DNA of 58,640 nt, taken from Candidatus Omnitrophota bacterium. GTDB taxonomy: Bacteria; Hinthialibacterota; Hinthialibacteria; Hinthialibacterales; JAKPRU01. Positions within the stretch are counted from its first letter, which is position 1. Each line of letters starts with the position of its first letter. The stretch lies in the NCBI GenBank assembly GCA_029570205.1, contig JAKQSI010000018.1:1-58640 (forward strand). Reading direction: 5' to 3'. Positions 1-58,640 of this stretch are shown piece by piece. Below the pieces are notes generated by a model. The model ran no database searches, was not told the DNA's origin, and was given only the letters and a program-made list of their open reading frames with translations. A program made the position numbers and the translations under genes.

Positions 1-550
1 TTCAGACCCTGGATTCCGGCTTGCGCCGGAATGACGGTGAGGACGGGAATTGGGGTGGGGACGTGGGGCGGGATTATGATTCACCGGCAAGATGCCGGTG
101 CCACCCGGATATCGCGGCCTTCGGAGAACCGGATTGTCTGAACCGTGATTCGCAGGATTATGGGATGACCCTGATGAAGAAAAAGAAGGATAAAGAATAT
201 CGAGATAATCTTTAAATCAAGTAAATCAAGGTTCAGACAATGCCGTGAATCGTGGTTCAGACCCTGGATTCCGGCTTGCGCCGGAATGACGGTGAGGACG
301 GGAATTGGGGTGGGGACGTGGGGCGGGATTATGATTCACCGGCAAGATGCCGGTGCCACCCGGATATCGCGGCCTTTGGAGAACCGGATTGTCTGAACCA
401 TGATTCGCAGGATTATGGGATGACCCTGATGAAGAAAAAGAAGGATAAAGAATATCGAGATAATCCTCAAATCAAGTAGATCAAGGTTCAGACAATGCCG
501 TGAATCATGGTTCAGACCCCTGGATTCCGGATCAAGTCCGGAATGACGGT
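1..550. repeat. 255-bp tandem repeat, two full copies plus a partial third
   Basis: Positions 1-255 and 256-510 are nearly identical; the only differences I see are scattered single bases. A third copy begins at 511 and fades after about 35 bases. Each unit opens with a short inverted repeat (GGATTCCGG ... CCGGAATGAC) of the REP-like kind that also occurs singly at 522-546 and 991-1017. The open frames inside it are shared by both copies, lack ribosome binding sites and look non-coding. The first copy starts at the window edge, so the array may extend further left. Confidence 0.85.
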
Positions 551-628
551 TGGGACGGGCGAATTTCCATTCAGCGACAGGATGGCATTCTCTGTCAATG
601 CCCTTGGCCGAACAACCGATAAAGCATC

Positions 629-679
629 TCATCGCGCGTGGACAAGTTCGACACCCGTCCCATCGCGTGGAATCTTCAT
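629..679 (-). pseudogene. HicA-like toxin remnant (first 16 codons only)
   Basis: The start codon overlaps the stop of the upstream HicB-like gene in an ATGA arrangement, as in an intact two-gene toxin/antitoxin operon. The peptide begins MKIPRDGTGVELV, which matches the usual N-terminus of HicA-family mRNA interferases (MKIPRD.SG.EL), then stops after 16 residues. The dsRBD-like fold and its catalytic histidine, normally in the next 50 residues, are absent in every frame before the 255-bp repeat. I read it as a toxin truncated by deletion or repeat insertion. The family assignment rests on a very short match. Confidence 0.45.
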
Positions 680-882
680 AAGGCGATGATTTCCTCTCGG
701 ACAAAATACAGGCGAATCACACCCGGCTCTTGTCCCTCCTCGAAATGGCAGCGGACGGCATCGCGGACACGTTCCTGGAGTTGCGAGAGTTCATCGGCCT
801 CCGTGAAAATAGACTCCCCCAAAGCGCGGGCCGTATACCCGCCTTCAGGGGCTTCTTCCACAACAAAAACAATTTCATTCAT
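676..882 (-). CDS. HicB-like antitoxin, 68 aa
   Basis: This is a 68-residue protein starting at the ATG at 882 (MNEIVFVVEEAPEGGYTA). The pattern of a short beta-hairpin, then GGY.A.ALG..I.TE and a helix ending in a V.CHF-like segment, is typical of the partial RNase H-fold antitoxins of the HicB group, often mislabelled as a 2-oxoisovalerate dehydrogenase subunit. A longer frame starting 12 codons upstream is possible but unnecessary. Its partner toxin at 629-679 is truncated, so the protein is probably an orphan antitoxin or a repressor left behind. It is flanked on both sides by intergenic repeats. Confidence 0.6.
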   Translation of the reverse strand: MNEIVFVVEEAPEGGYTARALGESIFTEADELSQLQERVRDAVRCHFEEGQEPGVIRLYFVREEIIAL

Positions 883-990
883 GGTATTTCCTTGCCGCAG
901 GGAAATGCAAAGTTCCATACAACGGAATCTCTTGCAGGTCTTGTTGTATCACAATTCGCGGATTCGGATTCCCTCCGCCTGGCTTCGGCT

Positions 991-1017
991 GTCATTCCGG
1001 ACTTGATCAGGAATCCA
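991..1017. repeat. Dispersed REP-like palindrome
   Basis: An imperfect inverted repeat (CATTCCGGACTTGATCAGG AATCC) related, in opposite orientation, to the element at 522-546 and to the start of each 255-bp unit. Such ATTCCGG...CCGGAAT elements are common intergenic repeats and carry no gene. Confidence 0.6.
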
Positions 1018-1020
1018 GGA

Positions 1021-1086
1021 AAGGCGGCAGCTGACGCTGCCGCACTCCAAGGAAAGGCGGGAGCTGACGCTGCCGCACTCCAAGGC
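1021..1086. repeat. 33-bp direct repeat, two copies
   Basis: Two adjacent 33-base units (about 1021-1053 and 1054-1086) differ at one base. Each contains the inverted repeat GGCAGC-TGAC-GCTGCC. It lies just past the 3' end of the enolase-superfamily gene and may act as a hairpin in its transcript. Confidence 0.7.
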
Positions 1087-1142
1087 TCAGCGCGGCGGCA
1101 TAGCGAAGGGCAACGCCCTGGCAACCGGATTTAAACCATGAT

Positions 1143-2558
1143 TCACGGGCAAGAAGCCGACGGTTCCGGTAAGTCTCTCCGTATTTCATTAAGACGATAT
1201 CCGAATCCCGGCCCGTCGATGCTGGAAAGATCGAGATTTCCGTTTCGTCGTCGGTAGAGTCCCGGATGCACAACGGCCTCTGGCGCCGAGGCTTCCGGGT
1301 AAAACTGCATTGCGTTTGTTTCGACGCCCATAATCGTGCCCGCGTGCGCCGCAAGCAAGACATGCGGAATTTGCGCAAGCATGGGGTTGGTCAAATCCTG
1401 GACCATGAGTGTCATCCCATGCGCCTTGGCCCAGCACAAACTCAGCAGCGCGCCGGTTTGAGTTTTACACGTTTTCAGCGCAACTCCCGTCCAACCGAGC
1501 GACCGCCCCAAGCGGACGATTTTCCAGTCATGCGCGCTTTCATCCATGAACAAAGGCTTTCGCGCAGAAACACTGTGGACATCAATCGGGTTCTTTTCCA
1601 GATTGTAAGGGAACGGCTGTTCCACGTAAAGAATCTGTACGTAAATCCGGGGATGTTCCTCCATCAGCCTGTCCAGAATATCGTTCACATAAGCGGGATC
1701 GGTTACCGTGCAATTGAAATCGGCGCTGAGCCACCGGCAATTCTTCTCGATGGCGATCTTTCCCACCTCAACAAGGCGGATGTAATCCCAATCCGCATCA
1801 TTTCCTCTCAGTTTCACTTTCAGGCAATAGAGTCTGTCCCGTTCGATCCAGTCCGGCAACAGGACAGGATAACCGTCGTCAGGTTCCGTGCCGTCCAGTT
1901 CGGACTTGTGCAGCGGGTCTTTGCCGCCGACCAGGTGCCAGGCTGCTAACTGTTTCGGCGCGGGGAATACCAGAAAATGTTCGGGGTACTTACCCTTAAA
2001 CGAAACAGCAGATCCGCCCGCCGGGGTCAGATATCGGCTGAGATCCATATTCATGTATTCTGCGTTATAGGTACGGTAAACGGGAACTCCATGCAGATTC
2101 CCATAAGCATCGTGCAACGCGATATCGAACGCGGAGCAGCACACCAGCGCGGCCAGCCAGGGCATCGGCTCAGAATGCTCGCGCCATCTGTTGAACTCTT
2201 CCAGCAGGTCTTTCAGTTCTGTTTCCTGGAAAGCGTGCCCGATTTCCATCGGGTGGCCGTGGTGCGGGGTTTCGGTCCATGCCCGGGTCAACCGGATACA
2301 GAAGTTTTTCAGCGCCTGATGCCGTTCCTCATAAGGCAAAGCGCTGGGCCAAACCCATTGGACACTGAGCGGTGTTTCGCCCCATCCCTCCGCCCGGTTG
2401 CCATTCGGACCTTCAACGGTGAGTCGAGCGCGAGCGCAAGTAACATGGGTAAGGGTTTCCGCACCGAACTTCAGCGGAACACGGGTTTCGACAGGGAGAA
2501 AATATAAAGCCGCTCCGACCGGGCGCACATCCGTTTCTTTTGCCATAAGATTTCTCAC
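1143..2558 (-). CDS. Enolase-superfamily enzyme, muconate lactonizing/mandelate racemase type
   Basis: A 471-residue protein, longer than the usual 350-400 of the family. The capping N-terminal domain carries GWGET (58-62). The barrel shows the family's catalytic layout: a KxK pair (K247, K249), three metal-ligand acids (D280 in SADFN, E313 in YVEQPF, D339 in FMDES) and a later lysine (K362 or K365). These residues support proton abstraction next to a carboxylate; the substrate (dipeptide, sugar acid or other) cannot be told. The start used is a GTG at 2558 overlapping the stop of the GNAT gene by 4 bases, which suggests translational coupling; an ATG at 2546 is the alternative. Neither start has a clear ribosome binding site. 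Confidence 0.8.
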   Translation of the reverse strand: MRNLMAKETDVRPVGAALYFLPVETRVPLKFGAETLTHVTCARARLTVEGPNGNRAEGWGETPLSVQWVWPSALPYEERHQALKNFCIRLTRAWTETPHHGHPMEIGHAFQETELKDLLEEFNRWREHSEPMPWLAALVCCSAFDIALHDAYGNLHGVPVYRTYNAEYMNMDLSRYLTPAGGSAVSFKGKYPEHFLVFPAPKQLAAWHLVGGKDPLHKSELDGTEPDDGYPVLLPDWIERDRLYCLKVKLRGNDADWDYIRLVEVGKIAIEKNCRWLSADFNCTVTDPAYVNDILDRLMEEHPRIYVQILYVEQPFPYNLEKNPIDVHSVSARKPLFMDESAHDWKIVRLGRSLGWTGVALKTCKTQTGALLSLCWAKAHGMTLMVQDLTNPMLAQIPHVLLAAHAGTIMGVETNAMQFYPEASAPEAVVHPGLYRRRNGNLDLSSIDGPGFGYRLNEIRRDLPEPSASCP

Positions 2559-3442
2559 AAATTTTTTTCAAATACCCAAAACACCCGATAGACATGGGCG
2601 TTCACCGTGTTCAGGTAAAACGAGATCGGTCCCACCCACGGGATGATTGCCTCGGTGTGGCCCAAGCTGCGAATATCTGCCAGGCATCGTTTCAATAAGA
2701 TTTCGCCGATCTTGCAACCCCGGTATTCGGGGTCCGTTCCCATCGGTCCGAACCAACCGATTCCCTTGTTATTTCCCTCATAAACGGAGAACGCCACAAC
2801 CCGGTCCTCATCCAGTGCGATATGGACCGAAGGGGGATCGTTTTTGATCCCATTCTCGCATTCATATCGCCAGCTGGGCCAATGCTTCGCCACCATCTCA
2901 AACAGGGAATCCTGGTCCGCCTCCGTGATTCTTCGAACCGCCAGTCCCATCCGGGCAAGGCGATCCTCTTCCTGTTCCGTGGAGAGGTCCTGATCGAGAC
3001 GGCACAGCATATCCACCCGGTCATCCACTCTGGTGTACCCGCTCCGTTCAAACATGACAACCGCCTCCGTATAGCGTGGGTCGATTCCGGCGGAGAGATA
3101 GTTCGGCACGCAATCCATTGTGCGAATTTTTTTCGCCCCATCCGAACGAAACCGCTCCTCCAACTCTTTCAGCAGCGCCTTGGCGTATCCCCGGCGGCGG
3201 AACTGGGGGTGTGTCGCAAATACCTTGATCCATCCGGTCTTTTCGTCATCCACATGCCCGACCATGAATGAGACAATTTGCCCGTCTTTCAGAGCCTTGA
3301 GAGAGTGATCGGGGCGGTAATGCGGCTCCTCGAAGATTTTCTCAGCGATAATCGACGCCGTGATTCTATCGTAGATCAGCGATTCACGGGCAATTTCTGT
3401 AAGGGCGGGGAGATCTTCGTAGCAAATCGTTTTCAGGTCCAT
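2555..3442 (-). CDS. Tandem-domain GNAT family N-acetyltransferase
   Basis: A 295-residue protein with two GNAT folds. The N-terminal domain has the acetyl-CoA loop RRRGYAKALL (about 82-91); the C-terminal domain has a weaker version, YRGCKIGEILL, preceded by GPMGTDPE. Double-GNAT enzymes often keep catalysis in one half and use the other for binding. The substrate is unknown. It is followed by, and overlaps, the enolase-superfamily gene, so the pair probably acts on one small molecule or peptide-like compound; that is inference from context. Confidence 0.8.
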   Translation of the reverse strand: MDLKTICYEDLPALTEIARESLIYDRITASIIAEKIFEEPHYRPDHSLKALKDGQIVSFMVGHVDDEKTGWIKVFATHPQFRRRGYAKALLKELEERFRSDGAKKIRTMDCVPNYLSAGIDPRYTEAVVMFERSGYTRVDDRVDMLCRLDQDLSTEQEEDRLARMGLAVRRITEADQDSLFEMVAKHWPSWRYECENGIKNDPPSVHIALDEDRVVAFSVYEGNNKGIGWFGPMGTDPEYRGCKIGEILLKRCLADIRSLGHTEAIIPWVGPISFYLNTVNAHVYRVFWVFEKNL

Positions 3443-3527
3443 GATTCTCTTTATTGACGACTTCTATTGAACTTTTTACCCAAAGGAATACATGATACTG
3501 AAGGTAGTCTCCTGCTTGAAGAGAGAA

Positions 3528-3580
3528 GGGGGCAACCGCAGGGGGTTGCCCCTGCGACCCGGCAGGGCAGTTGCCCCTGG
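3528..3580. repeat. GGGGCAAC / GTTGCCCC intergenic hairpin repeat
   Basis: An 8-bp inverted repeat (3529-3536 with 3545-3552), followed by a further TTGCCCC copy at 3571-3577. It lies between the divergently transcribed GNAT and MscS genes. It resembles dispersed hairpin repeats seen elsewhere in the window; no protein-coding signal is seen here. Confidence 0.6.
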
Positions 3581-3638
3581 GATCTGGTGGGGCGGGTCTC
3601 CGCGCCTGCTCTAAAACCGGGTCCGGGAAAGACAAGGA

Positions 3639-5036
3639 ATGAAACGCATCATCCTCAATCCGCTAGTGCTGCTGTTCACTATTCTCATTCTGTCGGCCGG
3701 TTTGCAGACATACGCCGGTCCGCAGTTAAGCCCATTTCCCGCGACACCTGAAATTGCCCCGTCCACAGTGGAGTCGAGCACTCGGCCGGCGGATATTCTC
3801 GACGCGGCGGATACGATGACCCAGAGAATAGTGGGGAGTGTTTCAGAAACCATTGTCGCCGCCAAAGACCTGCTTGTGGGGGCAGCGGGGGGGGAACAGT
3901 CCACACTCGGGGTTCTGATGGGAAGTTTCCTCTCCATTTTTACTATGGAGTTGCTCGACCGTCCGTTGTGGCTGTATATTCTCTCGTTGTTCATCGTCCT
4001 GGCCGCGTTCTTTTTCCGCCGCGTGGTAGCACGACTCTTCGGGCTTCTGTTACAGAGATTGGCGGCCCGGACTAAGACGAGCCTGGATGACCACGCCGTG
4101 AAAGCCATTTTGCCGTGTCTGCAATTTGCAGTTACATTGCTGGGGGTCTACGTTGCGCTCCAGGTTTTCTTTGCAGGCCAGCCGATACCGGTTCCGCCGG
4201 TGACTGCCCTGGACTGGTTCCGCCAGTTTTTCCGATCCGTGCTTTATCTGCTGCTTTTGGGTAACGCGGCGTGGGTCCTGATGAATCTGACGGATGTGGT
4301 GGTGACCTGGATATCCCATTGGTCGGCGAGGACGGATTTCACGATCGATGAAACCTTTTTGCCGATCGGTCGACGGATCATCAAGTGGTTCATCATTATT
4401 GCGGCGTTCCTGCAAGCGTTGGATTATCTGGAGTTCGATGCCGTGGTCAACAGCCTGTTGGCGGCAGCGGGAATCGGCGGTCTGGCAGTCGGTCTAGCCG
4501 CGCAGGACACAATCAAGAACTTCTTTGGCTCCGTCGTGCTTCTGCTGGATCGCCCTTTTTCATCGGGGGATATGATTGTTGCCGGCAACGCAGAGGGGGA
4601 GGTTGAAAGTGTCGGCCTGCGAAGTACAAGAATCCGCACTTTCGAAAAGACGTTGGTAACGATCCCCAATTCCTCTATTGTGGACCGCGATATTGAAAAC
4701 CTGTCGCGTCGTCCGGTGCGACGGGTGAACATGACCATCGGTGTTACCTATTCGACCAAGCCGGAGGAAATGGAAAGCCTCCTCCAACGGATTAAGGATT
4801 TGCTTCGCAACGATCCGGGAGTCTGGCAGGGACTCATGCTGGTGCGGTTTCAGAATTTTGGCCCCAGTTCGCTCGAGATTCTTCTGTACTATTTTACGAG
4901 ATCGACAAATTGGGATGAATACCTGGAGGTTCGGGAACGCATCAATCTGGGGATTATGCGGATTATCGAAGAGATGGGGCTGGAAATTGCTTTTCCAACA
5001 CAGACAATACATTTGTTTCAGGAAGAAAAAAACTAG
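3639..5036 (+). CDS. MscS-family mechanosensitive ion channel
   Basis: A 465-residue inner-membrane channel that releases ions and small solutes on hypo-osmotic shock. It has a signal-peptide-like N-terminus (1-26), a periplasmic stretch, then five hydrophobic segments. The pore-lining TM3 motif AAAGIGGLAVGLAAQD and the following NFFGS are at about 272-300, and the cytoplasmic beta domain follows (RPFSSGDMI, VTIPNSSI). The extended N-terminus makes it longer than E. coli MscS (286 aa). It is monocistronic, between a divergent GNAT gene and a convergent flagellin gene, with a shared terminator downstream. Confidence 0.92.
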   Translation: MKRIILNPLVLLFTILILSAGLQTYAGPQLSPFPATPEIAPSTVESSTRPADILDAADTMTQRIVGSVSETIVAAKDLLVGAAGGEQSTLGVLMGSFLSIFTMELLDRPLWLYILSLFIVLAAFFFRRVVARLFGLLLQRLAARTKTSLDDHAVKAILPCLQFAVTLLGVYVALQVFFAGQPIPVPPVTALDWFRQFFRSVLYLLLLGNAAWVLMNLTDVVVTWISHWSARTDFTIDETFLPIGRRIIKWFIIIAAFLQALDYLEFDAVVNSLLAAAGIGGLAVGLAAQDTIKNFFGSVVLLLDRPFSSGDMIVAGNAEGEVESVGLRSTRIRTFEKTLVTIPNSSIVDRDIENLSRRPVRRVNMTIGVTYSTKPEEMESLLQRIKDLLRNDPGVWQGLMLVRFQNFGPSSLEILLYYFTRSTNWDEYLEVRERINLGIMRIIEEMGLEIAFPTQTIHLFQEEKN

Positions 5037-5151
5037 ATTTGTCCGGTTTTTCCGAGGGATCGGACTTATTGAGGAAATTTCTCCCTTCGGTTGGAACGCC
5101 AAAGTGGTTGTCATTCCGACGAATGTGATGGATGTCGGTAGACCATGGCCA

Positions 5152-5200
5152 AAAACGCCGGCGGGTGGCCGTCGTGACACGAGCCACCCGCTTGTGCGCT
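5152..5200. terminator. Bidirectional stem-loop terminator between mscS and flagellin A
   Basis: A 9-bp inverted repeat, GCGGGTGGC (5161-5169) with GCCACCCGC (5183-5191). On the minus strand it is followed by CGGCGTTTTT and on the plus strand by a TTCTTCTTCTTCT tract. It can therefore end both the MscS (+) and flagellin A (-) transcripts, which converge here. Confidence 0.75.
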
Positions 5201-5225
5201 TCTTCTTCTTCTCTCCAAAGACCGC

Positions 5226-7781
5226 TTACCCTCCGAGTAGCGCCAGGAATCCCTGCGAGATGAAGTTGGCCTGGGCCAGAACCGAGGTTCCTGCTTGCAG
5301 CATGATCTGGTTCTTGGTGAACTCGCTGGATTCTTTTGCAATATCGGCATCTTTGAGACGCGACTGAGCCGCTGTCAGGTTTTCCGATGAGACCGAGAGA
5401 TTGGCCACGGTGGATTCGAGGCGGTTGGTTGCCGCGCCCAAAAGTGACCGGGTTCGGTTCACTTGATCCAGCGCCTCATCGATGATCCGGAGACCCTCGT
5501 TGACGCCGGTAACGGTGGTAATATCGATATCCGACACCGTGCGCCCGCTGCCTTCGCCGAATCCGAGGTTCTTTGCGGTGAGATCCCCAATGCTGAACTG
5601 GAAGTTCTGTTCGGAATAAGCGCCGATGTGGAAGTTCATGGACTTATTGACGGTGGAGATCACGATGGTGGTTCCGGGATCCGGTTCGCCGCTGTTGTCC
5701 TTGGTGACATCGAGGATGGCATCAAAATCAACGGTCATATACCGTGCGACCCCTTCGCGGGCTGTGCCGTTATCGATAAACACAACATCCTGGTCACCGT
5801 TCTGGAAAGTGACACCCACACCGCCGTTCAGCCGCCCGATATATTCCTGGGCCTCTACTTCAAGGATGTCTTTGCCGACCGAGAATCCGCTTCCCACACG
5901 GAGGGTGACCTGCGGCGTCGGCACTTTATCCACGGTGGATTCGGGGCCATAGAGGGTAAGGACCGTGCCCGCTTCCGCACGCACCGCCTGCCCGCCGTTT
6001 ACCCGGAATGTTGCCGCTTCGGCAAAGCCTTCCACCATCAGGGCCGCATCGTCCTGAATCGTGACGTGTGCCGCGGTGAGATCAATCAGGAACTTATTCT
6101 GGTTGAATGTCAATGTGAACGAAGTCAGACTGTTGGTGATTCCAATGTCATCGGTCAGTCGGATGGTTCCGCTGCTGCTGAACGTGAACTGGGAGAGTTC
6201 AAAGCGCGTGCGATCTCCATCGTTGACCTCCAGCGTTCCCGCGTACGCGGTATAGGAGCGGGTCCGGTAATTGATCTCTTCCAGCAGACCGGAAATGGAC
6301 TGGAACCGGAAGTCATTGTAGGCCGTGTCGGAACTGGCGGTGAGTGTGGAATCCAGGGTGAATGTGGAGGCAAACGTGCTTCCATCTACTTCCACGCCGG
6401 TCAACGTGATCGTGCTGTTGTTAAACAGAGTGACCCCGCCGGTATACTTGCCTTCCACAAAAGTGCCGTTGAGAACCAGAGCGCTGTTGACGGCGCCCAA
6501 TGATGCAGTCCGGGCAAGGATAACCCCGTTGCGGTCGGTCCAGCTGATCAGGGATTCCGTGACGCGTTGTTGTGCGCCGACCACATCTTCCACCGTGATG
6601 GTGAACTGGCCGGTGTCGAAAGTCGAACCGGTAATCGCGACTACCGCATTTCCGACCTTGCCGGCGCCGGATAGAATGCTGGCTTCGCCGATCTGTCCGC
6701 GTGTAACTCCCTCGGCCTTGGCGATGAATTCGCCGTTCCCGGAAGAGCGCACGGCATAGATATTGATACTGGCTTGCGAAAATGTGGTAGTGCTGTTCCG
6801 GAGGATCAGCCGTCCCGCATTGGCGCCTGTCCCCATGACGGCGGTAATCCGGTAGGCTTGCGGGACATCGGATGTGGACGTAACGCCCCATTGCGCCCTT
6901 TCGGCAATTTCAATCTGCTTATTGATAGCGTCTATCAAATCGCCAAGGTCATAAACAGAGGCGACAGAAATGGCTCCGCCAAACCGCGTTACACCATCTG
7001 AGAGCACTCCCTGGAATCCGATGGTATCCTCGCTGTACAGCGAAACCCCCTGGAAATACGCCGAGGTCAGTGCGGTGGTTACGGTGGCGTTCGCACCGTC
7101 GATGGTTACCGTTGTGGTCCAGTGCCCCAGGGACACCGCGATATCGGTCTGGTCCACAATCCCCATATTGATGGTTTGTTTCTCCAGCTGACCTTCGCCG
7201 GAGACGATCTGCTCGGAGCCTTCTCTTGTTTTCACGATATTGAGAAAGTTCAGACCGTCGGCCAGCGTATTGCCGGTTGGAGACTGATCGATGCAGATTC
7301 CATAAGTTTGCGGCCCGTCCTGTCCCGGTTTGATATTGGACGTGATCTTGAAGTCACCGTTAAGCAAGCGGTTGGTGTTGAACTGAGTGGTTTCGGCGAT
7401 ACGAGTGATCTCGTCGATGCTCTGAAACACCTCGTCCTGCAAAGCCTGGCGGGCCTGGATGTCGTTGACACCTGTATTTCCGGCCTGGATGGCAAGAACA
7501 CGCATCCGGTTCAAGCGAACGGTGATTTCCTCCAAGGCGCCTTCCGCCACATTGATCAGGTTGATCCCATCTTGCGCGTTGTCGATGGCGCGGTTGAGAC
7601 CCATGACCTGTGATTGAAGCCGGGTTGCCACGGTCATGCCGGCGGCGTCATCGCCCGCGCGGTTGATCCGCAAACCGGACGACAATCGCTCGATGGATTT
7701 CTGTAATTTGACCTGGGTGGCGGCCAGATTTCGGTTGGTGTTAATGGCACCGATATTGTTGTTGATTCGTGAAAGACTCAT
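5226..7781 (-). CDS. Large flagellin A (851 aa)
   Basis: Flagellar filament subunit exported by the flagellar type III system. The D0/D1 N-terminus (MSLSRINNNIGAINTNRN, GLRINRAGDDAAG) and C-terminus (NRLESTVANLS, TKNQIMLQAGTSVLAQAN) are typical. Between them lies a surface domain of about 570 residues, two to three times that of common flagellins. The start at 7781 fits the conserved MSL N-terminus and a strong GGAGG; the 30 extra upstream codons of the open frame lie in the leader. It has exactly the same length as flagellin B and is colinear with it (for example the DTGQFTITVEDVVGAQQR and FNNSTITLTG segments), which shows duplication. A leader hairpin precedes it, and it is last of three paralogues in transcription direction. 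Confidence 0.95.
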   Translation of the reverse strand: MSLSRINNNIGAINTNRNLAATQVKLQKSIERLSSGLRINRAGDDAAGMTVATRLQSQVMGLNRAIDNAQDGINLINVAEGALEEITVRLNRMRVLAIQAGNTGVNDIQARQALQDEVFQSIDEITRIAETTQFNTNRLLNGDFKITSNIKPGQDGPQTYGICIDQSPTGNTLADGLNFLNIVKTREGSEQIVSGEGQLEKQTINMGIVDQTDIAVSLGHWTTTVTIDGANATVTTALTSAYFQGVSLYSEDTIGFQGVLSDGVTRFGGAISVASVYDLGDLIDAINKQIEIAERAQWGVTSTSDVPQAYRITAVMGTGANAGRLILRNSTTTFSQASINIYAVRSSGNGEFIAKAEGVTRGQIGEASILSGAGKVGNAVVAITGSTFDTGQFTITVEDVVGAQQRVTESLISWTDRNGVILARTASLGAVNSALVLNGTFVEGKYTGGVTLFNNSTITLTGVEVDGSTFASTFTLDSTLTASSDTAYNDFRFQSISGLLEEINYRTRSYTAYAGTLEVNDGDRTRFELSQFTFSSSGTIRLTDDIGITNSLTSFTLTFNQNKFLIDLTAAHVTIQDDAALMVEGFAEAATFRVNGGQAVRAEAGTVLTLYGPESTVDKVPTPQVTLRVGSGFSVGKDILEVEAQEYIGRLNGGVGVTFQNGDQDVVFIDNGTAREGVARYMTVDFDAILDVTKDNSGEPDPGTTIVISTVNKSMNFHIGAYSEQNFQFSIGDLTAKNLGFGEGSGRTVSDIDITTVTGVNEGLRIIDEALDQVNRTRSLLGAATNRLESTVANLSVSSENLTAAQSRLKDADIAKESSEFTKNQIMLQAGTSVLAQANFISQGFLALLGG

Positions 7782-7788
7782 GGTCGTT

Positions 7789-7825
7789 CCTCCGTGACTC
7801 GTACGGTCGGCGTCTATGCCGACCG
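7789..7825 (-). promoter_or_regulatory. Flagellin A leader hairpin, degenerate CsrA-like site
   Basis: In the transcript an 8-bp stem (7804-7811 with 7818-7825, CGGUCGGC/GCCGACCG) closes a six-base loop, AUAGAC. The Shine-Dalgarno ACGGAGGA begins at 7795. The loop AGA lies 22 nt from the GGA of the SD, the same spacing as in flagellins B and C, but the loop GGA has become AGA. The architecture is conserved while the likely upstream protein-binding site is degraded. Confidence 0.55.
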
Positions 7826-8563
7826 GTGTAAGATGATTCTGCCGGATCGGACCGGCACGGCGGGGATGCACGGGTTTCAGTCCGCCGGAAGATTCTTCTT
7901 CCGCAAAGCAGCCGCCGTTCGGAATTGGAGTCGGGAATCACTTCAGAAGGAACCGAGAGAGTAGTTGTCCGATCCGGGCCACAGTCTGACAGTACGGTCC
8001 CGGGAGTGGGTCCTATTGACCTCCATCGGAATCCGTCCGCCGGACTACGCCCCGGAGCGGACCTGCGGTCCTTTCCTGCCTCATGATTCCCGCCGCGTGG
8101 CGCAATTCCACACCACGCTGAGACCTGAAGGAGATCGGCCTTCAGACCGAAGAAAATTTGATCGGTCCTCCTTTCGATTCCTCCATCCCGACAAATCGCG
8201 CACGGTTCCTCCAAACCGCACGTCGATCCGTCGAAGACGGATGTTCTGCTGTCGATCTATTCGCTTACAGGCTGGAAGCCTGTGCAATCCGTCCAACCCC
8301 TACCGAACCTCCACCTGGCTTGGGGGAGGAACATCTCCCCCAAAGTTTGGGGGAGACACAGAGGGGGTTGTGCGTGTCTTTCACCCCATTTTGCGCATTC
8401 CGAAAGATGGGGCTTGGATCCATTCATCTTGAGCGATACATGAACCAAGGCCTGTCTCTCCGACTCGAATTCACCGGATTCGCCCGTTCGGGGCGGCTTC
8501 AGCGCCCCCGCCGCCGGAGGGGGGAGGCTCCGAACGCGGGGACGTTGATTCTGGTGTGAGCGA
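7826..8563. other. Non-coding spacer between flagellins A and B, with hairpin repeats
   Basis: About 740 bases with no convincing gene. It must hold the flagellin A promoter and the end of flagellin B. I looked for sigma-28 and sigma-54 consensus pairs on the minus strand and found only weak matches, so none is annotated. Around 8318-8385 lies a dispersed repeat with GGGGGAG / CTCCCCC inverted repeats followed by a CACAGAGGGGGTTGTGCG-type end; a related element recurs near 43,165 in reverse orientation. Confidence 0.6.
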
Positions 8564-11119
8564 TTATCCGCCGAGCAAGGCCAGGAAGCCCTGCGCAATG
8601 AAGTTCGCCTGGGCCAGGACAGAGGTTCCGGCCTGCAACATGATCTGGTTTTTGGTGAACTCGCTGGATTCTCTCGCGACATCTACATCTCTCAGGCGTG
8701 ATTCGGATGCGGTGAGGTTCTCCGCTGCGACCGAGAGATTAGAGACGGTGGATTCGAGTCGATTGGTGGCCGCACCCAGGAGCGATCGGGTTCGGTTCAC
8801 CTGGTCCTGCGCCTCGTCGATGATTCGTAGCGCTTCATTGACACCGCTGACCGTTGTGATGTCGATATCGACGACCGTTCGCCCGCTGCCTTCTCCAAAC
8901 CCCAAGTTTGTCGCCCGCAGATCGCCGACGCTGATCCGGAAGTTCTGTTCGGAGAACGCGCCGACATGGAAGTTCATGGACCGGTTCACAGTCGAGATGA
9001 TGATGGTTGTCCCGGCGTCCGGCCCTCCGGTGGAGTTCTTCGTAATGTCGAGAATGGCGTCGAAATCAACAGTCAGATACCGTGCAACACCTTCCCCGGC
9101 AGTACCGTTGTCGATAAACACGACATCCTGGTCCCCGTTTTGGAACGTTATCTTCGGACCGCCGTTCAGGCTTCCGACAAATTCCTGGGCTTCCACCTCC
9201 AGGAGGTCTTTACCGATGGAGAATCCGCTTCCGACACGGATGGTGACCTGTGGCGTGGGGACCTTATCGATTGTCGATTCCGGTCCGTACAGGGTGATAA
9301 CATCCCCGGCTTCGGCTCGTACGGCCTGGCCCCCATTGACGCGGAACGTCGCGGCCTCTGCGAACCCTTCCCTTTTGAGTACCGCATCGTCCTGGATGGT
9401 GGCATGATCCGCGGTAGGATCGAGGAGATGCTTATTCTGGTTGAAAGTCAACGTGAAAGTACTGTGGCTGTCCGTAATCCCAAGGTCATCGATCAGCTGG
9501 AAGGTTCCGGTGTTCGCGTAAGTAAACTGGCTCAGCTCGAACCGCGTTCGGTCACCATTCGCCACGTCGAGGGTGCCGGTGTAGGCCGTATAGGACCGTG
9601 TGCGATAGTTGATTTCTTCAATCAGTCCGGAGATGGACTGGAACCGGAAATCGTTGTAGTCGGTGTCCGAGGAAGCGGTCAGTGTCGTATCAAGTGTGAA
9701 GGTAGCCTGGAAGGATGTCCCATCTATCTCAATGCCGGTCAGAGTGATGGTGCTGTTGTTGAACAGCGTAACTCCGCCCGTGTAGTTCCCTTCTACAAAA
9801 GTCCCGTTCAGCACAGCCGCCGTGCTGATTTTACCTAGAGAGGCCGTTCGGCTCATCATGGATCCGTTTGCATCGACCCAGGCGACAAGCGATTCGGTGG
9901 TACGCTGTTGCGCACCGACAACATCTTCAACGGTAATCGCAAATTGTCCGGTGTCGAATGTGGAACCGGTAATTGCAGTGACGGCGTTGCCGACCTTGCC
10001 CGCACCGGAGAGGACGGAGGCCTCACCAATGACACCTCGCGTGACCCCCTCGGCCTTGCAGGCCAGTTCGCCGGTTCCAGAAGTGCGCGAAACATAAAAA
10101 CTGATGCCGGCCTGGGAGTAAGTCGTCGCGCTGTTGCGAAGCACAATTCGACCTGCGTTCGCTCCTGTACCCATGGCGGCGGTAATTCGGTACGTCTGAG
10201 GCACATCCGAAACGGAGGTCACCCCCCAGTGAGCCTTTTCTGCGGATTCGATCTGGGTGTTGATTCGAGCGATCAGGTTGGCTATATTGATGCTCCCGCC
10301 GACAGATAAGGCGCCACCAAACAGGGTCACCCCGTCCGAAAGAACACCCTGGAATGCAATTGTGTCTCCGCTGTACAGGGATACACCCTGGAAATACCCC
10401 CCATCCAGCACAGTGGCAGTTGTGGCGCTGGTTCCGTCGATGGTTACCGTGGAGGTCCAGCGTCCGAGGGAGACAGCCAGGTCGGTCTGATCCGTGATCC
10501 CTGTACTGATCGTTTGTTTTTCCTGGCTGCCCTCTCCGGAAAGGATCTGCTCATACCCCTGGTTGGTTTTGACAATGTTCAAAAAGCTCAACCCATCTGC
10601 AAGGGTATTTGCAGTGGGAGATTGATCGATTTTAATCCCGTAGTTCTGCAAACCGTCTTGCCCCGGTTTGACCAGGGATTTGATCTGAAAATCGCCGTTG
10701 AGAAGACGGTTGGTATTGAATTGTGTCGTCTCGGCAATCCGGGTGATTTCGTCAATGCTCTGAAATACCTCATCCTGCAACGCCTGTCGGGCCTGGATGT
10801 CGTTCACGCCGGTGTTTCCTGCCTGAACGGCTAAAACCCGCATTCTGTCCAGGCGGACGGTGATCTCTTCCAATGCCCCTTCCGCGACGTTGATCAGATT
10901 CATCCCATCCTGGGCATTCATAATGGCGCGATTGAGACCCATTACCTGGGAGCGGATTCGGGTAGCTACCGTCATTCCGGCGGCATCGTCCCCGGCTCGG
11001 TTGATTCTCAAGCCGGAAGAAAGACGCTCGATAGATTTCTGGAGTTTGTAGCTGGTCGTTTCGAGGTGGCGATTCGCATTAATCGCACCGATGTTGTTGT
11101 TAATACGAGTGAGACTCAT
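8564..11119 (-). CDS. Large flagellin B (851 aa)
   Basis: Flagellin with standard D0/D1 ends (MSLTRINNNIGAINANRH, RSLLGAATNRLEST, LQAGTSVLAQAN) and a surface domain of about 570 residues. It is colinear with flagellin A over its whole length and contains the same segments in the variable domain (DTGQFAITVEDVVGAQQR, GGVTLFNNSTITLTGIE, DGDQ-type NGDQDVVFIDNGTA). The ATG at 11119 follows GGAGG by eight bases and agrees with the paralogues; the longer upstream open frame is leader. The gene probably provides a second filament subunit; equal length and colinearity suggest recent duplication or ongoing gene conversion with A. Confidence 0.95.
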   Translation of the reverse strand: MSLTRINNNIGAINANRHLETTSYKLQKSIERLSSGLRINRAGDDAAGMTVATRIRSQVMGLNRAIMNAQDGMNLINVAEGALEEITVRLDRMRVLAVQAGNTGVNDIQARQALQDEVFQSIDEITRIAETTQFNTNRLLNGDFQIKSLVKPGQDGLQNYGIKIDQSPTANTLADGLSFLNIVKTNQGYEQILSGEGSQEKQTISTGITDQTDLAVSLGRWTSTVTIDGTSATTATVLDGGYFQGVSLYSGDTIAFQGVLSDGVTLFGGALSVGGSINIANLIARINTQIESAEKAHWGVTSVSDVPQTYRITAAMGTGANAGRIVLRNSATTYSQAGISFYVSRTSGTGELACKAEGVTRGVIGEASVLSGAGKVGNAVTAITGSTFDTGQFAITVEDVVGAQQRTTESLVAWVDANGSMMSRTASLGKISTAAVLNGTFVEGNYTGGVTLFNNSTITLTGIEIDGTSFQATFTLDTTLTASSDTDYNDFRFQSISGLIEEINYRTRSYTAYTGTLDVANGDRTRFELSQFTYANTGTFQLIDDLGITDSHSTFTLTFNQNKHLLDPTADHATIQDDAVLKREGFAEAATFRVNGGQAVRAEAGDVITLYGPESTIDKVPTPQVTIRVGSGFSIGKDLLEVEAQEFVGSLNGGPKITFQNGDQDVVFIDNGTAGEGVARYLTVDFDAILDITKNSTGGPDAGTTIIISTVNRSMNFHVGAFSEQNFRISVGDLRATNLGFGEGSGRTVVDIDITTVSGVNEALRIIDEAQDQVNRTRSLLGAATNRLESTVSNLSVAAENLTASESRLRDVDVARESSEFTKNQIMLQAGTSVLAQANFIAQGFLALLGG

Positions 11120-11125
11120 GGTCAT

Positions 11126-11162
11126 TCCTCCGTGAATGTCTGGGTCGGCATCCGTGCCAACC
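11126..11162 (-). promoter_or_regulatory. Flagellin B leader: putative two-site CsrA-type element
   Basis: In the transcript a 7-bp stem (11143-11149 with 11156-11162) closes the hexaloop ACGGAU, which contains the A-N-GGA core preferred by CsrA/RsmA. A second ACGGA forms the Shine-Dalgarno (11133 down to 11129). The two GGA triplets are 22 nt apart, within the range one CsrA dimer can bridge. One pair of the stem is U-G, allowed only on the flagellin-sense strand, which argues for an RNA structure rather than a DNA palindrome. No csrA or fliW gene is in the window. Confidence 0.6.
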
Positions 11163-11475
11163 GGGTACTGGATATGTCTACTCTGCTCCGGATCTTTCCG
11201 GAGCGGATTGCCGGGGATTCGGAATTTCCCTCGGATTCCGCGTATCCAGCGCAATTCCCCGGGGAAACATGTCGAAATCCACGATTCCATCGTGAATCCG
11301 GTGTGTTTTCCGAATCCCTATGGTTCTCGTTGCCCTCTTTCTGTTCGGTCGCGGCGTAATCCGCTCCGAGTTAGAGTCCGGTCGGTGATTCCCGACATTG
11401 GACTGCCTCCTGAGAAAGCCCGACAATCGACAGGCACAGAGGCCTGTCCCACCAGTTTTCCACGGCCTGTCCCAC

Positions 11476-11875
11476 CAGTAGGCCAGGCGTCTCTGCCTGG
11501 CAGTAGGCCAGGCGTCTCTGCCTGGCAGTAGGCCAGGCGTCTCTGCCTGGCAGTAGGCCAGGCGTCCCTGCCTGGCAGTAGGCCAGGCGTCTCTGCCTGG
11601 CAGTAGGCCAGGCGTCTCTGCCTGGCAGTAGGCCAGGCGTCCCTGCCTGGCAGTAGGCCAGGCGTCTCTGCCTGGCAGTGGGCCAGGCGTCTCTGCCTGG
11701 CAGTAGGCCAGGCGTCCCTGCCTGGCAGTAGGCCAGGCGTCTCTGCCTGGCAGTAGGCCAGGCGTCCCTGCCTGGCAGTAGGCCAGGCGTCTCTGCCTGG
11801 CGGTAGGCCAGGCGTCTCTGCCTGGCAGTAGGCCAGGCGTCCCTGCCTGGCAGTAGGCCAGGCGTCCCTGCCTGG
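11476..11875. repeat. Array of 16 x 25-bp tandem hairpin units
   Basis: Sixteen uninterrupted 25-bp units, each containing CCAGGC-GTCTCT-GCCTGG or the same with GTCCCT in the loop. By my reading units 4, 7, 10, 12, 15 and 16 have the C form and the rest the T form; unit 9 and unit 14 each carry one further change. Because 25 is not a multiple of 3 the array stays open in all frames, giving false proteins of up to 249 residues. It lies about 350 bases upstream of flagellin B. Two related CCTGTCCCACCAG copies precede it at about 11,443-11,478. Confidence 0.95.
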
Positions 11876-13352
11876 CAAAAAAGACCGGGACCTTGTCTGA
11901 CCGGGTCCTTCCCATCGTTGAGCACACCCACGATGGTGGATCGCCGGTTATGACAGACTTTGGCGAGACAGTCGCAGACTGATTGCCATGCCGGATTGTG
12001 CCCCCGGAACGGCTGACGCCTTGACCTCCTTATTACAGTTATTTCTTATCCCCAAACGGGGATGGCTATTGCCCAGGGTCGTTCAATCCCGGCAGACGCA
12101 AGTGTCTGCCGTTGTGACACCCCTATTTCCTCCTCGAAGAGCCGAAGGTGGACTCCAGCGGACGCAGTGGACCCCTCTCCCTCTGGAGAGGGCTGGGGTG
12201 ATGGAAACATCCTGCCCATTGCGAGCCACAGTGAATCCACTACCGGTCATTCTGATTCTCTCCATGGACATCCGGCGTCTCGTACATGTCCTTCCACCGG
12301 TTGTCTGCTCCGGATCCAGAGACCGAGTGATGTCCTGGATCCGGGGCATACCCGTGGGTACATCCGTGCCGGGGCTGTTCTGTCTTCATATCGGATGGTT
12401 CTTCATCCGAAGTGTTGTGAACCGGGCCGCATTCGGTTCTGCCGGGTCGGACCGGTAGAGGATTCCTCAGCCAGGAGGCAGGCCACCCGACACCGGGCGG
12501 CGACGATAACCTTCTTCTTGGGTGCGCAGGTCTGGCTGGGCTCATCGTTCCTTTTCCGAATCCGAAACCGTTGAGGCACAGAAGTCCTCGCGACGGCACA
12601 CCGGATTGCCTATGAGACAGTTCTCTCCCAAGCGCTTGTTTGGAATGGACAGCCGTCCATTCCTGTTTCGATCCTTGCCATCAGGCAAACCCGAAGGGAC
12701 GAAAGCCCAGGGCGCGCCATCGGCGAAGGATGCGGTATCGGATCGTTCTCAGAATCGTCATGGATTTCATTGCCGATTCCTCCCGATATGATTTGGTTTT
12801 CGGATGCGCACCGGAATCCGGAGACACCGGCGCCTTTATTCTTTTGCGGGGCGGAACAGAGACCGGCCCGCTTATTTCCATAATTGCCTGGGGGATCCGT
12901 CAGGTTCGGGCAGACTTATCCGAGCAGTCGGGTGGCCTTGTATGGATTCGCCCTGACTGACGGTCCCGCAGCAGGCACTCTTGTCTTGATTATCGACGAA
13001 CCTCGGGCCATGTCTTTCCGGTTTGGTGAGGAGCGTTTTTCAACCTTTCAAGGGTTCCTACACCATCCGTTGCGCTTCTGGTGCTCCAACTTTGTTCGGG
13101 AAGATTGACCTTCCGGAACCTGGTTGGAAACAGAGACAAAGGTCCTACTATCCGGGACAGGGAAATCCCCCCTGTCCTATGTCCGGTCCCGGCAATTTCC
13201 TCCGGATTTGACCGGCGTGGGCGGATTGCGCCGCCTCGGTATATTCGGTGGAATTGCCGTTTCGTGCTTCATATTGCAAGTCCTTTTCTTCGGACTGTGT
13301 GTTCTACTCTGCCCCTGCTCCCAGAATGTTTCGTTGAGAGGAAGCTCCAGAT
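11876..13352. other. Long non-coding stretch between the hairpin array and the gene behind flagellin C
   Basis: About 1.5 kb in which I find no gene: open frames are short, overlap in several frames, lack ribosome binding sites and resemble no family. A CCCTCTCC-CTCTGGAGAGGG inverted repeat lies near 12,173-12,191. The stretch may be decayed sequence from lost flagellar genes, but no remnant is recognisable by eye. Confidence 0.55.
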
Positions 13353-13862
13353 TTAATTCAGTGATGGTCGGCGGGGATTTCCGCCACCCAGTAAGTGTTC
13401 CTTTTCTTGTTCGCGTTTTTGCTCATCCGCCGGCAGTCCTCGCAACTCTTTAATATCGGGGTAGGGGATCAGCCATCGTCGGGTCCGGCCGATTCGTCGT
13501 TTCTTGCCGGCGGATCGGATTTCGACGTTCTGTCGCTTGGGGACCAGGGTTTGGATTTCGTCCCCCTCGCTTTCGATTTCCTTGTGAATCAGTTCCAGGA
13601 GTACATTCTGGTTGTGAATATGCTTTTGAGAGGTTTCCGGTTGGTTTCCGGGTTCCAGGAAGCGCAGCAAGTCATCCTGAATGATTTCCCACAAAAGAGA
13701 CGTGAGTTCTTTGCCCTGGTGGATGTTTGCCAGTTCATTCGGGATCCCGCTTAGATGTCTGAGGTTGTAAATCCATTCCTCGTTAAGAGGTCCGACAGGC
13801 AGGGCCGGATGCGAATCTATGTGTGTGTGAGGTATTTGTCGGTTGTACGCAGAAGCGGACAT
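13353..13862 (-). CDS. Uncharacterised 169-aa protein downstream of flagellin C
   Basis: I do not recognise this protein. It starts MSASAYNRQIPHTHIDSHPA after a GGGATGG-type ribosome binding site. It has a soluble, helix-rich middle (ELTSLLWEIIQDDLLRFL) and a basic region around 120-133 (GKKRRIGRTRRW), with no signal peptide or membrane segment. It lies 136 bases behind flagellin C on the same strand, so it may serve filament assembly (chaperone, FlaG-like or regulator). That is inference from position only: its sequence does not look like FlaG, FliS or FliD. Confidence 0.6.
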   Translation of the reverse strand: MSASAYNRQIPHTHIDSHPALPVGPLNEEWIYNLRHLSGIPNELANIHQGKELTSLLWEIIQDDLLRFLEPGNQPETSQKHIHNQNVLLELIHKEIESEGDEIQTLVPKRQNVEIRSAGKKRRIGRTRRWLIPYPDIKELRGLPADEQKREQEKEHLLGGGNPRRPSLN

Positions 13863-13951
13863 TGTTCCATCCCTTTCGCAAAATCAGTTCCTCACTCGTG
13901 GCCCTAAGCCGAGTCAATTCAATCAGTTATACAGTTGCAGTGAAAGTTGGA

Positions 13952-13985
13952 CCGGGCGGGTCCGGCGGGGATCGGCCCCGCCCGG
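13952..13985 (-). terminator. GC-rich stem-loop after flagellin C
   Basis: A 9-bp inverted repeat, CCGGGCGGG (13952-13960) with CCCGCCCGG (13977-13985), lies 13 bases past the flagellin C stop. It has no U tract, so it may only attenuate, or protect a 3' end, with the downstream 169-aa gene read at a lower level. Confidence 0.5.
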
Positions 13986-13998
13986 CAGGTGTGCGGAA

Positions 13999-16572
13999 TC
14001 AGCCTCCAAGCAGGCTCAGCAGTGTCTGAGGCAGGAAGTTGGCCTGCGAGAGAACGCTTGTGCCAGCTTGATAGAGAATCTGATGAAGGGTATAGCTGGT
14101 TGTCTCGGATGCGATATCCACATCGCTCAGACGCGATTCGGAGGATGTCAAGTTTTCCGAGCTGACAGACAGATTACCGATTGTGGATTCGAGCCGGTTC
14201 ACGAACGCGCCCAGGGTTGCCCTGGCGCGGCTGATCTGATCCAGCGCCTCATCGACGATCTCGAGGGCTTCGTTGACACCGGACACGGTGCTCACGTTGA
14301 TCTGATCGACCGTTCGACCACTGCCGCGTCCGAATCCCAGGTTGTCGGCACGCAGGTCCGGCATGTTGACCTGGAGGTCCTGTCCCGCAAAGGCCCCCAC
14401 CTGGAAGTTGAGGTTCCTGCTGATCGTTGAAATCAGGATCGCAAGGCCCGTGTTCGGGGAGCCGGTCGTGGGAGGACCGGTCACATCGAGCATGATGTCG
14501 AAGTCCAGAAGGAGGGTCTCGGCAACACCTTCGGAAACGCCGCTGACAAAGAAAACATCGGAGTCGCCGTTCTGGAAGGTGACCAGGGGACCGCTGTTCA
14601 GGCTGCCGACGAATTCCTTGGCCTCGACCTCCAGAGTATCCGTCCCACTGTTGAAGATGGAGGCACTCATGATGCCGTCGCGATCTCCGCCACCGACGCG
14701 CATAGCCAACCGTTGCGGTGTTTCGCCGAACACGGTCGGGGTTGCGGCTGCCAGGACCACGAAATCACCTACAGTGACCCGCTGACGGGGGCCACCGGCA
14801 GTCTGAATCGTGGCCTGTTCGGGACTTCCGGCGATGATCAGCTCGGCACGGTCGTTGATTGTGCTCTGCAGCTCCGCACCTGTTGTATCATTGATGCGGA
14901 TCAGGAAGTTTGACTCGGAGAAGCCGGCAATATCGTCGATCAATTGGAATGTACCCGCACCGGTATAGGTGAACCGAGCGTCTCGGAATCCCCACTGATC
15001 GCCTGCGGCCTTTGTACCAAACGCACTGGACTGATTGCGCCAGTTCATCTCGCGGACAATGCCGGAGATCGTGAAGACATTCCCGTCAATCAGGTTGTCC
15101 GCCGCGGGAACCGCCGTATAGGTCAGTGTGCTGGAGAAACTTGTCCCGTCAGCATTAGTTCCCTCGATGGTGATGGTATCCCCACCGGTGAGGGTGAAGT
15201 ACTGCCGCCAGACACTGTTGTACCAGACACCGTTGAGACCCACCGAACCCAGAGACGCATCGCGGGCCAGGATGGCGCCCGTTCGATCCGTCATAGTCAA
15301 GAGGCTCTCGAGCTCCCGCCGGGCAGGTGGAACTACATCTGTCACCGTGATGGCGAAGTTGCCGGTATCGAATGTGGAACCGGTGATAGAGTTGACCGTA
15401 TTCCCGATCTGTCCGCCGGCATTTGCTCCGTTGACCAGGTCGCGGATAACACCAAACTGCTGTGCGAACACGGTCCCTCCGTCAACAACGGTGAAGGAGA
15501 TGTTGAATGCGGAAGGAGCCATGACATCGTTCGTTCCGTCGTTGCTTGCAAAGTAGAAGCGCCCACCGGCGTTTGCGCCGGTTGCGCCGCTGAGTCCGCC
15601 CGCCGCACCGTCGGTCATGCTGACACGAGTCTGGACGAAGGATGAGGGGATCGTACCGCCGCCGAACAGGGCTTTCTCTGCGGAGTCGATGGCCGCCTGA
15701 ATGGCCGCTCGCATGTTTGTCCAGGTGGCGCCAACTCCGATGGAGAACGATCCGGCAAAGGGGGTTACTCCATCCGAAAGGACACCTTGGAACGAAATGC
15801 GATCCGTGGCGGCCAGGGTATATCCGGGGATGATTGTGCCATCCGCCAGGGTATACCGTCCCAGCTGGCTGCCGATGATATTGTCGGTAAGCGCAGCGAG
15901 CGCGCCGGTGGTGTCGCGGATCTGCAGGCTGCTGACCGCGATATCGGTCGCATCCCGGACACCGGTGGCGAAAATCTGCTGATCGCCACGCGTTTCGGCG
16001 GGAAGCAGGGTCTGACGACCGGCCTGAGTCCGGATAATGTTCAGAATGGAGGTTCCGGACCGCAGGTTGGAGGCGTTCGGATCGTCGGAGATATGAACTC
16101 CGATGGGATCCTGGCCTGCGCGAACTCCCGAACTGTTGGCATTATCTCCGTTGAACAGGACTCGTGTGCCGAATTGCGATGTCTCCGCGATGCGGTTGAC
16201 CTCATCGATCTGCTGGAACACTTCATCCTGGATGGACTGGATGGCCCGGTAATCGTTGGAACCGGTATTGCCGGCAGCGATGGCCAATTCGCGGATCCGT
16301 TGAAGTCCGAGAACCATCTGATCCAATGCGGCTTCCGCCGTGTTGGACATACTGATTCCGTTTTGGGCGTTGAGAATGGCTTGGTTGACACCCCGGATTT
16401 GGACCCGCAGTCGTTCGCGGATGGTCAATCCGGCGGCATCATCCCCGGCGCGGTTGATTCTCAGGCCGCTGGACAAACGCTCGATATTCTTTTGGAGCTT
16501 TGTGCTGACCGTGTTGAGATTGCGGGATGCGGTTACCGCGCCGATGTTGTTGTTGATACGTGTGAGGCTCAT
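13999..16572 (-). CDS. Large flagellin C (857 aa)
   Basis: Third flagellin, with D0/D1 ends MSLTRINNNIGAVTASRN and SVLSQANFLPQTLLSLLGG and a variable domain of about 570 residues. It is clearly more divergent from A and B than they are from each other, but shares landmarks in the variable domain: SITGSTFDTGNFAITVTDVV, TDRTGAILARDASLG and FVGSLNSGPLVTFQNGDSD. The start at 16572 follows GGGAGG and matches its paralogues. It is first in the transcriptional order C, 169-aa gene, B, A, with its own leader hairpin. It may be the ancestral or a regionally used filament subunit. Confidence 0.95.
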   Translation of the reverse strand: MSLTRINNNIGAVTASRNLNTVSTKLQKNIERLSSGLRINRAGDDAAGLTIRERLRVQIRGVNQAILNAQNGISMSNTAEAALDQMVLGLQRIRELAIAAGNTGSNDYRAIQSIQDEVFQQIDEVNRIAETSQFGTRVLFNGDNANSSGVRAGQDPIGVHISDDPNASNLRSGTSILNIIRTQAGRQTLLPAETRGDQQIFATGVRDATDIAVSSLQIRDTTGALAALTDNIIGSQLGRYTLADGTIIPGYTLAATDRISFQGVLSDGVTPFAGSFSIGVGATWTNMRAAIQAAIDSAEKALFGGGTIPSSFVQTRVSMTDGAAGGLSGATGANAGGRFYFASNDGTNDVMAPSAFNISFTVVDGGTVFAQQFGVIRDLVNGANAGGQIGNTVNSITGSTFDTGNFAITVTDVVPPARRELESLLTMTDRTGAILARDASLGSVGLNGVWYNSVWRQYFTLTGGDTITIEGTNADGTSFSSTLTYTAVPAADNLIDGNVFTISGIVREMNWRNQSSAFGTKAAGDQWGFRDARFTYTGAGTFQLIDDIAGFSESNFLIRINDTTGAELQSTINDRAELIIAGSPEQATIQTAGGPRQRVTVGDFVVLAAATPTVFGETPQRLAMRVGGGDRDGIMSASIFNSGTDTLEVEAKEFVGSLNSGPLVTFQNGDSDVFFVSGVSEGVAETLLLDFDIMLDVTGPPTTGSPNTGLAILISTISRNLNFQVGAFAGQDLQVNMPDLRADNLGFGRGSGRTVDQINVSTVSGVNEALEIVDEALDQISRARATLGAFVNRLESTIGNLSVSSENLTSSESRLSDVDIASETTSYTLHQILYQAGTSVLSQANFLPQTLLSLLGG

Positions 16573-16580
16573 TGGTCGTA

Positions 16581-16616
16581 TCCTCCCTGATACTTTGAGC
16601 CGACATCCGTGTCGGC
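16581..16616 (-). promoter_or_regulatory. Flagellin C leader: putative two-site CsrA-type element
   Basis: In the transcript a 6-bp stem (16599-16604 with 16611-16616, GCCGAC/GUCGGC) closes the hexaloop ACGGAU. The Shine-Dalgarno region reads AGGGAGGA. The loop GGA (16608-16606) and the SD-proximal GGA (16586-16584) are 22 nt apart, as in flagellin B. Both fit the A-N-GGA core. Binding would block ribosome entry. Confidence 0.6.
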
Positions 16617-16952
16617 CTCACCTAATGCTTTTTTCTCCATTGTGGAGTGTCGGTTTCGGGTGCAATTCAGTCCATCGATCCGGTCTGTGATCTTCTCAGT
16701 GGCCGGATCCTGACAGGTTGCTTACCGGCAGCCTTTCGGCAAAATCACGGAGCTATTGGGCACTTGCTTACTTCAGATTATCTCGGCAACCGACAGCCAG
16801 GATGGGTGCTTTCAATGTGTTCTGCTGAGCCTGGTTGCCATGGGTGGGTGCTGTAGTAGGCTCGCCAATAGGTTTCGGCTGAGAAATTTCGGACTTGAGT
16901 CTTTTGTGAAATTTTTTCTGAGATCGGGGGAAGAGACTCGCCTGCAACTCGC
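16617..16952. other. Spacer upstream of flagellin C
   Basis: About 335 bases between flagellin C and the end of the MATE gene, both on the minus strand. It must contain the flagellin C promoter; no clear sigma-28, sigma-54 or sigma-70 pair was found. I see no gene. Confidence 0.5.
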
Positions 16953-18398
16953 TTACGGAACTTCGGTGGAGGGAGACTCAATGACCGGAAGGAGATGCGG
17001 CAGGATCTCCGGTTCGATCACACGCATCGCACGCCATTTTCCTCCAAGAAATCTCACCAGGAAACAGAAACTCAAGGCAATAATGAATAACGTGGCAAAT
17101 GCCCAGGCTGCATATAAACCAAAATGATAGAAACCACAGAACACGAGGATGGGAACCACCATCAGGAGCCAACCCAATCCCACGGTCAGATAAAGAACAA
17201 ACCGCGTGTCGCCCGCTCCTTTCAAAGCGCCGGAGAAGATGACATTCAGACTGTCGAACAGACTGTAAAGAGCCACAAACTGAAGGATCACCACTCCCAT
17301 CGGACGAATCAATGCGAATTGTTGGGGGTCCGCCTTCCAGGCAAAGGGTTCCAGAAACAGATCCGGTAACAGTAGATAAGCAATGACAAACAACCCGATA
17401 TAAGATGTGCTGAGGTGTACACCGGTCCAGGTGGCTCTGGCGGCCAAATCGGGCCGATTTTTCCCCAAGTACTGCCCTACCAGAGTTGAGACGGTGATTC
17501 CACATCCCAGCACCGGAATGAAGGCCAGCGAATTGATATTGAATGCAATGCTCGTGATGGTCAGCTCCAAAGTGCCGATTCGCCCGATCAAAAGCACGAA
17601 CAGCGCCCAGGACAGAACGTCTAATCCCAGTTGAACCCCACTCGGCAGACCGTAATACATGAACCGCCTGAACAACGCCGGATCGAGTCTCCAACCCGAT
17701 AGGATGGCGTACTTCTCACGATGAACTTTTCGGCAGACCAGCAAAAGATAGAGAATTGCATTCACCACGGCGCTGATAAACGTCGCCCATCCGGCCCCCG
17801 CGATTCCCATCCGGGGACATCCCCATTTCCCGAAAATCATGATCCAGTCGAAAAACATATTCACCAGCGTGCAGACGAGGTTGACCCACAGAATGGTCAT
17901 GGTTTCTCCCCGACCCGTGAAAAAACAGGACCATACCGTATTCGCCGTATAGAACACCAGGCAATAGCACAAAATGCGGAAATATGGAGTTTCCAGGGCA
18001 ACCACTTCCGGGGAGTGTCCCACCCACCGGAAGAACGGTTCCGCGACGATAACCAGAGGAATCACGAGGAGGCCGGAAAGAATACTGAAATAGATACCCT
18101 GCCAGAGCATCGGTCCGACCCGTTCGGGATGGCCCGCGCCAACGTATTGCGCAACAAAGGTGTTGACATATCCCGCCGTACCGCATACAAATCCGCCGAC
18201 CACCCAGTAGACGTTCCCGGAGGCCAGTGCGGCCGCAACGGATTCCGCCGAATACCAGGTCAGAAACACCCGATCAACGAAATGCTGGATGGTAGCGGCC
18301 CCGCTGCTCAGGATCAGGGGAAAGGCAATCCGCAGAAAATCGCGGTATCCAGCTTGGCTTTCCCAACGTTCCCGCCAAGAAAACATGGTTCGCTCCAA
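16953..18398 (-). CDS. MATE-family multidrug/Na+ antiporter
   Basis: A 481-residue inner-membrane protein with about 12 hydrophobic segments in two homologous halves. Typical features are the N-terminal FPLILSSGAATIQHFVDRVFLT, the end of the first half near GIAGAGWATF, and LVGQYLGKNRPDLAAR plus GALKGAGDTRF in the second half. MATE proteins export cationic drugs or metabolites using a Na+ or H+ gradient; the substrate cannot be inferred. It stands alone between the trmO terminator and the flagellin locus. Confidence 0.9.
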   Translation of the reverse strand: MERTMFSWRERWESQAGYRDFLRIAFPLILSSGAATIQHFVDRVFLTWYSAESVAAALASGNVYWVVGGFVCGTAGYVNTFVAQYVGAGHPERVGPMLWQGIYFSILSGLLVIPLVIVAEPFFRWVGHSPEVVALETPYFRILCYCLVFYTANTVWSCFFTGRGETMTILWVNLVCTLVNMFFDWIMIFGKWGCPRMGIAGAGWATFISAVVNAILYLLLVCRKVHREKYAILSGWRLDPALFRRFMYYGLPSGVQLGLDVLSWALFVLLIGRIGTLELTITSIAFNINSLAFIPVLGCGITVSTLVGQYLGKNRPDLAARATWTGVHLSTSYIGLFVIAYLLLPDLFLEPFAWKADPQQFALIRPMGVVILQFVALYSLFDSLNVIFSGALKGAGDTRFVLYLTVGLGWLLMVVPILVFCGFYHFGLYAAWAFATLFIIALSFCFLVRFLGGKWRAMRVIEPEILPHLLPVIESPSTEVP

Positions 18399-18562
18399 TC
18401 GTGATTCATCGTCCGGGGGGTCGAGAAGACGGAATCATTTCGGGTGGGTTTCTCAAAATCGACAAGTTAAACAGGCTATCGCCGCGTGGGGGAGTTTTCA
18501 ATGCAACAAGCTTTCCCGGAGATGAATGTCCGGGCTATTGTCATGCTGCCCGAAGGGCGCGC

Positions 18563-18591
18563 GAAAATAGCCCGGCATTTCAATGCCGGGC
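18563..18591 (-). terminator. Rho-independent terminator of the gat-trmO cluster
   Basis: On the minus strand a perfect 9-bp stem (GCCCGGCAT-TGAA-ATGCCGGGC, 18591-18570) is followed directly by TATTTTC. It starts a few bases past the trmO stop codon. Confidence 0.8.
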
Positions 18592-18595
18592 AAAT

Positions 18596-19102
18596 CTATG
18601 TATCCCAATCCTCTTCAAACCGTCGATCCGCTTTTTCCCGCTCCACGGCGAGCCGGTCAATCCAACCGGCGGCAGCAGAAGGAAACGATTCGAACAAAGG
18701 CACATAGGGTTTGATATCCAGAAGGGGTGTTCCATCCAGGATATCCAAGCTCGCCACGCGAAGAATACCCCGCGGCACATCCACCGAAAAAAGTCTCACC
18801 GGAGACAACCCGATGGGGTTCGGCCTGCACGGTGCACGGGTGGCGAAAAGCCCTCTCGGAACTGTATCCCGGTACGGAACGACCTTCGGTTGATAGGCTT
18901 TTGCCCGGTCGAACCAGTAAACCAGCCAGATCCGTTCGAATCCATCCAAATCCGCAAGAGAAGCCCGGTACGGTTCGTAGACCTCAACTGTTCCTTCGGC
19001 CTTCTCGGCATACACCGGTTGAATGGGGGTTCCTTTCTGAACCTTGAAAGGGGTATGGATCACCCCGATGGGTTTCAGTTCAAAGGTGGCAGGATCGGAC
19101 AT
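18596..19102 (-). CDS. trmO: tRNA (t6A37) N6-methyltransferase TrmO
   Basis: A 168-residue beta-barrel enzyme of the TsaA/YaeB family that methylates t6A at position 37 of ANN-decoding tRNAs using S-adenosylmethionine. The family signature ATRAPCRPNPIGLSPVRL is at about 87-104, followed by DILDGTPLLDIKPYVP. It is shorter than E. coli TrmO (235 aa) because it lacks the C-terminal extension, as in many bacteria. It is the last gene of the gat cluster, 20 bases after gatA, ahead of a terminator. Confidence 0.9.
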   Translation of the reverse strand: MSDPATFELKPIGVIHTPFKVQKGTPIQPVYAEKAEGTVEVYEPYRASLADLDGFERIWLVYWFDRAKAYQPKVVPYRDTVPRGLFATRAPCRPNPIGLSPVRLFSVDVPRGILRVASLDILDGTPLLDIKPYVPLFESFPSAAAGWIDRLAVEREKADRRFEEDWDT

Positions 19103-19122
19103 GACTCAAAGGCTCGAAATGC

Positions 19123-20586
19123 TCATTCCGCCAAATCCCACAGCCTGGGGATATCGACTTCCTGTTCGATCATACTGCCGAGCCGGAACAGGACTGTCTC
19201 ATTGAACGGCTGGGCCATGAGTTGGACACTGACCGGAAGCCCTTCGTGGAAATCCACCGGGAACGCAAGCCCCGGAATACCCACGACGTTGGCGATGGTG
19301 GAATAGACATCCGTGAGATACATCGCCAGGGGATCATCGGTCTTTTCGCCGAGTTTGAATGCCTTGCAGGGCGCAACGGGGGCAAGAATGGCATCGCAGG
19401 ACTGAAACGCCTGCGCAAATTCATTGCTGACCAGTCTCCGCGCTTTTGTGGCCTTCAGATACCAGTCATCATAAAACCCGGCGGAAAGTGCGTAGGTCCC
19501 GATCATAATCCTTTCCCGAACGACCTTGCCGAATCCTTCCGCCCGGCAGCGGGTGAAGAGAGAAATCAGGTCATCGGCATCCGTTTTATGTCCATACAGA
19601 ATGCTGTCGTAACGCGCCAGGTTGGAGGAGGCTTCACTCATCGTAATAACATAATAGATGGGGACAGCATAAGAAGCGGTCGGCACGCTGACCGTGGAGA
19701 TCTCCACACCGGCATTCTGCAGAATATCCACCGTTTTATTGATTCCGCCTTTGATTTCCGGCGGCAGATCCTCGGAAACATATTCCTTGAGAATGGCCAC
19801 TCGCAACCTTTTGACATCCTGTCCGCAGGCTTCCGACCATTTTTCCACGGGTCTATCGGCGGAGGTGGAGTCGAACAGGTCCCGGCCCGCGATGATCTCG
19901 AGCAGCAGGGCTGTTTCGACGACGCTACGGGCCATGGGGCCGATCTGATCGAACGAACTGGCATAGGAGATGTTGCCATAGCGTGAAACGCGGCCGTAAG
20001 TCGGTTTCAGGCCGATACAGCCGCAGAACGCCGCCGGTTGACGGATCGAACCGCCGGTATCTTCGGCCAGAGCCAGGGCACATTCTCCCGCAACGAGGCT
20101 GGCCGCAGAGCCGCCGCTCGAACCGCCGGGCACGGCCCTGTGGTCCCAGGGATTCAGGCAAGGCCCGAAATGGGAGGTTTCTGTCGAGGAACCCATGGCA
20201 AACTCATCTACATTCGCCTTGCCGATAATGATTCCATCCGCTTCTTTGATCCTTCGAACGGCGGTCGCATCGTAAGGTGGAATGTATTCGGCAAGCATTT
20301 TCGACCCGCAGGTCGTGCGAACACCCTCGGTTGAGATGATGTCTTTAATGGAGATCGGCACACCGGCCAGAGGACCGACCGCCTCACCCCTGGCGAGACG
20401 TTTGTCCTGATCGTCGGCCTGCGCGATGGCCTCCGCATGGCAGATCGTGATCAACGCATTGATCAGCGGCTCGACCTCGCGGATTCGGTCCAGGTGACTC
20501 TCCACCACTTCTCTGCAAGAAACCTCCCGGTTCATCACCATTGCGTGAAGTTTCTCTGCGCCATATTTCCAAAGCAGTTCGGCCAT
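19123..20586 (-). CDS. gatA: Glutamyl-tRNA(Gln) amidotransferase subunit A
   Basis: The glutaminase subunit of GatCAB, which supplies ammonia to convert Glu-tRNA(Gln), and often Asp-tRNA(Asn), to the amidated form. The 487-residue protein carries the amidase-signature catalytic triad: K81 (SIKDI), S156 (PGGSSGGSAA) and S180 (DTGGSIRQPA). Length is normal. It starts 9 bases after gatC. The tRNA-Gln gene at 54,950 would be a substrate. Confidence 0.96.
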   Translation of the reverse strand: MAELLWKYGAEKLHAMVMNREVSCREVVESHLDRIREVEPLINALITICHAEAIAQADDQDKRLARGEAVGPLAGVPISIKDIISTEGVRTTCGSKMLAEYIPPYDATAVRRIKEADGIIIGKANVDEFAMGSSTETSHFGPCLNPWDHRAVPGGSSGGSAASLVAGECALALAEDTGGSIRQPAAFCGCIGLKPTYGRVSRYGNISYASSFDQIGPMARSVVETALLLEIIAGRDLFDSTSADRPVEKWSEACGQDVKRLRVAILKEYVSEDLPPEIKGGINKTVDILQNAGVEISTVSVPTASYAVPIYYVITMSEASSNLARYDSILYGHKTDADDLISLFTRCRAEGFGKVVRERIMIGTYALSAGFYDDWYLKATKARRLVSNEFAQAFQSCDAILAPVAPCKAFKLGEKTDDPLAMYLTDVYSTIANVVGIPGLAFPVDFHEGLPVSVQLMAQPFNETVLFRLGSMIEQEVDIPRLWDLAE

Positions 20587-20595
20587 TCGTTGCTC

Positions 20596-20913
20596 CTACT
20601 CCACGACCCTGGGGACAATCACTCGCCGCTCGCTATCGACTTCAAGCGCATTCTGCAGCAATTCGTCCGGTTCCGCCGGACATCGAACGCCCTCTTGAAG
20701 AAACACATTCGACAGTTCCAAAGGATGCGCCATCGGCTCTACACCGTCCGTCGGGAGTTCGTCAATCTGTTTAAAATGGTTCAGCAGGGCCAGAAAGTCC
20801 GAACGCAGCTCTTCCAGGCTCTCATCGGGGACCTCCAGGCGGGAAAGGAATGCAATATCCCGCAGCTGCTGCAAAGAGATTTCTATTCTTTCAGAAGACC
20901 GTGTTTCGGGCAT
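20596..20913 (-). CDS. gatC: Glutamyl-tRNA(Gln) amidotransferase subunit C
   Basis: A 105-residue linker subunit that wraps around GatA and GatB. It shows the family pattern of an N-terminal helix with LRDIAFLSRLEVPDE, a middle helix (LNHFKQIDELPTDGVEPMAHPL) and the C-terminal LLQNA segment. It lies directly before gatA, in the usual gatC-gatA order, but is separated from gatB by a toxin/antitoxin pair. Confidence 0.93.
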   Translation of the reverse strand: MPETRSSERIEISLQQLRDIAFLSRLEVPDESLEELRSDFLALLNHFKQIDELPTDGVEPMAHPLELSNVFLQEGVRCPAEPDELLQNALEVDSERRVIVPRVVE

Positions 20914-21007
20914 ATTGGTTTACCTCAGTGAATCGTAGATCTCGTGATTCCGACAAACACCGAAATGCAGGCCAAAGCGCACAGGCGAGAAACACATGCC
21001 AACCATC

Positions 21008-21454
21008 TCAAGACTTCATTGGACTCTGCCGGATCGGTGCGCCGTCATTTGGTGCGCCGTCATTCCGCTTATCGTTTCTGCTTTTCCGGTCGGTTCGGGA
21101 CCCGCTTGTCGTTTTGTTCTTCAGGGAATCCATTGCCGTTCCGGTGATCAAATGCGGATTGCACCGAATCACCTGCAATAGACGCCGGGCAGGAGGCGAC
21201 GGACTCCGTCTACCGGATTCCCAGCTGCGCACGGTCTCCGAAGAAACATTCAAAGTCATCGCAAAATGTGGCTGAGACATATTGAGCTGTTTTCGGATTC
21301 TCATGACCTCATCCGGTCCCACTTCAGGGGCCGGTTGGGACAACACAACCGTAACGGTTTTCAATTTCAACTCGCCTTTGGCAAACCGAATCCCCTCGTT
21401 CAGCCCCTGCTCCAGACGAGCAGAGAGGGATTCCTGTCGTTTCGTACCGGTCAT
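21008..21454 (-). CDS. HigA-like helix-turn-helix antitoxin
   Basis: A 148-residue XRE-type DNA-binding protein. The helix-turn-helix covers about 45-95 (VMRIRKQLNMSQPHFAM, VSSETVRSWESGRRSP). After about residue 110 the sequence becomes low-complexity and basic with two NDGAP repeats, encoded by a 14-bp direct repeat in the DNA, so the C-terminus may be a recent extension. Its start overlaps the toxin stop by 4 bases, in toxin-first order as in higBA. It probably neutralises the toxin and represses the pair's promoter. Confidence 0.78.
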   Translation of the reverse strand: MTGTKRQESLSARLEQGLNEGIRFAKGELKLKTVTVVLSQPAPEVGPDEVMRIRKQLNMSQPHFAMTLNVSSETVRSWESGRRSPSPPARRLLQVIRCNPHLITGTAMDSLKNKTTSGSRTDRKSRNDKRNDGAPNDGAPIRQSPMKS

Positions 21455-21816
21455 GATGAATCGTCCTCTTTCACAGTCTGTTTTGCCAGATTCTTGAACT
21501 CCGTAGTTAATCTCTTAAGGACTTTCTTCTCCGCTGCTTTCAGATCATCCTTCTCTTCTTTCCCATAGATATCCAAAAGAAGAGTCCACTTGGCCTCTGG
21601 AACATCCAGGTAAATAATCCTGGCCCCGCCTTTTTTCCCCTTCTGTTTCCGGGGATTAGGAAGTCGGACTTTGCGTAAGCCGCCACAGCCACGCATGACC
21701 GTCCCCCGGCGGGGTCCCCTCATCAATTCTCGCTGGAATTCCGCATAGTCCTCATCACTCAGGAAATTCGCGACAGCCTGCGTAAATCCACGCGTCTCGA
21801 TGAAGACCCTCTTCAT
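21451..21816 (-). CDS. HigB/RelE-family toxin
   Basis: A 121-residue basic protein beginning MKRVFIETRGFTQAVANFLSD. The segments RGPRRGTVMRGCGGLRKVR and ARIIYLDVPEAKWTLLLDIY match the HigB-2/Gp49-like branch of the RelE superfamily, ribosome-dependent mRNA interferases. About 25 codons at the C-terminus form a charged helix. It is paired with the overlapping antitoxin downstream. The pair sits between gatB and gatC in the same direction, so it may be co-transcribed with an essential tRNA-amidation operon. Confidence 0.78.
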   Translation of the reverse strand: MKRVFIETRGFTQAVANFLSDEDYAEFQRELMRGPRRGTVMRGCGGLRKVRLPNPRKQKGKKGGARIIYLDVPEAKWTLLLDIYGKEEKDDLKAAEKKVLKRLTTEFKNLAKQTVKEDDSS

Positions 21817-21895
21817 TCCATATTAATCTCAGCATACCACCCACCGGTCCGATATTTCGCAGGCGGTTATTCCGGTGGACGCCCGAATCCAGGTC

Positions 21896-23347
21896 CTATC
21901 CTCCCAATTCTTCCTCCAGCAATTCTTTCACCTTCTGGGCTTGGGCACGACCTTTCGAGAGGCGCATCACCTGGCCGACAAAGAACTGAATCAGGTTGGT
22001 TCTTCCGCTGCGATACGATTCCACTTTGTCGGGATTTTCCGTAATCACATCTCGAATCCACTGCACCAGCTGGGCATCGTCGCTAACCGCTTCGCCCTGC
22101 CTCGCGAGGAGATCTCTCAAAGAGCCTTTTCCCGACAGACTTTCGCGCAAACACGTTTTCGCGGCAGCGGCCGTGATTTTCTTTTCTTCGACTTTGCGGA
22201 CAAGGTCCGCCAATTCTTGCGCCGAAACCGGAAAGGCCGCAATTTCAAGCCCCGTTTCATTGAGATACCCCAGGACCGTATTTTGCAGCCAATTTGCCAC
22301 CGGAACCGCCATCTCTTTTCCGCCGGCTCGCACTGCGTCCCGGGAATAGTCGGCCAGCGCTCGTGAGGCGGTCAACACATCGGCAGCGTAAGGTGTCAAA
22401 CCATGCTCTTCGATCATGAGTTTCATCACCGTGTCCCGCAACGGCGGCATGGTCTGTTTGACTTCATTCAGCCGTTCATCCGAAATTACAATGGGCGGCA
22501 GGTCCGGTTCGGGGAAATACCGGTAATCCGATGAGGATTCTTTGCTGCGCATGGGACGGGTCTCTTTGAGGTTCTCATCAAACAGCACGGTTTCCTGCCG
22601 GAGCGGAGTCCCCGACGCCAGGATACGTTTCTGCCGACGGATTTCGGCCTCCAGGGCTTGCTCTACCGAGCGGAATGATCCCAGATTCTTGATCTCCACC
22701 CGCGTGCCGTATTCCTCCTGACCGAACGGCCGCAGAGATACGGAGGCTTCGTAGCGGATGCTGCCTTCCTCCATGCGACAATCAGAAACCGCCAGGAAAT
22801 CGAGCAGGTCCCGCATCCGGTGCATATAACTGGAAACCTCGGCAATAGAACGCATATCGGGGTGAGAGACAATTTCCAGCAGCGGCACACCGCAACGGTT
22901 GTAGTTCACCGTGCTGGTTCCTTTGCGGACATACGCTTCGGTGTGAGCAAGGGTTCCCGTGTCCTCTTCCATGTGAACATCCGAGATACGGACCCGCTTT
23001 TCGCCGCCGTCTTCGGTTTCAATGGGAATGAATCCCTCCACGCCGATCTGCCGGTATTTCTGGCTGATTTGATAACCTTTCGGAAGATCGGGATAAAAGT
23101 AGTGCTTGCGGTCGAAATGGCAGCGTTGATTGATCTTCGTGTGCAGCGCAAGGCAAACCCGCAGGGCAAATTCCAGCATTTCCGGGTTGAGTACCGGCAA
23201 TGCTCCAGGCACCCCCAGGCAGGTTGGGCAAATGTTTGTGTTCGGCGGTACTTTGAAATTATTCGGGCAGCCGCAGAAGGCTTTCCGGCGCGTACACAAC
23301 TCCGTATGGATTTCCAGCCCGACAACAATTTCGTATTCGGAACTCAT
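21896..23347 (-). CDS. gatB: Aspartyl/glutamyl-tRNA amidotransferase subunit B
   Basis: A 483-residue kinase-type subunit that binds the tRNA and activates the glutamyl gamma-carboxyl with ATP. The start MSSEYEIVVGLEIHTEL at 23347 has an AGGA box; the open frame runs 63 codons further upstream but that part is unlike GatB. The fold shows FCGCPNNF and NICPTCLGVPGALPVLN, HFDRKHYFYPDLPKGYQIS, and the C-terminal YqeY-like tail ending VKELLEEELGG. It is first of the gatB, HigB/A-like, gatC, gatA, trmO run. Confidence 0.96.
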   Translation of the reverse strand: MSSEYEIVVGLEIHTELCTRRKAFCGCPNNFKVPPNTNICPTCLGVPGALPVLNPEMLEFALRVCLALHTKINQRCHFDRKHYFYPDLPKGYQISQKYRQIGVEGFIPIETEDGGEKRVRISDVHMEEDTGTLAHTEAYVRKGTSTVNYNRCGVPLLEIVSHPDMRSIAEVSSYMHRMRDLLDFLAVSDCRMEEGSIRYEASVSLRPFGQEEYGTRVEIKNLGSFRSVEQALEAEIRRQKRILASGTPLRQETVLFDENLKETRPMRSKESSSDYRYFPEPDLPPIVISDERLNEVKQTMPPLRDTVMKLMIEEHGLTPYAADVLTASRALADYSRDAVRAGGKEMAVPVANWLQNTVLGYLNETGLEIAAFPVSAQELADLVRKVEEKKITAAAAKTCLRESLSGKGSLRDLLARQGEAVSDDAQLVQWIRDVITENPDKVESYRSGRTNLIQFFVGQVMRLSKGRAQAQKVKELLEEELGG

Positions 23348-23579
23348 AAGATTTTCCTGCGTCTGACAAACGGTCCATCGAGGATCCATTCCGGGCAATC
23401 CCCATCCGGCGATGGTAGTCATGCCCAATGTGAAAAGCAAGAAAAGGGTTCCTTGTGCAGGAATGGACCCCCGGCCCGATCCTCCCCGTAAACTGGGACG
23501 GAGAAAAAACAGGCAAAGTGGGATAGCCCAAGGCAACCGCCCAGGCTATCCTGGATCAACCTATGCCGGAGGATGAGAC

Positions 23580-24035
23580 TTGCCGATGATCCACGATGTC
23601 AGAAAAATCCCGCTGGTTCGTAATGCCGATGATCGCGGCTACCTGGTGGAGATCCTTCGCCGCGATGATCCCCACTATGTCGGGTTCGGACAGATCTATG
23701 TGAGCTATCTCCGAAAAGGCGTGATTAAGGCTTGGCATAAACACCAGAAACAAACCGATCACTTCTATGTCGTATCCGGCACATCCAAGATCGGCCTGTA
23801 TGACGACCGCGAGGGCAGTCCGACCAAAGGAATCGCGATGCAGGTGATATTGGGAGAGGCCGGGGAAAACGTATTGCTCTGCATTCCGCCGGGGGTTTGG
23901 CACGGCCAGATGTCGCTTTCGGAAGTAACGTACCTGGTCAACATCCCATCGGAACCATACGACCGAAATCATCCCGATGAAATCCGGGCCGGTGTGAGTG
24001 AGTTTCCCGATGTCTGGACCATCAAAAACCGTTAA
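23580..24035 (+). CDS. RmlC-like cupin (dTDP-4-dehydrorhamnose 3,5-epimerase family)
   Basis: A 151-residue single cupin domain. Motifs are RNADDRGYLVEILRRDD at the N-terminus, GVIKAWHKHQKQTDHFYVV and GVWHGQMSL, with histidines placed as in RmlC-type sugar epimerases. It is shorter than RmlC (about 180), so it may be an isomerase or epimerase for another nucleotide sugar. A TTG at 23580 is the best start, 7 bases behind GGAGG; an in-frame ATG at 23586 is the alternative. It is divergent from gatB and not linked to other sugar-nucleotide genes here. Confidence 0.75.
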   Translation: MPMIHDVRKIPLVRNADDRGYLVEILRRDDPHYVGFGQIYVSYLRKGVIKAWHKHQKQTDHFYVVSGTSKIGLYDDREGSPTKGIAMQVILGEAGENVLLCIPPGVWHGQMSLSEVTYLVNIPSEPYDRNHPDEIRAGVSEFPDVWTIKNR

Positions 24036-24149
24036 AACCTCCCTTCGCCGGTGCGTTCCATGCCGCGCGGGATGGACAGCCGTAGAACGCATGGTTATAC
24101 TTTGATACGGCGATAATGGTTATGCGATAGAGGCTGTCGCAGGAACGTC

Positions 24150-24527
24150 ATGAATGAAGAAGATTTCTTGCAGTGGCTCTCCAAACAGGAGCAGCGATAT
24201 CACCCTAACGCCTACCACTTTGTGCTGGAGGCGCTGAAATACACCCAGCGAAAGCTTGACCGTCCACGTCACGTGAGCGGCCGCGAGCTGCTCGAGGGAA
24301 TCAGCGAGCTCGCCCGGAAAGATTTCGGGCCGTTCGCTTTGACCGTGCTTACCGAATGGGGTGTCACGAACACCCGGGATTTCGGCACGATTGTCTTTCA
24401 GCTGGTTGAGACCGGTGAAATCAAAAAGACCGAGGAAGATCGGATCGAAGATTTCGAAGGGGTGTATGAATTCGCGCAGGAATTCGGCAATGTCCGGCTG
24501 GGCGATCCCATTGAAACGGAAGTATGA
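24150..24527 (+). CDS. Minf_1886 family protein, function unknown
   Basis: A 125-residue soluble protein. The sequence (FVLEALKYTQRKL, HVSGRELLEGISELARKDFG, VLTEWGVTNTRDFGTIVF) matches my memory of the small conserved family named after Methylacidiphilum Minf_1886, common in the PVC group and relatives and lacking a known function. It converges with the SH3b-protein gene 16 bases away. Confidence 0.75.
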   Translation: MNEEDFLQWLSKQEQRYHPNAYHFVLEALKYTQRKLDRPRHVSGRELLEGISELARKDFGPFALTVLTEWGVTNTRDFGTIVFQLVETGEIKKTEEDRIEDFEGVYEFAQEFGNVRLGDPIETEV

Positions 24528-24543
24528 CCACTCCCCACTCCGC

Positions 24544-25749
24544 TTATGGAGTCGCAAAAACCACCGCACCCCGTTCGGGGCCGTTCTGGATGACCAGCGC
24601 ATAATCAATTGTTTCACTGCTGGGGCCGTCCAGCGAGTAATTCCACGTGTTTCCGTCTTTCCGTCCCCGCACGAGAAACAGGTGCGCTCCCTTGTAACGG
24701 GCGACAAGAGCGGGATCGAATCCGGACCGGGCCATCGATTCCTGATCCGGAAGGATTTCCATTCTCAGCAGGTCGCTGCCGGACCACAGGTCCGTAGTGA
24801 GCAGTGTGGAGGCATCCCGATGAAAGGCGATCACCTTGGTTAACCCGCGCACAACAAAGCGCTCATCGGCTGTGCCCAGCGTAAGCCGCTGCGCAGCTCC
24901 CATCGGCAAGGCGGAACGAGACAGGCTTACCGCACCCGCCGGCTTTTCAACCAGCGGCGGACAGATAGCCTCGAGCGAATCCACCTTTGTCAAATGCTCT
25001 TTGTTGCACCATCCCACCTTGGCATTCGACGACTGAACTCGCCACCAGTCGCCCTGTTCATCCAACAGCATCAAGATATCCCCCTGCCGAAGACGTTGCA
25101 CGGTCCGATAGGCCGTTCCCGGACCATCCCGCAGGTTCAGGCGATCCACCCGCACTATTACGGGAATATTCGCCATCGGCTCCAGGTAATCCTTATGAAG
25201 CCAGCCCTCAAGACCGTCTATTGTCCGGGCGTGAACCCAGTCGGCAACGGTCTCAATAGAGGTCAGTAATGTGCCGCGAATCAGGCTGTCCACAACATCG
25301 TAATCCAGGCCGGGACCATCGCGGAATCGGACCGCGCTTCCTTTGATCTGATAGGTCCTTCCGGACGGCAACACCACAGGCAATATCGGAAGATCTTCGA
25401 CAGTGGCCGAGGTGACATCACCGACCACGGCGGGCAAAGGAAGGGAAGGAGCATCCAGGGGCGATTCAAAGTCTATCGTGGATTGAAAAAAAGGAGGCAG
25501 AGACGGACTGACTGCCGGGGTGGGCGTTGGGGTCGGCTGGAGACCGGTGATCTCCGCAACCTGGGAAACCGGAATAGTCACCTCGACACCGCCCACATTG
25601 ATAACGATCTCCCGGTCATTCTGTTTGACAATACTGCCGGAGATCCTGTCGCCATCTTTCAGGTGGATGACCTCCGACCAGGCTCCCAGTGAGCCGAATA
25701 TCACTATCGCCATATTCAGTCGGCAAATCCATCGAATCATGAATTGCAC
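24544..25749 (-). CDS. Secreted protein with two SH3b domains
   Basis: A 401-residue protein with an N-terminal signal peptide (about 1-25, ending GAWS). A short domain (VIHLKDGDRISGSIVKQND) resembles those that follow signal peptides in PVC-type proteins, and a PTPTPTP linker comes after it. Two bacterial SH3 repeats follow (VRFRDGPGLDYDVVDSLIRG and LNLRDGPGTAYRTVQRLRQG), then an uncharacterised C-terminal domain of about 140 residues. SH3b domains usually bind peptidoglycan or metal-bearing ligands, so an envelope role is likely. No catalytic residues are recognised. Confidence 0.75.
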   Translation of the reverse strand: MQFMIRWICRLNMAIVIFGSLGAWSEVIHLKDGDRISGSIVKQNDREIVINVGGVEVTIPVSQVAEITGLQPTPTPTPAVSPSLPPFFQSTIDFESPLDAPSLPLPAVVGDVTSATVEDLPILPVVLPSGRTYQIKGSAVRFRDGPGLDYDVVDSLIRGTLLTSIETVADWVHARTIDGLEGWLHKDYLEPMANIPVIVRVDRLNLRDGPGTAYRTVQRLRQGDILMLLDEQGDWWRVQSSNAKVGWCNKEHLTKVDSLEAICPPLVEKPAGAVSLSRSALPMGAAQRLTLGTADERFVVRGLTKVIAFHRDASTLLTTDLWSGSDLLRMEILPDQESMARSGFDPALVARYKGAHLFLVRGRKDGNTWNYSLDGPSSETIDYALVIQNGPERGAVVFATP

Positions 25750-25988
25750 CTCCCGTGCTCTGCACAGGATCTCAAAATTGCTGCCTCATCTCCCTTCATG
25801 CTACCACAGAGAAACGAAATCGCGATGGTTCCATGATATCGGAATTTCAACCGTCGGCGGCAATGTCACGGGATACAAGTGATTCGCGGCTCGGCGACAC
25901 CTGTCGATCTTTCAGGGGAGTCGATGGTTCGGCGAATATCGGCAATAGGATTAAGTCCGTACAAAGAACAGGAAAGACCCGAAGCATC

Positions 25989-26861
25989 TTACACTTCCGA
26001 GTCCGAATCCTCACCGAATTGCGCGCGATATTTCCGCGCCTCCTCCAGGAATCGCTCAATTCCGGCAAGGTCGGCCTTGGCGATTGTTTCCCGGATGCTC
26101 TGTAACTCCCCAATAAACTCTTCAAGCGCATTCAGTATTTCCTCCCGATTGTGCCGACAGATTTCAGTCCACAGACCGGATTCGCCTGCCGCGATGCGTG
26201 TGGCATCCTGAAATCCGGAGCCGACTACCCTGCGGGCACGGTCGTCCGGTAACTTAGCGAGAACCGAACAGAGCGTTGCCGCAATAAAATGCGGCAGATG
26301 GCTGGTTCGTGCCACCAGGTAGTCATGCTCTTCCGGCGAGAGTTCCATTACATGTGCGCCTAAAGATTCCCAGAAACAAGTAACGGTTTTCTTCGCTTCC
26401 GGGTCGGTTTCCCGTGTAGGCGTTACTACGCAGGTTCGGTTCACAAACAAGTCCGCATCCGCGTGTTCCACGCCCGTTTGATGCGACCCGGCCATCGGGT
26501 GAGAACCGACAAACCGATGTCCCGCTCCCAGAATTTCCTGACAGGTAGAGACCAGACGTGACTTGGTGCTTCCCACATCCGTAACGATTGTGCCGTTCCT
26601 GATCTTCGAACGATGTTTTTTCAGGAGATATCCGATCTGCTCAACAGGAGCCGCCAGAATGAGAAGCGAGATATCTTCCGGCCATTGTTCATCGAGAAGA
26701 AAAAACTCGGTAACGGCATTGCGTTTCAGCGCCTTTTCAAGGCGCGTTCGATTTCTGCCGATGCCGGTTATATGATGCGCCAGTCCCCTGGATCGCAGAG
26801 CAAGCCCCACCGATCCTCCCAGAAGTCCCACGCCGAGAATTGCGACTCGTTCAAATGCCAT
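25989..26861 (-). CDS. tyrA: Prephenate dehydrogenase (TyrA)
   Basis: A 290-residue NAD(P)-dependent enzyme that oxidatively decarboxylates prephenate to 4-hydroxyphenylpyruvate in tyrosine synthesis. The Rossmann motif is VAILGVGLLGGSVGLAL (6-22), and VGSHPMAGSHQTGVEHAD contains the catalytic histidine region, followed by SHLPHFIAATL. No ACT domain is fused. It begins 5 bases after the pheA stop, so the two are co-transcribed. Confidence 0.92.
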   Translation of the reverse strand: MAFERVAILGVGLLGGSVGLALRSRGLAHHITGIGRNRTRLEKALKRNAVTEFFLLDEQWPEDISLLILAAPVEQIGYLLKKHRSKIRNGTIVTDVGSTKSRLVSTCQEILGAGHRFVGSHPMAGSHQTGVEHADADLFVNRTCVVTPTRETDPEAKKTVTCFWESLGAHVMELSPEEHDYLVARTSHLPHFIAATLCSVLAKLPDDRARRVVGSGFQDATRIAAGESGLWTEICRHNREEILNALEEFIGELQSIRETIAKADLAGIERFLEEARKYRAQFGEDSDSEV

Positions 26862-26866
26862 GAGCC

Positions 26867-27934
26867 TTACCGATGAGTCCCTTTGGGGAACGAACCGAGG
26901 ACTTTCAGATACATACTTGTGGAATCGAGCTCGTGCAGCGCATCTTGAATAGCCTGGTTCTGGATATGCCCCTCCAGTTCTATAAAAAACATGTATTGCC
27001 AGGCCTCTCGCCGGGTCGGACGGGAGACCAGGTTGGTGAGATTGATTCCGTGTTTCATCATCGGCTCAAGAGTGTGATACAGTGCGCCGACACGATCACG
27101 GATGAAAATGATGAGGGCGGTTTTGTCGTCGCCGCCGGGAGGAATCTCTTCCCTGCCGATAACGAAGAAGCGTGTGGTATTTCCGGAACTGTCTTCGATT
27201 CCGTTGACTTTGACCGGAACACCGACGATTTCCGAGGCCATTCGTCCGGCAATGGCGGCGCTGGTGGGATCGTCTTTGCACAACAAAACGCCTTGTGTTG
27301 TGCTGGAGGTTTCAATCAGCTCGGCGCCCGGCAGGTTTCGTTCAAGCCACAAACGGCACTGGGCCAGTCCCTGCGGATGCGAATAAACCCGCTTAATTGT
27401 GCTCAAATCCCCATGGCTGATCAAAGCATGGACAACCGGCAGATAAATCTCCGCGATCACCCGCAGCGGGGAGGTGACAAACCGGTCCATTGTTACGGCA
27501 ATGCCGCCCTCGAACGAATTCTCAATGGCGGCAATCCCGTAATCCGCACGGTGTCGTTCCACCTCGGTAAACACGGCATCAATGGTTCGCACCGGAACGA
27601 AAACCGCCGAGCGACCGAAATGACTCATTCCAGCCAGATGGTGGTACGAGGCTTCGGGGCCCATATAGGCTACCCGAATGGTTTTTTGGAGAGACAGGCA
27701 CGCCGAGATGATCTCTTTGTATACGGCGGCGATAGCCTCTTTGGGGAAGGGTCCGTCCTGCATCTGGGTCAGACGCTCCAGGATCTCTTTCTCGCGGGCC
27801 GGGACATAAAAAGGCTCCCCGCGTTCATTCTTGATCTGACCCACTTTTTGAGCACATTCGCCACGTCGGTGAAGAAGACTCACAATCTCCCGATCGATGG
27901 CATCGATTTCTTTGCGGAGATCCGCCAAATCCAC
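26867..27934 (-). CDS. pheA: Bifunctional chorismate mutase / prephenate dehydratase (PheA)
   Basis: A 355-residue phenylalanine-branch enzyme. The AroQ-type chorismate mutase is at 1-85 (LRKEIDAIDREIVSLLHRRG), prephenate dehydratase at about 88-265 (VAYMGPEASYHHLA, NTTRFFVIG near 250) and an ACT domain at the end, giving expected feedback inhibition by phenylalanine. The start is a GTG at 27934, about 10 bases behind GGAGG. It is the first gene of pheA-tyrA, with a likely sigma-70 promoter upstream. Confidence 0.95.
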   Translation of the reverse strand: MDLADLRKEIDAIDREIVSLLHRRGECAQKVGQIKNERGEPFYVPAREKEILERLTQMQDGPFPKEAIAAVYKEIISACLSLQKTIRVAYMGPEASYHHLAGMSHFGRSAVFVPVRTIDAVFTEVERHRADYGIAAIENSFEGGIAVTMDRFVTSPLRVIAEIYLPVVHALISHGDLSTIKRVYSHPQGLAQCRLWLERNLPGAELIETSSTTQGVLLCKDDPTSAAIAGRMASEIVGVPVKVNGIEDSSGNTTRFFVIGREEIPPGGDDKTALIIFIRDRVGALYHTLEPMMKHGINLTNLVSRPTRREAWQYMFFIELEGHIQNQAIQDALHELDSTSMYLKVLGSFPKGTHR

Positions 27935-27994
27935 GTTCGTCTATCCTCCGTCCATCCGTCGTTGTCTGTTCAATAACCGCGTTTTTGTGTCGCT

Positions 27995-28022
27995 AGTATA
28001 CATGAACATCCGTTGCGCCCAA
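27995..28022 (-). promoter_or_regulatory. Putative sigma-70 promoter for pheA-tyrA
   Basis: On the minus strand TTGGGC (28022-28017), a 16-base spacer, then TATACT (28000-27995). The -10 box matches 5 of 6 and the -35 box 3 of 6. Transcription would begin near 27,988, giving a leader of roughly 50 bases to the pheA GTG. Confidence 0.45.
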
Positions 28023-28125
28023 TGAGACCTCTTGCAGGATATAACTGTTCAAAAGCATATGAACTTGTGGGGCTTGAGAAGATGATCTTTGAGGAATCCC
28101 GAGTTTCCGCATTTCGATTGAATCG

Positions 28126-28587
28126 TCAATGCAGAGTCTGTGTTTCCCCCTCCTCATCACCGGTGTCCAGCTCGGTCTCCGGTTTCAGAATGCTCTGCGT
28201 GAGAAACCGGATCGCCTCCACATCCACCTCCGATGTATCCAGCAGGAGTGATCTTTCCACAATCTGTTGATACTCAATCGGGGTAATGATCCGCTCGTGA
28301 AGCAATCCCAGCAAATACCCTCGCGCTTCGGGGGTGAGACGAATCTCCTCCAGATACTGATAGATCCGGTTCGTATGTAGCGGGATATCCGGGTAATCCT
28401 CTTCTTCCTTGATCCGATTTCGAATGTGGGTCACGACATCCAATGCCAATACGATCTCTGCCGGGTGAAAGCCGTGAGTCTCCAGCGCTTCTCCGATACG
28501 CTGGCGGACATCACCCCAGTTTTCATCATCGCCCTCGAAAGTTCGGGACAAGATGAAACTGACCATTTCCATCAATCGGGTAACCAT
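28126..28587 (-). CDS. smg: Smg family protein (DUF494)
   Basis: A 153-residue acidic protein of the Smg/DUF494 family: an N-terminal MVTRLMEMVSFILSRTFEGDD, then ALETHGFHPAEIVLALDVV and LTPEARGYLLGLLHERIITP near the C-terminal half. The molecular role is unknown. Its usual neighbour is dprA, and here it lies 49 bases downstream of dprA on the same strand, which supports the call. A GGGGGAAGT box precedes the ATG. Confidence 0.88.
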   Translation of the reverse strand: MVTRLMEMVSFILSRTFEGDDENWGDVRQRIGEALETHGFHPAEIVLALDVVTHIRNRIKEEEDYPDIPLHTNRIYQYLEEIRLTPEARGYLLGLLHERIITPIEYQQIVERSLLLDTSEVDVEAIRFLTQSILKPETELDTGDEEGETQTLH

Positions 28588-28636
28588 ACTTCCCCCCTGT
28601 TTTTTCCGTAATTATATCGGATTTTCACCGCAGTGC

Positions 28637-29830
28637 CTATCCCGCACGACGAAACCGGGTTCCTGCCAGGCGTTCGACAATGCCCCGAAGCTCCATCATA
28701 GCCAGCAGGGGCGACAGTTTATGGACAGGAACGGAAATGGACCGAGACAATTCATCGATATGAACCGGCTCATCGGAGAGCGCGTCATAGATGGTTTTCT
28801 CCTCCGGAGAGAGCGTCGCGAGCGGGGTCGATTTCGGTATGGGTTCAGGACCTTTCCGTCGGGAGGGTCCGGGCACAGGAGGCGGAAGTTCCAGTTCCCG
28901 CCGGAAAATTTCGATTTGAGCCTCCAGTTCGCACAGGATATCTTCGGGCCGGGTAATCAATTTGGCCCCGGAATCACGGATCAGGGCATTGGTTCCCCGG
29001 CTGGTCTCGCTGGTGACCTTGCCCGGCACGGCAAAAACCTCTCGATTCTGTTCCAGGGCAAACCGCGCCGTATGAAGGGCGCCACTGTGTTCGCTTGCTT
29101 CCACAACCACCACTCCGAGACTCAGGCCGGAAATGACCCTGTTGCGGGGAGGGAAATTGCGGCTTTGCGGCGCTGTGTCGTACGGGAATTCAGACAGCAA
29201 AGCGCCGGACTTGCGGATCTGCCGGGTCAGTTCCTCATTGTGGCGGGGATAGCAGATTTTGATTCCATTTCCGAGCACCGCCAGCGTTCGACCTTTTCCA
29301 CGGAGCGCGCCCCTGTGAGCCGCCGTGTCGATCCCCATGGCCAGGCCGCTGGTGACCGTCAGCCCTTTTTCAGCCAGAAAACACGCGATGTCCGAGGCGC
29401 ACCGACAACCGTAATCGCTCGCGTTCCGCGACCCCACAATACCCACCGAAAGAAGGTCTTCCGGATGGTATGTTCCCCAGATATAAAGAACTGGCGGTGG
29501 AGAGGAGATCTCCCGCAACAGGCGCGGATACCCCGGCTCATCCAGAAGAAGCAGTTGCACACCATGCTTCTGAAGCCATTCGATTTCCCGTTCGACCTGG
29601 CGGTCAAACTCGCCCCGACCCGCCTGGGCAATCACTTCCGCCGCCTTCTCGTTCATCCCTTCAACAGACAGCAAATCCCCGAGAGACGCCGATAGAACCT
29701 GTTCCGGTGTGCCGAAACGGTGAAGGAGGCGACGCAGACGCACTGCACCCATCCGAGGGCAACGAAGCAATTTCAGGTAGGGTCCGTGGCGGACAGGATC
29801 AATCGAACGGTGCGTTGCGCTTGTTTCCAC
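28637..29830 (-). CDS. dprA: DNA-processing protein DprA
   Basis: Loads RecA on incoming single-stranded DNA during natural transformation. It has N-terminal helix-hairpin-helix/SAM-like residues, the Rossmann-like core starting at VGIVGSRNASDYGCRCA, and VVVEASEHSGALHTARFAL with FAVPGKVTSETSRGTN. A C-terminal winged helix lies at about 330-400. The start is unclear: a TTG at 29842 touches the GGAGG, while the GTG at 29830 sits 12 bases from it, so I chose the latter. Known partner smg follows. Confidence 0.92.
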   Translation of the reverse strand: METSATHRSIDPVRHGPYLKLLRCPRMGAVRLRRLLHRFGTPEQVLSASLGDLLSVEGMNEKAAEVIAQAGRGEFDRQVEREIEWLQKHGVQLLLLDEPGYPRLLREISSPPPVLYIWGTYHPEDLLSVGIVGSRNASDYGCRCASDIACFLAEKGLTVTSGLAMGIDTAAHRGALRGKGRTLAVLGNGIKICYPRHNEELTRQIRKSGALLSEFPYDTAPQSRNFPPRNRVISGLSLGVVVVEASEHSGALHTARFALEQNREVFAVPGKVTSETSRGTNALIRDSGAKLITRPEDILCELEAQIEIFRRELELPPPVPGPSRRKGPEPIPKSTPLATLSPEEKTIYDALSDEPVHIDELSRSISVPVHKLSPLLAMMELRGIVERLAGTRFRRAG

Positions 29831-29882
29831 GGGCCGATCCAACCTCCAACCCTCACTCCGCCTGTCATCTCAGGATTCGCGA

Positions 29883-30503
29883 TCAACCTCCGGGCGGGGT
29901 CAGGATATAGTCCATACCCAACGGCTGAAGAACCTTCTCCAAAATCGGTTTGAAATACTGGATAAACATGGGATTCTGTCGGATCGGGTCCCAGTAAACA
30001 TACAGGATACTACCCAGAATCCCGACAACAACCAGAAGAGTGATCGCTTTACCCCTGGGGCTTTCCAGGGAGGTCTTGATTCGCTGGCTGAGGGGCGGGC
30101 GCGGAACCTTGTCCTGCCGCTTCCGGATGATTTTATCCTTGTCACATTCCAGGCTGCCGATTGTTTCATTGAGAAGGATATTTGCGCAATGCCATTCGAT
30201 CAGCGTTTTGTTGATCTCAATCGCAGACAGGGAGGCGAATCCATCCAGGGAAATTGTGCGCTTCACAGTGGTGAGAACCGATTGACCGATGTGATAATCC
30301 TTTTTGATGAGCGACATCAGACGGCTGTGGTGTTCCGCGACAATTGTCTTGATTTTTTGAAACTCAGGGTCCAGGCGGGCAACTTCCTGGGGATCCTCCA
30401 CATAGAACACCGTTGTCAGGATGCGATAAAAATCCAACCAGATTTTCATCAACATTTTCAGTTCTTCAATCTGTTCGTCGATTTCCTCTATATTCGCTGC
30501 CAT
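29883..30503 (-). CDS. Uncharacterised membrane-anchored helical protein
   Basis: I do not recognise this 206-residue protein. A mainly helical soluble part (EEIDEQIEELKMLMKIWLDF) is followed by a basic stretch and one transmembrane helix at about 152-170 (AITLLVVVGILGSILYVYW), then a short tail of about 35 residues ending in TPPGG. The start at 30503 is chosen for its GGAG box; an upstream start adds 18 residues. It lies 40-50 bases ahead of dprA on the same strand. Confidence 0.6.
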   Translation of the reverse strand: MAANIEEIDEQIEELKMLMKIWLDFYRILTTVFYVEDPQEVARLDPEFQKIKTIVAEHHSRLMSLIKKDYHIGQSVLTTVKRTISLDGFASLSAIEINKTLIEWHCANILLNETIGSLECDKDKIIRKRQDKVPRPPLSQRIKTSLESPRGKAITLLVVVGILGSILYVYWDPIRQNPMFIQYFKPILEKVLQPLGMDYILTPPGG

Positions 30504-30617
30504 AACTCGTACTCCGTTGGGTCCTTCTCCAGACAAGCGGCTGGTATTCCGGCACACCGGAGATTACTCTCCGGGAACCGGAACAGGCGAAATACGGTAC
30601 CCGCAACCGCTGAAAAG

Positions 30618-31226
30618 TCAAGTTGATCGGGTCTTGCCCGCCAGACGTTTCTTGATCCAGGAGAATCCTTTGCTTTTCAAATGACAGGCTTCCTCAAAGG
30701 TTTCCAGGATGGTTCCCATGTCGTACAAAACGGCGATCTGCTCCAGCTCCTCCGCCACTTTCGGGGTAAACGAGACCCCGAAACAACATTGGTACAGGTG
30801 GACCACGCGTTGGATTTTGTCTTCCGCGTCGAGGGAAGTCAAATACCGCAGATACATTCCAGGCGGGACTGCGCAGCGACGCGAGAGTCGCTCCCGGATT
30901 TCGGCTTCGGAGAAAGGAACTTGCAGCGGTTCCTGGATTCGAAACGAAACGAGGAAAGGATGGTCCCTCCGTTCCAGATAGTTCTCCGCCGCCAATTGCC
31001 CCAAGACCAATGGAACCGTTTGGAGGGCAGAGCCGGTCCAGTCGGCGAGGTCCTGCGCGGCGACTCCGGCCCAGCCGGGGATAAGGTTGGTTTCCAGCTC
31101 AATCTCAACCAGTTTTCGAAAAAGATTCCATGCAACGGGACCGAACTCCCGTGCCATTTTCTGAGGCAAACCACTTTCCTCAATCCAGCGGGGGAACCGT
31201 ATTGTCAGAGGGTCCGGACTGCTCAC
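30618..31226 (-). CDS. Uncharacterised protein, possibly DnaD-like
   Basis: About 200 residues. The N-terminal half looks like a winged-helix fold (EFGPVAWNLFRKLVEIE, TGSALQTVPLVLGQLAAENYLERR). The C-terminal part (VVHLYQCCFGVSFTPKVAEE, FEEACHLKSKGFSWIKKRL) has the general pattern of DnaD/DnaB2 C-terminal domains used in replication initiation. That is a weak, by-eye resemblance. The start is uncertain: TTG at 31256 overlaps cysE by 77 bases, GTG at 31226 by 47, and ATG at 31157 by none. Confidence 0.5.
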   Translation of the reverse strand: MSSPDPLTIRFPRWIEESGLPQKMAREFGPVAWNLFRKLVEIELETNLIPGWAGVAAQDLADWTGSALQTVPLVLGQLAAENYLERRDHPFLVSFRIQEPLQVPFSEAEIRERLSRRCAVPPGMYLRYLTSLDAEDKIQRVVHLYQCCFGVSFTPKVAEELEQIAVLYDMGTILETFEEACHLKSKGFSWIKKRLAGKTRST

Positions 31227-31926
31227 CGGGAGGACTGAACTCTCCTTTCGAGGCAAGTTGAATCAATTCGCAACGTTCTACATCATGGCACTTCAGGTGT
31301 TCATGAATGCAGTCGATCTCTTTCTGCAGCAGCATGAGGCGTTCCGCAATGGGGTCCGGCAGGTCGCTATGCTGCAAATCCACACCTTTTTGCACTTTGA
31401 CCCCATCCCGAACTACGACCCGTCCCGGGACCCCGACTACGGTGCAATTGGATGGGACGTTTTTCAATACAACCGCCTGCGCGCCGATTTTGCAGTTGTC
31501 GCCGATAGTGATATTCCCCAGGACCTTCGCGCCTGCGGAAACCATCACATTATTTCCAAGTGTCGGGTGGCGTTTCCCGGTCTCTTTTCCGGTGCCGCCA
31601 AGGGTCACTCCCTGAAACAACACACAATCGTTTCCGACAATCGCCGTTTCCCCAATGACCACACCCATGCCATGGTCGATAAAGAACCCTTCTCCGATTT
31701 GCGCGCCGGGATGAATCTCAACGCCGGTGATGAAACGGGCGATCTGCGAGAGGAGTCGGGGCAGAAATGGGATACCCATTCGGTGAAGAAGATGGGCGAT
31801 ACGATGCGCGATGATGGCGTGAAATCCCGCATAAGTGAACAGGACCTCCACCGCTCCCCAGAATCCCCGTGCCGCCGGGTCGTTGTCCAGCGCCGAACGG
31901 AAGTCACGATACAATGTCTTTAACAT
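31180..31926 (-). CDS. cysE: Serine O-acetyltransferase CysE
   Basis: Makes O-acetylserine from serine and acetyl-CoA, the first step of cysteine synthesis. The 248-residue protein has the left-handed beta-helix hexapeptide repeats and the catalytic GEGFFIDHGMGVVIGE and FQGVTLGGTGKETGKRHP segments, with PGRVV near the end of the fold. The C-terminal extension after about 190 is longer than in short EpsC-type enzymes and overlaps the next gene. GAGG lies 5 bases upstream of the ATG. No cysK is in the window. Confidence 0.93.
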   Translation of the reverse strand: MLKTLYRDFRSALDNDPAARGFWGAVEVLFTYAGFHAIIAHRIAHLLHRMGIPFLPRLLSQIARFITGVEIHPGAQIGEGFFIDHGMGVVIGETAIVGNDCVLFQGVTLGGTGKETGKRHPTLGNNVMVSAGAKVLGNITIGDNCKIGAQAVVLKNVPSNCTVVGVPGRVVVRDGVKVQKGVDLQHSDLPDPIAERLMLLQKEIDCIHEHLKCHDVERCELIQLASKGEFSPPGEQSGPSDNTVPPLD

Positions 31927-32084
31927 GAGAACCTCGCTGAGCGAACCATTCCAGTTTTTAGTTTACAAGGTTAGTTTATCATTGATCGGATTTTTGCCAT
32001 AGCGCATTATTACAGGTAGTAGAGATCGGGGAAGTCCGGCGACACGCCGAAAAAGATCTATTTTCAAATCGAGGAGACAGGACG

Positions 32085-32960
32085 ATGCGACCGGACACAA
32101 ATCGTCGGGAGTTTCTGAAACAAACCGGCTTCGCGGCAATCGGCGGCATGGGGATCGGTGCGGCCGGGGAAACATCCGCCTCTGCAGAAATGCCGATGGT
32201 TCGGATCGGTTCGCTTACGGTCTCGCGCCTGATTATCGGCGGCAACACGTTTTCGGGGCACGCTCACCAGCCGGGCGATGTCGGCAGACAAATGACCGAT
32301 TGGTACACTGTCGAACGGATCAAATCAACTTTGGAACAGGCAGCGGATGTGGGCATCAACACCTTCCTGGGACGCGCAGACCAGCATATTATGCGAATGC
32401 TACAGGAATACTGGAACGGCGGAGGGCGTATCCGGAACTGGATTGCCCAAAGCGCCCCCGAATTCGCCGACTTGAGCCGGAACATCCGTGAGGTCGCCGA
32501 ATGCGGCGGGAAGGCAATGTATATTCAGGGTGCGCATATCGATAAGTTATTCAAAAAAGGCAAGTTAGATGATGTCCGGCCCTGGCTAGAGGAAATCCGG
32601 GAACGAGGCATGTCGGTCGGAGCGGGATCACACCGTCCCGATGTTTTGCTCCTAATCCAGGAGAAAGGCTGGCCGGTCGATTTCTACATGCAGTGCTGTT
32701 ACAACCTCTCGGACCGGAGTGAGGAATACCTGGCCGAGGACCGTGAAAAGGCTTTTGCCGCCATTCGGCAACTGGAAAAACCGACCATTGCATTTAAGAT
32801 TCTGGCTGCCGGAAGAAACAACCCCGAAGAGGCTTTCAAATCCGCTTTTGAAAACATCAAACGGACCGATGCGGTTTGTGTCGGATTTTTTATGAAAGAC
32901 AGACCGCACGAGATGCAACAAAACGTGGATCTGACGCAAAAGTACGGCAGGACCGGGTGA
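32085..32960 (+). CDS. Tat-exported aldo/keto reductase-like protein
   Basis: A 291-residue protein with a twin-arginine signal (NRREFLKQTGFAAIGGMGIG). The mature part resembles the TIM-barrel folds of aldo/keto reductase-related secreted proteins found in Planctomycetes and relatives: SRLIIGGNTFSGHAHQPGD, VGINTFLGRADQ, and late IAFKILAAGRNNPEEAF with a CVGFFMKD strand. The canonical D-Y-K-H tetrad of AKRs is not clearly complete, so an enzymatic role is uncertain. It is followed by glnB with no evident functional link. Confidence 0.65.
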   Translation: MRPDTNRREFLKQTGFAAIGGMGIGAAGETSASAEMPMVRIGSLTVSRLIIGGNTFSGHAHQPGDVGRQMTDWYTVERIKSTLEQAADVGINTFLGRADQHIMRMLQEYWNGGGRIRNWIAQSAPEFADLSRNIREVAECGGKAMYIQGAHIDKLFKKGKLDDVRPWLEEIRERGMSVGAGSHRPDVLLLIQEKGWPVDFYMQCCYNLSDRSEEYLAEDREKAFAAIRQLEKPTIAFKILAAGRNNPEEAFKSAFENIKRTDAVCVGFFMKDRPHEMQQNVDLTQKYGRTG

Positions 32961-32971
32961 ATGGCTATTAA

Positions 32972-33382
<411 letters not shown>

Positions 33383-33556
33383 TCCTCTTTATCGACGAAA
33401 ACCGCAGCGAACCTCGGACAATCAGCGAATCTTTTGATAACCTTGTGTCTGGAGAGAGTCCGATTGCCGAAAGAAAAAGAGTCCCGACATCGTTGGTCTC
33501 GCTTTTTCTCGCGAAGAGACCCAAATAAATCACTTCACCATCCGATTGGGAGAACC

Positions 33557-35620
33557 ATGATGTCTCATTTCCGCAATAAAATGATCGCTTGCCTGGTACT
33601 GATGCCGACACTCTGTGCGCCTGGAAGTCGGTGCGAGATTTCTTCCCTGGATCGATTCCTTCCGCAGAACACCATGTCCTATTTGGTTGTGAAGGACGTT
33701 CAGGGGATTCAGGAGGCCGCTCACCAGACGGCCTTCTATGAAGTCTGGGACAGCGCGGGAATGCAGGCAATGCGGGCCGAAATGACGGAGATTTGGAAGA
33801 AGACTGTGGTCAGTCGTACGCGGGTTGATCCGCTCAACTTTATCCGGGCGATCAAGAAAGACGCTGTGCTGGGGATCGGCCTGAACTTCGATCCGGCTTT
33901 GGGATTCCCGAAAGGACTTTCTCATTCCATCGTGCTTGCTGTCGAGGACCCCGAAGGGGAGTTTAAGAACATTGTTGCCACAACAAAGAAATCTCTGGAG
34001 CAAAGCAATCCAGGAAACCCGTTAAAATCTTTCACCCACAAAGGGGCCGAAATTGTTGTGCTGTCGGCATCGGGAGAACCCGAAATCTCAGCAACGACTA
34101 TGCCGGGCGTGTTTTTCCTTTGCCTGGGGGAACCGGACCTGGCGGCGAAAACCATCGATCAAGGAACGCAAAAGGAACCGGCGGGATTCATTTCCACCGA
34201 AACTTATCCGGCTCTGGTGGGCCTGTTCCAGAAAGGGGACTTGTCGCTGGCCTGGGTGGATGCCAACAAGGTCGTCGCTATCCTTCAGGACATCATGCGG
34301 TCCTCTAATCCGAATTCGGACCCTGCGGCCCTCCTCGGTAAAATCGGAATTGATAACGCCTCTTCTTATTATTTGCGCACTTACATTGATCATCGAGGAT
34401 TCTTCCGGGAACAGATTGTGGGATTTGACGGTCCCGTCCATGGGCTGTTGAAGTTCTTTTTCCACCCCGGAGAATTGACACGAATGGACTATTTCTCGCC
34501 GGAATCCGACTTTGTGATGAACATGTCGCTGGGATCCGTGAGTGAACTCTGGGCGAACTGGAAGGACCTGATCCAGACAATTGGCGGGCAGAAAGCGCTG
34601 GAAGGGCTGAACGCCGCTGTGCAGGCGTTCGAGATGATGCTGGGCTTTTCGTTTGAAAAGGATCTGTTTCCATCTATCGGAAATGAATTCGCTTTGGGAT
34701 TGGAGGGGGAGCGCATGACGGTTTTTCTGCAAGCAGCAGATGAGAAAAAACTCGCCGAACTGATGCCGAAATTGCTTCTTTTGTGGGAAGTGACTCCTGA
34801 ACAGATGCAAGTGGAGGGGACCACCTACAGCCGGGCACAGATTCCCAATTCGGACATGGCGCTGTTTTATGGAGTGAATAAGGGATTCCTGACCATCAGC
34901 AACACCCCGGAAGGATACCTGGCGGCGATCAAGGAACCGGAGAAGAAATTGTCGATTCTGGAAAGCCGCCGCTACGGCAAAGCCCTGTCCAATATGCCCC
35001 CCGCGAATAGCGCGATCACCATTACCGATCTGCGCGGAATGGCGACCTATACCTCCATAATGATGAACCTCCAAAAGGCATTCGGAGGGGGACAAGCCAC
35101 GGGGGCGCTGGACCTGTCGTTTCTGGGGGACGAGACATTCCCGATTGTGGATGTTGCTGTGGCACAGGAAGATCGGTTGATTCGATGGTCTTATTCGGAA
35201 TCGGGAATGGAAAGGATTTTTACTGCATTTTCGCTGCTGAAAACGATCTCTCAACAACTCCTGTCCGGACAGGCGAAGGACAGCCTGAGCCGATGTGAGA
35301 GCGATCTGAAAGCGCTGAAAATCGGTTTGGATTGTTATTTCCTCGACAACACACGTTATCCGGACAGTCTGGACCAGCTGACGGAGCCGATCAAGTATTT
35401 GAGTGTTATTCCGTCGGATCCATGGACCGGAAAACCGTATTACTACGAACATCGCGGGCACAGCTATATCCTGGTCGGAGCCGGGCCGGATGGGAAAATC
35501 GATCTGGATACGAAGACGATTGAGGGCGAGTTTACTGAGGAGAAGATCCCCGCCGGCGCCCGATACGATCCGGCGAAGGGACCGGATGCGGCCGGAGACG
35601 TGATTCGAGTCGGGCCATAA
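33557..35620 (+). CDS. DUF3352-like protein fused to a GspG-like pseudopilin C-terminal domain
   Basis: 687 residues from the ATG at 33557 (GGGAG box; an adjacent ATG at 33560 is equivalent). A signal peptide (MIACLVLMPTLCA) is followed by a long domain of about 520 residues resembling DUF3352 (YLVVKDVQGIQEAAHQTAFY). The C-terminal 110 residues (SDLKALKIGLDCYFLDNTRY, VIPSDPWTGKPYYY, VGAGPDGKID) match the globular domain of type II secretion major pseudopilins. The pilin N-terminal helix is absent, so it is not assembled as a pilus. It is probably envelope-located; function unknown. Confidence 0.72.
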   Translation: MMSHFRNKMIACLVLMPTLCAPGSRCEISSLDRFLPQNTMSYLVVKDVQGIQEAAHQTAFYEVWDSAGMQAMRAEMTEIWKKTVVSRTRVDPLNFIRAIKKDAVLGIGLNFDPALGFPKGLSHSIVLAVEDPEGEFKNIVATTKKSLEQSNPGNPLKSFTHKGAEIVVLSASGEPEISATTMPGVFFLCLGEPDLAAKTIDQGTQKEPAGFISTETYPALVGLFQKGDLSLAWVDANKVVAILQDIMRSSNPNSDPAALLGKIGIDNASSYYLRTYIDHRGFFREQIVGFDGPVHGLLKFFFHPGELTRMDYFSPESDFVMNMSLGSVSELWANWKDLIQTIGGQKALEGLNAAVQAFEMMLGFSFEKDLFPSIGNEFALGLEGERMTVFLQAADEKKLAELMPKLLLLWEVTPEQMQVEGTTYSRAQIPNSDMALFYGVNKGFLTISNTPEGYLAAIKEPEKKLSILESRRYGKALSNMPPANSAITITDLRGMATYTSIMMNLQKAFGGGQATGALDLSFLGDETFPIVDVAVAQEDRLIRWSYSESGMERIFTAFSLLKTISQQLLSGQAKDSLSRCESDLKALKIGLDCYFLDNTRYPDSLDQLTEPIKYLSVIPSDPWTGKPYYYEHRGHSYILVGAGPDGKIDLDTKTIEGEFTEEKIPAGARYDPAKGPDAAGDVIRVGP

Positions 35621-35659
35621 CCGTCGGGCGGACGCAATTTCCGAATTGGCGGGGGTTTG

Positions 35660-35687
35660 TTGACATACCCCTTGGCCTTGATAAACT
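35660..35687 (+). promoter_or_regulatory. Putative sigma-70 promoter for secDF
   Basis: A perfect TTGACA (35660-35665), a 16-base spacer, then TAAACT (35682-35687), 4 of 6. It lies in the 300-base gap between the DUF3352-like gene and secDF and would give a leader of about 225 bases. I see no other gene in that gap. Confidence 0.5.
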
Positions 35688-35920
35688 TTCAATTCTGCCT
35701 GTCCGACACAAAATACTCCGTGGGGACCCGACACCAATCCGTGAAGGGACCTTTTGTCTGCGAGGGATTTCTTGTCGGGCCGGTGGGGTGGAACGCCTTC
35801 TTAAGACTTGTTCCATGAGATTTCGAGATGTATTTCCCGGAGTGTTTCGGGAACACATCCACCTATTTGTCGATCCCGGTCTGCGATCCATGAAAGACCG
35901 CGTAGAGGAGCATATCCGGA

Positions 35921-38521
35921 ATGTATCGTGTACCGCCTTGGAAGGTTTTTCTCATTGTCGCCACGTTATTGGTTTCTTTTTGGGCACTTCTTCCCAGCTT
36001 TCAATGGTACAGCATCCCACACGAATTCCGCAGTTTGCGAACCACACCTCGCCTGGCCGAACTGGAAAAGGCAGTAAACGATCCTACCCAGAAGTCGGAA
36101 GAGGTCCTGAGGGAGTACAATGCGGAAAAGGAACGAGTAAAAAAACTTCAGGAGAAGGCCATTCGGCTCGGATTGGACCTTCAGGGCGGTGTTCACCTGG
36201 TTTTGCAGGTGGACATTGAGAAAGCCGTTCAACAGGCGATCAAAGACAATAAAAAGATCACCGAGCAGGATCTGAACCAGGCTCGCGAAAGCACTCTGGA
36301 ACAGGCCACTATGGTGGTCCGGGAGCGGGTTGACGAATGGGGAGTGTCCGAACCGTTGGTCCAGAAAGTCCCGCCCGATCAAATCGTTGTGGAACTCCCC
36401 GGATTCAACAACCCGGAACAGGCCGCGGAACTTCTTCAAATGAACGCGCAGCTCACGTTCCACCTGCTTGCGGACTGGCAGGAAGCCGCGCGAATCTTGA
36501 AGGACATTGATGACCAGGTTGCGGTCGACCTGATGGGAGATATTCTCCGCACATCCGGGTCGGGATACACGAGTGAATATTACGTGAAAGACCCGGAAGG
36601 TGTGGAACTCATGAAAGAGATTTTCAGCCGTCCGGATGTGCAGGACATCATCCCCGATAAGTACGAGTTCAAGTGGTCGGACCAACGGCCGCCGATACCC
36701 GAATTGTTCGGGAACAGCCCGTATCGGTCATTATATCTGGTGGAAGCGAACGCAGAATTAACCGGCGCCCGTCTGGCAAGCGCCTCTTTCTATGTCAACC
36801 AGGCCAATTTCAACGAACCGCAGGTGTTCTTGCGATTCGACCAGCAGGGTGGCCGGATATTTGCTCGACTCACCCGCCAGCACAAAGGGGAACGGCTGGC
36901 GGTGGTGCTGGACGATAAGGTTTATTGTGCGCCGGTCATTCAGGACGAGATCACCGGCGGAAATGCTGTGATCAATGGAATCAACGATGTGGATGAGGCC
37001 CGTCGAATCGCCGTTGTTCTCCGTGCCGGGTCCCTGCCGGCGGACATCCGCATCGCGGAAAACGATGTGGTCGGAGCCTCTCTGGGAGCGGATTCCATTC
37101 GGAAGGGGGTTTCCTCCGCCGTCGGCGGGTTGGTTTTTACCGTTTTGTTTATGATCGTTTATTATTCGATGTGCGGTGTTGTTGCGGACTTCGCGCTTGT
37201 CTTGAATATGATCCTTTTGATGGCCTGTATGGCGTTGCTGAAAGCGACTCTGACCCTTCCGGGTATCGCCGGAATCATCCTGACTATCGGTATGGCGGTT
37301 GATGCGAACGTGCTGATCTACGAACGAATGCGGGAGGAACTCGCTTCCCAACGGAACAAGAGCCTTGCAGGCGTTATAGACCGTTCCTACGACAGAGCCT
37401 TCATGGCCATTTTCGACTCAAATATCACGACTCTGATGACTGCCGTGGTACTGTTCCAATTCGGAACAGGACCGATCAAGGGATTTGCGGTGACCCTGAC
37501 CCTGGGCATCCTTATCAGCATGTTTACCGCGATATTCGTTACACGAGTTGTCTTTGACTATGTAGCCGCGGGTGGAGGAAAAGCAGGGGCCGTACAGACC
37601 ATCTCCGTGGGCACTCTGCGGATCTTCCAGAACGCGAATTACGATTTCAACAAAATGGGCGTTTACACATTGTTGGGGTCTTCCGCCGTCATTTTAGTGG
37701 GAGTATTTTCCATTATTTATCATGCCGGACTCAATCCAGGTATTGAGTTCGCGGGAGGAACCCTGCTCTCACTAAACTTCCAAAATCCTGTTGCCGTAGA
37801 AGAAGTGCGTGCCGCACTGCCGGAAGACAAGCGCGATGCGCTGATCCAGAGGGTCATCGGTGGAAGTGCGAACAAAGTGAACTTGCGCTGGAAGTCCTCC
37901 AACCCGGACGAGGCCAAGCAGATTCTCGCCGCCGTGCAACAGAATATGCCGAACAACAAAGTAGAGATTCTCTCTCAGCGTGTTGTCGGGCCTCAGGTCG
38001 GAGAGGATCTGTCTCAACAAGCGATCTGGTGTACCATCTTTGCCAGTCTGATGATCTTGCTCTACGTTACAGTTCGGTTCGAATGGATTTATGCCGTGGC
38101 AGCGGTATTGGCGCTGTTCCACGACGTGCTGATTACCCTCACCGCCTTCTCCATTCTGGACAAGGAGTTTACCTTGTCCGTGCTCGCGGCCATTCTCACC
38201 GTGGTCGGGTATTCGGTAAATGATACAATTGTAATTTTCGACCGGATTCGCGAGAATTGTCGCCGAAAAGAGAACGAAGTCAAAAGAAACGTCAGCGTAT
38301 TCCGGGAAATAGTCAACCGGAGTATCAACCAGACCCTTTCCCGAACCTTGTTGACTTCGTCCACAACGATCGTTATCCTGATCGCGATGTTCTTTTTTGG
38401 CGGCGAAGTCATTCATGACTTTACCTTCACGTTGCTGCTCGGTATTGTCATAGGGACCTATTCATCGATATTTGTGGCTTCCCCGATCGTCGTGTGGTGG
38501 CGGTCACGGAAAGCGGCCTAA
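35921..38521 (+). CDS. secDF: Fused protein translocase subunits SecD-SecF
   Basis: A single 866-residue protein carrying SecD (1 to about 560) and SecF (from about 572), which uses the proton gradient to pull secreted proteins through SecYEG. SecD parts: TM1 at 10-30, the P1 periplasmic domain with GLDLQGGVHLVLQVD, and the TM block with DANVLIYERMREE near 460. SecF parts: NPGIEFAGGTLLSL and VNDTIVIFDRIREN near 766. Most proteobacteria have two genes; fusion is known in Firmicutes, Bacteroidetes and several other phyla. GGAG precedes the ATG; yajC is not present. Confidence 0.95.
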   Translation: MYRVPPWKVFLIVATLLVSFWALLPSFQWYSIPHEFRSLRTTPRLAELEKAVNDPTQKSEEVLREYNAEKERVKKLQEKAIRLGLDLQGGVHLVLQVDIEKAVQQAIKDNKKITEQDLNQARESTLEQATMVVRERVDEWGVSEPLVQKVPPDQIVVELPGFNNPEQAAELLQMNAQLTFHLLADWQEAARILKDIDDQVAVDLMGDILRTSGSGYTSEYYVKDPEGVELMKEIFSRPDVQDIIPDKYEFKWSDQRPPIPELFGNSPYRSLYLVEANAELTGARLASASFYVNQANFNEPQVFLRFDQQGGRIFARLTRQHKGERLAVVLDDKVYCAPVIQDEITGGNAVINGINDVDEARRIAVVLRAGSLPADIRIAENDVVGASLGADSIRKGVSSAVGGLVFTVLFMIVYYSMCGVVADFALVLNMILLMACMALLKATLTLPGIAGIILTIGMAVDANVLIYERMREELASQRNKSLAGVIDRSYDRAFMAIFDSNITTLMTAVVLFQFGTGPIKGFAVTLTLGILISMFTAIFVTRVVFDYVAAGGGKAGAVQTISVGTLRIFQNANYDFNKMGVYTLLGSSAVILVGVFSIIYHAGLNPGIEFAGGTLLSLNFQNPVAVEEVRAALPEDKRDALIQRVIGGSANKVNLRWKSSNPDEAKQILAAVQQNMPNNKVEILSQRVVGPQVGEDLSQQAIWCTIFASLMILLYVTVRFEWIYAVAAVLALFHDVLITLTAFSILDKEFTLSVLAAILTVVGYSVNDTIVIFDRIRENCRRKENEVKRNVSVFREIVNRSINQTLSRTLLTSSTTIVILIAMFFFGGEVIHDFTFTLLLGIVIGTYSSIFVASPIVVWWRSRKAA

Positions 38522-38625
38522 TCTCGGGGATCGAGATTCGCGGGAGGATCGGTTTTAGACGCGGCTGTGGGCCGCGTCTCGGTTTTCTGGGACGGCAGCA
38601 GTTCGAGGAAAAGGAGGATTCCATT

Positions 38626-39825
38626 ATGCGTTTGTTTCTGGTTCTTCTCTTGATCGGAGTGATTGTCGTCGGTTCGATCGCGGCAGTGTTTGTAGTAAAA
38701 GAACAGAAGCGAAGCGCAGAGGCTTCCCAGGCGGTGGAGCTGGCATCCACGTTCCTGGAACAAGGAAAGCTGGAGGAAGCCGTTCAGACACTCCGCCCGA
38801 TCTATGAGGGGTATCGCCGTTTTGACGGAATGGATCGGGTCATCTTTCTTCTGGCCACCGCCTACGAAAAGACCGGCTCCGAACATGCTCCTGCGCTTTG
38901 GCAACAGCTCTCCGTTGACTACCCGGAGAGTGTCCACCACAGTGCGGCTCTTCTAGCCTGGGCCAGCTCCGTTATCGAATCGGAACCGGCCAAAGCGAGG
39001 GAATTAGTACAACCGCTTATTGCCTCCTCGGACCCCGAAGTCGCAGGCGCCGCCCTGGCCACCCAGGCAGACGCCCTTCGCGCCGAAGGGAACCTTGAGC
39101 AGGCCAAGAACCTGTATCGACAAATTGTGCAACAGTACCCGGGAACGAAGGCCGAAGAAATTGCGCTGGATTGGCTTTCGAAAATCAATATGGATGAGAT
39201 TTTCGCGGCGGGAGAGCTGAATGAATTCACTACCCTGTACAAAGTGAAGCGGGGAGACAACATCTACAAGATCGCCATCGACAACCGGACCACCAAAGAA
39301 ATGCTGATGCGTCTCAACAATATCGGGACCGATCTCCGGCCGGGGCAGACAATTCGCATTCCGGCCAAACAATTCAAAATCGTTATCGACAAATCCCGGC
39401 TTCGGTTGTTCCTGCTTACGGAGGACGGGCAGTTCATAAAATGGTATCCTGTGGCGATCGGCGAAACGGACTATAAGACCCCGGTCGGGGAGTACAAAAT
39501 CATTCTCAAGCAGGTTGATCCAGTGTGGTATAAGCCGGGCGGTGGCGTATTCCCGCCGGGCGACCCGCAGAATGCGCTGGGACCCCGGTGGATCGGTATT
39601 GGGAACAGTCTTGGGATTCACGGCAATAACGACCCGGACAGCATCGGCAAACGGGCCAGCGCGGGATGTATTCGTATGCGCAATGAGGATGTGCTTGAAC
39701 TGTACGATATGGTCACCATCGGCAACACGGTGTCTATCGTCGATCAGTTCCACCTCGGCGCTCCCGCGCAATCCGCCGGAGCGGTTTCAGAAGCGACGGA
39801 ACAGGTCAATGAATCCGCAAAATAA
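38626..39825 (+). CDS. L,D-transpeptidase with TPR-like and LysM domains
   Basis: 399 residues from an ATG with AAGGAGG; the open frame upstream overlaps secDF and is not used. An N-terminal membrane anchor (LFLVLLLIGVIVVGSIAAVF) is followed by a TPR-like helical region (about 30-190), one LysM domain (203-246, YKVKRGDNIYKIA) and a YkuD catalytic domain (250-375) with the HGNN histidine and SAGCIRM cysteine motif. It probably makes 3-3 peptidoglycan cross-links or anchors proteins to the wall, bound through LysM. The last 17 bases overlap argB, which suggests coupled expression. Confidence 0.9.
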   Translation: MRLFLVLLLIGVIVVGSIAAVFVVKEQKRSAEASQAVELASTFLEQGKLEEAVQTLRPIYEGYRRFDGMDRVIFLLATAYEKTGSEHAPALWQQLSVDYPESVHHSAALLAWASSVIESEPAKARELVQPLIASSDPEVAGAALATQADALRAEGNLEQAKNLYRQIVQQYPGTKAEEIALDWLSKINMDEIFAAGELNEFTTLYKVKRGDNIYKIAIDNRTTKEMLMRLNNIGTDLRPGQTIRIPAKQFKIVIDKSRLRLFLLTEDGQFIKWYPVAIGETDYKTPVGEYKIILKQVDPVWYKPGGGVFPPGDPQNALGPRWIGIGNSLGIHGNNDPDSIGKRASAGCIRMRNEDVLELYDMVTIGNTVSIVDQFHLGAPAQSAGAVSEATEQVNESAK

Positions 39826-40726
39826 ATCGCACGATCTTTTCTCGCAGCATTTGATTGAGGCGCTGCCGTATATCCGGGAGTTCTCCGGTAAAACGGTTGT
39901 TGTAAAATACGGCGGCGCGGCGATGGTCAACGGGGACCTCAAATTGGAATTCGCCCGAGATATCGTTCTGCTGGATTATGTCGGCGTTCGAGTCGTGGTC
40001 GTGCATGGGGGCGGGCCGAAGGTCAGCGAACTGATGCGCCGCCTGGGGAAAACGCCGGAGTTTGTTCAAGGCTTGCGAGTGACCGACAAGGAAACGGTAG
40101 ACATTGCCGAAATGGTCCTGACAGGTTTGATCGGCAAGGAAATCGTTGCCACAATTAACCTGGAAGGCGGGCGGGCGGTCAGCCTGTCGGGAAAGGACGC
40201 CTGTCTGATCCGCGCGACCAAGCACCAACTGAAATCGGAGAATGAGCAGACACCTCCCCCGGACTTGGGGTATGTCGGCGATATTCAACAAGTGGACCCG
40301 AAACTGCTCCAGCTGCTGGATGAATCCGGCTTTATCCCGGTGGTTGCCCCATTGGGGATGGGACCGGACGGTTCTGCATACAATATCAATGCGGATACCG
40401 TCGCCGGAGCGCTGGCTGCCGCACTGAAAGCGGAACGGCTGGTCCTGCTGACCGACACGCCGGGAATCCTGGAACGTCCCGAAGACCCCGACAGTTTGCT
40501 CAGCAGTCTGACCCCCCAAAAAGCAAGGCAACTGATGGAGTGGGGAGTCATCACCGGAGGAATGATTCCCAAGGTTCTGGCGTGCATCCACGCGCTGGAG
40601 GCCGGGGTTCGCAAGACACATATTATTGATGGAAGAATTAAGCATTCCGTCCTGCTGGAACTCTTCACCAATCAGGGAATCGGCACGGAAATCAGGGCGG
40701 ATACAGCCGAGGGTAAAGGATCATGA
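39809..40726 (+). CDS. argB: Acetylglutamate kinase
   Basis: A 305-residue amino-acid kinase for the second step of arginine synthesis. Motifs are VVVKYGGAAM (phosphate binding), VVVHGGGPKVSELM and YNINADTVAGALAAAL, with a C-terminal GGMIPKVLACIHAL. The N-terminal helix (LIEALPYIREFSGK) is of the kind present in arginine-sensitive hexameric enzymes. The start at 39809 lies inside the end of the L,D-transpeptidase gene; earlier starts would overlap it by up to 300 bases and are rejected. ArgD follows with a 4-base overlap. Confidence 0.94.
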   Translation: MNPQNKSHDLFSQHLIEALPYIREFSGKTVVVKYGGAAMVNGDLKLEFARDIVLLDYVGVRVVVVHGGGPKVSELMRRLGKTPEFVQGLRVTDKETVDIAEMVLTGLIGKEIVATINLEGGRAVSLSGKDACLIRATKHQLKSENEQTPPPDLGYVGDIQQVDPKLLQLLDESGFIPVVAPLGMGPDGSAYNINADTVAGALAAALKAERLVLLTDTPGILERPEDPDSLLSSLTPQKARQLMEWGVITGGMIPKVLACIHALEAGVRKTHIIDGRIKHSVLLELFTNQGIGTEIRADTAEGKGS

Positions 40727-41949
40727 GTCAATCCATTTTATCGCACACAGAACAGATTCGAGCCGAGGCCGAGCAGTTTCTCATGGGCAATTACGGATCG
40801 CGGGACCTCTGCCTGGTACGAGGCGAACGAACGTCGGTCTGGGATTCGGACGGCAACGAGTATATTGACTTTCTGACCGGACTGGCCGTGGCAAGTCTGG
40901 GCCATTGCCATCCGGCAGTAACAGAGGCGATCTGCCGCCAGGCCGCCAAACTGGTGCATGTCTCGAACCTGTACCTGATCGAGCCGCAGGTTGAACTGGC
41001 CCGGTTGCTGGTGGAACACAGTCCGTGCGACAAGGCATTTTTCTGCAACAGCGGCACAGAAGCGAACGAAGCGGCGATCAAGCTCGCCCGGCGGTACTCT
41101 TTCGACCTTTACGGCCCCGGAAGAGCGGACATCATCTCGCTGGAAAATTCCTTCCATGGCCGAACACTGGGCGCTCTGTCCGCCACAGGACAGGAAAAAT
41201 ACCACAAAGGATTCGAACCGCTGGTTCCGGGATTCCACTACTCTCCGATCAACGATTCCAATGCGATGCGGGCGAAAATCACTCCGCAAACCTGCGCGAT
41301 CCTGGTGGAACCGGTCCAGGGCGAAGGCGGCATTCATCCATGCACACCGCAATTCCTCCGGGACCTGCGAGCAATGTGCGACAAACATGATCTCCTGCTG
41401 ATATTTGATGAGGTCCAATGCGGTCTGGGTCGAACCGGCTACCTGTTCACGACCGATAACCACGGTGTCGAGCCGGACATGATCTGCCTCGCAAAATCGC
41501 TGGGCAGCGGTGTGCCTATCGGAGCCTTGCTGGCAAAGAAAGAATGCGCTTCGGCGTTTGTTCAGGGAACTCATGCGGCGACTTTCGGCGGGAATCCGCT
41601 GGCCTGTGCGGCCGCGCTTGCCACTCTGCACATCATTATTGAGGACAATCTGCCCGCGCGCGCCCGAACCCTGGGCGATTATTTCCACCGCCTTCTCCTG
41701 AAAGTCAGCGAGGAGTTCACCTGCATTCGAGAGCTGCGCATCGCCGGGTTGATGATCGGCGTGGAATTGGATTTTCCGGCAGTTGAAATCGTCAAGGCGT
41801 TGCGGGAATGCGGCGTGTTGGCGGGAATTGCCGGCCCGAACGTGCTTCGCTTTCTGCCGCCCCTGATCTGCGAAGAGGCGGAGATCGACCGCGTCGCGCG
41901 TGATCTGCGAAGCGTTCTGAAGAAACGTGCGGAGACCGAGGGGAGTTGA
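40723..41949 (+). CDS. argD: Acetylornithine aminotransferase
   Basis: A 408-residue PLP-dependent class III transaminase converting N-acetylglutamate semialdehyde to N-acetylornithine. FCNSGTEANEAAIKLAR, NSFHGRTLGALSATGQ, LLIFDEVQCGLGRTG and LAKSLGSGVPIGA (PLP lysine near 257) are all present, as is GTHAATFGGNPLACAA. It overlaps argB by 4 bases, part of an argBDF operon. Confidence 0.94.
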   Translation: MSQSILSHTEQIRAEAEQFLMGNYGSRDLCLVRGERTSVWDSDGNEYIDFLTGLAVASLGHCHPAVTEAICRQAAKLVHVSNLYLIEPQVELARLLVEHSPCDKAFFCNSGTEANEAAIKLARRYSFDLYGPGRADIISLENSFHGRTLGALSATGQEKYHKGFEPLVPGFHYSPINDSNAMRAKITPQTCAILVEPVQGEGGIHPCTPQFLRDLRAMCDKHDLLLIFDEVQCGLGRTGYLFTTDNHGVEPDMICLAKSLGSGVPIGALLAKKECASAFVQGTHAATFGGNPLACAAALATLHIIIEDNLPARARTLGDYFHRLLLKVSEEFTCIRELRIAGLMIGVELDFPAVEIVKALRECGVLAGIAGPNVLRFLPPLICEEAEIDRVARDLRSVLKKRAETEGS

Positions 41950-42038
41950 CATTTTCTTCATCAAATCCCATTCTTCCCCTTTCCTTGCTGTGCAGGAAAG
42001 GGGCAGATTTTTTCGCCGCCGAGAAAAAGGATGACACC

Positions 42039-42977
42039 GTGAACAGGACAGGAAAGAAACGCGATCTTACCGACATCCCGGATTTATCTCGCGAGGATGT
42101 GAGGGTCGTGTTCGAACGTGCCGCTGAAATGAAACGGGACCGGACCGTTTACGCCGGGTCCCTGGCCGGAAAGGTAATGGCCCTCATCTCCGAAAAGCAA
42201 TCCCTGCGTACACGAGTCACATTCCAGACCGGAATCTACCAGCTGGGGGGATATTCCATTTACCTGAGCAATCACGATATCTCCCTGGGCAAACGGGAAC
42301 CGGCGATCGATGTCGCGCGAAACCTGGAGCGGTGGGTGGATGTCATCGTGGCTCGCGTTTTTAAGCAGGAAAGCATTCTCGACCTGGCCAAATACGCCTC
42401 CGTGCCGGTGATCAACGCTCTTTCGGATATGGCGCATCCCTGCCAAGCGCTTGCCGATCTTTTCACATTGGAATGGCTTGGACACAACCTGAAGGGATTT
42501 CCGCTTACATACATCGGCGACGGAAACAATGTCTGTCATTCGCTCATGCTTCTTTCCGGGCTGATGGGAGTACGTATGACGGTTTCCACCCCGGAGATCG
42601 AAACCTACATGCCGAACAGGAATATCTTCGCGCAGGCTCGTGCGCTAGCTCGTGAGAGCGGCGGGGAAATCATTTACGAGCCGAATCCGGACCGTGCCGT
42701 TCGGGGTGCGAAAGCCGTGTATACGGATGTCTGGGCCAGCATGGGCCAGGAAGAAGAGGCGGAGGTACGCAAGCAGGTCTTTGCGAAGTACCAGGTTAAT
42801 GCCGCGCTTCTCTCAAAAGCAGAACCGGGACCTTATGTGATGCACTGCCTTCCGGCTCATCGGGGAGAGGAAATCACGGACGAGGTTATGGAATCCGAAC
42901 AATCTATCGTGTTCGAGCAGGCCGAGAACCGCCTGCATACGCAGAAAGCCATTTTGCATTATCTCCTGCTCGGATAG
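42039..42977 (+). CDS. argF: Ornithine carbamoyltransferase
   Basis: A 312-residue enzyme from a GTG start with an AAAGGA box; the open frame reaches back to a TTG overlapping argD. Ornithine-binding SMG (TDVWASMGQ), HPCQALADLFT and HCLPAHRGEE show OTCase rather than the acetyl- or succinyl-ornithine enzymes. The carbamoyl-phosphate motif is KQSLRTRVTFQTG, with leucine in place of threonine in the usual S-T-R-T-R. It is the last gene of argBDF; argC, argJ, argG and argH are not in the window. Confidence 0.9.
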   Translation: MNRTGKKRDLTDIPDLSREDVRVVFERAAEMKRDRTVYAGSLAGKVMALISEKQSLRTRVTFQTGIYQLGGYSIYLSNHDISLGKREPAIDVARNLERWVDVIVARVFKQESILDLAKYASVPVINALSDMAHPCQALADLFTLEWLGHNLKGFPLTYIGDGNNVCHSLMLLSGLMGVRMTVSTPEIETYMPNRNIFAQARALARESGGEIIYEPNPDRAVRGAKAVYTDVWASMGQEEEAEVRKQVFAKYQVNAALLSKAEPGPYVMHCLPAHRGEEITDEVMESEQSIVFEQAENRLHTQKAILHYLLLG

Positions 42978-43361
42978 CGATGGCGCAGGAATGTGGCATT
43001 GGGCATCTTACCGCATGTCTCAGGTATGCGGGCCACCGTTCTTCTCGAGTGTCTCCAAAGATAACTTTCCCCTTAATGGCGACCTCGCGAGCCTCCCTCC
43101 GGCACCGCCGGGGATTGGAATAAGAAAGCATGACCGCACATACCGCAGGCCAGGGAGTGAAGGTACGCACAACCCCCTCTGTGTCTTCCCCAGACTTTGG
43201 GGGACATGTCCCTCCCCCGAAGATCGGGCGAGGTCAGGTGGGGGTTGACCGGATAGTACAAGAGTCCTCGGCGCGACGGTTGTGGCCGAGCTTGCTCAGG
43301 AGCATTCGCCCATACAGTGAAGGCTTGCCTTTCAAACGCAAGGGCTAACGCATCGCTCCTT
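42978..43361. other. Gene-free stretch with intergenic repeats between argF and a cupin gene
   Basis: Convergent genes on each side. A dispersed element near 43,150-43,250 contains CCCCCTCTGTGTC, CCCAGACTTTGGGGGA and TCCCTCCCCCGAAGATCGGG. It is the reverse-orientation relative of the element at about 8,318-8,385. No gene is seen. Confidence 0.55.
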
Positions 43362-43697
43362 TCAGCAATCCGTTTTGTCCTTCGGCAGATAAGGCGTTTT
43401 AATAAAAACTACTTTCACGGGGCCATCCGTGCCATTAACCAGGTTGTGTTTATGGGGCGCTTCAATCCGCCATGCCTGGCCGGGTGGGCAGGCGTGTTCC
43501 TCTTCGTCGATTACCATGGTCGGATGGCCCTCCAGGATCAGGAAATGTTCCTCTACCTCATCATGGTAATGCGCCCCCAGTTTTTCACCCGGCTTGATTA
43601 AAATCACGCCCCATTCGATTTTCGGTCCACGGAACAGGTACTTGACACCCCAGTCGCCGTTGCGGTAATCGAGATCGTTTTCGTGAACAGTTTCCAT
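43362..43697 (-). CDS. Small cupin protein
   Basis: A 111-residue single cupin_2 barrel with the metal-binding set: H and E in GAHYHDEVEEHFLILEG, and the second motif near PPGQAWRIEAPHKHNLVNG. It is likely a sugar- or small-molecule-binding enzyme or sensor; no more precise function can be given. GGAG lies 8 bases upstream. It probably forms a unit with the sugar isomerase-like gene upstream on the same strand. Confidence 0.75.
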   Translation of the reverse strand: METVHENDLDYRNGDWGVKYLFRGPKIEWGVILIKPGEKLGAHYHDEVEEHFLILEGHPTMVIDEEEHACPPGQAWRIEAPHKHNLVNGTDGPVKVVFIKTPYLPKDKTDC

Positions 43698-43739
43698 CCT
43701 GTTGACTCCTGGCCTGATCTGAGACCTTCAACCCCCAGC

Positions 43740-43800
43740 CTGCCTGGTTATTCAGTCAACCCCCACCCTGCCCTCCCCCAATCTTCGGAGGAGGGGAATG
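43740..43800. repeat. Intergenic repeat between the cupin and the sugar isomerase-like gene
   Basis: Contains GTCAACCCCCACCCTG and CTCCCCCAATCTTCGG AGG, a member of the same dispersed CCTCCCCC...AGATTGGGGGAGG-like family as at 8.3 kb and 43.2 kb. Confidence 0.5.
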
Positions 43801-43801
43801 C

Positions 43802-44644
43802 TCAGACGGCGCCTTCCTTTTTAATCACGTCATTCAGGTGTTTCAGGCTCTTTTCCGCCTGCTCGATGGTTCCGCATTCCACCGAGAGGACCCCGTTGAA
43901 TCCGGCGTTCTTGAGGATTCGGACAATGCGCGTCCAGTCGATCACACCATCGCCGCAGGCACATCCCACGGGGGTTCCGGTGACCTTGCCACGCTCATCT
44001 TCGCTTTGCTCGATACTGATATCTTTCGCATGAACATGAAATGTACGGGGCGCGATGGCCTCCAGCATTTCATACGGATCGCTTTTCCCTCCGAGATACG
44101 CATTGCCGCAATCATAATTAAACCCGACATTGGGAGATTCGGCGAGATCCGCGATCTCGATCAGTTTCTCGGTGCGGACAGTGAAAACGTGGTGCGGCTC
44201 GATCCCGATCTTAACCTTGTGTCGTTCCGCGACCGGCGCAACGCTTTTCAGGGTATATCGCATCACTTGAAAAGCGGTCTTTTCATCCATCCAGGCGGGC
44301 ATCAGGCCCTCATCGGTATTGCAGACGTCCGTTCCCACTTCGACTGCCCAGCGGATCGCCTGCTTCAGATAGTCCACGGCGATTTCCGGACGCATCAGCG
44401 GGCAGTGTGCGGATAGCCCGCTGGCTTTGACCCCGTGCCGATCCATCAACTCCTTGATTTCCAAAGGGTCCTCCAGCATGGAGACGGAATGGAAATATCC
44501 GGCCTCACTGAGGAGTTCCCGTCCCCAATGGACCATCGGCTCGATATACTTGTACCCGATTTGCGCGGCCTTTTCGACGCCCCAGGCGAAAGACTTATCG
44601 GCGCTGCGGACGTATTCCATATTGACACCGACTTCGATACTCAT
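43802..44644 (-). CDS. Sugar phosphate isomerase/epimerase-like TIM barrel
   Basis: A 280-residue protein of the xylose-isomerase-like TIM-barrel family. Metal-site acids and histidines are seen in VKIGIEPHHVFTV, VGFNYDCGNAYLGG, RTFHVHAKDIS and FNGVLSVECGT. The family covers epimerases, dehydratases and endonuclease IV-like folds; substrate unknown. Strong GGAG upstream. Genes of this type often work on sugars or inositol-like compounds with cupins such as the one immediately downstream. Confidence 0.8.
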   Translation of the reverse strand: MSIEVGVNMEYVRSADKSFAWGVEKAAQIGYKYIEPMVHWGRELLSEAGYFHSVSMLEDPLEIKELMDRHGVKASGLSAHCPLMRPEIAVDYLKQAIRWAVEVGTDVCNTDEGLMPAWMDEKTAFQVMRYTLKSVAPVAERHKVKIGIEPHHVFTVRTEKLIEIADLAESPNVGFNYDCGNAYLGGKSDPYEMLEAIAPRTFHVHAKDISIEQSEDERGKVTGTPVGCACGDGVIDWTRIVRILKNAGFNGVLSVECGTIEQAEKSLKHLNDVIKKEGAV

Positions 44645-44767
44645 GGCAAACTCCTTGAATCAATCTTGCGGGGATGAAGGAATATCGGCATTGTTTCACC
44701 AGTTTGGCCGGACGTCAAATGCAGACGACCCGTTTTGAGGTACGGTCGTTCCGCGAAAGGATTTACG

Positions 44768-46216
44768 GTGGGTTACACGGATGGATTCGGACGGAGTGTG
44801 TGGAGAATTCTCCTTGTGGGGGTGGTCTGCCTGATTTGTGCCGTTCCGGTTACGAGTAAACCCGAATGGCGATGCCTGTGGGTGGATTCATGGCAACCGG
44901 GCTTTCTGACTGCCGAACAATGCGACCGCCTTCTGGAAAATGCGCGGCGATATCATTTCAACACGCTTTTTGTGGAGGTCAGACGGTGCGCCGATGCGTA
45001 TTACCGTTCTTCTCTTGAACCGCGCGCCGCGAACCTTGTGGAAAAGGATTTCGATCCGCTTGCCTATTTGATTACAAAGGGGCATCAGGAACCGCCTGTT
45101 CAAATTCATGCCTGGGTGGTGGTGTACCGCGCCTGGGTAAGCAAGGAAAAACGGGTTCCGGATGACCGGCAACATGTGGTTCATCGGCATTCGGAGTGGA
45201 TTGCAGTCAACCGCAGCGGTGATCGTGAAGCGCCGGAAGGGTATTACCTCGACCCCGGTTTGACGGAGGTTCAGGATTACCTGGTCGCTGTCATGCGGGA
45301 TTTGATGGAGAAATATGATATCGACGGGCTGCACCTGGATTATGTGCGATATCCGGGCGCCGACTGGGGATACGGGCCTCGCAGCGTCGATCGCTGGCGG
45401 AAAGCGACGGGCCGGACAGGAATTCCCGCGCCGGACGATCCATCCTGGTGTTCCTGGAGACGCGAGCAGGTGACCTCCCTGGTGAGAAGGATTTACGCGG
45501 AATTGGCCATGCGCCGCCCGGGCGCGCTTCTGTCTCCGGCGGCCATTACCTGGGGCGGTCTCGAGATGGGATATGAGAAGAGTTCCACTATGACCCAGAC
45601 CTTTCAGGACTGGTTTGATTGGGAAAAGGAAGGAATTATCGACTTCGGATGCCCGATGAATTACAAACGCGCCCACTATGCGGATCAGGCAGAGGATTTT
45701 ACCGAATGGATTCGCGGCCCGTTGAACATTCCGGACAGGAGACCGCTCGTTGTCGGCCTTGCGGGATGGCTGAATACGACCGAGAACACTCTACGCCAGA
45801 TTGAGCAGGCTCGTCGTTTGGGCGCGGAGGGGGTGTCGGTTTTTTCCTACCAGAACCCGACCGCCTCTCCGCAATCCCCGGAGGTATTTTTCAAACAGGT
45901 ATCCCAGTCGCTATTCCGAGACAGAGTCCAGCCGCCGGCAACACCCTGGAAAAAAGAGCAGGGAACACTTTTCGGCAGGATTCGGGGCGGTACCGGAGCC
46001 ATGGCCTCTTATCGAATCCGGCTCAGTCCGGCCATTTCCGGGGGTGAGATTCACGAAACGACAGCCGACTCGCAGGGGTATTTCATCTTCACACGGCTGA
46101 TGCCGAATCGATATCGTCTGGATGCGGTACACAGCAAGGACCGGATGACAGCACGGGCCACGGTCACCATCCAGGCGGGCCAGGGATTGCAGCGCGACTT
46201 ACGTGTGCCAGGATAG
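44768..46216 (+). CDS. Secreted glycosyl hydrolase-like 10 (GHL10) protein
   Basis: 482 residues from a GTG preceded by AAAGGA (a longer frame from a TTG adds 11 codons). A signal peptide (ILLVGVVCLICAVPVTS) is followed by the GHL10/DUF187 TIM barrel: WRCLWVDSWQPGFLTAEQ, NTLFVEVRRCADAYY, DPGLTEVQDYLVAVMRDLME, GLHLDYVRYPGADWGYG and DFGCPMNYK. The C-terminal 80 residues are a carboxypeptidase-regulatory-like beta domain. Enzymes of this type act on polysaccharide or glycan chains. It is first of a three-gene plus-strand set. Confidence 0.82.
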   Translation: MGYTDGFGRSVWRILLVGVVCLICAVPVTSKPEWRCLWVDSWQPGFLTAEQCDRLLENARRYHFNTLFVEVRRCADAYYRSSLEPRAANLVEKDFDPLAYLITKGHQEPPVQIHAWVVVYRAWVSKEKRVPDDRQHVVHRHSEWIAVNRSGDREAPEGYYLDPGLTEVQDYLVAVMRDLMEKYDIDGLHLDYVRYPGADWGYGPRSVDRWRKATGRTGIPAPDDPSWCSWRREQVTSLVRRIYAELAMRRPGALLSPAAITWGGLEMGYEKSSTMTQTFQDWFDWEKEGIIDFGCPMNYKRAHYADQAEDFTEWIRGPLNIPDRRPLVVGLAGWLNTTENTLRQIEQARRLGAEGVSVFSYQNPTASPQSPEVFFKQVSQSLFRDRVQPPATPWKKEQGTLFGRIRGGTGAMASYRIRLSPAISGGEIHETTADSQGYFIFTRLMPNRYRLDAVHSKDRMTARATVTIQAGQGLQRDLRVPG

Positions 46217-46221
46217 AGACC

Positions 46222-47991
46222 ATGAATAAATCTCTTGAAAATCCCACTGCGCCTCACGAAGACCGTCTTGAAAAGGCCATTGGTTTGGCCCTCTGCCTGA
46301 TCGGACTTTTTCTCGCTTTCTGGACAGCCTTCTTCCCGGTTCGGTTCTGCAATGATCCCTGGTGGCATCTCAAGACGGGGAAATACCTGATTGAGTACAT
46401 GGGCGAACACGGATTTGCCTTTCCGCCGACCGATGTTTTCTCTTTTACCGGTTCCCAGACACCCTGGGTCAACCATGAATGGCTGTCGGATATGTTGCTG
46501 TATGCGATGTATCTGGTCGGCGGGCTTCCGTTTTGTGTTTTTGTAAAGGCGCTGACCGTCGCTGCGACAGGCTTTGTGATTATTTTGACGCTGCGGGCCG
46601 ACGGATGCCGGTGGGGTTGGTGCGGAGTGGGGGCGATGTTTGCGATTCTGGTGGCGCAGACCACGTTGTATTTGCGTCCCCCGATTCTGACCTATTTTTT
46701 TATTGTGCTTTTTGTCTATCTCTTGCAGCATTTTTTTCTGCGATATCCCATACCGATCACGGCAGCGCTGGTGGGATTGGAGGTTCTTTGGATCAATCTG
46801 CACGGTGGTGGAGTTTTGGGGGTGATTCTTTGCGGATTTTTCCTGGCGGAGCGGTTCTGGAATTGGTTTGCGCAGGAGGCAGGCATTGGTGGTGAAGAGA
46901 ATCACGCTGTCGGCAAGGCCTGGCTGTGTTTTATTCTGGTCGGTCTGGCTTCTTTGGCCAATCCATGGGGGTACGAGGTTTACCTTTTGCCGGGCAAGGT
47001 CCTGGGCGATCAGTGGCTGGTGAGCCGCCTGGGAGAACTGGAGTCACCGAACTTGCGGATGGCCGTTGCGCTGCGCTTGCTGCTGGCCGGATTTCTGCTG
47101 ATTCCGTTTCTGCGTGGGCCGCGTATCGGTCTGTTTCGGGGAATTACCCTGTTGATGTTCGGGTACCAGGCCTTGAGTTATCTGCGGCAGGTTCCGCTAC
47201 TCGGATTGGTTGGTGTTCCGGTGTTGGTGGAGCGACTGGATGAATCCAGCCGGTGGCTTGCAGACAATTTGCGCCGGGGGAAGCAGGACCTGGTTCGGGC
47301 GCTGGGAACGTTCTTGCGGAAAGGAGATGCGGCCATTGTGATGCTTGTTTTGGGATACCATGCCGGATGGAATCCCCCATGGGTGGCGGGGATGTGGGTG
47401 AGGAACCTGGAGGATTTGCCGATTCTGCTGGAGACAGGTTATCGTCGAGATAGTTTCCCGGAAGGGGCAGTCAATTTTCTGTTGTATCACAAAATCCCCG
47501 GCCCCATGATGAACAATGACAATTTCGCCGGATACCTGATCTGGCGATTGTCGCCGGAGACCATGCAGGTATTCACGGACTCACGGTTTGACCTGTTCGG
47601 CAGCAAATACGCCAAAGAGGAACGTGCGGTGATTGAGGCGCGTGATGAGCCGGAGGGTTTCTACGATGAGGATACCTGGATCACCGTGGTGAAACCAACG
47701 TGGGATTTCTGGAAAAGTTTAGCGGCGACGGGAAAGGACCCCGATATTACCGCATGGGTGCAGTCCGGCAAAAAGTATTGGCAATGGATCCTGGAGGACA
47801 AATATCGGATCAATATCATTCTGGTTTATTGTAAAGAGGATCCGATCGACGTATATTTGCAGTCTGGTGACCACGGTTGGAAACCGATCTATAACAGGCG
47901 TGATGAGGGCTACGAGATGTACCTGGCGGATCGCCCGGAGAATCAGGCTCTGCTGGAACGTATTCAGAAAAAGCACGAGGTTGGGCCATGA
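46222..47991 (+). CDS. Polytopic membrane protein, GT-C glycosyltransferase-like
   Basis: 589 residues with about 9-10 hydrophobic helices in the first 370 and a soluble C-terminal domain of about 200. The N-terminal FCNDPWWHLKTGKYLIEY and the WVNHEWLSDMLLYAMYL motif recur in a widespread family of predicted membrane glycosyltransferases, or proteins with that fold; the acidic-W-W-H loop is the likely active-site loop. The substrate is unknown. It begins 5 bases after the GHL10 gene. Confidence 0.65.
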   Translation: MNKSLENPTAPHEDRLEKAIGLALCLIGLFLAFWTAFFPVRFCNDPWWHLKTGKYLIEYMGEHGFAFPPTDVFSFTGSQTPWVNHEWLSDMLLYAMYLVGGLPFCVFVKALTVAATGFVIILTLRADGCRWGWCGVGAMFAILVAQTTLYLRPPILTYFFIVLFVYLLQHFFLRYPIPITAALVGLEVLWINLHGGGVLGVILCGFFLAERFWNWFAQEAGIGGEENHAVGKAWLCFILVGLASLANPWGYEVYLLPGKVLGDQWLVSRLGELESPNLRMAVALRLLLAGFLLIPFLRGPRIGLFRGITLLMFGYQALSYLRQVPLLGLVGVPVLVERLDESSRWLADNLRRGKQDLVRALGTFLRKGDAAIVMLVLGYHAGWNPPWVAGMWVRNLEDLPILLETGYRRDSFPEGAVNFLLYHKIPGPMMNNDNFAGYLIWRLSPETMQVFTDSRFDLFGSKYAKEERAVIEARDEPEGFYDEDTWITVVKPTWDFWKSLAATGKDPDITAWVQSGKKYWQWILEDKYRINIILVYCKEDPIDVYLQSGDHGWKPIYNRRDEGYEMYLADRPENQALLERIQKKHEVGP

Positions 47992-48269
47992 CACAGGAAT
48001 CTCCACCCGCTTCGCCCGAAGAGATTCGACAGGTCATTGAAGAACTGAAGGAGCAGGAAGAGCAACTGAACCGGCGTCTGGTCCACCTCGCAAATGCCCT
48101 TAAAGACTACGGTGTGTTTGCGAACGAACTGACTGAAGAGGAAACACGGTCCAAGGAGGAATTGACCCGGGAAATCAGTGAAACCCTGGATGCCATCCGC
48201 AAATGCTCGGTGCATCAGGCACAATTCAACGATCTTCTGACTGAGAAGTCTTCGGGCGCGGCCACGTAA
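47988..48269 (+). CDS. Small coiled-coil protein
   Basis: A 93-residue, very acidic coiled-coil protein (EEIRQVIEELKEQEEQLNRR, EETRSKEELTREISETL). Start overlaps the preceding membrane-protein stop by 4 bases. It may act as a partner or scaffold for that protein; no family is recognised. Confidence 0.65.
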   Translation: MTQESPPASPEEIRQVIEELKEQEEQLNRRLVHLANALKDYGVFANELTEEETRSKEELTREISETLDAIRKCSVHQAQFNDLLTEKSSGAAT

Positions 48270-48302
48270 GAGAAGCGGTTGACCCGTGGGATTTCCGCCC
48301 GA

Positions 48303-48527
48303 TCAGGCCGCCTGTCGCACCCGTGATTTCGGCACAGTAAGCCAATCGACGATCTCGGTAAGTGTTTCCGGGGGGATCTGATCCGCGAGATCCTCAATTT
48401 CGGCGCATGGGATATTTCCGATGGTCCCCCAAGCAAGCCTCAGCGCCTCCAGCGCCTCCCAAACTTCGACCAGTGACCGTCCCAGCCCGACTGCGTACTC
48501 ATCAACCAACCGTCCACAGTGACTCAT
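48303..48527 (-). CDS. Uncharacterised 74-aa protein
   Basis: Short, helix-rich, acidic protein (VDEYAVGLGRSLVEVWEALE) starting at an ATG with AAGGAG 8 bases ahead. The product is unrecognised. It lies directly downstream of the glycosyltransferase region but on the same strand only by chance; coding is supported by the good ribosome binding site. Confidence 0.45.
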   Translation of the reverse strand: MSHCGRLVDEYAVGLGRSLVEVWEALEALRLAWGTIGNIPCAEIEDLADQIPPETLTEIVDWLTVPKSRVRQAA

Positions 48528-48623
48528 GGTGTATGCTCCTTGATTCCTCATGCCTTACCTATTTATCGGACGAAGTCGGGCACAAGTTGAGCGGGTTGTC
48601 CCTGCCGAGGAGGGAAAGCGTCT

Positions 48624-49814
48624 TTATTGCTGCCTGGATAGAAGGCGTTGGTAGAGGTTGTCGATGTCGCGGATGAGACGGGCGCTGCTATAGCGTTCCA
48701 GGATGGTTTGTTGCTCTTTCCGGCCCATTTCACGCAGTCGATTCATATCCTGGAGGGCTTTCAGCAGAGTTTCCGCCAGTTTGTCGGGATCGCCGGGAGG
48801 CACAAGAAATCCGTTTACCCCATCCCGGATCAATTCGGGGACTCCCCCCACACAGGTCGAGAGCACGGGTTTGCCCGATGCGAGGGATTCGATGACCGCC
48901 ACAGGCAAGCCCTCATTGTCGGAGGTCAATACCAGGAGATCGGTGTCGGCATAAATTATCTCCTGTTCGCGGATGAAACCCGTTAAGATAAGGCGTTCAT
49001 CCAGCTGGAGTTCCTGCGCCAGGTGTTCGATTTGAGGTCGTGTCTCGCCATCCCCGATAAGCAGAAAACGGACCTGCGGCATTTTTTCCCAGACTTTCGG
49101 GATGGCCCGCAGAAGAACATCATGACGCTTGATCGGAACCATCCGGGCGACATGGGAGACAATCGGCACATCCGGTGGAATGGAAAAACGTTCCCGCAGT
49201 TTGCCTGCCAGAGAGGGTACTTTTTGCGGAAATCGGTCCAGCTCCAGCCCCAGCGGGATGGTGACAATCTTTTGTTCATCTCCGATACCGAGTCTCAATA
49301 AATCGTTTCGGCAAGTATCGCTGACGGTGATGATCGCATCCGTCCACCGGGCGAGAATCTTCTCAATCATGGTGAATACCCGCGTTTTCACGGGGCCGAA
49401 GTACCCTGACAACACGTGCCCGTGAAAGGTGTGGATGACAATGGGAACACCCGCAAGCCGGGCGGCGATTCGTCCCAGGGTCCCGGCCTTGGCGGTATGA
49501 GTATGGACGATCTGTGGACGTTCCCGGCGCAATGTGTGAACCAGATCTCGGAGTGTGCAGAGATCGCCAAGGGGACGGAGTTCCCGCCCCAGTTTTTCGA
49601 TCAACAATAGTTTGACACCGCGCTCCTGTGCGAGGGCCATCATGTCCCCTTCGGTTTCCGATTCCATTCCCTTAACGAGAACCGTTTCATAGCGTGCAGG
49701 GTCCAGCCCTGCCGAGAGCAGAATCACATGAATCGCCGGTCCGCCGACATTCAGCCGAGCAATGATTCGAACAACCTTGGTGCGATTTTCCTGTTCCTGT
49801 TTTGGGCGAGGCAT
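48624..49814 (-). CDS. Glycosyltransferase family 4 protein
   Basis: A 396-residue GT-B retaining glycosyltransferase. The N-terminal donor-free half starts RIIARLNVGGPAIHVI with HTHTAKAGTLGRIAAR and TFHGHVLSGYFG. The C-terminal half has VSHVARMVPIKRHDVLL, TGFIREQEIIYADTDLLVLTSDNEGLPVAVIE (E-x7-E) and GVPELI. It probably adds a sugar to a surface glycan or lipid carrier. It shares the region with sugar-related genes but no polymerisation cluster. Confidence 0.88.
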   Translation of the reverse strand: MPRPKQEQENRTKVVRIIARLNVGGPAIHVILLSAGLDPARYETVLVKGMESETEGDMMALAQERGVKLLLIEKLGRELRPLGDLCTLRDLVHTLRRERPQIVHTHTAKAGTLGRIAARLAGVPIVIHTFHGHVLSGYFGPVKTRVFTMIEKILARWTDAIITVSDTCRNDLLRLGIGDEQKIVTIPLGLELDRFPQKVPSLAGKLRERFSIPPDVPIVSHVARMVPIKRHDVLLRAIPKVWEKMPQVRFLLIGDGETRPQIEHLAQELQLDERLILTGFIREQEIIYADTDLLVLTSDNEGLPVAVIESLASGKPVLSTCVGGVPELIRDGVNGFLVPPGDPDKLAETLLKALQDMNRLREMGRKEQQTILERYSSARLIRDIDNLYQRLLSRQQ

Positions 49815-49916
49815 ATCTCAAGTTCAATTGTCGGGATTACGCATCTGACATCTGGGGGATGATAGGGTGTGAGACGGATCCGTCCAAGGCAAGTCGGAAT
49901 GCGACGCGGACTGCTG

Positions 49917-50861
49917 TCAGGACGCGAGAGTTTTCTTTTTCCGTTTGGCCCTGGGGTGATACTGGTCGTGGAGGTCGCGCATCCGGCGCCGGTCGATGTG
50001 GGTGTAAATCTCGGTTGTGGAGATGTTGGCATGACCAAGCATTTCCTGAAGCAGGCGAAGGTCCGTTCCGGCCTCCAGGAGATGCGTGGCGAAACTGTGG
50101 CGAAGGGTGTGGGGTGAAAGATGCGCGGCAATTCCGGCCCGCAGCGCATATCCGTGCAAGATTTTCCAGAAGCCCATGCGGGACAGGGGTTGCCCGGATC
50201 GGTTCAGGAACAGATAGGCCGCCTGTCGCCCCTTCGCAAGACGGGGGCGACCCCGTTCCAAATAATCCTTCACGCGGAAGGCGGCCTGTTGATGGAACGG
50301 AACCAGGCGTTCCTTGCCGCCCTTCCCCATTGTGCGCAGGTATCCTGATGACAGGTTGATATCCGCCGGACGAAGGCCCAGAAGTTCGGAAACACGCAAC
50401 CCGGTTGCGTACAAGAGTTCCATCATGGCTTTGTCGCGCAGTTCCAGCGGTGTCTCGGAACCATTCATCACGGTATCCAGCAGGCGCGTCATCTCTTCCC
50501 GGGATAATGCCCCGGAGAATTGGGGAGTTTTTCTGGGGGTACGAATCAGGTGTGTCGGATCGGTTGCGCAGTAGCCTTCCCGCACCAGATAACGATAAAA
50601 GCGCCGGAGAGCGGACTGTTTTCGGGCAATGCTGGACTGGCGCAATCCACGGGTTCGAAGATCTTCCGTATAGGCGGATATGGCGGTTTCATCGACCGCT
50701 GAGGGAAACTCCACCTGGCGTTCCGCCAGGTAATTCAGGTGATCCTGCAAGTCCCGTCGATACGCCGACACGGTGTTGGGGGAGGAACCTCGCTCGGCAG
50801 TCAAGTAGTGAAGGTATTCCGTGAGATATCGCTGAGATTTGCCGACCGGTTCGCGAGCCAT
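49917..50861 (-). CDS. xerD: Tyrosine recombinase XerD
   Basis: A 314-residue tyrosine recombinase of chromosome dimer resolution at dif. The N-terminal SAM-like domain (about 10-100) is followed by the catalytic domain with R156 (ATGLRVSEL), K180 (TMGKGGKERLV), H251 and R254 (SPHTLRHSF), H277 (LGHANI) and Y286 (TTEIYTH). All six catalytic residues are present. Chromosomal XerD seems more likely than a phage integrase: there is no neighbouring phage gene and the protein is close to XerD length. The basic tail KRKKK is slightly extended. Confidence 0.9.
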   Translation of the reverse strand: MAREPVGKSQRYLTEYLHYLTAERGSSPNTVSAYRRDLQDHLNYLAERQVEFPSAVDETAISAYTEDLRTRGLRQSSIARKQSALRRFYRYLVREGYCATDPTHLIRTPRKTPQFSGALSREEMTRLLDTVMNGSETPLELRDKAMMELLYATGLRVSELLGLRPADINLSSGYLRTMGKGGKERLVPFHQQAAFRVKDYLERGRPRLAKGRQAAYLFLNRSGQPLSRMGFWKILHGYALRAGIAAHLSPHTLRHSFATHLLEAGTDLRLLQEMLGHANISTTEIYTHIDRRRMRDLHDQYHPRAKRKKKTLAS

Positions 50862-50872
50862 GAATGTGCCGT

Positions 50873-51520
50873 TTACAAAAACAAATTGGTTCGTTTCTCA
50901 TACCCTACCGTAGTGGATGGACCGTGACCAGGATAGAGAACCGTATCCTCCGGCAGAGTCAAGATTTTGTGCCGGATGGAATGAATTAACTGCTCTGTGT
51001 CGCCACCCGCCAGGTCGGTCCGGCCCACACCCTCGCGAAAAATCAGGTCTCCGCAAAATACGGCGTTGTCAACCACGAAACAGACGCTTCCCGGACTGTG
51101 CCCGGGAGTGTGCAACACTTTCAATTCCAGGTCTCCCACCTGAAGAGATTCATTACCCTCAAGCAGGATATCTGCCGGTGGAGAGACAATCGGGAATCCC
51201 AAGCTGTTTGAGAGGTTGGCAGACGGGTCGGCCAGCCATTCCGCCTCGGCCCGATGGACAGCCAGCGGGGCCATTGTTGCTGCCTTAATCGCTCCATTTC
51301 CCCCGATATGGTCACCGTGAGTATGGGTATTGAGGATGATAGTCGGATGCACATTCAGTCGCTCCACTTCGAACAGAATTCGGGCATCTTCCGCCCCCGG
51401 ATCGATAATTGCCGCGTAACAGGTCTTCGGATCGATCAAAATGTAGGTGTTGACCATGAGCGGCCCGACGACAAGGTTTCGGATGTTTTCCTTCAGGCGG
51501 GAGTTTGGCTGAAAGCCCAT
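50873..51520 (-). CDS. MBL-fold hydrolase (GloB-like/YcbL-type)
   Basis: A 215-residue metallo-beta-lactamase-fold hydrolase. The metal ligands are in THTHGDHIGGN, HTPGHSPGSVCF, FCGDLIF and LYPGHGPST. It is of the small YcbL-like glyoxalase II group, probably hydrolysing thioesters such as lactoylglutathione analogues. It overlaps mtnA by 28 bases at its start. Confidence 0.85.
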   Translation of the reverse strand: MGFQPNSRLKENIRNLVVGPLMVNTYILIDPKTCYAAIIDPGAEDARILFEVERLNVHPTIILNTHTHGDHIGGNGAIKAATMAPLAVHRAEAEWLADPSANLSNSLGFPIVSPPADILLEGNESLQVGDLELKVLHTPGHSPGSVCFVVDNAVFCGDLIFREGVGRTDLAGGDTEQLIHSIRHKILTLPEDTVLYPGHGPSTTVGYEKRTNLFL

Positions 51521-52563
51521 TGAATGCTCTCCATGTATGGGGGCCGAAGTATGCCCACCTCGGTAATGATTCCCGCAATCAGGTCCGCCGGGGTAACATC
51601 GAACGCGGGATTATAGGCCCGGATTCCCTCCGGCGCGATTGAGATTCCGCCAAATGAGACCACTTCCCTGGGATCCCGTTCCTCAATGGGGATTTCGTTT
51701 CCCGAAGGGATGGATCGGTCGATAGTAGAACGTGGCGCGGCGATATAGAACGGGATTTTGTGAGCCTGTGCGGCCAGCGCAACACCGTACGTGCCGATTT
51801 TATTGGCCGTATCGCCGTTCAAGGCGATTCGGTCGGCTCCAACGATAATGAGTTGTATTCGCCCGATTTTCATGCAATGTGCCGCCATATTATCGCAGAT
51901 CAGGGTAACCGGAATCCCGTGCTGTTTGAGTTCCCAGGTAGTGAGTCGTGCCCCCTGGAGCAACGGCCTGGTTTCGTCGGCATATACTTGAAATCTCTTC
52001 CCGAATTCGTGGGCGCTGAACAGCGGGGCCAGCGCGGTTCCGTAGCAGGCTGTTGCCAGTCCGCCCGCATTGCAGTGGGTAAGCACAGTCATTCCATCCT
52101 GGATCAACTCCGCGCCGAAACGACCGATGGCACGACAGGTCTCATTGTCCTCTCGAAGAATGGCATGGGCCTCTTCCAGGAGACGGGCACACAGGTCTGT
52201 CGGCGACAGGGAAGCATGGGCATGAGCGGTCCGGCGCATTCGATTCAGCGCCCAGAACAGATTGACCGCTGTGGGGCGGCAGGTCGCCAGATAATCCGCA
52301 ACCTCATTTACACGCTCGATCACCGCTCTGGAATCGGTGTACGTCCGTCCCTGCAAGCCGAGGCACACCCCATACGCCGTGGCGATCCCGATCGCGGGCG
52401 CTCCACGAACCCGGAGCGTTCGGATGGCCTCCCACATCTCTTCGACAGTCCGAATGGGAATCTCTCGACAGGTTCCGGGAAGAAGGGTTTGATCGATCAG
52501 AATCGCGGTGTTGTTTTCCCACCGGATTGTACGAATCTCGCGATTTCCGGTTGGTTCGGCCAT
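51493..52563 (-). CDS. mtnA: S-methyl-5-thioribose-1-phosphate isomerase
   Basis: A 356-residue methionine-salvage enzyme that converts methylthioribose-1-phosphate to methylthioribulose-1-phosphate. The conserved RVRGAPAIGIATAYG, catalytic cysteine C164 in LTHCNAGGLAT and aspartate D244 in GADRIALNGDTANKIGTY are present. The remaining mtn genes are not in the window. It is preceded by the terminator of the pilin-like gene, so it may have its own promoter or rely on read-through. Confidence 0.93.
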   Translation of the reverse strand: MAEPTGNREIRTIRWENNTAILIDQTLLPGTCREIPIRTVEEMWEAIRTLRVRGAPAIGIATAYGVCLGLQGRTYTDSRAVIERVNEVADYLATCRPTAVNLFWALNRMRRTAHAHASLSPTDLCARLLEEAHAILREDNETCRAIGRFGAELIQDGMTVLTHCNAGGLATACYGTALAPLFSAHEFGKRFQVYADETRPLLQGARLTTWELKQHGIPVTLICDNMAAHCMKIGRIQLIIVGADRIALNGDTANKIGTYGVALAAQAHKIPFYIAAPRSTIDRSIPSGNEIPIEERDPREVVSFGGISIAPEGIRAYNPAFDVTPADLIAGIITEVGILRPPYMESIQWAFSQTPA

Positions 52564-52583
52564 ACAGAAAACCCTGGGTTACA

Positions 52584-52615
52584 AATAAAAACGCTGCCGC
52601 TGCAAGCGACAGCGT
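52584..52615 (-). terminator. Rho-independent terminator of the pilin-like gene
   Basis: On the minus strand ACGCTGTCGC-TTGCA-GCGGCAGCGT (52615-52591, 10-bp stem with one G-U) followed by TTTTATTT. It lies 28 bases past the pilin stop codon and only 20 bases ahead of the mtnA start. Confidence 0.88.
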
Positions 52616-52642
52616 CTCGCAGTACCGTTTCGTTCTATCAAA

Positions 52643-53173
52643 TCACGGCAGCCCGACCCGGTAAATCTTCCCGGCGCTCAGAACGCCGTTTGTCGGATCA
52701 TAGGGTGTGGGAAGGCTGCTTCCTGCCAGAGTGATTACTCGTTCCGGTCCCACACTGGACACAACCCAAACCTGTTTCTCATCTTCAGAAATTACCTGTG
52801 ATGGAGAAGTGCTTCGCCCCAACCATTGCCCCGAAGCCAAGTTCCTTGCCTCACTTGCGTCAACAAAACTGTAATCCAGATATTTGGAGGGGAAAGGATT
52901 GGGGGAATCCTCTTTGAAACGGTCGTATGCCGGACGACCGCTAAGCCAGGGGCCTTTTTCCAGTTCTCGGAGTCCAAGCGCGAAAGGGGGGAAACGGTTG
53001 GTGTCCAGGAAATAGAAGTTCAGTGCGCCTTCCACTCGGTTCAAATCCAGGCGAACCTGAGTGACCTGTGCCCGAACCTTTGCATCAAGATAATTCGGCA
53101 CAGCGATCGCCACGATAATGGCGATAATGCCTGCCACCAGGAGCAATTCTATGACGGAAAATGCCGGTTTCAT
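52643..53173 (-). CDS. Type II secretion/type IV pilin-like protein (GspG-like)
   Basis: A 176-residue prepilin. The leader is only four residues, MKPA, before the N-methylation phenylalanine and the hydrophobic FSVIELLLVAGIIAIIVAIA. Glu5 of the mature protein is present (FSVIE), but the usual glycine before the cleavage site is alanine. The C-terminal part (LNFYFLDTNRFPP) resembles the GspG/PilA globular domain. No other pilus gene is nearby. It probably belongs to a type II secretion or type IV pilus machine encoded elsewhere. Confidence 0.82.
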   Translation of the reverse strand: MKPAFSVIELLLVAGIIAIIVAIAVPNYLDAKVRAQVTQVRLDLNRVEGALNFYFLDTNRFPPFALGLRELEKGPWLSGRPAYDRFKEDSPNPFPSKYLDYSFVDASEARNLASGQWLGRSTSPSQVISEDEKQVWVVSSVGPERVITLAGSSLPTPYDPTNGVLSAGKIYRVGLP

Positions 53174-53315
53174 GGCTATAACTCAGAAGTTCAATGATTG
53201 CATCCGGGGGAGAATCCCAGATCTATCTTAAATCTACCGCAAATCTTCTTTATGTCAAGAGCCTATAGCGCATCCCAAGCCAGGCAGGATAGGCCGGAAT
53301 TCCGGGGCACATTCC

Positions 53316-54770
53316 TTACGGGGACAACAGACGAACGATTTTTACTCCGGACAGGAGATAGGCTTGCCCGCCTTTTACTTCTTTCCCCGCGCTATCAATT
53401 GCATCGCTTGGCGCACCAACAAGGAGATCGGCATACCCGTCAACCTCAATATCGCCGACACCCGCCAGCGCGGAACCGAATCCTCCCGATGCCATGGCCC
53501 CGCCGATCATCACGTGCCGAACCTGTGGCGACAAAAGATCAACAACCGGAGGCCAATCGCTTGAACCGAAAACAATCACCACTTGTCCGGCGCTCTCCAG
53601 CGCATCCGCCGGTTGATAAGGCAAACCGAACGCCAGATCCCGAAACCCATCCGCATTGATATCTCCCACTCCTGCCGCTGTTATTGCTCCCACAAACAAG
53701 GTTCCCATTGCGGGAGGAATCTCCCCGTTGAGATTGACTGTGCCTGTAAGGTCCGGCTTTCCCCAAACCAGAACAACCCGGTAATCGCGTGAACACAACA
53801 GAAAGTCATCATATCCGTCTGCGTTTAAATCTCCGATTTCCAATGCCGGGCCACCTGCTCCCGTGAACTCCGCGCGGGGTTGACCGGGGAATGGCCCATC
53901 CTTCGACCCGAAAAACAGACGAGAGACTCCGCCGATTCCGGTTCCGGACATTCCCGATGTCAACACAAAATCATCGAAACCGTCCGCATTCACATCGCCC
54001 ACTCCGCCAACCCACCGTCCATACAATTCATTGACCCCTCCGACGAATACGGGTCCGGCATTGTCTGGACTATTTCCGTCGATCACCTGGATGAAAGCGC
54101 GGCCTCCAAAAAACAGAAAGGCCTTGCCGAGATAACTTTCTTTTCCTGCCTGAGCCACCAACTCGGCGTACGGATTACCGAAAAGCGCATCGGGGAATCC
54201 ATCTCCATTCACATCCCCCGCTCGCGCAACCCAGGATCCGGTATTCAATAGAGTGATGCTTTTCTCAGAGCGGGAATTAAGTTGAAACACCTTGGGAAAA
54301 GAGGATGACCCGAACATCAGGGTGGCTTGATACCCCCGTCCGGTTCCGACCGCGAAATCGGCCATTCCGTCCTGGTTGAAATCTCCCAGACCGGCGAGTG
54401 TTGCTCCCGCCTGCGCACCTACCGCACCTACCATGACAATTCCATTGTCTTCCATGGTAGCCAGGTCGATTTCAGCTCCGGAGAGGAGAGCGAGTTTTCC
54501 GCCGAACAGCAGGTAAGCGGCTCCGCTGTCCAGTTCGGTGGGTAAGGTCCCCGGATCATGGAACGGCGCTCCGATCAGAACATCCGGGAATCCGTCTGCA
54601 TTGACATCCCCTGCTCCCGATACGCAGAACCCCAACCGATCATCCTTGGCATTGCTTCGATATATCCGCAATGGCTGACATTTTGAAATAGAAACAGCGT
54701 CCTGAGCCAGGGCCGGAACGGCCAGGAAGAAAAACAAGCACCAGAACCGGAACGCGCGTGAACTCAACAT
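53316..54770 (-). CDS. Secreted seven-repeat FG-GAP/integrin-like protein
   Basis: About 484 residues with a signal peptide (FWCLFFFLAVPALA, start at 54770 chosen; a longer frame starts 17 codons upstream). At least seven FG-GAP repeats carry the calcium-binding loop in variants of GD-N-DG: GDVNADGFPD, GDFNQDGMAD, GDVNGDGFPD, GDVNADGFDD, GDLNADGYDD, GDINADGFRD, GDIEVDGYAD. It should fold as a seven-bladed beta-propeller, probably a cell-surface or secreted adhesion protein. Confidence 0.85.
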   Translation of the reverse strand: MLSSRAFRFWCLFFFLAVPALAQDAVSISKCQPLRIYRSNAKDDRLGFCVSGAGDVNADGFPDVLIGAPFHDPGTLPTELDSGAAYLLFGGKLALLSGAEIDLATMEDNGIVMVGAVGAQAGATLAGLGDFNQDGMADFAVGTGRGYQATLMFGSSSFPKVFQLNSRSEKSITLLNTGSWVARAGDVNGDGFPDALFGNPYAELVAQAGKESYLGKAFLFFGGRAFIQVIDGNSPDNAGPVFVGGVNELYGRWVGGVGDVNADGFDDFVLTSGMSGTGIGGVSRLFFGSKDGPFPGQPRAEFTGAGGPALEIGDLNADGYDDFLLCSRDYRVVLVWGKPDLTGTVNLNGEIPPAMGTLFVGAITAAGVGDINADGFRDLAFGLPYQPADALESAGQVVIVFGSSDWPPVVDLLSPQVRHVMIGGAMASGGFGSALAGVGDIEVDGYADLLVGAPSDAIDSAGKEVKGGQAYLLSGVKIVRLLSP

Positions 54771-54897
54771 GTCCACCCATCGCCCCCGCCGATCCGCCGA
54801 AATTAGAAAGGCATAAACCAAACCTGTTTAATATAGCAATTGGGAAGCGAAAATACTACGTCCCGAAAACAACTTCGCTTGGAAATGCCGGTCAATG

Positions 54898-54925
54898 TTG
54901 ACCCTCTTCAACGGCGGGGTATCAT
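54898..54925 (+). promoter_or_regulatory. Sigma-70-like promoter of tRNA-Gln
   Basis: TTGACC (54898-54903), a 16-base spacer and TATCAT (54920-54925), 5 of 6 at each box. Transcription would begin near 54,932, giving a short leader to the tRNA at 54,950. Confidence 0.75.
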
Positions 54926-54949
54926 AAATAAACAAAAGTTCCTCAGTTC

Positions 54950-55022
54950 TGGGGAGTAGACGAATGGTACAGTCACCGGTCTTTGGAACCGGCACTTGAA
55001 GGTTCGACTCCTTCCTCCCCAG
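54950..55022 (+). tRNA. tRNA-Gln (anticodon UUG)
   Basis: Seventy-three bases folding as a standard cloverleaf: 7-bp acceptor TGGGGAG/CTCCCCA with discriminator G, D arm, anticodon stem CCGGT/ACCGG with loop CTTTGGA giving anticodon TTG, and T arm AAGG-TTCGACT-CCTT. The 3' CCA is not encoded. It reads CAA (and CAG by wobble). It marks the left border of the phage-like region. Confidence 0.95.
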
Positions 55023-55410
55023 TTCGCTTTTCCTCTCTTAAGTCCCTCAAATATCAAGACTTGCAAACAGACTCCCGGAACCGCATTCTTGACCTTCGGA
55101 AAACCCAGCTACTGATTAGCTACTGTTTTCTGTCAGAATTGCCCCTTAGACGGGTCTGGTCCCCTGGTCGATCTCACTGGCAGACAGGAGACCTCCATCG
55201 GGGGAATATGCCGGGATGCAACATCCAAAGGGAAGAAAATCAGTCTCCAATTGCAGGTAGATTGCATGAAAGTGCGAACCGCTGATTTACAATCAGCTGC
55301 TCTCATTCCTGAATGTTGAATAGAATGAGGAACTTATATCATTCCTGGAATTGTGCCGTCAACAGGCCGTCAACATCGCATCGAAAAACGCAGCATCGAG
55401 AATAATCCTC
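55023..55410. other. Gene-free stretch after tRNA-Gln
   Basis: About 390 bases downstream of the tRNA with no gene I can support. Position and the adjoining phage-like genes suggest former element DNA; no integrase and no second copy of the tRNA 3' end was found in the window. Confidence 0.5.
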
Positions 55411-55584
55411 TCATTTCTCCTCGATGGGACCTTGACCACAATCAAAAGATTCGCCATCGGTCCCTGGTCGATCCCGGTTCCCTGGAAGGTGAGACCTGGT
55501 TCCGCCCGGATGGGACCCAAAGAGTGAGAGGCCTGCCGTCTTCGACAGAGCGGCCTTGGACTGCTTGCCTGGTTCTTGCTTCGT

Positions 55585-55947
55585 TTCTGGTGGTAGGACA
55601 CTCTGTCCTACCACCATACTTTCCCCCGCTCGTGGATTACTGACGGCGTGTTGTTCCTTCGCGGCATAGGGAACGCCTTGCATTGCTTGCCCTTGTGTTT
55701 ATCAGGTGGTGGCACACTTTGTGCCACTACCTGCCCGTGGGAATGGTCCCTCGGTCCAGGCCTCCGTGTGTTTATCCTGTGGTGGCACACTTTGTGCCAC
55801 TACAGGTCTTGCCTCCAACTTCCCATCTTCCCCACGTCTTGCGTCAGCCGCCTTGCTTCGTTTCTTGTGGTAGGACAGAGTGTCCTACCACAGGTCTTGC
55901 CTCCAATTGTGTTTATCAGGTAGTGCAACACTTTGTCGCACTACCAT
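55585..55947. repeat. Cluster of five related palindromes
   Basis: Hairpins at about 55,589-55,614, 55,705-55,730, 55,778-55,803, 55,865-55,891 and 55,918-55,944. Three carry different cores: TAGGACACTCTGTCCTA, TGGCACACTTTGTGCCA (twice) and TAGGACAGAGTGTCCTA, and the last is TAGTGCAACACTTTGTCGCACTA-like. Stems keep pairing while sequences differ, which implies selection for the fold or transposition of related hairpins. Confidence 0.8.
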
Positions 55948-55995
55948 ACTTTCCCCCGCTCGTGGATTACTGACGGCGTGTTGTTCCTTCGCGGC
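55614..55995. repeat. 52-bp perfect direct repeat, 330 bp apart
   Basis: The segment at 55614-55665 recurs without change at 55944-55995 (both include CGTGGATTACTGACGGCG). It encodes the shared AAKEQHAVSNPRAGES peptide on the minus strand. It flanks the palindrome cluster and could support recombination between the copies. Confidence 0.9.
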
Positions 55996-56235
55996 CTCCG
56001 AGCGTTTGGCGTTCGCCTCATCCGCAATACGCCTCCGCTCCGTCTGCCAGACTTCGGAAAAGACCGCCGCATTTGCCCCAGGAGACACGATCTCCATGGA
56101 GGACGATACAGGAGTCACCCCCCGGATGGATCGCGCCCCACAGGCAAAAGAATGCCGCCCGGAAATGAGGAGAACCGGACGGCCAGCCCGAAGGCAAGTG
56201 AGGGTCCACTTCACGGGAGGTTATCAAAACGGCCT

Positions 56236-56724
56236 TCAGCCGGACCGCCTCGGACGATTTTTCGTACTTGCTTGCTCAAGAAACCGCGTGAATGCGTCAT
56301 TTTCTTCCGCCTGCGGTTCAAGGCGAATTCGCATCCGATCCACCGGAGACATACCGAATTTAGAAAACAAAATTGTCGCCTGCGCCAAGGCCAACCGCGC
56401 CAGGGAACATTTCGGATTTGCCCGAACGAGATCGCCGCGCATGTACGTCATACCTTCAGTGCGCAATTCTTTTGTTAGCCGAATATATGTTCCGAGTTCC
56501 TGACACCCGCTCGCAAACAAATCGACATCCGTTCCGCTGAGCGTACCCAACTTGGTGAGTTGCATAACGTATCTGCGCCATACCCTTTTACCGTCAATCG
56601 AAAGCCACGAAGGTGGGCGGAGATCGCCGGAGACGGGTTCGGCTTGCACCGTGCCGGCGTGCCTGTCCGGCCTGTACGTGCCTTCCAAAACATGAATCTG
56701 CATCGATTTCGGGTTCCTTCCCAT
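56236..56724 (-). CDS. Phage terminase small subunit, P27 family-like
   Basis: 162 residues from the ATG at 56724 (MGRNPKSMQIHVLEGTYRPD). The N-terminal G-R-P-K-like and LEGTYRPDRH segments, the central P-W-L...W..Y...L..LGTLS-D-D, the acidic/aromatic helices and the late FGMSPVDRMRIR match the P27/TerS helical family that recognises phage DNA for packaging. The large subunit is not on its downstream side, where decayed DNA begins. It is thus likely the last gene of a truncated element. Confidence 0.72.
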   Translation of the reverse strand: MGRNPKSMQIHVLEGTYRPDRHAGTVQAEPVSGDLRPPSWLSIDGKRVWRRYVMQLTKLGTLSGTDVDLFASGCQELGTYIRLTKELRTEGMTYMRGDLVRANPKCSLARLALAQATILFSKFGMSPVDRMRIRLEPQAEENDAFTRFLEQASTKNRPRRSG

Positions 56725-56848
56725 GAGTTTTGTGTTCCTTTCCAGAAAATAGTCGCCGATTTTGACGGCGCGAAAAGCAGGTGAACAAGTGGTTCTGCCG
56801 ACCATCGCCCCAACTCTCATGCGCCCCCCTTGCCCCCCCACTATCCGG

Positions 56849-57385
56849 TCATGCGAAATCGAGAATCCGCCTGTCGCCGGTCACCGCTGCCCGATGCTTG
56901 AGCAGTACACCCTCTTTCACTTTCTCGAATTCCTGTAAGAGTTCAGCCGTGAAGACGATCTTGATAGCAGTAGGTTTGCCTGCAATCTCAGCAGATATTT
57001 CAAGTGCCAGGCATGACCTTTCGTCTATGCTGATCTCCCGGACCGTTGCGCCGGAAATACGTTTGTCAGTTGCCGGACACATTGGCTTTTCGCTTGTGAT
57101 CCCTTGCCGCGTCCGCTCCTCGTGCAAGGCCAACTTGCGCCGATAGAGTTCTTCCGGGTCGCCTGCTGGGCAGGAGTCCACCGCTGCCTGCAATTTGCAG
57201 AGAAGGCTGATTTCCGCCTTCCGCAATTCTTCCGCTGTCGGGCCTTTGGGCTTCGGTTTCACCGCTCGGTTCAGTATCTCGATGGCATCGGAAAGAAACG
57301 GGAGAACCGGAGTCATCGTTTTCGGGTTAATATGCTCTGCGTTGTATTGAGCAGTTAGCTGATTCGGGTGAATGTAGTCGTTCAT
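56849..57385 (-). CDS. Uncharacterised protein of the phage-like region
   Basis: A 178-residue soluble protein (MNDYIHPNQLTAQYNAEH). Includes a proline/lysine-rich PKPKGPTAEELR and a C-terminal ALEISAEIAGKPTAIKIVF strand/helix region. No family recognised. It follows the 92-aa gene by 4 bases, on the same strand. Confidence 0.6.
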   Translation of the reverse strand: MNDYIHPNQLTAQYNAEHINPKTMTPVLPFLSDAIEILNRAVKPKPKGPTAEELRKAEISLLCKLQAAVDSCPAGDPEELYRRKLALHEERTRQGITSEKPMCPATDKRISGATVREISIDERSCLALEISAEIAGKPTAIKIVFTAELLQEFEKVKEGVLLKHRAAVTGDRRILDFA

Positions 57386-57389
57386 GTCG

Positions 57390-57668
57390 TTACCGCCTTT
57401 CGCCTGTAGAAGTTAGTATTGATTCTCGTGCCGCCCTTGCCGCATTCAGCCGCAGCAGTTCGCGCCTTGCGTCCTGGTGAGGACTCGTTACCGCCGGACG
57501 GTTCGCCCTCTTGCTCAACGCGCTCAACTCGAACCGCCGCAATTCGCCATCGGTTGCCAGGATCAATTCGCGCTTTTCTGATTCGAGTAACCTTTGCTCG
57601 ATGGTGAGGATACGCTCTCGCCTGTCATACTCATTCAACCGCCGCATTAGATCATCTTGCTTTGCCAT
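57390..57668 (-). CDS. Uncharacterised coiled-coil protein of the phage-like region
   Basis: A 92-residue arginine/leucine-rich coiled-coil protein (RERILTIEQRLLESEKREL). Its start lies inside the end of the 52-aa gene upstream (17-base overlap). No family recognised. Confidence 0.55.
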   Translation of the reverse strand: MAKQDDLMRRLNEYDRRERILTIEQRLLESEKRELILATDGELRRFELSALSKRANRPAVTSPHQDARRELLRLNAARAARESILTSTGERR

Positions 57669-57810
57669 TGTCGTGTACCTCGCTTTCTATTTGTTCCCGC
57701 TCGTGCGGGTTTGTTTCGCTATCAACCTCGACAATGCAGACAGGCACACCGGACAGGAGTGCCCGCTGTGCCTGGTCGATGTCGTTTGTGCTGAATGTTT
57801 CGAGTCTCAT
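57652..57810 (-). CDS. Uncharacterised 52-aa protein of the phage-like region
   Basis: Short gene beginning MRLETFSTNDIDQAQRALLS, with AGGA eight bases before the ATG at 57810 and ending in NGKAR. It fits in the compact series of overlapping genes on the minus strand, so coding is likely although function is unknown. Confidence 0.55.
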   Translation of the reverse strand: MRLETFSTNDIDQAQRALLSGVPVCIVEVDSETNPHEREQIESEVHDNGKAR

Positions 57811-57818
57811 AGTTTTCC

Positions 57819-58046
57819 TCATGCCACCTTTGCCGGGAGATCACTCGCCAATTTCACACCCCCGGACAGTCGGGAAAACTCATGCTCCCGGAATGTCACT
57901 CCCGATTTGGTGGGGGTCCACTTGTCGCCGATCAGAATCCACGTTCTCAAATCCATGTACCGCCGTCCGCGATGATGCCAGGCAAACAGCCGGATCTCTT
58001 TTCCAGGTTCACGGCCAAACGTTGTTATGAGAATTTTCCTGTCCAT
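57819..58046 (-). CDS. PC4-like ssDNA-binding protein
   Basis: 75 residues from an ATG at 58046 behind GAGGATGT; an upstream in-frame ATG (58070) would overlap the preceding gene's end. The beta-rich KILITTFGREPGKEIRLFAW, YMDLRTWI and KWTPTKSGVTF pattern matches transcriptional-coactivator p15/PC4-fold proteins (YdbC-like in bacteria), which bind single-stranded DNA. It comes 8 bases after the replication-like gene. Confidence 0.6.
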   Translation of the reverse strand: MDRKILITTFGREPGKEIRLFAWHHRGRRYMDLRTWILIGDKWTPTKSGVTFREHEFSRLSGGVKLASDLPAKVA

Positions 58047-58053
58047 AACATCC

Positions 58054-58640
58054 TCAAAACGGTAAGTCATCATCCGGCGATGGGACAGTCGGGACGTGCT
58101 GACTCCAATCGCTTTCGCCGGGATGATGTCCCTTGAACGCTTTGCCGTTGACTTTCCAATCTCCATCCTCAAGCCAGGTGATTCCGTCCGGGATGTATTG
58201 TGGGTCGCTTCGATTCAACCGCGTTGGATTGGGCGAGTTTTTTTGTTCTTCCACTGCTGCGAGAATCTGCTCAAAAGTTTCGCGTGTCGGATTCTGTCGG
58301 GCGAACCATCTGTCAGTGCGGTCTGGCTTTCCCGGATTCGGATACAGGGCCTTGAATCGCTCACAGAAGTCTCGTTGCCACGGTTCCAGATCCTCAAATC
58401 GTTTTCGTGGCTTGGAACCATTGCCTTTCCGAGACGGACCGCAATCGGCAGATTGCGGGTATTTCTTCAATCCTTCTTCTCTGCTTCTTATACTTCTTCT
58501 ATGTGGGGTGCCTTCTGGAGGCACACCCCCTGCCTTCTCAGAGCACACCCCCGTGCCTTCTGGAGGCACACCCCCTGCCTTCTCAGAGCACCGTGCCTTC
58601 TCAGAGCACCGTGCCTTCTCAGGACACACCTGGTAGATTT
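58054..58640 (-). CDS. Phage replication-like protein, 5' end outside the window
   Basis: The frame is open through the window edge, so the first part is missing. The visible part starts with a low-complexity linker made of SEKAGGVPPEGT-type repeats, then WQRDFCERFKALYPNPGK and PTRETFEQILAAVEEQKNSP, ending with YIPDGITWLEDGDWK, a pattern typical of the C-terminal domain of phage replication proteins. The last residues PSPDDDLPF look like the acidic tip of SSB. It is the first visible gene of the minus-strand phage set. Confidence 0.6.
   Translation of the reverse strand, partial: IYQVCPEKARCSEKARCSEKAGGVPPEGTGVCSEKAGGVPPEGTPHRRSIRSREEGLKKYPQSADCGPSRKGNGSKPRKRFEDLEPWQRDFCERFKALYPNPGKPDRTDRWFARQNPTRETFEQILAAVEEQKNSPNPTRLNRSDPQYIPDGITWLEDGDWKVNGKAFKGHHPGESDWSQHVPTVPSPDDDLPF
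58497..58630. repeat. Short repeats with internal palindromes inside the replication-like gene
   Basis: Units CCTTCTGGAGGCACACC and CCTTCTCAGAGCAC alternate. The core GTGCCTTCTGGAGGCAC is a palindrome, and CCTTCTCAGAGCACCGTG recurs. They encode VPPEGT and CSEKA repeats in-frame on the minus strand. Confidence 0.75.

Follow-up and report, generated by a model that had tools for sequence, protein, structure and literature searches.

The leaders of flagellin genes B and C, and of most flagellin genes in the phylum, are very probably RNA operators with two CsrA sites, at which a CsrA dimer would repress translation and FliW would act as antagonist, with flagellin A largely independent of CsrA. 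All three genes lie on the minus strand of the window, the whole 58,640-nt stretch of DNA analysed. Each candidate site is predicted to be a hairpin with an A-N-GGA-N hexaloop, one just upstream of the Shine-Dalgarno sequence (SD) and the other formed by the SD itself. One CsrA dimer would hold the loops of both hairpins, barring the 30S ribosome from the leader. Unbound FliW would strip CsrA from the RNA, and flagellin accumulating before export would bind FliW and restore repression, a checkpoint for flagellin homeostasis. That flagellin traps FliW and that FliW removes CsrA is known (PMC6070490). Flagellin A, whose leader has no GGA in its upstream loop and little left of its SD hairpin, would be translated largely independently of CsrA.

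Paired hexaloop hairpins in the window

A preliminary description of this DNA had placed a hexaloop hairpin upstream of the SD in all three flagellin genes, with the RNA loop ACGGAU in B and C, AUAGAC in A, and a U-G pair in the stem of B. Reading back the minus strand located each of these features (Table 1). The same description gave the distance between two GGAs as 22 nt in every gene. This is the distance from loop GGA to SD GGA in B and C; in A the position 22 nt from the SD GGA is occupied by AGA. Overlooked at that stage was a second hairpin in B and C, with an ANGGAG hexaloop that contains the SD. As the SD is also held in a hexaloop hairpin, these leaders are twin-hexaloop elements. 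B and C, unlike A, each have two or more ANGGA sites about 18-22 nt apart, of which one lies in a hairpin loop and another on the SD. The weak sigma-28-like site of C, if used, would put both hairpins of that gene within the transcript.

Table 1. Flagellin genes of the window and elements of their leaders (sequences 5' to 3' on the strand given, hexaloops in brackets)
Feature	Sequence	Positions	Strand	Remarks
Flagellin A, 851 aa		5226..7781	-	Flagellin_N and Flagellin_C; ATG at 7781
A leader hairpin	CGGTCGGC[ATAGAC]GCCGACCG	7804..7825	-	8 bp; stem retained, no GGA in loop
A SD region	TC[ACGGAG]GA	7788..7797	-	SD hairpin down to 2 bp
Flagellin B, 851 aa		8564..11119	-	full flagellin, N and C domains; ATG at 11119
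B hairpin 1, candidate CsrA site	GGTTGGC[ACGGAT]GCCGACC	11143..11162	-	7 bp including one U-G pair
B hairpin 2, candidate CsrA site containing SD	CATTC[ACGGAG]GAATG	11123..11138	-	ANGGAG hexaloop
Flagellin C, 857 aa		13999..16572	-	full flagellin, N and C domains; ATG at 16572
C hairpin 1, candidate CsrA site	GCCGAC[ACGGAT]GTCGGC	16599..16616	-	6 bp plus outer G-C and G-U
C hairpin 2, candidate CsrA site containing SD	GTATC[AGGGAG]GATAC	16578..16593	-	ANGGAG hexaloop
Weak sigma-28-like site of C	TCAAGTCCGAAATTTCTCAGCCGAAAC	16872..16898	-	3 mismatches

Two other features lie between B and C. Upstream of B, at positions 11473-11877, a palindromic unit of roughly 26 bases (GTAGGCCAGGCGTCTCTGCCTGGCA) is repeated head to tail about sixteen times. 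A 169-aa open frame without a Pfam match is found at 13353-13862 on the minus strand.

The leader arrangement is not a chance one in this genome. We surveyed 464 kb of it on both strands and found 347 sites resembling GGAGG followed by a start codon. Four of them are preceded, at 20-29 nt, by a hairpin with 6 or more base pairs and a GGA-containing loop: those of flagellins B and C, that of another flagellin, the fourth, encoded on contig C46, and one site with an unrelated loop, which is a chance match. The leader of the C46 flagellin, GTTCGGC[AGGGAT]GCCGAAC, has a stem unlike those of B and C and a distance of 21 nt. We also built a covariance model on 16 leaders and ran it over 14 whole genomes. 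The best 31 matches were all flagellin leaders, as were 36 of the 39 at E<=0.025; 20 of the flagellin matches are outside the training set, some of them near-copies of training rows. Most of the non-flagellin matches (in G009, G011, G012 and others) are without an SD hairpin or a proper downstream gene and look like chance. Rfam has no family for the leaders, the sole match at gathering thresholds being a tRNA.

Conservation and covariation of the leaders in the phylum

To the leaders of this genome we added those of relatives whose assemblies are deposited under Candidatus Omnitrophota and Candidatus Hinthialibacteria OLB16. The set comprises 43 leaders of flagellin genes in 14 genomes of the phylum, near-copies within the genus included. 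A hairpin with GGA in the loop is found before the SD in 36 of the 43, with 31 distinct stems. Among the remaining leaders, the stem persists without the GGA in the three A orthologues, and no such hairpin is present in four class-level leaders (L088, L089, L090, and L092). Loop and SD are 21-25 nt apart across most of the order, and 28-29 nt apart in the majority of class-level relatives. The distance reaches 42 nt in L021 and L023, with an additional hairpin between. In several C-type leaders of family f2, another hairpin with GGA lies 51-54 nt before the SD GGA.

Both stems show compensatory change. In an ungapped alignment of 16 leaders the covariation score was 0.374, compared with 0.152 +/- 0.025 in 500 shuffles, none of which reached it, and at most 0.119 in slid controls. 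Two-sided changes were seen at seven of the eight pairs in hairpin 1 and three of the five in the SD hairpin. The latter follows the pattern stem-UC[ANGGAG]GA-stem, and its stem has a mean length of 3.86 bp; when 5' and 3' flanks were dealt between leaders, the mean fell to 2.68 +/- 0.16 bp and the observed value was not attained in any of 2000 rounds. In free RNA the SD hairpin forms with a probability of about 0.8-0.9 in C and under 0.1 in B. Its poor formation in B counts against the CsrA-site reading; there the hairpin would have to be induced by CsrA.

It is quite unlikely that the upstream hairpin is a generic element of the 5' leader, such as an mRNA stabiliser or a ribosome stand-by structure, with no role for CsrA and an incidental GGA. 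The 8-bp stem that A keeps without GGA in three species is what such an element would predict, but the species of the A clade are too close to reveal selection on that stem. Across the aligned set the loop A and the GGA are invariant while the N position and the stem letters vary, the SD too is folded into an ANGGAG hexaloop, and the hairpin arrangement is specific to flagellins, all of which argue against a generic element.

Other leader hairpins were noted in the survey. A flagellin-like gene outside the window with an open frame of 812 aa (L008, at G000:C21:106425-106474, and L051) has ACGGAT within a larger loop, GCGGG[CACGGATGATTTT]CCCGC, and a CACGGAGGA SD; it is a possible weaker CsrA target. 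In the family f2 leaders L019, L031, L032, L036, and L060, more hairpins are found at about -45 to -160 from the ATG, with variable stems and a conserved loop, GCUUCGCACCC or AUCGCACCC, lacking GGA. They occur in places twice per leader, e.g. CGTGGTCCGCTTCGCACCCGAGACCACG, and CTGAATTGCACCC at about -100 of window gene C is akin to them. One flagellin subclade (L027, L033, L038, and L044) has a hairpin at about -115 from the ATG with a conserved loop CAUGCGGUC(G) and varying stems.

CsrA, FliW and the precedents

The genome of the window encodes a single csrA directly behind a single fliW; the CsrA, encoded on contig C52, has 100 aa. The preliminary description had put forward CsrA/FliW control as a candidate and advised a genome search for both genes and an alignment of orthologous leaders. 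With csrA and fliW both found, the loop GGA kept and the stems covarying, the candidate is supported at the level of sequence. Among the 14 genomes of the phylum, 13 encode csrA, with fliW directly upstream in 12. The csrA copy of G004 is cut by the contig start. In G005, the genome without csrA and fliW, the contig breaks off 2 kb beyond the conserved neighbour on the upstream side, so the absence is a matter of assembly. Contig ends thus account for the missing genes in both genomes, and a true lack of fliW in G004 or of both genes in G005 was rejected.

The gene content looked for, a csrA with the RNA-binding residues and a fliW together with a CsrA that has the C-terminal extension, V/I51, and N55, is present. 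The CsrA of this genome retains I51, N55, R44, and the C-terminal extension. Each of the 12 CsrAs that are sufficiently complete has I51, N55, and R44, and 11 have L4, G009 having F4. V/I51 and N55 are the residues of CsrA that contact FliW (PMC7829508). The best PDB match of both this CsrA, extension included, and FliW is the CsrA-FliW complex 5dmb.

Judged by analogy, the mechanism is one already known, with an architecture almost point by point that of Campylobacter jejuni flaA and the logic of Bacillus subtilis hag. The C. jejuni flaA leader has two ANGGA-loop stem-loops, the second over the ribosome site, with a 21-nt GGA spacing (PMC4894983). Mutating either stem-loop raises the Kd 4-10 fold and FlaA 2-3 fold, and with AAA or UGA in place of the loop GGA, CsrA bound less strongly and FlaA was derepressed (PMC4894983). 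The leaders described here resemble it in their two adjacent ANGGA hexaloops, the second over the ribosome site, in the similar spacing, in having FliW in place of CsrB-type sRNAs, and in compensatory changes among relatives. They differ in belonging to another phylum, with several flagellin genes per genome whose leaders differ, in the 24-nt and 42-nt variants, in the third GGA hairpin of some leaders, and in the loss of both sites in A. The preliminary description had likened the layout to the two-site control of hag. Two sites, one over the SD, are indeed shared with hag, along with a FliW antagonist and flagellin homeostasis, but in the present leaders the SD site, too, takes the form of a hexaloop hairpin, and the genes under control would be paralogues of one family; the likeness is in layout, not in the exact hag structure, and flaA with its two adjacent hexaloops is the closer precedent. 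In the E. coli glgC leader and the Pseudomonas RsmE targets a high-affinity GGA hairpin with an ANGGAN hexaloop likewise tethers CsrA, which bridges to the SD, although the antagonists in those systems are sRNAs (CsrB/C, RsmX/Y/Z) and not FliW.

The core of the SELEX ligands of CsrA is ACARGGAUGU (consensus quoted in PMC7652899), and gene C, which reads ACACGGAUGU, is one letter off. Position 2 of the loop is C in both B and C, a departure from the R of the core that counts against CsrA binding. The hairpin stems, of 6-9 mostly G+C pairs, also count against it, since most SELEX ligands had shorter ones with no more than four contiguous pairs (PMC7652899).

CsrA might instead bind the leaders and activate or stabilise, as for E. 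coli flhDC or ymdA, an outcome we consider very unlikely. CsrA is able to activate: in ymdA it opens an inhibitory hairpin, activating translation (PMC7652899). The SD hairpin alone could likewise inhibit translation and CsrA could open it. However, site 2 directly overlaps the SD loop, fliW is present, and the two closest precedents, hag and flaA, are repressive, which is more consistent with repression by CsrA. Extremely unlikely is an inverted repeat acting as DNA, either as a palindromic operator or within a promoter of the sigma-54 or sigma-28 type, and we rejected both forms: the promoter resemblances are short and limited to single genes (TGGCACG of B to a -24 element, GCCGACA of C to a sigma-28 -10), no DNA consensus is retained across leaders because the stems change by compensation, hairpin 1 has 12 G-U pairs to 4 A-C mismatches, a bias expected of sense RNA (weak on its own, and absent in hairpin 2), the spacing between the hairpin sites and the SD is nearly fixed, and f2 C-type leaders have clear sigma-28 sites about 230 nt upstream, perfect in the orthologues L045 and L046 (at about -230).

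Flagellin A and possible divided control of paralogues

The preliminary description predicted that A would be controlled differently from B and C. In agreement, the A loop is without GGA in all three species of the genus, and no A-N-GGA-N hexaloop with a stem of at least 3 bp is found at either site or within 400 nt; flagellins B, C, and that of C46 have both sites. In a flagellin tree made by a quick method, A is nested among genes with GGA-bearing leaders, so the state without GGA is a loss. Having neither site, A probably escapes CsrA.

A similar division is seen in the class-level family f5. Three genomes have a flagellin pair (L083/L089, L084/L088, and L085/L090, the genes being adjacent in G011 and G013) in which the GGA hairpin is confined to the leader of one member although the coding parts group within species, suggesting that split control of paralogues may be recurrent. 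In these pairs the leaders without the GGA hairpin have a strong SD hairpin only (5-8 bp). L090 has a sigma-28-like site directly upstream of the SD. It is conceivable, if on balance doubtful, that the flagellin paralogues of the phylum divide into CsrA-checkpointed and CsrA-blind copies through leader mutations alone, with CsrA thus setting the composition of the filament and not merely the amount of flagellin.

The CsrA-FliW flagellin switch with twin hexaloops, for which there is proof in Bacillus and Campylobacter, would extend to a candidate phylum known here from assembled contigs alone, with comparative evidence for both hairpins. What is new is its well-supported occurrence in a poorly studied candidate phylum, and the apparent paralogue-specific loss of sites is the interesting part. 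Since every genome encodes several flagellins, whose sites may be intact, altered, or lost, these leaders are natural mutants with which to ask if post-transcriptional control selects the flagellin of the filament.
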